Assembly (NCBI GenBank): GCA_025056745.1
Contig: JANWVQ010000164.1
Coordinates: 1-40,760, forward strand
Reading direction: 5' to 3'
DNA length: 40,760 nt
Origin: Ignavibacterium sp.
Lineage (GTDB): Bacteria > Bacteroidota > Ignavibacteria > Ignavibacteriales > Ignavibacteriaceae
In this document: positions 1 through 40,760 of the stretch, in pieces
How the letters are laid out: each line of letters opens with the position of its first letter
Position numbering within the stretch: position 1 is the first letter of the stretch
The notes under the pieces: model-generated
What the model was told of the DNA's origin: nothing
Seen by the model: only the letters and a program-made list of their open reading frames with translations
Databases searched by the model: none
Program-made: the position numbers and the translations under genes

Positions 1-626
1 TAATTATTTAAACTTTTTATTTTCTCAAGCAGCATTTTCAAAGAGTAATCTATAATTTCAATGGAGATTTTATCTGTATAATTATTTGGTTCAAAAGGTT
101 TGTCGAATTGAAAGTTGAAATGTATCGGGCCAACATTCCTAAATAAACAAATTTCAAATCCTTCAGCAATTTTATTGAGGAAATATTTTATATTCTTTTT
201 ATTAATATCTAAGGTTGGAATGTCAAAAAAAAATCTAATATGATTTTTAAAGATGTTATTTTGATTTATTGTTTGATTTGCTCCAGTATTTCTTAGCCTG
301 CTTGGTCGATCGGCAGTGCATATTACTAAAGGAGTTCTGCTTTGGTAGGCTTCAATAATCGCTGGATAAGTCTCTGCAACTGCAGTTCCTGAGGTTGTAA
401 TAATAATCGCTGGTAACCTTGAGTATTTTGATAAACCAAGAGCGAAAAAAGCTGATGATCTCTCATCAATTATTGGAAAGGATTTTATCCTATTATTTGT
501 TGCAAAAGAATAAGTTAAAGGTGTGCTTCTTGAACCAGGAGAAATACAAGCATACTTTAAACCTAAATTACAGACAAAATCCAGAAATAAATTTGACCAG
601 TATATATTTCTGTTAATATTCAACAT
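1..626 (-). CDS. menD: MenD, SEPHCHC synthase (5' part; runs off the window)
   Basis: This is the first ~208 residues of the thiamine-diphosphate enzyme that joins 2-oxoglutarate-derived succinic semialdehyde to isochorismate in menaquinone synthesis. I translated it by hand from an ATG at 626-624. Visible landmarks are the N-terminal SPGSRSTPL segment (29-37), IDERSSAFFALG (53-64) with the ThDP-activating Glu55, TSGTAVAE (78-85), TADRP (104-108) and GANQTINQ (115-122), all typical of MenD. A GPIHFNFQF segment near residue 165 matches the end of the first domain. The gene overlaps the 3' end of menF by 14 bases, so the two are probably translationally coupled. The other domains lie outside the window. 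The family assignment is secure; only completeness is unknown. Confidence 0.93.
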   Translation of the reverse strand, partial: MLNINRNIYWSNLFLDFVCNLGLKYACISPGSRSTPLTYSFATNNRIKSFPIIDERSSAFFALGLSKYSRLPAIIITTSGTAVAETYPAIIEAYQSRTPLVICTADRPSRLRNTGANQTINQNNIFKNHIRFFFDIPTLDINKKNIKYFLNKIAEGFEICLFRNVGPIHFNFQFDKPFEPNNYTDKISIEIIDYSLKMLLEKIKSLNN

Positions 627-1920
627 CAAAAAAGTCTATGATTGAATTAATCTTCAACTCAGTTTCGTTGAATTCATCAATATCAACAGAATTCTCGACA
701 ATGCCACAACCAGCAAAAGCAGTCAAATAATTTTTATAAACAAGCCCACATCTTAATGCGACACAAAACTCAGCTTGTGAGTTAAAATTTAACCATCCTA
801 AAATCCCTGTAAAAATTCCTCGCTCAAATCTTTCTATGTTTGCTAATTCATCTAAAGCAACTTGTTTGGGTATTCCACATACAGCTGGAGTAGGGAAAAT
901 TGTTTTAATTATATGAAAAATATTTTTCTCGGGTAAAATCTCTCCAAATACTTCAGTATTTAGGTGTTGGATGTTACGGAGTTTTTTTATTTTTGGTTTA
1001 TCATCAACATAAAAATTAGTAACTATGTTTGATAGCTGAGATTGTAAATAGTCAACAACAATTTGATGCTCGAGCAAATTTTTTTTATCAGATAGAAGCA
1101 ATTCTGAATAATACTTATCTTCATAATCATTCAATCCTCTTCTGATAGAACCAGCAAGCGCTTCTGATTTGAATCTGTTTTTTTCGAGCTGAACTAATAA
1201 TTCAGGTGTTGAGCCAAAAAAAATTGAGTTATTTGATTTGATTAAAAAATTGAAGCAATCAGGGTAAGTTTTGTTAATAGTTTCAAACAAACCAGAATAG
1301 TCAATTTCACTTAAAAGCTTAAATTGTTTTTTACGTGATACAACAATTTTAGATAATCTACCGTTTTTGATTAAATCTATTGCTTCTGATACAAAATTTT
1401 TCCACTTGACAAAATCATCGGTCTCTTTTTGATAGAGTTTACCAAATTTACTATTTGTCGAATTTCTAAAATTACTTTCTTCAACTAATTGTTCTAATTT
1501 TATTTGATTTGAATCATCGAAAAAGTTAATTAAATACGTAGCATCTTTATTACGTAAGAAAATATATTGTGGAATTATCCATTCTGAGTCTTTGAAGTCT
1601 GACCATATTTCATCAATTATTTTAGATGGAAATTTGTGATATCCAATTACGATAGGCAATTTGTTAATATTGAACTCATTAAACTTAAAATCTAATAATT
1701 CATAAAGATTTGAATATTCATTCTCTAACTCGTTCAAATCGTAATTTGAAGAAAAAATCTTACCTAGGGCAATGAATTCATAATTATCTATCGGATTTGA
1801 AAAATAGAACAAATTTTCATATTCAGTTATTATGCTATTTAGAAAAGAAGATAAATTGGATAATTTAACATTAATTATTTGAGGAATGACTTTGATTTTA
1901 TTAGTTGATTTAATTTGCAT
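613..1920 (-). CDS. menF: Isochorismate synthase MenF
   Basis: A 435-residue member of the chorismate-utilising family (MenF/EntC/TrpE fold) that converts chorismate to isochorismate, the first committed step to menaquinone. The C-terminal catalytic half carries the family blocks in order: EALAGSIRRG, EHQIVVDYL, HLNTEVFGEI, FPTPAVCGIPK, and ERGIFTGILGW followed by AGCGIV near the end. The N-terminal third is divergent, as usual for this family. The direct 14-base overlap with menD selects MenF over salicylate or anthranilate synthase homologues. The ATG at 1920 has no obvious Shine-Dalgarno sequence. It lies 42 bases downstream of rsgA on the same strand, so it may be co-transcribed with it. 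Confidence 0.93.
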   Translation of the reverse strand: MQIKSTNKIKVIPQIINVKLSNLSSFLNSIITEYENLFYFSNPIDNYEFIALGKIFSSNYDLNELENEYSNLYELLDFKFNEFNINKLPIVIGYHKFPSKIIDEIWSDFKDSEWIIPQYIFLRNKDATYLINFFDDSNQIKLEQLVEESNFRNSTNSKFGKLYQKETDDFVKWKNFVSEAIDLIKNGRLSKIVVSRKKQFKLLSEIDYSGLFETINKTYPDCFNFLIKSNNSIFFGSTPELLVQLEKNRFKSEALAGSIRRGLNDYEDKYYSELLLSDKKNLLEHQIVVDYLQSQLSNIVTNFYVDDKPKIKKLRNIQHLNTEVFGEILPEKNIFHIIKTIFPTPAVCGIPKQVALDELANIERFERGIFTGILGWLNFNSQAEFCVALRCGLVYKNYLTAFAGCGIVENSVDIDEFNETELKINSIIDFFDVEY

Positions 1921-1962
1921 TGCTTAATGAATGAATAAATTCTATTTGAAAACAATCTTAAG

Positions 1963-2919
1963 TTAAAGATTCATATCATCTTCAATCGTATTTAGAATTC
2001 TTAAATAACTTTCATATCTAATTTCAGAAATTAAAGAATCTCTTACGGCTTTGATTACTGCACAACCGGGTTCGTGATGATGAGTACAAGTGTTAAATCT
2101 ACAAGCATTAATAAAATTTCTAAAATCAGGGAAAAAATGTCCAAGATCCTCTTTTTTTATTCCATAAGGTTCAATTTCTCTAACCCCCGGAGTGTCGATT
2201 ATGTAAGTATCATCTCCCATAAAAAACATTCTACTTGTAACTGTTGTATGTTTACCTTTCATAGTCGAATAACTTATTTCAGACACTTTTAAGTTCAAAT
2301 GAGGATAGATTTTATTTAATAAAGAAGATTTTCCAACTCCTGACGGACCCCAAAATAAACTTTTTTTTCTTTGAATGATATTTTCTAAGACGTCGATATT
2401 TTGATTCGAAACAGTGGATGTTGGCAAAGTAAAGTAACCTATTTTTGTATAAAAGCTCGTCCAGTAACTAACGATTTTACCATCATCGAGATCGGATTTG
2501 TTGATAATTATATTACAATTCAAATTTGAACTTTCACAAGTAACAAGAAATCTATCAATTGTTTTATTATTAAATGTTGGCTCTGATACGCTGGAGACAA
2601 TAAAAACCTGATCAATATTAGAAGCAACAATTTGTTCAAGTCTTTCACCTTTAAAACTTGAGCCCCGAATTTTGGGTGCTTTTCTGGAAAGATAGTTTTT
2701 TCTTTGATGTATTTGAAAGATTATTCCTGAGCCATCTGGGTTTAGTTCAAACTCTACCTCATCACCCACTACTGCAATATCTGTTTGAAATAATTTGTCT
2801 TTCTTTAGATTAAATTCTTTTTTGAACTTGCCTTTAATATAACATCTGAATTCTTTGTGTTCAGGTAAAGAGAGAACATAATAGTCTTTACTCTCTACTC
2901 TTGATATTATTCCTTTGAT
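1963..2919 (-). CDS. rsgA: RsgA, 30S-maturation GTPase, probable AUC start
   Basis: A circularly permuted GTPase that acts on the 30S subunit late in assembly. With the start proposed here it has 318 residues: an OB-fold (1-65), a GTPase domain in permuted order with NKSD (140-143), GPSGVGKSS (191-199) and DTPG (242-245), and a zinc knuckle with Cys273, Cys278, His280 and Cys286. The first canonical start codon is a GTG at 2769, but it falls inside the OB-fold (VVGDEVEFE) and would remove about 50 residues. The frame stays open upstream and encodes IKGIISRVESKDYYVLSL, matching the usual MKG-type start of the family with ATC in place of ATG. A TAG stop lies four codons upstream, and AGGAG sits six bases before the ATC. 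I therefore place the start at ATC 2919-2917. A base error there is the main alternative. Confidence 0.85.
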   Translation of the reverse strand: MKGIISRVESKDYYVLSLPEHKEFRCYIKGKFKKEFNLKKDKLFQTDIAVVGDEVEFELNPDGSGIIFQIHQRKNYLSRKAPKIRGSSFKGERLEQIVASNIDQVFIVSSVSEPTFNNKTIDRFLVTCESSNLNCNIIINKSDLDDGKIVSYWTSFYTKIGYFTLPTSTVSNQNIDVLENIIQRKKSLFWGPSGVGKSSLLNKIYPHLNLKVSEISYSTMKGKHTTVTSRMFFMGDDTYIIDTPGVREIEPYGIKKEDLGHFFPDFRNFINACRFNTCTHHHEPGCAVIKAVRDSLISEIRYESYLRILNTIEDDMNL

Positions 2920-2925
2920 CTTTTT

Positions 2926-2930
2926 CTCCT
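2926..2930 (-). promoter_or_regulatory. Shine-Dalgarno AGGAG that sets the rsgA start
   Basis: AGGAG on the minus strand, six bases upstream of the ATC at 2919-2917. It overlaps the in-frame TAG (2931-2929) that closes the reading frame. No ATG, GTG or TTG occurs between this TAG and the GTG at 2769, so this site supports initiation at ATC. Confidence 0.7.
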
Positions 2931-2983
2931 AAATTAAAAAACGACTTATCGAAAATATTGCCTGAGTAGATATTCTGCAAAAA

Positions 2984-4396
2984 TTAAAATCGATAGATTG
3001 TGGTAATTATAACTTTGTGATACTTAATATCTTGAAAAGTTCTTGATAGATTTGATCCATAGTTGTCGCCAATATCTTTCCACCATCCATAAGCGTAACC
3101 GAAATCAATTCCAATGACACCCTCAGCGAGAATTCCAATTCCTGCAGTTAGATATTTTTTATCGAAATTAGGTGAGTCGTTTTCAAAAGGAGACTTTTGT
3201 AAGATATATCCGCCTCTTAATCTTAAATTCCATAACGGTAAGGTATATTCTCCTCCAAAACTGTAATTTAGTGTTGGTCTCAGTAATGATTTTATTTTCT
3301 TATTCTGGTCAGAAATATATGATTGCGAAATTCCTTCAGCGTTAGTGAATTCAAGCTCTGTATAGTTTATGTAGTTCAATTGACTACTTAAAATCAACCC
3401 AGCAATATTTATTGATAGACCTCCCGCAACTTCAAATGGAGTTTTTATATCATATTTGACTTCATCACTATACTCTTTGGACTCAAGATTTGTAGACCAA
3501 TTCGCAAATTTACTTTCACCTTCGACTATAAATTTTTCTTTTATTGTGAAAGTTTTTGGAAATTGGACTGTAATTCCTAACCTGCCAAGGTTACTGAATT
3601 GATATAGAAAACCTACTTTTGCATTCCATCCCTCCAAGTCCCACTTTAATAAATTCTTTAAGTAAAAAGACCTAAAGTCTAAAGTTTTGGGATGGCCTGC
3701 TGCAGTTATTCCTTGGTAAATATTTTTTGTATCATCTTCATAGTAATCGAAATCAGACGAGAAATTACCAGAGATAATTGAAAGATTAGCACCAATGAAA
3801 AAGTTTTTATAAGCTTCAATTGAACCCGTTAATGTCCAACTATTAATAGAACCAGAATTAAGTATGTTTCCGCTTTGGTTTAATTTACCATTGATAATTG
3901 TATTTCCGTCATCATCTGTTAAAAAAAGGTCATAGGGAATATTTGTATTAAGCAGACTTTGAATTTTTGAGTTATTATTTGGATTATAACCATCGAATTG
4001 ATTACTACCAATCAAATCTTTATTGGAATTATAAGCCAATCCAAAAACTAAGCTTCCTCTTATTGTTGGAATTGGAAAAGTAAAGCTTGCATTATTCAAC
4101 ATTGTTTGACTAGCATTGCTGTTAGTTTTATTCCCAAAGAAAGTTGTGGTGTTGTTAAAACTTGTTATATCTAATCCGCCCATAAATTCAAGTCTTTTTA
4201 CAAGTCCAAGTCCTGCAGGATTAAAAAAGGAGGCGGAACCATCATCACTTAAAGCAATGTAACTGTTTCCCATTCCTAAAGCACGGGCATTATTCCCAAG
4301 TCCAGGAAATCCTACTCTTATTGCATCATTATAGTTTTGAGAGTAAATATTTATTGATGCGAATAATAAAAGTGATATAATTATTCTTATGAACAT
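2984..4396 (-). CDS. Outer-membrane beta-barrel, OmpP1/FadL/PorV-like
   Basis: A 470-residue outer-membrane protein. After a signal peptide ending near INIYSQ, the mature N-terminus has the block ARALGMGNSYIAL followed by SASFFNPAGLG, shared by the OmpP1/FadL/TodX and PorV/PorQ barrel families. The rest is alternating hydrophobic/polar strands with Asn- and Gly-rich loops, ending in an aromatic residue (IYRF) as barrels do. A longer reading frame from 4438 overlaps the upstream lipoprotein; I prefer the ATG at 4396 because AGGAG sits just before it and a clean signal peptide follows. Its start lies one base after the upstream stop, indicating coupling in a three-gene operon. Fatty-acid or hydrophobe transport and a PorV-like T9SS role are both possible, and the sequence does not decide. 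Confidence 0.75.
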   Translation of the reverse strand: MFIRIIISLLLFASINIYSQNYNDAIRVGFPGLGNNARALGMGNSYIALSDDGSASFFNPAGLGLVKRLEFMGGLDITSFNNTTTFFGNKTNSNASQTMLNNASFTFPIPTIRGSLVFGLAYNSNKDLIGSNQFDGYNPNNNSKIQSLLNTNIPYDLFLTDDDGNTIINGKLNQSGNILNSGSINSWTLTGSIEAYKNFFIGANLSIISGNFSSDFDYYEDDTKNIYQGITAAGHPKTLDFRSFYLKNLLKWDLEGWNAKVGFLYQFSNLGRLGITVQFPKTFTIKEKFIVEGESKFANWSTNLESKEYSDEVKYDIKTPFEVAGGLSINIAGLILSSQLNYINYTELEFTNAEGISQSYISDQNKKIKSLLRPTLNYSFGGEYTLPLWNLRLRGGYILQKSPFENDSPNFDKKYLTAGIGILAEGVIGIDFGYAYGWWKDIGDNYGSNLSRTFQDIKYHKVIITTIYRF

Positions 4397-4397
4397 T

Positions 4398-4880
4398 TTA
4401 TCTCCTTGGGTTTTCAGAATTTCTGTTTCCATTTTCATTTCTAATTGAGTTTGAATTATTCCCAGAATTTGAATTATTTCTATTAGAGTTTTCAGATGTT
4501 GAATTAATTCTTGATCCGGAATTAGTTTGTGAATTAGAGTTGTTATTATTTCCGGATTTTGTTGTTATTGGCGGATTATATTCAGTCGTTCCAGAGTTTC
4601 CACGTTCGAATATTATTCTTTCGCCAACCTCATTTCTTATGTTTGAGGAGTTTCGTTCTCTTTCTTTGATTTTATTAAAACTTTGAGAAGGTTTATAAAT
4701 GTTTATAGGATTACTTATCCACCAAGGGATAATGTAATATTCATAATAATCTCCAAAATACTCAGAATCATAAAATTCATCTTGGACATAAGTAGTTGGC
4801 ATTTCTTTATCAGGAAGCCAAACGACTGTGTAGCATCCAGTTAAAAAAATTGAAATAATTAAGAATGATAAAATTTTCAT
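4398..4880 (-). CDS. Asn/Ser-rich lipoprotein, unknown function
   Basis: A 160-residue lipoprotein with a type II signal peptide (lipobox LTGC, Cys16). The mature part starts CYTVVWLPD, continues as an acidic Tyr-rich stretch (about 30-60), and ends in a low-complexity tail of Asn, Ser, Gly and Arg (about 95-160). No enzymatic motif is visible. The N-terminus resembles that of the preceding gene (both LTGCYT), suggesting duplicated lipoproteins. AGGAG precedes the ATG, and the start overlaps the upstream stop as ATGA. The disordered tail suggests a surface or periplasmic linker, but this is inference only. Confidence 0.75.
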   Translation of the reverse strand: MKILSFLIISIFLTGCYTVVWLPDKEMPTTYVQDEFYDSEYFGDYYEYYIIPWWISNPINIYKPSQSFNKIKERERNSSNIRNEVGERIIFERGNSGTTEYNPPITTKSGNNNNSNSQTNSGSRINSTSENSNRNNSNSGNNSNSIRNENGNRNSENPRR

Positions 4881-5893
4881 CTTCTACTCCTTTCAGAACC
4901 TGATTGGCTGCGACTTCCTCCATCAGACCTTGAGGAAGGAGGTATTGGATTTTGTCTTGGTGAATCACTGCGAGGAGGTGTATATGTTCTTGGTGAATTG
5001 TTATTTGGGGTATAACTTCTCTCCGATTCCCTTCTTCTTTCGATTCGATATTCTCTATTTCGATTTTCATTGTTTTCTCTTGATTCAAATCTTCTTCGAT
5101 CCTGTTCGCGATTAATTTCGTTGTTTCTTCTTTCATTTTCTCTATCTCTGATAATTTCTCGTCTTGGTGGGTTTGGTCTTTCTCTTTCAATTCTTTGTCT
5201 ATCGTTTTCTCTATTTCTTTCTATTGTTGATTCATTTGGACGTGTTCTATTTATTGTTCTTTCTCTTTCATATTCATTTCCTCTTGAACGAATAGATCTA
5301 CTTCTTTCAATTCTATCGTTAGATAAATTTCTTTCTGAAATTCTCGGATTATCTTTGGCAAGAGAAATTCTTTCTCTTTGTTTTAATTGTTCTCTTAATA
5401 AATCTCTCGAATCCCTTTCACCTCCTCTTACTCCTGAGCTATTTCTTGTCCCTAATGAGTTTCTAACTTTAAAGCCATCATCATTCCTGTTGTAATAAAC
5501 AACTTTGTAATAATTCCAGTAGTATCTTGGATACCAATAAGGATTATACCAGTAGCCAGGATATAATAAAGGTCTGATGCAGCAAGGGTCATAATACCAA
5601 TAATCCCAATACCAAGGATCCCAATAATAAATATAACCTATTCCAACTCCCACATAAATTCTCGGATAATAACCCCAATAATATTTTCTATAACTAAATG
5701 GATAATTGTAAAAATGATAGTGATAAGTGTTTCCTTTACTGTCATATAGTGTGTCACTATAGGAGTATTCATCATAATCATCATCATATTGGGATTCATA
5801 ATCATATCTCTTAGAGCTTTTTTCCTCTATAGCCACTTGAGTATAGCATCCAGTTAGAATTAATAAAAGTGGTAAAAATAACAACTTTTTCAT
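4877..5893 (-). CDS. Tyr/Trp-rich, Arg/Glu-tailed lipoprotein, unknown function
   Basis: A 338-residue lipoprotein (lipobox LTGC, Cys16). Three regions are visible: an acidic Asp/Tyr stretch (25-55), a region dominated by Tyr, Trp and Pro (about 55-130, for example YYWDPWYWDYWYYDP), and a long tail dominated by Arg, Glu, Asn and Ser (about 145-338). No known domain is recognised. It is the first gene of a tight operon with a second LTGCYT lipoprotein and a beta-barrel, so an outer-membrane or surface location is likely. AGGAG precedes the ATG. The highly charged tail is unusual for a lipoprotein and generates long spurious open frames on both strands. Confidence 0.75.
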   Translation of the reverse strand: MKKLLFLPLLLILTGCYTQVAIEEKSSKRYDYESQYDDDYDEYSYSDTLYDSKGNTYHYHFYNYPFSYRKYYWGYYPRIYVGVGIGYIYYWDPWYWDYWYYDPCCIRPLLYPGYWYNPYWYPRYYWNYYKVVYYNRNDDGFKVRNSLGTRNSSGVRGGERDSRDLLREQLKQRERISLAKDNPRISERNLSNDRIERSRSIRSRGNEYERERTINRTRPNESTIERNRENDRQRIERERPNPPRREIIRDRENERRNNEINREQDRRRFESRENNENRNREYRIERRRESERSYTPNNNSPRTYTPPRSDSPRQNPIPPSSRSDGGSRSQSGSERSRR

Positions 5894-6049
5894 AGCTTAC
5901 TCCTAATTAATAACACTTTTTTACTACAAATTTCTTGCCTTAATAATTGTTGAAAAAGGGCGTAAAAAATAAGCTGAGTGGAATATAAGTCAATATAAAA
6001 ATACAACTGTGTACAGGAATTAGTACATTGAGAAAAGTGATTTATTATT

Positions 6050-6823
6050 TTAGAAAATGCTTTTGATGTATTCAATTGTCAATGCACGATCTGCAGAATT
6101 TGGTGACCACCTTTTATTGCTGAAAATATCTCTTACTTCTAAAGATAATGTAAAACCTGATCCTGCTGAGAATTTCAATCCCACATTCATATATCCGTTA
6201 CCTTTTCCCATTGAGCTAACAGAATTATCGTTAAATCCAAAATCATATTCCGATACGAATGAAAAGTTATCACCAATTGTTTTTTCCAACCCTATTTTTA
6301 GATTTAAGAAATTATCTCCGTCATTTTTTTCCAAAGAATAATTTCCTGTTGCGTGTAAGCTTAAAAATCCTAGAAACTGAAAATTTTTACTTGCAGCGAC
6401 AAAAAATCCTGTAGACTTTATCTGATATCTGTCAGGATTTGTGAATTCTAATCCTTTGCCTTGTGAATCAAATCCAAGTGTTATAGCAGGGAAAGAAACT
6501 GATTCATTAAACAATCTATATCTTATATTAACACCTGGCAAATTATACCATTGTGGTTTACCTGAGCCAATAATATTAGCACCACCATAGGATATTCCAA
6601 AACTCACATTATCAAATACACCTACTTCCAATTTACTTATTACCACTCCACCGGGCATAATATTGTTTGTTACACCAACGTATCCTTTTTCTAAAATTCC
6701 TGCCGTTGTCATATCAATTAAATTTCGGTATTCAAATTTTGCAGATTCACCCGCTGAACCTTGAGGGAAAATAGAAAAGTTCATCATTAAGATTGTGAAT
6801 AAAATGGATATAAAGTTTCTCAT
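6050..6823 (-). CDS. Putative outer-membrane beta-barrel, unknown function
   Basis: A 257-residue exported protein with a signal peptide ending near IFPQG. The mature chain consists of short amphipathic strands separated by Gly/Asn turns (for example KLEVGVFDNVSFGISYGG, and GYMNVGLKFSAGSGFTLSLE), the pattern of a small 10-12 strand outer-membrane barrel. I recognise no specific family. AGAGGA lies four bases before the ATG. It lies 156 bases upstream of the lipoprotein cluster on the same strand and may belong to it. The 156-base gap (5894-6049) contains nothing I can name. Confidence 0.65.
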   Translation of the reverse strand: MRNFISILFTILMMNFSIFPQGSAGESAKFEYRNLIDMTTAGILEKGYVGVTNNIMPGGVVISKLEVGVFDNVSFGISYGGANIIGSGKPQWYNLPGVNIRYRLFNESVSFPAITLGFDSQGKGLEFTNPDRYQIKSTGFFVAASKNFQFLGFLSLHATGNYSLEKNDGDNFLNLKIGLEKTIGDNFSFVSEYDFGFNDNSVSSMGKGNGYMNVGLKFSAGSGFTLSLEVRDIFSNKRWSPNSADRALTIEYIKSIF

Positions 6824-7092
6824 CTGTCCTCTTTTTAGAAATTTATATTGTTAAAATAATGCTTTATATGTTTTTCTAAAATTTTAATTCATCTATGAAA
6901 ATTTTTACGATATGTTAAAAATATTTTCGCCCCATATCTATAATCTAAATACTTTCAAAATTTATTTTTCTTTTATAATTATTGTTTACATCAAAATTTA
7001 TTTAAGATTCAAAATTTTAGTATTTGACCATTTGGAGATTAAGTTTTTAATTTTAAAATTACAAACAGTATATCAACTTATTTGGGAACAGA

Positions 7093-9345
7093 ATGGAATT
7101 ATTTGAAAGACTCGTCTTTAATCTTTCCATAATTGTTACTGTATGCTTTATTTCTACAATCATTTATGAGAAGATACATAACCTAAAAAGAAGCAATCAG
7201 ATTATTCAATCTTTGCTATTTATAGTTTTATCAGCTTACTCAATTACGAACCCTATTAAAATCACTGATATATTCTTCTTTGATGGTAGAACAATTATTA
7301 TATCTATAAGCACTTTATTCTTTGGTTGGGTTACTGGATTATTGGTGACTGTTTCATCATTTATAATTAGAGCTATTAAAGGTGAAATGGTTTTTCATAC
7401 TACATTTTTGGTAACATTTACTCCTTATTTGGTTGCATTAATTTTTAATTATTATAGAACAAAAAAGTCAATTTCAATAAGCTTTTATAATTTATTTTTA
7501 ATGGGTATTTCAATATCAATAATAATATTTATTATTTTGATGACATTTGCGACTCTTCCTTTCGAAAGATTATTAACTACTCAAATAATAGCATCAATAG
7601 TTTATCCAATATTCATAGCATTAAGTGGTCTCGTAATACATTATGGCATCAATAGAGTTCACTTGTTGGAATCAATAAAAGAAAGTGAGTTGAAGTGGAA
7701 GGCAACCATTCAAAGTATTAGTGAAGGAATTATTATTTCAGATTTTAATGGAAAAATAATAAATGTGAATAATGTTGTTAAAAAGCTCTTTGATATTGAG
7801 ATTGAAATATTAGGTTCAAACTTTAATGATTTGTTTACAGTAAGAGATTATTATAACACTTCTATTTTCAAAATTAATTTTGGATTTTCTAATGAGTTAA
7901 AAGGTAAAAAGGTATTTATAAAATTTAATCATGTAGAAATACCTGCAGTGATTTATATGAATGTTATTTCAGAAGAATCAAATCTAAATTTAGGATATGT
8001 AATAGTAATTAGAGATATAAGAGATGAAATAGAAAGTCAAATAAAACTACTTGAAAGTGAAAAAACTTTTAGAGGGATATTTAACTCAATTAACGAAGCT
8101 ATTTATATTCACGATTTTAATGGCAATTTTATAGATGTTAATGAAGGTGCAATTCAGATGTATGGATATAGTAGGGAAGAGTTCATTGGTAGAACACCAT
8201 CTTTTTTAAGTGCTGAGGGGAAAAACGATGATATTGATTTATTTGATATTTGGAATAAAGCCTCTCAAGGTGAACCACAGATATTTGAATTTTGGGGACG
8301 AAGAAAAAATGGTACGATATTCCCTAAAATTGTAAGTATATATCCCGGCGAATACTTTGGTAAAAAGGTCTTAATAGCTGTAGCATTGGATATTTCAACT
8401 CTTAAGGCTGCTCAACAAAAAATAATTGAACAAGAAAATTTACTTAGAACTCTTTTGAATTCTACACCAGACTTAATTTATATTAAGGATGATAAGGACA
8501 GATGGGTTGAATTCAATAAGACTTTCACTGAGCTATTTCAACTTTCTCCAGACCAAATTATGCTTAAAAAAGTTGAAGATTTATACAAAACAGTTGATAA
8601 CTCATTAATAAACACACTTTTTACACTTTCAAAAATTGAAGAAGAAACTTGGATTAAAAAGTCAATATATAGAATTGAACAAGAGTTAAAATTCAAAAAC
8701 GATTCTGCGAATTATTTTGATTTAATTTTTATCCCCATTTTTACAGATGATAATGAGAGAAAAAATTTAATAGTTATAGGGCGTGATATTACAGTAAAGA
8801 AGCTCGATGAAGTAGAAAAACAAATAATGTTAAATAAACTTAATATCGTCATTGATAATTTTGATGGTGGAATTTTGTTAGAAAATACTAAAAATCAAAT
8901 AGAAATTGTAAATGATAATCTGTTAAAACTCTTTAAATTAAATCATAAAAAAGAACAAATAACTCTGATGAACTCCAAAGAATTTTTTGATATTATTAAG
9001 AATTTAATGGATAACCCAAATCAATTTGTTAGACTAATTCAAGAGCCAATTAAGTTCCAACTCTCAAGTTATCAATTTGAAATTAATACTTCCGATAATA
9101 GAAATATAGAGGTTACATATTTTTCTATTTTTTATGAAAACAAAATAGTAAATCATCTTTGGATATTCCGAGATGTAACAAAAACACGCTTGATTGAGAA
9201 AAAATTGAAATCTCAAATCTCTGAATTGGAACGAATTAATAAAACTATGATTGAAAGAGAAATGAAAATGATTGAATTAAAACAAGAGATTAATGATTTA
9301 TTAACAAAATCAGGGTTACCTCCAAAATATAATATTATAAAGTAG
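7093..9345 (+). CDS. Membrane sensor: LytS-like 5TM region plus four PAS, no kinase
   Basis: A 750-residue membrane sensor. Residues 1-195 form five or six hydrophobic segments, including FFDGRTIIISISTLFFGWV, which resembles the 5TMR_LYT sensor block. Four PAS-like domains follow at about 200-312, 322-435 (the clearest), 447-572 and 580-702. The chain then ends in a coiled coil (703-735) and a short tail, GLPPKYNIIK. No HisKA, HATPase, GGDEF, EAL or methyl-accepting domain is present, although proteins with this architecture usually carry an output domain. The next gene, 18 bases downstream, is a soluble histidine kinase and is the obvious partner. The ATG has no strong Shine-Dalgarno sequence. 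The input ligand is unknown. Confidence 0.85.
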   Translation: MELFERLVFNLSIIVTVCFISTIIYEKIHNLKRSNQIIQSLLFIVLSAYSITNPIKITDIFFFDGRTIIISISTLFFGWVTGLLVTVSSFIIRAIKGEMVFHTTFLVTFTPYLVALIFNYYRTKKSISISFYNLFLMGISISIIIFIILMTFATLPFERLLTTQIIASIVYPIFIALSGLVIHYGINRVHLLESIKESELKWKATIQSISEGIIISDFNGKIINVNNVVKKLFDIEIEILGSNFNDLFTVRDYYNTSIFKINFGFSNELKGKKVFIKFNHVEIPAVIYMNVISEESNLNLGYVIVIRDIRDEIESQIKLLESEKTFRGIFNSINEAIYIHDFNGNFIDVNEGAIQMYGYSREEFIGRTPSFLSAEGKNDDIDLFDIWNKASQGEPQIFEFWGRRKNGTIFPKIVSIYPGEYFGKKVLIAVALDISTLKAAQQKIIEQENLLRTLLNSTPDLIYIKDDKDRWVEFNKTFTELFQLSPDQIMLKKVEDLYKTVDNSLINTLFTLSKIEEETWIKKSIYRIEQELKFKNDSANYFDLIFIPIFTDDNERKNLIVIGRDITVKKLDEVEKQIMLNKLNIVIDNFDGGILLENTKNQIEIVNDNLLKLFKLNHKKEQITLMNSKEFFDIIKNLMDNPNQFVRLIQEPIKFQLSSYQFEINTSDNRNIEVTYFSIFYENKIVNHLWIFRDVTKTRLIEKKLKSQISELERINKTMIEREMKMIELKQEINDLLTKSGLPPKYNIIK

Positions 9346-9363
9346 ACTAAGCTTTAATACGCT

Positions 9364-12300
9364 ATGGAGATAACATTAAATATCAAAGATCTTTTTGAAA
9401 AATCTAATGAAGCAATAGTTTTATTAATTGATGATAAAATTGTAGAAATCAATCAGGTAGCTTTAGAGTTAATTCGTGCTAATGATAAAAATCAATTACT
9501 GGGTAGATCAGTATTTGAATTTCTGCATCCTGATTCTATAGAAACCGCTTCTAGTTCTCTTAAATTTCTTAGTGAAAATGATAAAGGACTCTCCAAAATA
9601 ACACTAAAGATAAATTGTTTCGATGGTATTGTACGAAGATTTGAATTTTCAGGCATAGCCATTGAATTTAACCAATCAAAATATTTTTTAATCCAAACCA
9701 GAGAAATAGAAAATTATTTAAACCTAATTAGTGAATTAGCTAAAAAAGATGAGAAATTAGAAGCCTTAATTAAAGCTTCATCAAACTTGATGTTAGTTGT
9801 TAACAAAGATAAAATTATTGTCGATTATATTGAAACTTCCTTTAAAGAGTTATTATATATGCCTGAAGAATTCTTGAATAGAAGTTTGTTCGATATTTTG
9901 CCTGAGTCTTTAGCCATTACATCGAGTAAGATTATTGATCAAACTTTAAGCACTGGTAGAAAAAATGAATTTGACTATGAATTAGAATTTAATAATCAAA
10001 AAAGATTCTACAATGCGTCAATTGTAAAAAAGAATGAAACAGAAGTTTTAATATTTATTCAAGATATAACTGATCGAAAAAAGATTGAGATATTTTTAGA
10101 AAATGAAATAAAATTCAATTCACTGCTTTATTCACTATCATTAAAATTTATTAATTGTAAGGAAGAGGATCTTGATAAGACAATCAATGAAGTATTAAGA
10201 GAAATAGGAAATTTTTTCCAAGTTGACAGAGTTTACATTTTCGAATTTGATTTTGAAAAAAATACAATGAGTAATACTTATGAATGGTGTGCTCCAAATG
10301 TAAGTTCAGAAATTGATAACTTACAAAATATTCCAATTGATTTTATCCCAGATTTTTCTTATAACCTTATTGGTGGTAATATTTTTCTTGCGGAGAATGT
10401 TAACGAAATTGAAGATGAAAATTTAAAGAATATTTTAACAGCTCAAGGAATCTTATCAATTGTCATATATCCTATATTTATAAATGATGAATGTTATGGA
10501 TTTGTAGGATTTGACAGTGTTAAATCATATAGAACATTTACAAAACAAGAACACGATCTCCTGACCCTTCTTTCAAATTTTTTAGGGAACGTATTTCAAA
10601 AAGTAAAAACGGAAAGAGAACTTAAAGTAAAAACAGACGAGATATACAATCAAAGACTTTCAATATTAAATATTGTTGAAGATCTACAAAACGAAATTGA
10701 AATAAAGAAGAAGATCGAAAATGATCTCAAAATTAGTGAGCAAAGACTTAGAACTTACATTGAACAAACAAGAGGTATAATTTTCTCTGTCCAGAGAGAT
10801 GGAAGGTATTCATATATATCACCTGCTGTCAAGGATATCCTTGGTGAGGATCCGGATAACATTATAGGAAAGAAATATACAACCTTTGTTCATCCTGATG
10901 ATGCTAAAGTATTAACATCCCAATTAAGAGACATTTTGTTAACACATAAACCCGTTAAATCGGTTCCTATCAGACTAAAACATAAAGATGGCCATTATGT
11001 CTGGACTGTGATTCAAGCTGGAGTAATTTACGATAATGATGGTATTATAAAAGAAATTTTGGGAATTGGATTGGATGTAAATGAACTTATGGAAACCAAG
11101 CGACTATTATCAATAACTGAAAATCGCTATCAATCATTATTCGAAAACCAAATAGAAGCTTATGCTATACACGAAATAATTACTGATGAAAATGATATTC
11201 CGATTGACTATAGATTTATTGATGTAAACAAATCATTTCTTGAAGTTTTAGGATTGTCAGATAAAAGTCAAATAGTCAATAAAACTGTTCGTGAAATTTG
11301 GCCTGATGTTGAACAAGAGTGGATTCAAATTTATGGTAATATTGCATTAAATGGTGGAAGCATTACTCTTGAAAAATATTCAAAAGTTTTTAATAAAACT
11401 TTTCTCATAAATGCTTATTCTCAAGGGGACAGACAATTTGCTATCAGTTTCTTTGATATTACAGATCGTAAAAGAGCAGAGATTATACAAAAGATTCAAC
11501 TTAACATTGCAAATGCTATAATTTATTCAGAAGATTTAAAGCAAATTCTCTTAACGATTAAAAATGAACTTGGACACCTATTAGATACTACAAACTTTTT
11601 TGTCGCAAGGTATAATGAAGCTAAAAGAGAATTTAAAACATTAGTTTTCATTGATGAAAAAGATGAGTATGAAGACGTATGGTCAGAAGATGGAACTCTG
11701 AGTAGTCTTGTTATAAAAAATAAATCTCCTCTTCTCTTAAGAAAAAAAGAAATTGAAGAAATAGATAAAACTTTGGGAAATGAACCAAGCAGTGAAAATC
11801 CTGAGATTTGGTTAGGCGTCCCAATATTATTGAAAAGGAAAAGCGTTGGAGTTATTGTTTTACAAAGCTATACTAATCCAAATGCTTATGATCAAACATC
11901 TGTAGATCTTTTGCAAACAATTGCAAGTCAATTAGCTACATACATTGAGCAACAAGAATTTGAATCACAAATAAAATTACTTTCAAAAGCTATTGAACAA
12001 AGTTCTGTTATGGTCATAATTACAGACAGAAATAATATTATTCAATTTGTAAATAGAAGATTTTTTGAAATCACGGGCTATAGCGAATCAGAAGTTTATG
12101 GTAAAAATCCTCGAATATTGAAATCAGGTTACCATTCTGATGAGTTTTATAAAAATATGTGGAGAGCTTTATCAGAAGGAAAAGAATGGCGAGGAGAAAT
12201 ATTAAACAAAGATAAAAACGGTAAAACATATTGGGTGAGCTCAACCATTAGTCCAATTTTTGGTTCAAAGGGTGAAATAACAAACTACATCGCCATTCAA

Positions 12301-13422
12301 GAAGATATAACAGAAAAACGAAAATTATTAAGTGAAATTGAAAACTCTGAGAAGAAATTGCGAACTACTTGGGAAAGTTCAATTGATGGAATGAGATTAA
12401 CTGATGAAAATGGAATTATAATTGATGTAAACCAAGCCCTTTGCAACTTATATGGTGTTGAAAGAGAAAAATTAATAGGTAAACCGTTTTACTATCTTGT
12501 TAAAAATTATCAAGGTGGTGGGCTAAAGGCTTTCTATGAAAATATTAAAAATGGTAAGATTGATAAAATAAAAGAATACTCATACGAACTTGAAACAGGA
12601 AAATCATTAAATGTCGAATTAACTAACTCAATAATTAAACTTGATGATGGAAAGCTATATTTATTTAGCATATTTAGAGACATCACAGAGAAGAAAAAAA
12701 TAATAAAAGACCTAATTGAAGCTAAAGAAAAAGCAGAAGAAATGAACAGATTGAAATCTCAATTTTTTGCTAATATGAGTCACGAACTAAGAACTCCATT
12801 TATGGGAATTTTGGGCTACACTGAACTTTTAAGAGATCACGTCGAAGATGAAGAAGCAATATCATATATCGATGGTATTGAAAGATCATCTAAAAGGATG
12901 ATTGAGACTTTAACAAGTATATTAGATTTGAGCAAGTATGAAACAAACAGAGCTGACTTTACAATGGAGCATATAGAGGTTGATATGATAATTTTAGAAA
13001 CCTGCGAATATTTTAAGCATTTAGCAAAAAAGAAAAATTTAGATTTGAATTGTAAGTTAGACTTGCCAAATGATTTCAAAATTTTGGCTAATACTAAACT
13101 TTTCAGAAGCATATTAAACAATCTTCTGAGCAATGCAATCAAGTTTACACAAAAAGGTAAAATAGATGTTAATGTTTATCTGAAACAGAATGACTTTATC
13201 CTTGAAGTAATTGATACAGGAATTGGTATTCCAAAAGATAAACATCAAATAGTATTCGATGAATTCAGACAAGTAAGTGAAGGACATTCAAGAGCTTTTG
13301 AGGGCACTGGGCTTGGTCTTTCTATTGTTAAAAAATTTACAGAACTACTTGGAGGACAAGTACTTCTCGAAAGTGAACTTGATAAAGGAAGCAAATTCTC
13401 AATCATCTTGCCCATTCGCTAA
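9364..13422 (+). CDS. Large soluble PAS/GAF sensor histidine kinase
   Basis: A 1352-residue cytoplasmic kinase with no membrane segment. I read the order as PAS (10-115), PAS (130-228), GAF (245-405), coiled coil (410-460), PAS (460-577), PAS (585-705), GAF (715-862), PAS (868-985), PAS (990-1112), HisKA and HATPase_c. The phospho-acceptor is His1140 in NMSHELRTP. The ATP-binding boxes are LLSNAIKFT (Asn1257), DTGIGIP (from Asp1284) and GTGLGLSIV (from Gly1314). All key residues are present, so the kinase should be active. No receiver domain or response regulator is encoded nearby, so its target is unknown. The close spacing to the kinase-less membrane sensor suggests that the two act together. 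Confidence 0.92.
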   Translation: MEITLNIKDLFEKSNEAIVLLIDDKIVEINQVALELIRANDKNQLLGRSVFEFLHPDSIETASSSLKFLSENDKGLSKITLKINCFDGIVRRFEFSGIAIEFNQSKYFLIQTREIENYLNLISELAKKDEKLEALIKASSNLMLVVNKDKIIVDYIETSFKELLYMPEEFLNRSLFDILPESLAITSSKIIDQTLSTGRKNEFDYELEFNNQKRFYNASIVKKNETEVLIFIQDITDRKKIEIFLENEIKFNSLLYSLSLKFINCKEEDLDKTINEVLREIGNFFQVDRVYIFEFDFEKNTMSNTYEWCAPNVSSEIDNLQNIPIDFIPDFSYNLIGGNIFLAENVNEIEDENLKNILTAQGILSIVIYPIFINDECYGFVGFDSVKSYRTFTKQEHDLLTLLSNFLGNVFQKVKTERELKVKTDEIYNQRLSILNIVEDLQNEIEIKKKIENDLKISEQRLRTYIEQTRGIIFSVQRDGRYSYISPAVKDILGEDPDNIIGKKYTTFVHPDDAKVLTSQLRDILLTHKPVKSVPIRLKHKDGHYVWTVIQAGVIYDNDGIIKEILGIGLDVNELMETKRLLSITENRYQSLFENQIEAYAIHEIITDENDIPIDYRFIDVNKSFLEVLGLSDKSQIVNKTVREIWPDVEQEWIQIYGNIALNGGSITLEKYSKVFNKTFLINAYSQGDRQFAISFFDITDRKRAEIIQKIQLNIANAIIYSEDLKQILLTIKNELGHLLDTTNFFVARYNEAKREFKTLVFIDEKDEYEDVWSEDGTLSSLVIKNKSPLLLRKKEIEEIDKTLGNEPSSENPEIWLGVPILLKRKSVGVIVLQSYTNPNAYDQTSVDLLQTIASQLATYIEQQEFESQIKLLSKAIEQSSVMVIITDRNNIIQFVNRRFFEITGYSESEVYGKNPRILKSGYHSDEFYKNMWRALSEGKEWRGEILNKDKNGKTYWVSSTISPIFGSKGEITNYIAIQEDITEKRKLLSEIENSEKKLRTTWESSIDGMRLTDENGIIIDVNQALCNLYGVEREKLIGKPFYYLVKNYQGGGLKAFYENIKNGKIDKIKEYSYELETGKSLNVELTNSIIKLDDGKLYLFSIFRDITEKKKIIKDLIEAKEKAEEMNRLKSQFFANMSHELRTPFMGILGYTELLRDHVEDEEAISYIDGIERSSKRMIETLTSILDLSKYETNRADFTMEHIEVDMIILETCEYFKHLAKKKNLDLNCKLDLPNDFKILANTKLFRSILNNLLSNAIKFTQKGKIDVNVYLKQNDFILEVIDTGIGIPKDKHQIVFDEFRQVSEGHSRAFEGTGLGLSIVKKFTELLGGQVLLESELDKGSKFSIILPIR

Positions 13423-13424
13423 TT

Positions 13425-16400
13425 ATGATTTTAACAAAGAAGAAATACTTTAAGGATGATGCTGACCAAATTTTAATAGAAAAAATTAAAAAAAGAAAAT
13501 TTGATGAAGTATTAATAATTTTTCCAACAAATAGAAAAGTCAGATATTATACAAAACATCTATTAGAAATTTCAGAGTGCAATTCAGTAGCTAATTTGAA
13601 GATTCACACCTTATCAACTTTTTCTTTTGCAATATTTAATGAATTATATCGTTACAATTACTTTTTATTAGATGATGCCACAGCTATCATAAAGTTGAAA
13701 AAAATAATTCAAAAAGAAAGATTAAAATATTTTCGATTCGATGAAGATTCTGCTAATGGAATTTTATTCGAGATCAAAAATGTAATATCAGATTTCAAGA
13801 AAAAGGGAATTACTGCTGATGTGTTGGAGAATGACTTAGATTCTTTGACCGGAGCTGAAAAAGATAAAGTTGAAGATATAATAAAGATTTACAGAATTTA
13901 TAAATCAGAATGTTTAACTAAAAAATTATTTGAGCTTGGTGATATTTATGAAATAATTGTTCAAGCAAGTACTTCAATATTTAATAGAGCATTTCAACAA
14001 ATTTTCCCAAAAGTTGATTTCATTTTAATTGATGAATTCGATGAATTTTCTAATCTTGAAATCAAAATATTGGATATGATCTCATTATTAGTTGAAAATT
14101 TTTTCATAAAAATTGATTATAAAAAAGACAATGATGAATTATTTGGTCATATCAAAAAAACAGTAAACAAACTAAAAGCTGCTGGTTTTTATGAATATGA
14201 AGAATCCCACCAAAAAAGTTCAGGCAAATTCCTCAGTAAAATCAAAAAGCATCTATTCACATATAGCATAAAAAAGATTGAATCAGATATAAAGTTGCAA
14301 ATTCATACAGCACAAAACAGAAACGAAGAAGTAGTTTTTATCGCTAAAACTCTTAAAAAATTTTTAATTAATTCAAATTATAGTCCAGAAAGAATTTGTG
14401 TAGCTTTTAACAATATATCTAAGTACTCAAAAATTATAGATGAAGTTTTTGACGATTTTGGAATTCCGTATAATCTAACAGATCGATTCTTGCTTAGTAA
14501 TTCACCTCCAATTATCTCGCTGATTAGTTTCTTGGAGATAGTTGAAAATGATTTTTATTATAAAAATATTTTTAGGGCTTTAAGTGGAATTTGGATTGAA
14601 ATTCCGAATATCGATAAACTTAATTTAGTTGTTGTTTCATCAAATCTAAAATTAATATCGGGCTACGAGAATTGGATTACAAAAATTGAAAACGTTTTGA
14701 GAGATTATGATTCAAATTTTGATACAGATTTTAACTTTTTACCAAAAGAATTATACCAAAAAGCTCTTGAAGACATAAAAACAATTCACTCATATTTATC
14801 TCCATTTGAAGTTCAGTTAACTCCAAATGAATTTTTAGAGCAGATAACAAATCTTCTGATTAAATTAGATTTATTGTCGAAATGTGTGAACGAAAGTGGA
14901 ATATTCACTGAAAAGAATTCACGTGCTTTAACAAAATTTATAGAGTTATTAAATAATCTCATTAAAATTATAGAAATCGAATACGGTGATAAAAAACAAA
15001 GTTTAAGTTTTTATATCGACAATATCAAATCTGCAACACAATTCACTCGTTATAATGTAAAAGAAAAGTCTGGAATAATCGTAACAAGTGTTGATGAAAT
15101 AAGAGGATTAAACTTTGATTTACTAATCATTGGTGGTTTAATAGATGGTGATTTCCCTTCAAGATATTCGCCTGAGATTTTAATACCTGATAAGTATAAA
15201 CTTTTTGAAGAAGGTCATTTACTTCAGGAAAGATATAGATTTTATCAGGCATTGAAAACTGTAAATGATAGAATAATTCTAACTTATCCTAAGAATGATG
15301 ATGAAGTGAATGTAACAATCTCATCAATCTTAAAGGACTTGAATTCAATAGTAGACATTGAAACTTTAAACGATGATAAAGGATTAATTTGCTCAAACTA
15401 TGAGATAAGAAAAAATATTTTAGTCGATGATTTATGTAATCTAAGGAAAGATGAATTATTTAATCATAAAATAGAGTTAGAGAATTTAAGACAGAAAATT
15501 GACTTAGATAAAAAAAGACGACTCACACCTTTTGAAGTTTCACCTTTCAATGGTTTCATAAAAATTAATGATCAATTCAAAGATTTAATTTATTTGGCTT
15601 GTACTAATTTTTCTTCTACAACATTAGAAGAGTATGTTAAGTGTCCCTTTCAATTCTTTTTAAAGAGAATAATAAAGTTAAAAGCATTGAAAGAGCCAGT
15701 TGAGGAAGTAGAGTCAATTGAGATTGGTAGATTATTACATTCTATTTTATTTGAGTTTTATAATGAGATAAATGAAAGAAACTTAATGGTTCAAGAGTGT
15801 AGCGATCAGTCATTTAATCAATTTTTAGATTTAATTTTTTCAATTGCAGAAAGGAAGGTCAAAAAAGAAAGTTTTGATAATTCTCATTCATTCTTTGAAC
15901 TCGAAAAAATTTTTGGAATTAATGGAAATAGAGAATACTCCATACTTTATAAATTTCTTCAAGAAGAAAGAAAAATTAAATATGGTTTTCAACCAAAATT
16001 CTTTGAAAAAAAATTTGGAGGATATGAATACTCTTCTGTCGTTAAAGTTGATGACATTAATATTCAAGGCTCAATTGATAGAATTGATATCAACTTTGAA
16101 AAAAAACTTTTTTCTGTCATTGATTATAAACTCAGAGGAAAAAATATATCAAAAGATGAAATTACTGAAGGAATATCTCTTCAATTACCACTTTATTTAT
16201 TTGCAGCAAAAAAAATCTTAGAGTATGAATTAAAAGATTATTATGAACCCTTCAGCGCTGAAATATATTCACTAAAGTTTTCAGAGGAAGATTTTGGGAG
16301 AAAAATAATCCACAATTCATCCGCGAGGAATATGACATCAGATAAATTAGTTGAAATAAATAATCAAATGATAAATATTTTTATCGAGACGATTAAAAAC

Positions 16401-16520
16401 TCTGTTGAAAAAATTAAAAATGGAGAATTCAATCTTTCGAAACTTAAAAACAGAGAAGATAAAGTCTGTAATTATTGTGATTTTATCTCTGTCTGTCGTG
16501 TGTCTGAAATATTAGAATAG
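13425..16520 (+). CDS. addB: AddB-like PD-(D/E)XK nuclease with Fe-S cluster
   Basis: A 1031-residue protein with the layout of AddB, the nuclease subunit of AddAB helicase-nucleases that process double-strand breaks. The C-terminal nuclease shows His772 (IGRLLHSIL), Asp885 (GSIDRID), Asp900 and Lys902 (IDYKL) and Gln920 (LQLPLY). The iron-sulfur ligands are Cys740 (VKCPFQFF) and Cys1015, Cys1018 and Cys1024 (CNYC, then C). The N-terminal region is helicase-like but starts IIFPTNRKVRYY, without a GxxGxGK(T/S) Walker A loop, so it should not hydrolyse ATP by itself. AddA, the helicase partner, is not in the window. It starts two bases after the kinase stop, so it is probably co-transcribed. 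The gene symbol is by family resemblance. Confidence 0.82.
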   Translation: MILTKKKYFKDDADQILIEKIKKRKFDEVLIIFPTNRKVRYYTKHLLEISECNSVANLKIHTLSTFSFAIFNELYRYNYFLLDDATAIIKLKKIIQKERLKYFRFDEDSANGILFEIKNVISDFKKKGITADVLENDLDSLTGAEKDKVEDIIKIYRIYKSECLTKKLFELGDIYEIIVQASTSIFNRAFQQIFPKVDFILIDEFDEFSNLEIKILDMISLLVENFFIKIDYKKDNDELFGHIKKTVNKLKAAGFYEYEESHQKSSGKFLSKIKKHLFTYSIKKIESDIKLQIHTAQNRNEEVVFIAKTLKKFLINSNYSPERICVAFNNISKYSKIIDEVFDDFGIPYNLTDRFLLSNSPPIISLISFLEIVENDFYYKNIFRALSGIWIEIPNIDKLNLVVVSSNLKLISGYENWITKIENVLRDYDSNFDTDFNFLPKELYQKALEDIKTIHSYLSPFEVQLTPNEFLEQITNLLIKLDLLSKCVNESGIFTEKNSRALTKFIELLNNLIKIIEIEYGDKKQSLSFYIDNIKSATQFTRYNVKEKSGIIVTSVDEIRGLNFDLLIIGGLIDGDFPSRYSPEILIPDKYKLFEEGHLLQERYRFYQALKTVNDRIILTYPKNDDEVNVTISSILKDLNSIVDIETLNDDKGLICSNYEIRKNILVDDLCNLRKDELFNHKIELENLRQKIDLDKKRRLTPFEVSPFNGFIKINDQFKDLIYLACTNFSSTTLEEYVKCPFQFFLKRIIKLKALKEPVEEVESIEIGRLLHSILFEFYNEINERNLMVQECSDQSFNQFLDLIFSIAERKVKKESFDNSHSFFELEKIFGINGNREYSILYKFLQEERKIKYGFQPKFFEKKFGGYEYSSVVKVDDINIQGSIDRIDINFEKKLFSVIDYKLRGKNISKDEITEGISLQLPLYLFAAKKILEYELKDYYEPFSAEIYSLKFSEEDFGRKIIHNSSARNMTSDKLVEINNQMINIFIETIKNSVEKIKNGEFNLSKLKNREDKVCNYCDFISVCRVSEILE

Positions 16521-16532
16521 AGAGGTAATTCA

Positions 16533-18515
16533 ATGTTTAAAAAAATCTCTTTAACTTTTTTATTAATTGTTAATTTCACTTTATCTCAAGTTGATATTCC
16601 TACGTGGGTCAAATCTGAATTCATAAAAAATTCCCGAAAGTTCGATTTATTAAAAGTCAATTATCCAGGCGATCAAAGGTATGATGTTAAATATTATAAA
16701 CTTGATTTGCGAATAAACCACATTCAACAAAAAATTTCAGGAAATGTAAGAATCGATGCAGTGGTTGATACAATTAATTTAAATTCAATTTTCATAGACT
16801 TAGCCAATACTTTTACTGTTGATTCAATTAAAATGAATAACAATATCCTTCAATATAATAGAGTCTCTGATAGAATTTTTATTAATTTTGGATCAAGCTT
16901 CAATAGGGGACAAAAATTTTCAATTATTATTTACTATAATGGAACACCTTCAAATTCGGGATTTGGAAGTTTTACCTTTGGAACAAGAGCTGGAGGAAAT
17001 CCTTCAATTTTCACACTAAGCCAGCCTTATGGTGCTAAAGATTGGTGGCCTTGCAAAGATTTTCCTGGTGATAAAGCAGATAGCGCAGATATTTGGTTTA
17101 CAGTTGCAAATCCACTAAAAGCAGTTTCAAATGGAAAGTTGATCTCTGTTACGAATAATGGTGATGGTACTTCAACTTATAAATGGAAAGTTAGTTATCC
17201 TATTGCTCATTATCTTATTTCTTTGGCTGCGACAGATTATGTTCAATATGATAATTACTATCGATATACACCGACCGACTCAATGCCAATAAATCATTAT
17301 ATATATCCAGAGAATTTTAATTCATCAATGCGAAATCTTTTAGATTTAACTCTGGAGATGTTGAGTGTTTTTTCGCAGAGATTTGGTCAATATCCTTTTA
17401 TTAGAGAGAAGTATGGACACGCTGAATTCGGTTGGAGCGGTGGAATGGAACATCAAACTTGTTCATCAATGGGTTATTGGAGTGATTGGATTATTGCTCA
17501 CGAACTTGCTCATCAGTGGTATGGCGATGCTATAACTTGCAGGGACTGGAACAATATATGGCTTAACGAAGGATTTGCTACTTATGCTGAGGGCTTATGG
17601 ATTGAAGCTAAACAAGGAGACGTTGCATATAGAAATTTCATTAATAATAAAATGAATGTCGCTAAAACAGCAGTTGGTTCAATTTACCTTTCAGATATTT
17701 CTTCTGTAAATTCTATTTTTAACTATGCTCGAACTTATGCTAAACCTTCTATTGTTCTTCATATGTTGAGAGGAATAGTTGGAGATTCTACTTTCTTTAA
17801 CATATTAAGAACTTACACATATCATCCTTCAGTTGCTTATGGAGTAGCAGTTACTGAAAACTTCAAGCAAATTGCTGAGAACGTATCTGGTCTGGATTTG
17901 GGTTATTTTTTTAATCAATGGATTTATGGAGAGAATTATCCAAAATATCAAGTTGCTTGGAGTATAAATCAAATAAATGACACTTTAACATTTTTGAATG
18001 TTGGTATATCTCAACAATTAAATTCAAATCCATCTTTTTTCACTATGCCCATACAAATATTAGTAAAGCGAGCAAGCAGACCTGACACAATTGTAGTTTT
18101 ATTTAATAATCAGCAAACTCAGAATTTTCAAATACCTATTAGAGGAACGATTACTTCAATTCAATTTGATCCAAATAATTTGATTTTGAAAGATATTTCC
18201 ATTGCTTTTGATAACAATGATTTTTATAACAACTTAGATTTCAGATTAGAACAAAATTTCCCAAATCCTTTCAATCCTAGTACTAAAATTATTTGGCAAA
18301 CTCCATTCAGTACTTGGCAAACATTAAAAGTTTATGATATTCTTGGTAATGAAATTGCAACTTTAGTTGATGAATTCAGAGAATCCGGTAGATATGAAAT
18401 TGAATTTCCAACAAAAGAAATGAATAATTTAAATATTATCTCGAGTGGAATTTATTTTTATCAACTTAAAGCCGGAGATTTTATTGAAACTAAAAAGATG
18501 GTTTTGATAAGATAA
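16533..18515 (+). CDS. Secreted M1 zinc aminopeptidase with T9SS sorting domain
   Basis: A 660-residue exported metalloprotease. Signal peptide at 1-19; M1 N-terminal beta domain to about 220. The active site includes the exopeptidase motif GGMEH (303-307, the position usually GxMEN), the zinc motif HELAH (323-327) and the third ligand Glu346 in NEGFATYAE. The C-terminal 85 residues (about 577-660) form a type A T9SS sorting domain beginning NFPNPFNPSTKI and ending KKMVLIR. The protein should therefore be exported by Sec, then moved through the type IX system to the surface or outside, where it would release amino acids from peptides. AGAGG precedes the ATG. It converges on the MATE gene with a gap of only three bases. 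Confidence 0.93.
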   Translation: MFKKISLTFLLIVNFTLSQVDIPTWVKSEFIKNSRKFDLLKVNYPGDQRYDVKYYKLDLRINHIQQKISGNVRIDAVVDTINLNSIFIDLANTFTVDSIKMNNNILQYNRVSDRIFINFGSSFNRGQKFSIIIYYNGTPSNSGFGSFTFGTRAGGNPSIFTLSQPYGAKDWWPCKDFPGDKADSADIWFTVANPLKAVSNGKLISVTNNGDGTSTYKWKVSYPIAHYLISLAATDYVQYDNYYRYTPTDSMPINHYIYPENFNSSMRNLLDLTLEMLSVFSQRFGQYPFIREKYGHAEFGWSGGMEHQTCSSMGYWSDWIIAHELAHQWYGDAITCRDWNNIWLNEGFATYAEGLWIEAKQGDVAYRNFINNKMNVAKTAVGSIYLSDISSVNSIFNYARTYAKPSIVLHMLRGIVGDSTFFNILRTYTYHPSVAYGVAVTENFKQIAENVSGLDLGYFFNQWIYGENYPKYQVAWSINQINDTLTFLNVGISQQLNSNPSFFTMPIQILVKRASRPDTIVVLFNNQQTQNFQIPIRGTITSIQFDPNNLILKDISIAFDNNDFYNNLDFRLEQNFPNPFNPSTKIIWQTPFSTWQTLKVYDILGNEIATLVDEFRESGRYEIEFPTKEMNNLNIISSGIYFYQLKAGDFIETKKMVLIR

Positions 18516-18518
18516 TAT

Positions 18519-19880
18519 CTAATATTTTTTGAGAGGAATTTTTTCATACCAGTCGTTTGAACTAAATTTTAACAACATAGAAAGGCTATAAATGAAAATA
18601 TAGATTGGAAGTGCCAACCAAGCACCATTTAATCCAAGCCCTAAATGAATTCCAAATACATAAGCCAGTGGTACGAAGATAAAAAGATTAGTAATTACTT
18701 CAGTTTTCATCACAAAAACTATTTTACCAGCAGCTTGTAATGCATTGGCTAAGACGATTCCCAAAGCATAAAACATTTGAGCAACGCCGGCAATTCTTAA
18801 AGAGTCCTTTGCTGTTTGAATGATTGAATTGTCATTAGTTATTATCAAAAGCATATATTCAGGAATTAATAAAAATAATATTGCCAAAAAGATTGTATAG
18901 ATTGACGCCACTTTCGCAGTCTCAAATCCATAAATTCTTGCTAAAGAATATTTATTTGCTCCTAAATTTATTCCAACCAAGGTTTGAACTGCTATTCCAA
19001 ACCCAAAGCAAGGTAAAAATGAAATAAACATTGTGCTAATTATTGCTTGAGATGCAGCCTGTTCTTTTGTACCTATTATTCCTGTTATTCCAATAAAACT
19101 TAAAAAACCAATAAGAATAAATAAATTTTGAAATGAAACAGGTAAAGAAATTTTAACAATTGATCTTATTACTTCAAAGTCAATCTTAAGATGCTTGAAA
19201 TTTTGATATTTAATTCTATATCTTTTAAGTAACAATATATAAGTATAGAATAGAAAATCAAATGAAGTGGCTAAAGTTGAACCTAAACCAGCACCAGCCA
19301 ATTCCATTCGCGGAAAACCTAAGTTTCCAAATATGAATAGATAGTTAAACACTACATTTAATAAATTAGTAATCACACCAGAAACCATAAATGCTTTGCC
19401 TTTGTTGATCCCAAAATAAAATCCTCGATAAGAGACGGATATCAAGAACAATGGTATTCCCAAAAACCTATAAAAAATGTAATCTGAAGCTAAGATTGTT
19501 ACATTGTTATCAGATGAAAAAAGGTTTGCGATTTCATAAGAAAAAAAAACTCCAACGGAAGTTACAATTGTTCCAATGATAATTGATATAAGTAAAGAAT
19601 TGTTTAGAACATTTCCACATTCAATAAAATTTTGTTGCCCAAAGCGTCTTGCTACAATAACGTGTGTTCCGGTTGCGAGACTTGAAAAAAAACTTATTAA
19701 TGCCCAAGTAGCCAATACTCCAATTCCCATTGCTGCAAGGGCATAAGTTGCATTCTCTAATCTCCCAACCATTGCAGCATCAACTAAAGACACAATCATT
19801 TGTGTTGAAAGTCCTGCTATGGCTGGCAAAGCAACTTTGAGAATTCTCGAATAAAATAATTTTTTACGAGATAAATTCAT
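18519..19880 (-). CDS. MATE family efflux transporter
   Basis: A 453-residue inner-membrane protein with twelve predicted helices in two similar halves, the MATE fold. Typical features are the first-helix LPAIAGLSTQMIVSLVDAAM with the conserved Asp, a VARRFGQ segment after helix 2-3, and the second-half QTLVGINLGA. MATE proteins export cationic drugs or metabolites in exchange for sodium ions or protons; the substrate cannot be inferred here. The gene stands alone, convergent with the aminopeptidase and divergent from archease. The ATG at 19880 has no clear Shine-Dalgarno sequence. Confidence 0.9.
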   Translation of the reverse strand: MNLSRKKLFYSRILKVALPAIAGLSTQMIVSLVDAAMVGRLENATYALAAMGIGVLATWALISFFSSLATGTHVIVARRFGQQNFIECGNVLNNSLLISIIIGTIVTSVGVFFSYEIANLFSSDNNVTILASDYIFYRFLGIPLFLISVSYRGFYFGINKGKAFMVSGVITNLLNVVFNYLFIFGNLGFPRMELAGAGLGSTLATSFDFLFYTYILLLKRYRIKYQNFKHLKIDFEVIRSIVKISLPVSFQNLFILIGFLSFIGITGIIGTKEQAASQAIISTMFISFLPCFGFGIAVQTLVGINLGANKYSLARIYGFETAKVASIYTIFLAILFLLIPEYMLLIITNDNSIIQTAKDSLRIAGVAQMFYALGIVLANALQAAGKIVFVMKTEVITNLFIFVPLAYVFGIHLGLGLNGAWLALPIYIFIYSLSMLLKFSSNDWYEKIPLKKY

Positions 19881-19927
19881 TGATTAAAAAATTTAAGTTA
19901 GAAACATTGATAACTAAATTATTATGG

Positions 19928-19946
19928 AGAATATCTTTGATATTCT
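19928..19946. promoter_or_regulatory. Palindrome upstream of archease-rtcB
   Basis: A perfect inverted repeat with 8-base arms (AGAATATC / GATATTCT) and a 3-base centre, 33 bases upstream of the archease ATG, in the 99-base divergent gap with the MATE gene. It could be an operator or a small hairpin in the 5' leader. I found no sigma-54 type site and no RtcR gene, which control rtcBA in enterobacteria. Confidence 0.35.
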
Positions 19947-19979
19947 AATTAAATTATTCATATCGAAAAATAATTAGTT

Positions 19980-20405
19980 ATGCCATCAAAACACAATTTT
20001 ATTAGCCATACAGCTGATATTGCATTTGAAGTAGAAGCTGATTCTTTGGAAGAATTATTCGTTGAATCATTTTACGGATGGTTTAACTCGGTAATATTTT
20101 CAGATAATGAATTAAAAATTCACTCAGAAATGTTTATTGAAATTAAAGCTGACTCATTGGAACAATTACTAGTTGATTTTCTTAATGAATTAAACTTTTT
20201 ATTAATTACAAAAAAGATACTCTGTTTAAGGATTGAAAACTTAACTATTGATAAAAGAAATATTTTGTTGAATGCTTTTATCAGAACACACAATTTGGAA
20301 GATACATCAATTATAAAGTCAGAAATTAAAGCCGTGACTTATCATCAAATGGAGATAATAAAAAAAGATAATAAATATTTTGTTAAAGTAGTTTTTGATA
20401 TTTAA
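19980..20405 (+). CDS. Archease, RtcB-activating protein
   Basis: A 141-residue protein of the archease family, which helps the RNA ligase RtcB become guanylylated and turn over. The N-terminal HTADIAFEVEADSLEELF carries the conserved metal-binding Asp13, and the chain ends in the usual short strand with an acidic residue (VVFDI, Asp140). Length and order match bacterial archeases. It lies 44 bases upstream of rtcB on the same strand, and this pairing makes the assignment nearly certain. No strong Shine-Dalgarno sequence precedes the ATG. Confidence 0.93.
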   Translation: MPSKHNFISHTADIAFEVEADSLEELFVESFYGWFNSVIFSDNELKIHSEMFIEIKADSLEQLLVDFLNELNFLLITKKILCLRIENLTIDKRNILLNAFIRTHNLEDTSIIKSEIKAVTYHQMEIIKKDNKYFVKVVFDI

Positions 20406-20449
20406 GGAAATAGTCTTTATCATAAGAGATTTTTAATATTGAGGTAGTT

Positions 20450-21904
20450 ATGAAAGTCGATGGAATAGAATTAAATAAAATCAGAGACAATCTTTGGGAA
20501 ATTCCTAAAACAGATGGAATGCGAGTTCCGGGGAGAATTTATATCTCTCGTGAAATGCTTGAATCAACTCTTTCCGAAATAGAAGCGTTAAAGCAAGTAA
20601 TGAATGTTGCTCATCTCCCAGGAATTGAAAAATATAGTATTGCAATGCCGGACATTCATTGGGGTTATGGATTTCCTATTGGTGGTGTTGCAGCTACAAA
20701 TCTTGATGAAGGTGTTATCTCACCAGGTGGAGTTGGATATGATATAAATTGTGGCGTTCGACTTGCTTCAACTAATCTGACTTTAGAAGAAGTTCAACCA
20801 AAACTTGAAAATCTGATATCCAAATTATTTCAAAGTATTCCAACAGGAGTTGGTGCGAGTGGAGCAATAAAAAAATTATCCAAATCAGACTTGAAAAAAA
20901 TTTTAGAGAAAGGTAGTGTCTGGGCAATTGAAAATGATTTTGGAAACCAAAATGATATAAAATTTACTGAAGAAAGTGGAACCTTAAGAAATGCAGATTT
21001 TAGCGTTGTCAGCGAAAGAGCTCTAGAAAGAGGTGCTGATCAAGCTGGGACGCTTGGCTCAGGAAATCATTTTCTTGAAGTGGATGTTATTGAAGAGATT
21101 TATGATAATAAAGTCGCTGAAGTGTTTGGTTTATTTAAAGGACAAATAGTAATTCAAATTCATACTGGTTCTAGAGGATTAGGTTATCAAATATGCGATG
21201 ATTATCTAAAAATTTTGATTAAAGCTTCTGAAAAATATGGATTCAAATTGCCTGATAAACAATTAGCTTGTGCACCAATAAAATCGCAAGAAGGAAGAGA
21301 TTATCTTGCAGCTATGCAAGCAGCAGCTAATTTTGCTTGGAATAATAGGCAGGTAATTATGTCTCTTGCCAAGAAATGTTTTCAAGATACTTTCAAAATC
21401 AAAGAATCAGATTTGGGATTTAATTTAGTTTATGATGTTTGCCATAACATAGCCAAAATAGAAAAACATAAAATAGATGGTAAAGTAAAAGAAGTTTGTG
21501 TTCATCGTAAAGGGGCTACAAGAGCGTTTCCTCCTGGAAGTGATATGATTCCAGAGAAGTATAAATCTGTTGGTCAACCAGTTTTAATTCCGGGAGATAT
21601 GGGTAGATATTCTTATGTTGCAGTTGGAACAGAAAAAGCTATGGAGGAGACTTTTGGCAGTTCTTGTCACGGCGCTGGTAGAAACTTAAGTAGACACAAA
21701 GCACTTAAAGAGGCTAAGGGTCGTGACTTAGTTAGCGAATTGAAAAAGAAAGGAATTATAATTCAAGCAAAAGGATATAAAACAATTGCTGAAGAAATGC
21801 CTTTAGCTTACAAAGACGTTGCTGATGTAGTTGATGTGATGCATAATGAAGGTATTACAAAAAAAGTAGCAAAACTTAAACCACTCGGTGTAATTAAAGG
21901 TTAA
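20450..21904 (+). CDS. rtcB: RtcB RNA-splicing ligase
   Basis: A 484-residue GTP- and manganese-dependent ligase that joins 2',3'-cyclic-phosphate or 3'-phosphate RNA ends to 5'-OH ends, used in tRNA or rRNA repair. Conserved metal and catalytic sites are visible: Asp98 and Cys101 in GYDINCGVR, His207 in GSGNHF, His238 in IHTGSRG, His332 in VCHNIAK, and the guanylylated His407 in SSCHGAGR. No intein is present, although RtcB often hosts one. GAGG precedes the ATG. It is followed by a strong terminator. Substrates in this organism are unknown; repair after toxin cleavage is an inference from work on other bacteria. Confidence 0.96.
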   Translation: MKVDGIELNKIRDNLWEIPKTDGMRVPGRIYISREMLESTLSEIEALKQVMNVAHLPGIEKYSIAMPDIHWGYGFPIGGVAATNLDEGVISPGGVGYDINCGVRLASTNLTLEEVQPKLENLISKLFQSIPTGVGASGAIKKLSKSDLKKILEKGSVWAIENDFGNQNDIKFTEESGTLRNADFSVVSERALERGADQAGTLGSGNHFLEVDVIEEIYDNKVAEVFGLFKGQIVIQIHTGSRGLGYQICDDYLKILIKASEKYGFKLPDKQLACAPIKSQEGRDYLAAMQAAANFAWNNRQVIMSLAKKCFQDTFKIKESDLGFNLVYDVCHNIAKIEKHKIDGKVKEVCVHRKGATRAFPPGSDMIPEKYKSVGQPVLIPGDMGRYSYVAVGTEKAMEETFGSSCHGAGRNLSRHKALKEAKGRDLVSELKKKGIIIQAKGYKTIAEEMPLAYKDVADVVDVMHNEGITKKVAKLKPLGVIKG

Positions 21905-21914
21905 TAAAAATTTT

Positions 21915-21954
21915 AGCCACTAATTACACTAATTTTTCAATGTAATTAGTGGCT
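21915..21954. terminator. Bidirectional terminator between rtcB and the redoxin gene
   Basis: A perfect 14-base stem (AGCCACTAATTACA / TGTAATTAGTGGCT) with a 12-base loop. It is followed by T-rich sequence on the plus side and by AAAATTTTTATT on the minus side. It lies exactly in the gap between two convergent genes, so it can end both transcripts. Confidence 0.85.
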
Positions 21955-21961
21955 TTAAATA

Positions 21962-22561
21962 TTAGTATTTTACACTACAACCGTAAGGTGTCGTTGTTTT
22001 AGTGCTAACTTCCTTGCCACTTAAAATTTCGTCTAATGCTTTTGAAACATAATTATTAGCTTTTTTAACATCCTCTTTATCGGTTGATTTGATATCATCT
22101 ATTGCGCCTGCATAAACTAATTTCCCATCTGAATTAATTATAAACATATGAGGTGTAGTTTTTGCTCCATACATTTTGCCAACAGTTCCATCTTCATCAA
22201 TTAAGTATGCAGTAAATTTAGCTCCGTGTTCTTTTGAGCGTTTATTTATTTCATCGTTAGTAAAGTGACCTTGTTTACCTTTAGCAGAAGAGCAAATTGC
22301 TAACCATACTACACCTTTTTGAGTATATTTTTCTTGAAGTTGTTGCATATTTTTGGAATCATAGTGTTTTTTAACAAATGGACAATCGTAGTTTATCCAT
22401 TCTAAGACGACTGTTTTCCCTTTGAATTCATTAAGAGAATATTCTTTTCCGTAAGAATCTTTTAACTTAAAATCAGGTGCTTTTGAATCAATACTTGCCT
22501 GTTGAGCCAATAAAACATTTGTTAAGAAAAAAATGCCAATTAAAAAAATAAGATTTTTCAT
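21962..22561 (-). CDS. Periplasmic redoxin (AhpC/TSA-like thioredoxin fold)
   Basis: A 199-residue exported thiol protein. Signal peptide at 1-20, then a redoxin domain with APDFKLKDSYGKEY and the active site NYDCPFVKKHY (Cys60), the pattern of redoxins with a single N-terminal Cys rather than a CxxC. Cys90 (WLAIC) and Cys196 in the C-terminal PYGCSVKY are candidate resolving cysteines; such a tail recurs in this group. AAGGAGG precedes the ATG. It follows the DsbD-like gene by 18 bases, so a shared redox role in the periplasm is likely. The substrate is unknown; peroxide reduction or disulfide reduction are both possible. Confidence 0.82.
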   Translation of the reverse strand: MKNLIFLIGIFFLTNVLLAQQASIDSKAPDFKLKDSYGKEYSLNEFKGKTVVLEWINYDCPFVKKHYDSKNMQQLQEKYTQKGVVWLAICSSAKGKQGHFTNDEINKRSKEHGAKFTAYLIDEDGTVGKMYGAKTTPHMFIINSDGKLVYAGAIDDIKSTDKEDVKKANNYVSKALDEILSGKEVSTKTTTPYGCSVKY

Positions 22562-22579
22562 ATATCCTCCTTTATTAGG

Positions 22580-23374
22580 TTAATAATATTTTAATGGAAC
22601 TGAAATTTCAAAAGATTTTTTTATTCGTGAATTATTTTCTGAATAAAATAAAATAAGAATTCCCTCTAATTTTTCAGGGATATGAGTTCTAAATGGATCA
22701 AATTCAATTTTGATTAAATAACTCTCTAGTTCTTTATAAAATTCATTTGCTAAAACATTTTTGAATATTCCATTTTCGAAAGGGAAAAAAGAAAATGATT
22801 CAATTGTTTCATTTTCTGAATTGTTTTTTATCTCTAATAAAACTTTGTCTCCTTCAATTTTCCCGAATAATTCTAATGAATGTTCTTTATTGGGAAATTG
22901 ATTATTTAACAAATCTTTGAGTTCATTTTGATTAAATCTTGACTTAAGATTTGATAAATTAAAAGTAATTACAGTATCAAAAGGAATACAAATATCTTTA
23001 CATATTAAAGAGTTTATTTTGCAAGTAATGTCCTTATTGTGTATTTCAGAGTAATCTTTAAAGATAATCTCATAAAAAATACTTGCATTATTCTCATATC
23101 CATAACTAACAAGTCCATCAACTTCAAAAGCTTTTGGAATAGGCCATAATTCATCTGAAATTTCTATTCCATCAGGTAAGTTCCAAGTGATTTCTGTGGG
23201 AATACCAGTGTCTCCGGAGTTCAACCAGTAAAGATGCCAACCATTTTCTATGGTGAAATTTAAACAGATATATGTTTTGCTATCTGCTTTATAAAGTGAC
23301 AATTCGACAAAAGTTTTAGGATGAACTATAGCTTGGGAAAAAATTAATATTATGCCAAATAAATTTTTAATCAT
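22580..23374 (-). CDS. DsbD N-terminal-domain-like periplasmic protein
   Basis: A 264-residue protein with a short signal peptide and a domain like the N-terminal (alpha) part of DsbD. It shows GWHLYWLNSGDTGIPTEI (45-62), LPDGI and WPIPKAF, then the redox pair Cys125 and Cys129 in LICKDICIP. In full DsbD this domain receives electrons from the membrane part and hands them to periplasmic partners. Here neither the eight-helix membrane part nor the C-terminal thioredoxin domain is attached, and no CcdA-like gene is nearby. The adjacent redoxin is the natural partner. The electron source is unknown. Confidence 0.78.
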   Translation of the reverse strand: MIKNLFGIILIFSQAIVHPKTFVELSLYKADSKTYICLNFTIENGWHLYWLNSGDTGIPTEITWNLPDGIEISDELWPIPKAFEVDGLVSYGYENNASIFYEIIFKDYSEIHNKDITCKINSLICKDICIPFDTVITFNLSNLKSRFNQNELKDLLNNQFPNKEHSLELFGKIEGDKVLLEIKNNSENETIESFSFFPFENGIFKNVLANEFYKELESYLIKIEFDPFRTHIPEKLEGILILFYSENNSRIKKSFEISVPLKYY

Positions 23375-23464
23375 CGTATTTTATTAACAAATGATTTTAG
23401 AAAATGGTTCGGAAAAAGTATGAATAATAAAAATAGTTCAATAAATTTTTTTGATTGAAGAAGT

Positions 23465-24259
23465 TCAGATTTCAATTTCTAGTCCAACTGGACAATGATC
23501 AGAGCCCATAACTTCTGGTAGAATAAACGCATTTTTTACATTACTCCTTAAATTTTCAGAAACAAAGAAATAGTCTATTCTCCAGCCAACATTTCTTTCC
23601 CTTGCTCTTGATTGCATATCCCACCAAGTGTAATGATTTGGTTCATTGTTGAACATTCTAAAAGTATCAATAAATCCGTGAGCTAAAAATTTATCCATCC
23701 ATTCGCGTTCAATTGGTAAAAAGCCAGATATATTTTCATTTTCTTTTGGTCTTGCTAAATCAATTTCCTTATGAGCTGTGTTTACATCTCCACACACTAT
23801 TAATTTTTTACCCAATTTTAGATAATTATCAACAAAATCTAAAAAAGCGTCGTAGAAATCCATTTTATATTTTAATCTTTCTTCACTTGCTTTACCATTG
23901 GGATAGTAGATATTTATTAAAGAAAATCTCTCATAGTGAGCAATAATAATTCTACCTTCATCATCAAATCGAGGGATACCAAAACCGTGTTCTACTTTTA
24001 ATGGCTCTTCTTTAGTATAAATAGCTACTCCGCTGTAACCTTTTTTAACAACTGAAGAAGAGAAAAAAGATTTATAATTATCGACTTTAATTAAATCATC
24101 TGGCAGTTGTTCAGGATGTGCTTTTGTCTCCTGAATACAGAGTATATCAGGGTTGGACTTTAGGAACCATTCTATAAATCCTTTTTTGTATATAGCCCTA
24201 AGTCCGTTTACATTCCAAGAAAGTAGTTTGTAATTTTTTGTATTCTTTTCAGAACTCAT
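23465..24259 (-). CDS. xth: Exodeoxyribonuclease III (AP endonuclease)
   Basis: A 264-residue enzyme of the ExoIII/APE1 family that cuts DNA at abasic sites and trims 3' ends in base-excision repair. Motifs in order: [21 protein letters not shown] (metal ligand Glu44), [29 protein letters not shown] and the final GSDHCPVG with the catalytic Asp-His. Length and order are normal. It starts 14 bases downstream of the feoB permease gene and may be read from the feo promoter, a plausible link between iron-driven oxidative damage and repair, though this is only inference. Confidence 0.95.
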
Positions 24260-24273
24260 TTTGCTAAATTTTT

Positions 24274-25698
24274 TTAGTGAACCAAATAATAAATTTTAGT
24301 AACAATAAATGTAACCAATAATCCTAAAATGATTGGTAAAAATGTAGAAACCAAAGTCCATTTCCAACTTTTTGTTTCTTTGTAAATAGTAAAAATTGTA
24401 GTTGAACAAGGATTATGTAGTAAACTAAACAACATAAGATTAATTCCTGTTAGCAAAGTCCAACCACCGGCTTGAAATATTTTAGCAGTATCTTCAATTG
24501 ATTCAAGCTCAAATAAAACTCCACTTCCTGCACCAAAATCATTTAATCCAAGATGAGAAACTGTAAGCATAAGAATTGTTGGTAAAACTAATTCATTCGC
24601 GGGAATTGCAATTATATAAGCTAAGAAAATTACCCCATTAAGTCCAAAAATTAATGCTACTGGGTTAAAAAAGTTTATAAAATGATTAGCTAAAGATATT
24701 CCATCAATTGTAATGTTGGAAATTAACCAGATAACTAACCCAGCTGGAAATGAAAAAACAATAGCACGCCATAAAACAAAAATTGTCCTATCAATTAATG
24801 ATGTATAAAGTGTTTGCAAAATTCTTGGAGGTCGGTAGGGAGGTAACTCCAAACTAAAGGCAGAAATTTCTCCTTTTAATAAAGTTTTTGTCAGAGCCCA
24901 AGAGACAATAAAACTCATAATAATACCTAAAACAGCAATGAATATCACAGCTAATGCAGAAATAAATCCGGCTAAATAAGCAGGAACCAAACTACCAATA
25001 AAAACCGTGGCAATTAAAATTTGAGTTGGCCAACGACCATTGCAAAGTGAAAAATTGTTCGTTATTATTGCAATAAGTCTTTCTCGTGGAGAATCAATTA
25101 TTCTTGTTGAGATTATACCAGCAGCGTTACAACCAAATCCCATAGCCATTGTAAGAGCTTGTTTTCCGTGAGCTCCAGCTTTTTTGTAAATAGCATCCAA
25201 ATTAAATGCGACTCTTGGTAAATAACCAAAATCTTCCAATAAAGTAAATAGTGGAAAAAATATTGCCATTGGAGGAAGCATAACACTTACGACCCAAGCG
25301 CAAGAGAGATATCCTCCATCAATCAATAAACCCACTAACCAATTAGGTATGTTAAATGAAAGAAAAATATTTTTTAATTCTGGATGTAAAAAATCAATTA
25401 AGAAACTTGCAAGTATTGAAGATGGATAATTTGCACCTACTATAGTTAACCAAAAAACAAAAGCAAGCATCATTAACATTATTGGAATACCAAAGTATTT
25501 GCTTGTTAATATTTTATCAAGAGTTCTGTCAAAACTAAAAGGGGATTTCTTATCAGAATATGTTACGGCTTTATTTGCTATTTCAGAGGCATTGTTATAG
25601 ATTGTCTCCATCAATGTGTCATATAAATTTTCTCCGAGTTCCCATCTTAGCCTATTTGCTTCTGAAATTATTTTCTCTCGATTTGATTTTGAATCCAT
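24274..25698 (-). CDS. feoB: FeoB membrane permease part (split FeoB)
   Basis: A 474-residue inner-membrane protein matching the C-terminal half of FeoB, the Fe(II) importer. After an N-terminal cytoplasmic segment (1-60), which corresponds to the end of the GDI-like helical region, it has about ten helices with the gate motifs GFGCNAAGI followed by [11 protein letters not shown], and a late [10 protein letters not shown]. The GTPase domain is encoded by the separate gene upstream. The upstream frame ends in tandem TAA codons; 22 bases later this ATG opens in a different frame. Both halves are complete, so this looks like a true split rather than a decayed gene. Confidence 0.88.
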
Positions 25699-25720
25699 AA
25701 TTAAGATGAATGATAAGTTA

Positions 25721-26518
25721 TTAAATTTTGATATTTCCTAATTCACCATTTAATATTGAATTTATTATACTTTGATCACCTTCAAGCAATCTAAGTGCAA
25801 CCCACCGTTTATTTGGAAGATTTGGAAACTCTACTGATATTAATCCTACAATTTCATCAATAGCTTTGTTTAATTCTTCTGAATTACTTTTGAGTTTAAT
25901 CGGTTTTGTTTTGAAATTACCTATTGCAATATCATATATCATTTTCAATAAATCATCTATTCCTCTACCAGAACGAGCGACTGTTGGTATTACAGGAATA
26001 CCTAATTCTTTTGCCAATATTCTTTCGTTTATTGTAATTCCATTTCTTTGTGCTTCATCAATAAGATTCAGACAAAGTATAACTCTATCAGTTATCTCAA
26101 GAATCTGAAGAGTTAGATTTAGATTTCGCTCAAGTCTGGTTGCATCAGCAACAATAACAGTAACATCAGGTTGACCAAATAAAATGAAATCACGAGCAAC
26201 TTCCTCATCTACGCTTGTTGAAAGCAGAGAATAGGTTCCTGGTAAGTCAACAATTTTGAATTTTTTATTATGATATTCAAAACCACCTTCAGCGCGAGTT
26301 ACGGTTTTACCAGGCCAGTTGCCGGTGTGTTGTCTTAATCCAGTTAAGTAATTGAAAACTGTACTTTTCCCAGTATTTGGATTTCCGGCAAGAGCAACCA
26401 CAAAATCAAAATCGTCCATATTTATGCCCAGCTTTTTCAAATTACCGATGTTGTGAATCGGGCAATTAGCACAATCAGGTTGAATGTTATTTGATAATTT
26501 TTGTTCTTGAAAACTCAT
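25721..26518 (-). CDS. feoB: FeoB GTPase part (split FeoB)
   Basis: A 265-residue soluble G protein equal to the N-terminal half of FeoB. It has GNPNTGKST (G1), [12 protein letters not shown] (G2 region), DLPGTYSL (G3) and NLIDEA (G4), then a helical region. Before the G domain is a CANCPIHN segment with Cys16 and Cys19, a CxxC that could bind metal or respond to redox state. It lies directly between the DtxR-FeoA regulator (2-base gap) and the permease gene, so the three should be translated together. GTP binding is expected to gate Fe(II) entry through the permease. Confidence 0.9.
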
Positions 26519-26520
26519 AA

Positions 26521-27522
26521 TTAAATCTTTTCTATATAAATTTTTTCTGCTTGATTTTTTCTTAGTGCTATAGTTGTTCCTCTAACTCGATAAGCAACAG
26601 GATCACCTGAAATACTCTCGAGCTCTGCTTCAATAATTGTCCCTGGAACAATACCTAAATCCATAATCCTTCTTCTTTGTTGACCTCTTAAAGATTTTGC
26701 TATTCCAATTATTTTCCCTTTTTCACCGACTGAAAGCGAAGAGAGCTTTTTAAATTCTCCTAAATGAATTTTTTCTAACTTAGGAATTCCAACTTGTATA
26801 TTGTTAGCTTCATCTAGAGAAAGAGAACAAAGTTTTTCATTAGCATAAAAAGAAACCTCATTGTTGAATATCCCTAAGAATCTAATTTGAATGCCTTTAT
26901 AAATGCCTTTATTGACGATGTTCTCGTAAATGTTATGTGGTTCGTCTTCAATGTGCAGTACAACAGAAATTTCATTATGTTTCATTTCAGAGAGAGATAT
27001 ACCTATCTTCTCAGGTAATTCTCCAGATGAAGATGGGATTGGATCACCGTGAGGATCGTAAACAGGATTTCCAATTTGAGCTGCAATTTTTTCTGCATCT
27101 TCTTGATTTAATTTATGTTCTATTTCATCAGCTACTTTGTGCCAAGTTTTTTCATTAAGATTTGTTTTATCAGCAAGGAATTTTTCATATAATCGATGAA
27201 ATCTGATAATCTTTAATGCATAAGTTTTACCTGATTCGGTTAAATGAATTTCTTCATCTACGGTGTTAACAAAATTTAGTTTTTGAAGTTTATTTATTGA
27301 GTTCTGAACTTTTACTTTATCTTCATTTAGTCTTGTTGAGATGGTTTCAGTTTTGCAAATAGTATTTTGTTTTTGAAGTTGATAGATATTTTTAAGGATA
27401 TCTTCCTGAAGGATTTTATCATCTTCATTTTTAATTTTCTTAAATAAAAAAACAATTTGCTTTCTTTTAAGAAATAGTATTGACGCTATAAAAATTAATA
27501 CTAGGTAAATAAATAAGCTCAT
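26521..27522 (-). CDS. Membrane-anchored DtxR-type regulator fused to FeoA
   Basis: A 333-residue fusion. Residues 2-27 form one membrane helix followed by Lys/Arg-rich sequence, so the rest should face the cytoplasm. A winged helix (about 40-100) is followed by the DtxR metal and dimer region with [19 protein letters not shown] and [12 protein letters not shown]. An SH3-like FeoA-type module (about 180-250) and a full FeoA domain (about 255-333, including [16 protein letters not shown]) end the chain. DtxR proteins repress iron or manganese uptake when metal is bound; FeoA is a small partner of FeoB. No later in-frame Met gives a soluble version before the regulator domains. It heads the feo operon behind a long palindrome. 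Confidence 0.87.
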
Positions 27523-27535
27523 ATAGACAAATTAA

Positions 27536-27578
27536 TGATTAGTTTTATTTTCTCTTAAATTGAAAATAAAATTAATCA
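27536..27578. promoter_or_regulatory. Long inverted repeat upstream of the feo operon
   Basis: Arms of 17 bases (TGATTAGTTTTATTTTC and GAAAATAAAATTAATCA) match except at one position and are separated by 9 bases. The repeat ends 14 bases before the ATG of the DtxR-FeoA gene, in the region where its promoter or leader must lie. A metal-regulator operator is the attractive reading; a leader hairpin is the alternative. The spacer is longer than in classical DtxR boxes. Confidence 0.45.
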
Positions 27579-27689
27579 AATGAAAAACATTCTAAAAGAG
27601 ATTATTTGATTGTTTCTTTAAAATATTTGTGAATAAAACTATGAATTGAATAATTGAAGTTTCAAAGAAAAGATTAAAAATTTTATAAT

Positions 27690-28331
27690 TCAAACAGATT
27701 CTAATGATAACTGTTTTTTCAATTCCCTCACACACGAAATATGTCGAACATTAGAATATTTTTTAAGAATTTGGTTTGAATTTTCAGAGAGAGCTTGGCC
27801 TCCAACATAAACTTTAATATTTGGAAACATTTTAGTCACGTTATCTAAAACATCTAAGAATCTTCCAAGATTCAGATATAAGCTCCAGGAAATTGCTATT
27901 ATTGATGGTTCAATTAGTCTAATAAATTTAACAATGTCTTTTGATGGTATTGAAGCTCCCAAGTAATAAGTTTTATATCCATTATACTCAAAAATTTTTG
28001 AGACCATCTTTGCCCCGATTTCGTGAAATTCTTTGTCAATGCAGGTAACTATTGCTTTTTCCGACCTCTGAGTAATAGGGGCGGGTGAATATTTTTCAAT
28101 TAAGTATGAAATAATATTTGTTACAAGGTGTTCTTGAGAAATAGAAAGTTCATCGTTATCCCAAAGTTTTCCAATTCTATAAAGAGATTTTTGAAATAAC
28201 TCGATATAAATATCGGTAATATCAACTCCTTCTTCTAACAGCGAATTAACTAATGAAGAACATTTCTCTTTATTACCTTCGATTAGATTGTTGTAGAAGT
28301 CTAGATAGTAACTTTGTTTTATTTCAGACAT
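27690..28331 (-). CDS. Stand-alone cobalamin-binding protein, CarH photoreceptor-like
   Basis: A 213-residue soluble protein with a helical cap (about 5-85) and a Rossmann-like B12 domain (about 90-205). The lower axial ligand is His103 in EFHEIG, the ExHxxG form. The cap contains Trp57, exactly nine residues, then Glu67-His68, which is the Wx9EH signature of the light-sensing adenosylcobalamin domains of CarH/LitR. Those proteins carry an N-terminal MerR DNA-binding domain; here it is absent and the chain starts directly with the cap. It therefore may pass its signal to a partner protein. It lies alone, divergent from the transglycosylase gene. A non-photosensory B12 carrier role is less likely but possible. 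Confidence 0.85.
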   Translation of the reverse strand: MSEIKQSYYLDFYNNLIEGNKEKCSSLVNSLLEEGVDITDIYIELFQKSLYRIGKLWDNDELSISQEHLVTNIISYLIEKYSPAPITQRSEKAIVTCIDKEFHEIGAKMVSKIFEYNGYKTYYLGASIPSKDIVKFIRLIEPSIIAISWSLYLNLGRFLDVLDNVTKMFPNIKVYVGGQALSENSNQILKKYSNVRHISCVRELKKQLSLESV

Positions 28332-28668
28332 AATAATTTTTTTTATTTAAGTCTAAATTAAAAATCATTTTTTATTTCAAAAAGTTCATTATTAAATAAA
28401 ATTTTGTATTCAAAGAAAATATCTGGTAATCAGATATTAATTAAAATATTACTCCAGTAGAATTTTTTACTTTATTTTGATATTTTTATCACTCTTAGCC
28501 TGGATTAAAGATTATTCTCCCATCTTATAATTTTTCGATGAGACCTTTGAATAAATTTGATTGTAATAAAAAGAGACTAATTATTTTATTTGTAAAATTA
28601 ATTAAAGAATTTTCTTGATATACAAAAACAGAAAACTTATATTGCAAATAAAAATAATTGGAGTTTTA
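28332..28668. other. 337-base divergent intergenic region
   Basis: No convincing gene is present. It holds one clear palindrome (28418-28438, listed separately). TATAAT at 28526-28531 and TAAATTTG at 28552-28559 (the Bacteroidetes TAnnTTTG form) are possible -10 elements toward the transglycosylase gene, but neither has a convincing upstream element at the right distance. The rest is plain A/T-rich sequence. Confidence 0.4.
28418..28438. promoter_or_regulatory. Perfect palindrome upstream of the cobalamin-protein gene
   Basis: AATATCTG and CAGATATT flank a 5-base centre (GTAAT). It lies 87 bases upstream of the ATG of the B12-binding gene and about 230 bases from the divergent transglycosylase gene. 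Size and symmetry suit a dimeric regulator. The regulator is unknown. Confidence 0.35.
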
Positions 28669-31299
28669 ATGCAGAAAAAAAAACTATTTCTACCAATTGT
28701 GATTTTTATCATATCTTTATGGGGGTGTAGCTCCAAGGAGATAGTTGACAATCAAAAATCTGAAACAAAAACTCAAACTAAGGTTGAAATAGTCTCAGAA
28801 TATTTAGAAGAAGCACGCCAATATTATTTAACCGCATTGAAAAAAATAGAAACTAATAGCATTAATGAAACCGTAGAAAATTTTGAAAATGCTTTAAATA
28901 TTATAAATAATTTAAGTTATTACCCTGGAATTGATAACAATAATGCTTATAAAGAATTAGAAAATGCAATAATTGAAGATTATAAATCTTTTATTGATGG
29001 ACTTCCAGAATTACCAGAAGGAATTTCTATTTCAGCCTACAATGAATGGATGAGAAAATTTGCTAATGATATTAGTGATAATTCACTAATTGATGAAATA
29101 CCCATAAATAACTTAGTCATTCCTGCTGAAATTCCGTTAGAAGTTAATGTACACGTTGAACAATGGTTAGATTATTTCACAAATCGTGGTAGAGATGCAA
29201 TGTCAAGATGGTTGTCGCGTTCAGGTAAATATTTTCCAATGATGTCGAAAATATTCAAAGAGGAAGGCGTACCGCTTCAGTTACTTTATTTAAGTATGAT
29301 GGAGAGTGGCTTAAATCCAACCGCTCGTTCTTGGGCTTCTGCAGTGGGTTTATGGCAATTCATCAAATCAACAGGGAATTTGTATGGTTTAAAAACAGAT
29401 TTCTTTTATGATGAAAGAAGAGATCCTGTTAAATCAACTTATGCAGCTGCAAGACATTTGAAGGATCTCTATAATTCATTAGGTAATTGGTACTTAGCTT
29501 TAGCTGCTTACAATTGTGGAGAGGGCAGAGTTCGACGGGCTATCAATAAAGCAAATTCTTATGATTACTGGACAATCAGAAAATATCTTCCAAGAGAAAC
29601 TCGAAATTATGTGCCTATTTACATTGCTGTATCATTAATTTCAATGGAACCTGAGAAATATGGCTTTACAGATATTGTTTATGAAAAACCTGATGAGTAT
29701 GATGTTTACTATGTAAATGGAGCAATTGATTTATCATTTCTAGCTTCAGCTGCCAATACTGATTTGGAAACTTTAAAGGATATGAATCCTGAATTAACAC
29801 AACTTTCAACACCGATGTCCTATCCAGGTGGTTATCCTTTGAAAATCCCAAAAGGTTCTTATACACAATTTGCAGAAAATATCAAAAACATTCCAGATTA
29901 TGCTCGAAAGACATACATAGTTCATACAGTTAAAAAAGGAGAAACAATTTCCAAAATTGCTTCTAAATATGGTATTTCAAAATATGAATTAGCAGATGCA
30001 AATAACATTACTACGAAAACAAAATTAAGAAGAGGCTTTAAAATAAAAGTTCCACTTCTTGTTAGCAGTTCGAATGTTGAAGATTATGCAACAAATACTG
30101 ATGCTCAACCAGCAAGTGAAAGTAATTTAGCTTATGTTTCACCTTATGAATCTCTTATCAAAGAGAATGTAAATAGAAATAATATAATTACGACAAATGC
30201 TTCTTCGGATAATGAAACAGATGAAATTGATTATGAATTATCTGATGAATCTTCAAAAAATAACGAACAAAATGCTCAATCCTTGGTTGATAATTCTTTA
30301 ATTCCAAAAGATTATGTAGCCATAAAATACAGAGTAAAGAAAAATGATAGTTTATTAAAAATATCAGAGATGTTCAATTGTAGAGTAAGTGATATAAGAA
30401 ATTGGAATGATATTCCTTATACTCGATCAGTTAGAATTAATGAAGAATTAACAATTTACGTTCCCGAGTCTCAAAAGGAATATTACGCAAGTTTATCAAA
30501 TGATATTTCAACAAATTTAGAAAATTCTGACAATAGGGCTTCTTCAAAATCTTCTATTATATATCATCGAATTAGAAAAGGTGAAAATCTTAATCAAATA
30601 GCTTCTCTTTATCAGGTTACTCCTGAACAAATCAGAGATTGGAATAATATTTCTGGCAGTAAAATTTTCAGTGGAAGAGTTATTAAGATTTATAAAGGGG
30701 AAAAATTAGCTCAGAGCAATAATAACACTCTTGCAAAATCTACATTTAAGTATAAAGTTAGAAGAGGTGATTCATTAAGTGAAATTGCCGACAAATTTGG
30801 TGTAAGCGTTAGTGATTTGAAAAGATGGAACAAAATTACCTCAAATAAAATTGCAGCTGGTAGAATTTTGACAATTCATAATTCTAATAGCCCAACCAAT
30901 ATTGCTTACGGAGATAATGTTACAAATAAATCTTCAAATATTATTTATTATAAAGTGAAAAGAGGAGATAGAATATCTGAAATAGCTCGAAAGTTTAAGG
31001 TTAAAGTTTCAGATATCAGAGCGTGGAATAATTTAAAGAGCGATAAAATTAAAATTGGAAGCAGATTGAAAATTCATTCTAACAGTAGTATTTATGACAT
31101 TAGCGAGGAATCCGAAGAAATTGGAACTAATAATGTAAATGAAAGTGTTAATGCGAAGTCTCAAATTCATATTGTAAAAGCTGGAGAGTCTTTATATTCA
31201 ATTGCGAAGAAATATAACTTGTCAGTAATTCGATTGAAACAAATTAATGGGATCGAAACTAATAAAATAAAAGTTGGAGATAAATTAAAAATAGAATAA
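28669..31299 (+). CDS. mltD: MltD-like membrane-bound lytic transglycosylase, six LysM repeats
   Basis: An 876-residue lipoprotein that cleaves peptidoglycan glycan strands. I place the start at the ATG 28669, which has GGAG six bases before it and gives a clean lipoprotein signal (LWGC, Cys20); an upstream TTG at 28615 lacks both. The SLT domain contains the catalytic Glu212 in MMESGLNP, then GLWQFI and [10 protein letters not shown]. Six LysM repeats follow (starting near [42 protein letters not shown] and HIVKAGES). E. coli MltD has far fewer LysM repeats, so this version should bind the wall tightly. The thiamine riboswitch begins 20 bases after the stop. Confidence 0.92.
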
Positions 31300-31319
31300 A
31301 TAAAAATTAATTAACTAAA

Positions 31320-31413
<94 letters not shown>

Positions 31414-31432
31414 TGAAGAATGATTTACTTTG

Positions 31433-31456
31433 AGCCGTTTCTCAACGGCTTTTTTT
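31433..31456 (+). terminator. TPP-controlled intrinsic terminator
   Basis: A 7-base stem, AGCCGTT (31433-31439) with AACGGCT (31444-31450), a 4-base loop, and then a run of T. The left arm is identical to the 5' strand of riboswitch P1, so the P1 3' strand (31406-31413) can pair with either. Pairing with the terminator arm would form the antiterminator when TPP is low. Confidence 0.9.
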
Positions 31457-31481
31457 ATTAACAAATTATTAGGAGGTATTT

Positions 31482-33953
31482 ATGCAAAGTAAAATCATTC
31501 TTCTTTTTTTGTTCTTTTTCTCTTTAACCTTTTCGCAAAAAAAAGAGTTAGTCGGATTTGTTTTCGACTTTGAGACAAAAAAGCCTCTCCCAAACTCTAA
31601 TGTCTTCCTATCAAAAAGCAAAACTGGTACAACAACAAATTATTTGGGTAAGTTTTCTTTAGAATCCTTTGTTTCTTATGATACATTAGTTATAAGCTTT
31701 TTGGGTTATCAAACTGAAAAGATTCCTCTGAATAATTTCTCTGATAATCAAACTATTTATCTAAAAAGAATCATTCTTCCATCCCAGACAGTTTTGGTCG
31801 AAGCAAGTATTGGTAGAAAGGGAATTACTCCATTGACATTTGAGAAAATTGAACGCTCAGATATTCAAAAGGATTATGTTGTTCAAGATATTCCACAGTA
31901 TTTAAGTCAACTTCCATCAACTACATTTTATTCTGAAAATGGAAATGGAATTGGCTATAATTATTTGAGTATCAGAGGTTTTGATCAACGAAGAATCTCA
32001 GTTTCTATAAATGGAATTCCACAGAACGATCCAGAAGATCATAACGTATATTGGTTAGACTTCCCTGATTTATTGGCAAGTACTGAATTAGTTCAGGTTC
32101 AAAGAGGAGCAGGTTCAGGTGTAATTGGTTATCCTGCAATCGGAGGTTCAATAAATATCATAACATCTCCATTTAGTGATAAAGCTAAATATAACCTTTC
32201 AGCAAGCTACGGAAGCTATAATACAAGAAAATATAGCGCTTCTTTTTCAAGTGGATTGATTTCTAATAAATATTCTTTTTATGCAAAACTTTCACAAATT
32301 CTTAGCTCTGGTTATAGACAAAAATCGTGGGCTCGCTTTAATGCATATCATTTCTCTGCTGTAAGATTTGATGATAAGCTTACTTCTCAAATTAATTTAT
32401 TTGGTGGTCCAATCGCTGATGGACTTGCATACACAGGGGTTGCTAAATTCGCTGTAAAAGACAAAAAGTTAAGAAGAGCAAATTATTCTTATTGGGAAGC
32501 AAATAATAATCAATACACTTATGTTTTAGAGAGAAGACCTGAAGAAATCGAAAATTTTAGTCAACCACATTTTGAGCTTTTGAATGAGTATGTATTTAAT
32601 GACGATATCAAGTTAAACTCTGCTTTGTTTTTAGTTATCGGAAAAGGATTTTTTGATTATGATGGCTCTTGGTCAATTTTTTATGATGATTACTTTAGAT
32701 TAAAACAAAATGGATTTGATACTAACTTTACTCCAACGAATGCTATAATAAAAGCTATGGTTGAGAATGTTCAATATGGATGGATACCGAGACTGAGTAT
32801 TAAACATTACTATGGAGAATTAATATTAGGTGGAGAGTTAAGAATTCATCGTTCTGATCACTGGGGCAGCATTGAATACGCAGAGAATTTACCACCAAAT
32901 ATTTCTAAAAATTATAGATACTACTTCTACAATGGTGCAAAAGATATTTTGTCGTTTTTTGCCAATAACAATTTTAGAATATCTGAAAAATTAAATTTAC
33001 TCGCTGAATTACATATTGCTTATCATAAATATAGATTATTTAACGAAGCTTATGTTGGTACTGATTTTTCAGTTAAAGATTTATTTTTTAATCCTCGATT
33101 AGGTTTGAATTATAAAATAACTGATAATATAAGTTCGTTTTTAACATTTGCAAGAGTAAGTCGAGAGCCTCGATTAAAAAATTATTATGATGCAGCAGAA
33201 TCAAGCGCAGGTGAAAAACCAAACTTCGAATTAAATCCTGATGGCTCATATAATTTTTCTAAACCATTGATAAAACCAGAGACTATGACAAACATAGAAT
33301 TAGGTTTTAATTTTTCAGATTTCAATTATAATGCATCTGTTAACATCTATTATATGCTATTCAATGATGAGATAGTGAAATCTGGCCAGTTAGATAGATT
33401 TGGCCAACCAATTACTGGTAATGCTGATAGAACACTACACGCAGGTATTGAATTATCGGGTGTTATTAATCTTACAAATAATTTTTCATTATTCGGGAAT
33501 GCGACATATAGTATTAACAAAATTCAAAAAGCTAAATATTATCTTGACCAATCGACATTTATTGATTTAAGTGGAAATACATTGGGAGGATTTCCGAACT
33601 TTCTATCCAATATTGGAATTCAATTTCAATATGAAAATCTATTTGCTAAATTATCAGCTAAATATGTTGGAAAAATGTATAGTGATAATTTTGGCTCTAA
33701 TTTGAAAAAATACTTACAAACATATTCATCATATAATTTCGCAGATTATGATGATAATGTAAATGATGCATATTTTACAGCTGATTTTTATGCAAGTTAT
33801 GATTTTGATTTCATAAATGCTTTAGACAAATCGAAATTATTTATTCAAATAAATAATATTTTCAATAATCTTTATTCAGCTTATGCCATTGGAAAAGAAT
33901 TTTTCCCTGCAGCTGAAAGAAATTTTTTAATTGGGATTCAATTAGGACTTTAG
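31482..33953 (+). CDS. TonB-dependent outer-membrane receptor, predicted thiamine uptake
   Basis: An 823-residue TonB receptor. Signal peptide at 1-18, a CarboxypepD_reg-like beta domain (about 20-105), a plug (about 115-230, with SIRGFDQRRISVSINGIP and VQRGAGSGVIG), then a 22-strand-type barrel ending in RNFLIGIQLGL. A TPLTFEKI segment before the plug is a candidate TonB box. AGGAGG precedes the ATG. The TPP riboswitch directly upstream and the two genes downstream support thiamine (or a thiamine precursor or phosphate) as ligand; homologous receptors under THI elements are known in Bacteroidetes. The ligand is inferred from context only. Confidence 0.9.
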   Translation: MQSKIILLFLFFFSLTFSQKKELVGFVFDFETKKPLPNSNVFLSKSKTGTTTNYLGKFSLESFVSYDTLVISFLGYQTEKIPLNNFSDNQTIYLKRIILPSQTVLVEASIGRKGITPLTFEKIERSDIQKDYVVQDIPQYLSQLPSTTFYSENGNGIGYNYLSIRGFDQRRISVSINGIPQNDPEDHNVYWLDFPDLLASTELVQVQRGAGSGVIGYPAIGGSINIITSPFSDKAKYNLSASYGSYNTRKYSASFSSGLISNKYSFYAKLSQILSSGYRQKSWARFNAYHFSAVRFDDKLTSQINLFGGPIADGLAYTGVAKFAVKDKKLRRANYSYWEANNNQYTYVLERRPEEIENFSQPHFELLNEYVFNDDIKLNSALFLVIGKGFFDYDGSWSIFYDDYFRLKQNGFDTNFTPTNAIIKAMVENVQYGWIPRLSIKHYYGELILGGELRIHRSDHWGSIEYAENLPPNISKNYRYYFYNGAKDILSFFANNNFRISEKLNLLAELHIAYHKYRLFNEAYVGTDFSVKDLFFNPRLGLNYKITDNISSFLTFARVSREPRLKNYYDAAESSAGEKPNFELNPDGSYNFSKPLIKPETMTNIELGFNFSDFNYNASVNIYYMLFNDEIVKSGQLDRFGQPITGNADRTLHAGIELSGVINLTNNFSLFGNATYSINKIQKAKYYLDQSTFIDLSGNTLGGFPNFLSNIGIQFQYENLFAKLSAKYVGKMYSDNFGSNLKKYLQTYSSYNFADYDDNVNDAYFTADFYASYDFDFINALDKSKLFIQINNIFNNLYSAYAIGKEFFPAAERNFLIGIQLGL

Positions 33954-33964
33954 GGGAATTAAAC

Positions 33965-34618
33965 TTGAAAAAATGTATTATCATTGCCAACGGAAAAGCT
34001 CCCAAAAGGAGCGATGTTATTTTCTTTCTGAAAAAAGGATATGATACGATCTTTTGTGCAGATGGTGGAGCTAATTCGATTAGAAAAATTGGATTAGCTC
34101 CAAATTTTATTATTGGTGATTTTGATTCTGTAAGTAAAGATACTTTGAACTACTTTAAAGATAAAAGTGCAATAATAAACTTTACCAGACAAACTGATAC
34201 TGATGTTGAAAAATGTTTGAAGTTTGCAATTAAGAAAAAATTCTCCGAAGCTATTCTATTTGGTGTGACAGGGGATAGACTTGATCATATAATTTGTAAC
34301 TTAGCTATTGTAATTAAATTTTTCGATAAGATTAAATGTAGTATCGTTGCTGAGAAATCTTTTCTAAGCGCTTTTAATTCTTACGTAGAGTTAAAAACTA
34401 AACCCAATGAAACTATTTCAATTTATGCTTTTGATGATAAAACAAAGATAACATCAAAAGGATTAAAGTACCCTTTAAAAAATTCAACTTTACCTTTTGG
34501 CAAAAAGGAAAGTACTTCTAATGTTGCAGTTGGTGATAAAGTGTCTTTAAAAATTAAAAATGGAATTGCTTTTGTTATACGTGAAATGGAAAAAATAAAG
34601 AAGTATGATCTCATTTAG
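33965..34618 (+). CDS. thiN: Thiamine pyrophosphokinase
   Basis: A 217-residue enzyme that converts thiamine plus ATP to TPP. The family motifs are present: ADGGAN (32-37), GDFDS (51-55), TDTDVEK (77-83) and GVTGDRLDH (100-108). The start codon is TTG, with GGGG about nine bases before it. It starts 11 bases after the TonB receptor gene and overlaps the transporter gene by 14 bases. TPK is needed only when free thiamine is taken up, so it fixes the meaning of this operon: salvage of imported thiamine. Its product is the ligand of the upstream riboswitch, closing a feedback loop. The symbol thiN follows bacterial usage. Confidence 0.94.
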   Translation: MKKCIIIANGKAPKRSDVIFFLKKGYDTIFCADGGANSIRKIGLAPNFIIGDFDSVSKDTLNYFKDKSAIINFTRQTDTDVEKCLKFAIKKKFSEAILFGVTGDRLDHIICNLAIVIKFFDKIKCSIVAEKSFLSAFNSYVELKTKPNETISIYAFDDKTKITSKGLKYPLKNSTLPFGKKESTSNVAVGDKVSLKIKNGIAFVIREMEKIKKYDLI

Positions 34619-36002
34619 TCCTCTTGATATAATCTTAATTGTCTTGTTCTTTGTAATACTGATAATAATTGGAATTATTAGCAGTAAAAATGTTAAGACT
34701 TCTTCAGATTATATTTTGGCGAGTAGAAATGTTGGTTTGTTTTTATTTGTATTAGTAAACGTATCTGTCTGGTATGGTGGAATTTTAGGAATCGGAGAGT
34801 TCACATATAGATATGGTTTGCTAAATTGGCTTACACAAGGTTTACCCTATTACATATTTGCATTTCTTTTTGCAATTTTTTTTGCTGAAAAAATCAGAAG
34901 CACAGAATTATATACAATACCAGATAAAATAAAATCAATTTATGGTGAAAAGAATGCTTTACTTTCTGCATTAATCGTTTTTATAATTACAAGTCCAGCT
35001 CCTTATTTATTAATGTCTGCAATTCTTATTCAACTAATATTTCAAATAGATTTATTTTATTCTCTTTTAATAAGTTTTTGTCTTGCAGGATTATATTTAA
35101 TTAAAGGTGGATTTAAAGCTACTGTTTATACAGATGCTTTTCAGTTTTTTGTTATGTTTATTGGTTTTATTGTTTTGTTCGGTGCCGCATATTTTAACTT
35201 AGGTGGAATTGAATATCTAATTTCAAATCTACCATCTCAACATTTAAATCTAACAGGTGATACTTCAGTAGGTTTTATTGTTGTTTGGTTTTTAGTTGCA
35301 TTATGGACCTTTGCTGATCCCGGTTTTCATCAAAGAGCTTATGCTGCTAAAAATGTTAAAGTTGCAAAATGGGGTATTATAATCTCAATCATTTTTTGGG
35401 TAATTTTTGATTTTTTGACAACTTCAACTGGTCTTTATGCACGTGCTTCTTTGATAGATTTAGAAAATCCTCTTTTTGCGTATCCATTATTAGCTGAAAA
35501 AATACTAAGCAGTGGATTCAAAGGTATTTTTTATATAGGAATGTTTGCTACAATAATTTCAACATTAAATAGCTTTTTATTTCTAAGTGCTACCACATTA
35601 GGAAAAGATTTCATTTATACTATTCTGAAAAAGAATGATGAAAGTTTGTTAAAAAAATATATTTCAATTTCTATTCTTATATCTGGCGTAATTTCAATTT
35701 TTTTATGCTTAATGATTCCATCAGTAGTTCAAATGTGGTATACTATAGGAAGTCTATTTATTCCAGGGATGTTGGTGGCTGTAATCTCCTCATATTATTC
35801 AAAGTTTAAGGTTGATAATGATATTTTAAGTGCAGAAATTATAATAGGTATTTTATCAAGTACGATTTGGTTTTTAGTAAGAGAAAAACTCAAAGGTTCT
35901 TTTCTATACGAAATAGAACCAATGATAATTGGATTGATTTTGATTCTTTTTATTCATACAGTCGGCTTGATCAGAGTCAGAACTCGAAATCAAGCCGAAT
36001 GA
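34605..36002 (+). CDS. SSS-family sodium symporter, predicted thiamine transporter
   Basis: A 465-residue inner-membrane protein with about thirteen helices. It has the solute:sodium symporter pattern: SDYILASRNVG near residue 35, GYF-like loop sequence in the first third, and GGFKATVYTDAFQFFVMF near 165. Related proteins carry pantothenate, proline or sugars, and SSS members in THI-regulated operons (named ThiV in earlier comparative work, as I recall) have been predicted to carry thiamine. Being third in a TPP-controlled operon and overlapping the thiamine kinase gene, it probably moves thiamine across the inner membrane. Specificity is inference. Confidence 0.85.
   Translation: MISFSPLDIILIVLFFVILIIIGIISSKNVKTSSDYILASRNVGLFLFVLVNVSVWYGGILGIGEFTYRYGLLNWLTQGLPYYIFAFLFAIFFAEKIRSTELYTIPDKIKSIYGEKNALLSALIVFIITSPAPYLLMSAILIQLIFQIDLFYSLLISFCLAGLYLIKGGFKATVYTDAFQFFVMFIGFIVLFGAAYFNLGGIEYLISNLPSQHLNLTGDTSVGFIVVWFLVALWTFADPGFHQRAYAAKNVKVAKWGIIISIIFWVIFDFLTTSTGLYARASLIDLENPLFAYPLLAEKILSSGFKGIFYIGMFATIISTLNSFLFLSATTLGKDFIYTILKKNDESLLKKYISISILISGVISIFLCLMIPSVVQMWYTIGSLFIPGMLVAVISSYYSKFKVDNDILSAEIIIGILSSTIWFLVREKLKGSFLYEIEPMIIGLILILFIHTVGLIRVRTRNQAE
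35962..35998 (+). terminator. Hairpin inside the 3' end of the symporter gene
   Basis: A perfect 9-base stem (TCGGCTTGA / TCAAGCCGA) with a 19-base loop, overlapping the last codons of the symporter gene. Only six bases separate this gene from the convergent arginine decarboxylase gene, so any terminator has to lie in coding sequence. No clear T run follows, so this is tentative. Confidence 0.3.
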
Positions 36003-36008
36003 AATTCC

Positions 36009-36554
36009 TTAAGGTAAGAATATTCCAGCAGCAACTACGGTTGTCCACAAACCGTTTTTATCACCTTCAGCAGATTGAGTAACGTTAAAAGTTCTTACGA
36101 TTTTTCCTGACATTTTATAAATATTTTCTCTTTCACTCCAATCTTTATCTGCATCGAATTCAAGACCAAGTGTTGTTGCCAACATTGTTGCAGCTAAATC
36201 TTCTGCATATTCGCCTGCGACTTTTTCTGTTTGACCAAATGGATGATGTTCTGAAAGATAACCATAAGCATTTGAATCAGCAGGAATTGCCACACCTATC
36301 GAAGCGGCTATTAATCGGTTTGGTTCATTGGTGGAGTTTCGTGCCATTACGCAATGAGTTATTTGACCTGGAGTTATAAGCTTCAAACCTTCCTCAACTG
36401 AAATTCTCTTGCAACCAACTGGGAAGATACTACTGACAGAAACGAGATTACAGATTTCGATTCGTGCGTTTCTTAATGCGAGCTCAAATGAGCTGAGATA
36501 TTCTTTATGTTTTCCTACACCTTTTGTAAAAAATATTTTTGTTGGTAGATACAA
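36009..36554 (-). CDS. pdaD: Pyruvoyl-dependent arginine decarboxylase
   Basis: A 181-residue enzyme that decarboxylates arginine to agmatine for polyamine synthesis. Such proenzymes cut themselves between two serines, making a pyruvoyl group on the second. Here the site is [14 protein letters not shown], with Ser41-Ser42. Other family segments are [20 protein letters not shown] and [18 protein letters not shown]. The start codon is TTG at 36554-36552, with AGGGAG close upstream inside the end of tyrS; tyrS stops one base before, indicating coupling. This is the archaeal/chlamydial/Bacteroidetes type, unrelated to the PLP-dependent SpeA. Confidence 0.93.
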
Positions 36555-36555
36555 T

Positions 36556-37782
36556 TCAGCTCCCTTTCATTTTTAGTTTAACAAATTTTCTTTTTCCAAC
36601 TTTTAATATTAAATCAGAGTTTAATTTAACTACATAGTGAACATCAGAAATTTTCTCTCCATTTATCGAGACACCACCTTGTTGCACCAGTCTTTTCGCT
36701 TCACCTCTAGAGTTTGCAAATTTTACAAAAATAACAAGGTCTAAAATATTTATTTCCTGAGTATTATCAATAATTATTTCTTCAATATCATCAGGAATTT
36801 CTTTCTTAATAAAGATTTTGTCAAACTCTTCTTCTGCTTCTAAAGCGGCTTTCTGATCGTGATACATTGTAACTAAAGTTCTTGCGAGTTCTCTCTTTAA
36901 ATCTCTAGGATTTTTATTGGGATCTGATAAATATAATTTTATTTCCTCAAGCTTTTGATTTGATACCTCTGTTGCTAATTCAAAGTAAGTATAAATCAAA
37001 TTGTCAGGGATTGATAAAGTTTTACCATAAATCTCTTGAGGAGATTCAGAAATACCAATGTAATTATCATAAGACTTACTCATTTTTTCAACTCCATCAG
37101 TTCCAACCAATAAAGGCATTGTCAAAATTACTTGTGGTTCAAGACCGAATTCACGCTGAATATCTCTTCCGACTAGAAGATTAAATTTTTGATCTGTTCC
37201 TCCAAGTTCTACATCACTTTGAATTGCAACTGAATCCATTGCTTGTGCCAGAGGATATAGGATTTCGTGCATACTAATAGGTTCACCAGATTTGTATCTT
37301 TTTGTAAAATCATCCCTCTCGAGCATCCTTGCTACAGTATATTTAGAGGCTAATTTAATAACATCTTCAAAAGTCATTTTCGAAAGCCACTCTGAATTAT
37401 AGAGGATTTTAGTTTTTTCTCTATTCAATATTTTTGATGCTTGCTGAAGGTATGTTTCACCGTTTATTCTTGTTTGTTCCAAAGTCAAGGCAGGTCTTGT
37501 TGAATTTCTTCCAGATGGATCACCAATCATTCCAGTGAAATCGCCAATAATCAAAATTGCTTGATGCCCGAGTTTTTGAAACTGTGCTAATTTTCTTAAA
37601 ACGACAGAATGACCAAGATGTAGATCAGGTCTGCTCGGATCACAACCTAATTTTATATTTAATGGTTTACCAGTTTTTATTGAGTTTTCAATTTTTTTTA
37701 CTAGCTCTTCCTCCGGAATTATCTCAACAGCACCTCGTCTGATTAAATCCATTTGTTCATTTAACGACGGGAATTTTATCAT
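36556..37782 (-). CDS. tyrS: Tyrosyl-tRNA synthetase
   Basis: A 408-residue class I synthetase that charges tRNA-Tyr. The HIGH-type motif is HLGH (55-58), the catalytic loop is KMSKS (233-237), and [11 protein letters not shown] (191-201) forms part of the tyrosine pocket. A C-terminal S4 RNA-binding domain (about 345-400, with [18 protein letters not shown]) is present. The sequence pattern fits the shorter TyrZ-like bacterial subtype. It stands upstream of the arginine decarboxylase gene in a two-gene unit. I saw no T-box in the short upstream gap, as expected outside Firmicutes. Confidence 0.95.
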
Positions 37783-37847
37783 AATATTGATATCCTTTTT
37801 TAATTATAATAAAATCAATTATCCAATAGACTTAAATTATTTTTAAC

Positions 37848-38312
37848 TTAAAATTTGACTCTTCTTTCTTGTTCTCTTTGAAAATCTTTTTTGGCAATTG
37901 TCTCGCGTTTATCAAAAGTTTTCTTTCCTTTAGCTAAAGCTAATTCGACTTTTACTTTCCCTTTTTTGAAATAAAATCTCAATGGAATAAGTGTTAATCC
38001 TTTTTCTTTGATCTTGCCGAGTAATTTTCTAATCTCATTTTTTTTCAGCAATAATTTTCTATCTCTTGTTGGCTCGTGATTATTAATATTTCCTTGTTTG
38101 TATTCACTAATATGAGCATTTAATAACCAAACTTCTCCATTTTTAATAGTAGCATAACTATCCACAAGATTTGCTTTTCCCTCTCTTAGGGATTTAACCT
38201 CTGTCCCCTTTAAAGCTATTCCAGCTTCATATCTTTGTAGAATAAAATAATCGTGCTGCGCTCTACGATTTACAACAATATTTTTTTCTTCTGCAGAGTT
38301 TTTATTATTCAT
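37848..38312 (-). CDS. smpB: SmpB, tmRNA-binding protein
   Basis: A 154-residue partner of tmRNA that rescues stalled ribosomes. It shows the family core: NRRAQHDYFI, EAGIALKGTEVKSLREGK, NAHISEY, HEPTRDRKLLL and PLRFYFKKGKVKVELALAKGKK, with a basic tail ending ERRVKF that would enter the mRNA channel. Length is normal. The tmRNA gene (ssrA), often nearby, is not visible in the window. Confidence 0.96.
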   Translation of the reverse strand: MNNKNSAEEKNIVVNRRAQHDYFILQRYEAGIALKGTEVKSLREGKANLVDSYATIKNGEVWLLNAHISEYKQGNINNHEPTRDRKLLLKKNEIRKLLGKIKEKGLTLIPLRFYFKKGKVKVELALAKGKKTFDKRETIAKKDFQREQERRVKF

Positions 38313-38345
38313 TTCGCAAAAATAATTACTTATCGAAAAAATTAT

Positions 38346-39188
38346 TTATTGTGAGATTATATCTTTTAACTTTGAATAAATATCATTAAAAATCAACAGA
38401 GGGTTGTCTAATGAATATTCAAATTTAGTTAAAGCTTTATTAATTAAAGAGCTGATTACAAAATTTGTAGTTAATAGAATTAAAGGAGAAGATAGATAAA
38501 AGATATGTAAATAAATATTGCCGTGAATTAGATTAAATATTAGTGGTGTTGCATTTCTCTTACTTATTTCGTGAATGTTTAATAATTCTTGTCCGATAAT
38601 TTCTAAAGAAAATAAACTTATCAAATACACCAAATACAAAATTGTTATTGATAGAATTTTTTTTGAAACTTTACTATCGATGAAATCATAAAAAATCAAT
38701 ATTGATGTGCTTGCAATAAACCATAGAGTAAACGACCAGATATTTAAGCCAATAGTATTAAAATATTCGATGTTGTATTTATAACCGTAAAATCCAACCC
38801 AAATGAATGTTATCAAGAATGCAGATAATAATTGGGAAATATTTTCTTTAATTATTTTCTTTGATGTCAGAGATAAAGCTAAAAAAGAAACTCCTCCTAA
38901 AATTCCTAGTAATATATCAGTAATTTGATCTTTAAGAATTTCAGGCTTGAAAATATTTAATGAATAAAAATATAATGATATTTCTATTAATTCATAAGAA
39001 ATAAGAAGTAGGATTAATTTAGCTAATATTCTATTTGTGCCGAAACTGATTAAAATACAAGAGATTAAAAAACCTGAAACAAAATGCAGAATACTCCAAA
39101 AGTCAATAAAGAATAAATCATTTTGATAAATTATAGCATATAACCATTGAGTGTTTTCTCTGATAAGAAAAACAAAATCTTTTATCAT
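38346..39188 (-). CDS. Multi-helix membrane protein, possibly VanZ-like
   Basis: A 280-residue inner-membrane protein with about seven or eight hydrophobic helices. The first half has WSILHFVSGFL (31-41), YELIE (about 65-69) and KDQITDILLGILGG (about 86-99). This His/Glu/Asp pattern across three helices resembles VanZ-like and related small membrane families, but the match is weak. The second half is hydrophobic without recognised motifs. It follows another membrane protein gene by eight bases, and both follow a lipoprotein gene, forming a small envelope operon of unknown purpose. Confidence 0.6.
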   Translation of the reverse strand: MIKDFVFLIRENTQWLYAIIYQNDLFFIDFWSILHFVSGFLISCILISFGTNRILAKLILLLISYELIEISLYFYSLNIFKPEILKDQITDILLGILGGVSFLALSLTSKKIIKENISQLLSAFLITFIWVGFYGYKYNIEYFNTIGLNIWSFTLWFIASTSILIFYDFIDSKVSKKILSITILYLVYLISLFSLEIIGQELLNIHEISKRNATPLIFNLIHGNIYLHIFYLSSPLILLTTNFVISSLINKALTKFEYSLDNPLLIFNDIYSKLKDIISQ

Positions 39189-39196
39189 TATTCAAT

Positions 39197-39655
39197 CTAA
39201 TCTTTAAAGATCCTAAGTTTTTTTGACTCAGCTATTAATATAAAAATGATATTAAATGAAAATAAATTTACAATCATCATATATACAAATGCCAAACCAT
39301 AGAAAAACAAAAATGAAATTATTATCATTATTGTATTAAGCGTTATGGCTATCAAAAATGATTTTGAAAATTCATTCTTTAAATCTTCAAATAAATCATT
39401 AGTAATTATCACTAAGTAGCTTCCTAATGAAAGTAATATACCAATTATTTCATCGAGAATATTATTTGTTATTAATTCAAAATATTTCTCTTCCAAGTAA
39501 GATGAGTAGATTGCAAAAACTTTTAAGTAAAGAAACTCTGGTTTGATCCCGAAGTAGAATCGGATAAAAAATAGAATAATCCCTATTAAGACAGAAACGT
39601 ACCCCGTAATTCTTAATTCTTTACGAGGTACGTTAAAAGAAATTATTTTAAACAC
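39197..39655 (-). CDS. Small membrane protein, unknown function
   Basis: A 152-residue protein with four hydrophobic segments (about 15-33, 65-85, 98-118 and 120-142) and charged loops. No family is recognised. The start is GTG, two bases after the stop of the upstream lipoprotein gene, which strongly suggests coupled translation and supports it as real. A neighbouring membrane protein follows on the same strand. It is probably a membrane component of an unknown envelope process. Confidence 0.55.
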   Translation of the reverse strand: MFKIISFNVPRKELRITGYVSVLIGIILFFIRFYFGIKPEFLYLKVFAIYSSYLEEKYFELITNNILDEIIGILLSLGSYLVIITNDLFEDLKNEFSKSFLIAITLNTIMIIISFLFFYGLAFVYMMIVNLFSFNIIFILIAESKKLRIFKD

Positions 39656-39657
39656 AA

Positions 39658-40311
39658 CTAGAAAATATAAGAACTAATTTTAGAACCGTCTTCTAATAAT
39701 GCTTCAACGTGAACAATTCCAAATTTATGATTTGCTTTAAAGATAAATTTTCTAATGCCTGGTATCCTTGAATCTTGTTCAACTGTTATAGTTTTGATCA
39801 TATAGAATCCATAAGGGAAGTCATTATCTTCGGAACGAGCAGTAACAGTTCTTGTAATAGTTGTTCCATCTGATTTTTTTAATATGTATTTATCTCCAAC
39901 CTTTGCATTATACTTCACCAAGGTATGGGCTTTTCCATCTTTATTAAAATAGTCTTGAATACCCTCTGATGTCGCTTTAAATTGCGTAGTAACATCAATA
40001 TTTCCTTGACTATCGTAAATGTTAGCTGGAATCCTATCTAATAATTGTTTCAACTTTGGGGATTGATTTACATTCGCATTTATTTTAATGGTAGCTAATC
40101 CATTATTATTACTTATAACTTTAATATTTTCACCTAAGTCAATTACATTATTATCAATCTTCACATCCAAAGCGAAAGTGCTGTTGACTTGAGTAAACTC
40201 AACATTTGGATCTCCACCAAGAACGTTTGGGTCAGGGTTATTTTCCTTTTTTTTGCATCCAACAAAGAGGGTCAAAAAAAGGAGGGCGATAATAATAGGA
40301 GAGGTTTTCAT
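39658..40311 (-). CDS. Lipoprotein, unknown function
   Basis: A 217-residue lipoprotein. I use the ATG at 40311, which has GAGG shortly before it and gives a signal peptide with lipobox FVGC; a longer frame from 40383 adds 24 residues that disrupt the signal. After the Cys comes a Lys/Asn/Pro linker, then a mainly beta domain with strand-like segments near FALDVKIDNN, KYILKKSDGTTITRTVTARS and a final FGIVHVEALLEDG. No known domain is recognised. It leads an operon with two small membrane proteins and is divergent from a GH13 enzyme gene. Confidence 0.7.
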   Translation of the reverse strand: MKTSPIIIALLFLTLFVGCKKKENNPDPNVLGGDPNVEFTQVNSTFALDVKIDNNVIDLGENIKVISNNNGLATIKINANVNQSPKLKQLLDRIPANIYDSQGNIDVTTQFKATSEGIQDYFNKDGKAHTLVKYNAKVGDKYILKKSDGTTITRTVTARSEDNDFPYGFYMIKTITVEQDSRIPGIRKFIFKANHKFGIVHVEALLEDGSKISSYIF

Positions 40312-40343
40312 TTTATGCCTCGAAAAATTATTAATATTATTAA

Positions 40344-40374
40344 TTGACACTATCAACTTAATGAAAATTATATT
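40344..40374 (+). promoter_or_regulatory. Candidate promoter for the GH13 gene
   Basis: TTGACA (40344-40349) is followed 19 bases later by TATATT (40369-40374), about 70 bases before the plus-strand ATG. The spacing is longer than ideal for a sigma-70 promoter, so this is only a candidate. Confidence 0.25.
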
Positions 40375-40446
40375 TAATAACAATTAAAACTGATGTTTTT
40401 TAATTTAAATTTGAATAAAGTAACTATTCATTTTTTTAGTATCACT

Positions 40447-40760
40447 ATGAGAACATTTTGTAAATTTATTATAGTGCTATTTTTATCAAACAGTTTATTG
40501 TTTGGACAATCAGATTGGATTAAAAGAATCGAACCGCCAAATTGGTGGACGGGATTCAAGAATGATACTTTGCAATTGTTAGTCTATGGAAATAATATTT
40601 CAAACTTGAGTGTAGAATTAGAAAAAAACTCAGTCCAACTGCTCGGAGTAAAAAAAGCTGAAAGCCCGAACTACCTGTTTATAGATTTATTAATTCCTAA
40701 GATAGATAAATATCTTGAATTTGAATTGAAATTTTTTAATGGATCAAAAGACACTTCAAT
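40447..40760 (+). CDS. Cyclomaltodextrinase/neopullulanase-like GH13 enzyme (5' part)
   Basis: The first ~104 residues of a gene cut by the window end, translated by hand. A signal peptide (1-21, ending LLFGQ) is followed by RIEPPNWWTGFKN and LQLLVYGNNIS, the hallmark of the Cyc-maltodext_N domain that precedes the GH13 catalytic barrel. Such periplasmic enzymes cut cyclodextrins, pullulan or maltodextrins, as SusA does in Bacteroides. The catalytic domain is outside the window, so activity cannot be checked. Confidence 0.85.
   Translation, partial: MRTFCKFIIVLFLSNSLLFGQSDWIKRIEPPNWWTGFKNDTLQLLVYGNNISNLSVELEKNSVQLLGVKKAESPNYLFIDLLIPKIDKYLEFELKFFNGSKDTS

Follow-up and report, generated by a model that had tools for sequence, protein, structure and literature searches.

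The Start of the rsgA Coding Sequence

The question raised by this locus is whether rsgA is translated from an AUC codon in the window, by which is meant the whole stretch of 40,760 nucleotides of Ignavibacterium sp. DNA that was analyzed, and what such a start would mean for the production of a ribosome assembly GTPase. Around the putative start the minus strand reads AATT TAG GAG AAA AAG ATC AAA GGA ATA ATA TCA AGA. It had been claimed in a preliminary description that the rsgA frame opens at a TAG and contains no ATG, GTG, or TTG for 50 codons, and that ATC AAA GGA, with AGGAG six bases upstream, stands at the usual place of MKG. On rereading of the sequence the TAG was found at 2931–2929 and the first canonical codon, a GTG, at 2769–2767, 50 codons 3' of the ATC; the ATC AAA GGA and the AGGAG were both read as described. 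At this codon f13, a related family within the class, reads ATG AAA GGA. The features of the locus are as follows.

1963..2919, minus strand: rsgA coding sequence, 318 codons plus stop (TIGR00157, RsgA_N, RsgA_GTPase; single copy in the genome)
2767..2769, minus strand: GTG, earliest canonical start in the rsgA frame and the codon that a standard gene caller would choose; rejected as the start
2917..2919, minus strand: ATC start codon of rsgA, aligned with the ATG of the f13 family; ATH in almost every Ignavibacteriales ortholog
2926..2930, minus strand: Shine-Dalgarno (SD) sequence AGGAG, six bases from the ATC; duplex with the anti-SD, −7.3 kcal/mol
2929..2931, minus strand: in-frame TAG that closes the rsgA frame, four codons 5' of the ATC, read from the sequence
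2952..2957, minus strand: TATTTT, predicted as the −10 element of the promoter of rsgA
2975..2980, minus strand: predicted −35 element TTGCAG, 17-base spacer; weak here, TTGACA or TTGACT in many relatives
2984..4438, minus strand: OMPP1/FadL/TodX-type outer membrane protein, the 5' neighbor of rsgA (PF03349)

The open reading frame 2919–1963 encodes RsgA (YjeQ/EngC), a circularly permuted GTPase (TIGR00157, 230.9 bits against a cut-off of 100), with the Pfam domains RsgA_N and RsgA_GTPase. The N-terminal OB domain, the G4-G1-G3 motif order (NKSD, GPSGVGKSS, DTPG), and the C-terminal Cys/His zinc motif of the family are all present, and these motifs are invariant or nearly so in the ortholog alignment. 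Many Ignavibacteriales genomes also contain a second, longer RsgA-like protein, mostly of about 355–365 residues and some 35% identical, for which canonical start codons are available (L172–L178, e.g. G071:C39 and G005:C1:2487595); the genome of the window has one RsgA gene, the AUC-started one, and lacks the longer protein. The gene 3' of rsgA (613–1920) encodes a member of the isochorismate synthase family (TIGR00543, 298 bits).

Alignment of the rsgA starts of relatives, which had been proposed as a check on the claimed AUC start, gave a consistent answer. In a table of 85 Ignavibacteriales orthologs from three families, one per genome and with G028 left out, the same codon is non-canonical in 78, being AUH (AUU, AUC, or AUA) in 76 and GTC or GTT in 2, and is canonical in only seven (six ATG, one TTG); 77 of the non-canonical orthologs come from 43 genera. 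When distinct loci are counted, the aligned first codon is ATT (34), ATC (23), or ATA (22) in 79 of 84. One ortholog (G090) was scored as ATT, as the nearby ATG belongs to its SD sequence (ATGGAGG). On the tree, at least 29 substitutions at the third base exchange T, C, and A, and none yields ATG at that position; six changes between canonical and non-canonical starts are also placed on it. The f13 orthologs have ATG AAA/AGA/AAT GGA at exactly the rsgA start codon, with no SD; this family branches inside the order on a long branch, and the tree does not fix whether AUG or AUH is ancestral. Outside the class, canonical start codons are available at the RsgA N termini of the sampled Bacteroidota, and the E. 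coli gene starts with TTG. The apparent GTC or GTT starts follow AAAGGTGA and occur in one genus (L180 in G012 and L231 in G037); such starts are rare, with one precedent known to us, Streptomyces sigR.

The interval between the preceding stop and the AUH codon is free of ATG, GTG, and TTG in 62 of the 78 non-canonical orthologs, and in 47 of those 62 at least 20 codons separate the start from the next canonical codon; in one locus (L023) a TGA is the codon immediately 5' of the ATC. An internal Ile codon in a protein that starts further 5' is ruled out by the nearby in-frame stops and the lack of upstream canonical codons. A start at GTG 2769, or in each species at its first canonical codon, with the upstream part untranslated, would have the merit that no canonical codon occurs earlier in the frame. 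Codons 2–49 are nevertheless conserved as protein: dN/dS is 0.01–0.17 in most testable pairs, indicating strong purifying selection (the exceptions are one near-identical pair with a value of 0.34 and three saturated pairs with dN of 0.02–0.12), and these codons can be aligned to the N-terminal domain in RsgA/YjeQ proteins of solved structure. The purifying selection excludes the GTG as the start. Furthermore, the next canonical codon lies at a median of 42 codons 3' of the non-canonical start at a position that is not conserved, and the RsgA_N match requires a start at or near the ATC and is lost from the GTG-started version, so that this alternative is very improbable. A sequencing or assembly error, either a misread ATG or a base lost before GATCAAAGG, is more improbable still: although loss of one T would change AAAAATGATC to AAAAAGATC and the assembly is in 185 contigs, the explanation is refuted by relatives, since 43 genera are represented among the independent genomes with ATH at this codon, complete single-contig ones (G005 and G030) among them.

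Translation of rsgA therefore almost certainly begins at AUC 2919–2917. This start is strongly supported, at the level of sequence, by its conservation across 43 genera, the near-constant spacing of the SD, selection that extends up to the codon, the ATG of the f13 family, and the short predicted leader.

The Shine-Dalgarno Site and the Predicted Leader

Among the non-canonical orthologs the SD has a median duplex energy of −8.0 kcal/mol and lies 4–8 bases from the start, with GGAG or GAGG present in 64 of 77. The corresponding values are 0.1 kcal/mol and 1 of 14 for the orthologs with canonical starts, and −3.55 kcal/mol and 26% for a background of 410 genes of G005; it should be noted that the contrast between the two groups of orthologs ignores kinship, the independent-pairs test having had too few pairs. 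The anti-SD sequence CCTCC is present in the 16S tails of relatives.

A promoter-like arrangement, TTGnnn-N16-18-TAnnTT, is found in 60 of 85 orthologs with little variation in position (mean of 2.9 and maximum of 8 in shuffled sequences), its conserved form being TTGnnn-N17-TATTTT or TATCTT. In a stricter consensus scan the predicted elements of the window were not picked up, the weak −35 element being below the threshold. The Bacteroidota −7 motif TAnnTTTG is enriched, but was rejected as the sigma-70-like TTGnnn-N17-TATTTT fits better. From these elements, the transcript is predicted to start near 2945, which would give it a leader of about 26 bases with room for little besides the SD.

The OMPP1/FadL/TodX-type gene stands beside rsgA in 64 of the loci examined, and a terminator-like hairpin occurs just 5' of rsgA in 53 of 84. 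In a number of relatives (L002, L003, L007–L009, and others) the loop of this hairpin carries the rsgA −10 element, so that terminator and promoter overlap; at 2930–2980 of the window the hairpin has decayed and the promoter-like elements are kept. A role of the hairpin as a leader structure or attenuator of rsgA was discarded, given the conserved 5' neighbor and an rsgA promoter that spans the hairpin with its −10 in the loop. Most simply, the hairpin would be the terminator of the 5' neighbor gene and would lie mostly outside the rsgA mRNA.

Other AUH Starts in These Genomes

The likeness to infC that was drawn in the preliminary description holds for these genomes, where infC has the same layout and few other such genes exist. 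The infC gene is present in 59 of 59 genomes, and its start is AUH after GAGAGG or GAGG both in the genome of the window, where the codon is ATT, and in 28 of 30 relatives checked. A screen of 2.0 Mb of the complete same-genus genome G005, in which 1256 genes were considered, sought genes in which coding sequence extends beyond the first canonical codon in the 5' direction and follows an AUH (or GTC, GTT, or CTG) with a strong SD. Three genes were convincing (infC, rsgA, and one for a lipoprotein); genes with a close next canonical codon are missed by this screen. In the same genome prfB (RF2; G005:C1, about 477892) appears as extended coding sequence with no canonical start close by, in keeping with its well known programmed frameshift.

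The lipoprotein gene encodes 166 amino acids and is flanked by a second lipoprotein gene and an ftsX-like gene (L371–L382). By eye, its start is ATT or ATC in 10 of 12 relatives' loci; the copy in the genome of the window is L376, at about base 1498 on the plus strand. The ATT overlaps the stop of the preceding gene (TATTAA), an arrangement that suggests termination-reinitiation at AUU. We know of no tie between this lipoprotein and ribosomes, and its conserved AUU rules out a restriction of AUH starts to translation genes.

A Model for rsgA Expression and Its Alternatives

The best explanation of these observations as a whole, with a probability of about 0.6, is that rsgA is translated from a start codon of the type that IF3 discriminates against, compensated by its SD, with output tied to the 30S pool. 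The arrangement suggests that production of RsgA depends on how strictly ribosomes check start codons. The AUC would be read as formyl-methionine, and the gene's own promoter would give rise to a short leader presenting a strong SD that offsets the disfavored codon. As in infC, the combination of a strong SD with such a codon would keep RsgA output low and let it rise when IF3 scrutiny on the 30S is weak, either because there is little IF3 per 30S or because immature 30S binds IF3 poorly, and RsgA, a late 30S maturation factor, would thereby be coupled to the state of the 30S pool. Initiation at non-canonical starts is held down by IF3, which in this way controls infC as well as Streptomyces sigR with its GTC start (PMC5472188), and on the basis of this known biochemistry the rsgA start is probably IF3-sensitive.

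In E. coli, according to PMC10250234, which cites Sharma and Anand 2019, perturbation of 30S biogenesis raises initiation at AUC 2–4-fold and the 30S from strains lacking ksgA or rbfA has a low affinity for IF3. Release of RbfA from the 30S is performed by both RsgA and IF3 (PMC9032327). Feedback through 30S maturation is thus plausible from published E. coli work (PMC10250234), although it is somewhat short of an even chance that the AUH start was selected as such a feedback. The fuller form of the proposal, in which RsgA would set its own dose through start-codon fidelity, is more tentative again: a shortage of RsgA would lead to a buildup of immature 30S, IF3 scrutiny would drop, initiation at AUH would increase, and more RsgA would be made, proofreading acting as the sensor of 30S maturation.

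A constitutively weak start accounts for the sequence equally well as feedback does. The main alternative is that AUH merely sets a constant low dose of RsgA, the SD offsetting the codon with no signal involved and stabilizing selection keeping either AUH with an SD or AUG without one. The canonical-start orthologs, mostly without an SD, are as expected if the changes balance, E. coli rsgA has a TTG that is weak but canonical, and the non-canonical starts of Staphylococcus aureus mainly hold expression low (PMC13009471). However, a weak SD with AUG would be a simpler route to a low dose and yet is the rarer solution in the order, and infC in these genomes is laid out like rsgA. A constant dose is the less likely account, though one to be taken seriously. 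The six AUG-started members of the order and the one started by TTG indicate that the AUH arrangement is dispensable.

It is far less likely that the arrangement is a relic, in which the ancestor of the order acquired AUH and a strong SD by chance and its descendants kept them, with no useful regulation, because AUG beside that SD would overproduce RsgA. Broad retention, with the few changes between canonical and non-canonical starts noted above, agrees with this explanation, but GTC and GTT in two genomes and the many third-base changes show that the codon is not frozen; the explanation also overlaps with that of a constant dose.

Implications

A start discriminated by IF3 remains the preferred reading, and rsgA is best read, from sequence comparison, as a new example of the infC-type start that would work by a known mechanism. 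A ribosome assembly GTPase with an AUH start throughout an order is a natural candidate for control by IF3 in a gene other than infC, and allows direct testing of whether start-codon fidelity is used to sense 30S maturation; if RsgA does set its own dose, a whole bacterial order would have retained a start-codon feedback on a ribosome assembly factor. Gene callers limited to ATG, GTG, and TTG are expected to shorten RsgA in these genomes (here by 50 codons), with loss of part of the OB domain, and other conserved AUH starts are being missed.

Comparison with Known Systems

Very few bacterial genes are known to start with AUU, AUC, or AUA: infC, pcnB, the gene for poly(A) polymerase, and a handful more. 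No report of an AUH-started rsgA was found in open-access papers, the coverage of which is incomplete. The canonical-start RsgA/YjeQ proteins (E. coli, TTG; f13, ATG; other Bacteroidota) belong to the same family and have the same N-terminal domain as the RsgA of the window, but differ in their canonical codon and, in the f13 orthologs, in having no SD. The AUU start of E. coli pcnB, listed as non-standard (PMC4245954), resembles the AUH start of rsgA in belonging to a housekeeping gene, but the pcnB product is not a 30S factor. In S. aureus, infC, cvfC1 (AUU), and ccpN (AUA) have conserved AUA or AUU starts with an extended SD, and reporters showed synthesis to be strongly lowered (PMC13009471). 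Like cvfC1 and ccpN, rsgA combines a conserved AUH start with an extended or strong SD, but those are other genes in another phylum and were confirmed by Ribo-Ret and reporters. Streptomyces sigR is a non-infC gene with a GTC start, an extensive ribosome binding site, and repression by IF3, to which the two rsgA orthologs with GTC or GTT are similar; it encodes a sigma factor rather than a ribosome factor, and its control was shown by experiment, the case for rsgA being made from sequence. The closest parallel is with infC, with which rsgA shares an IF3-discriminated type of start codon, a strong SD, and conservation over a large group; whereas infC is autoregulated by its own product, rsgA, whose dependence on IF3 we infer, would be controlled in trans, through IF3 and the condition of the 30S.
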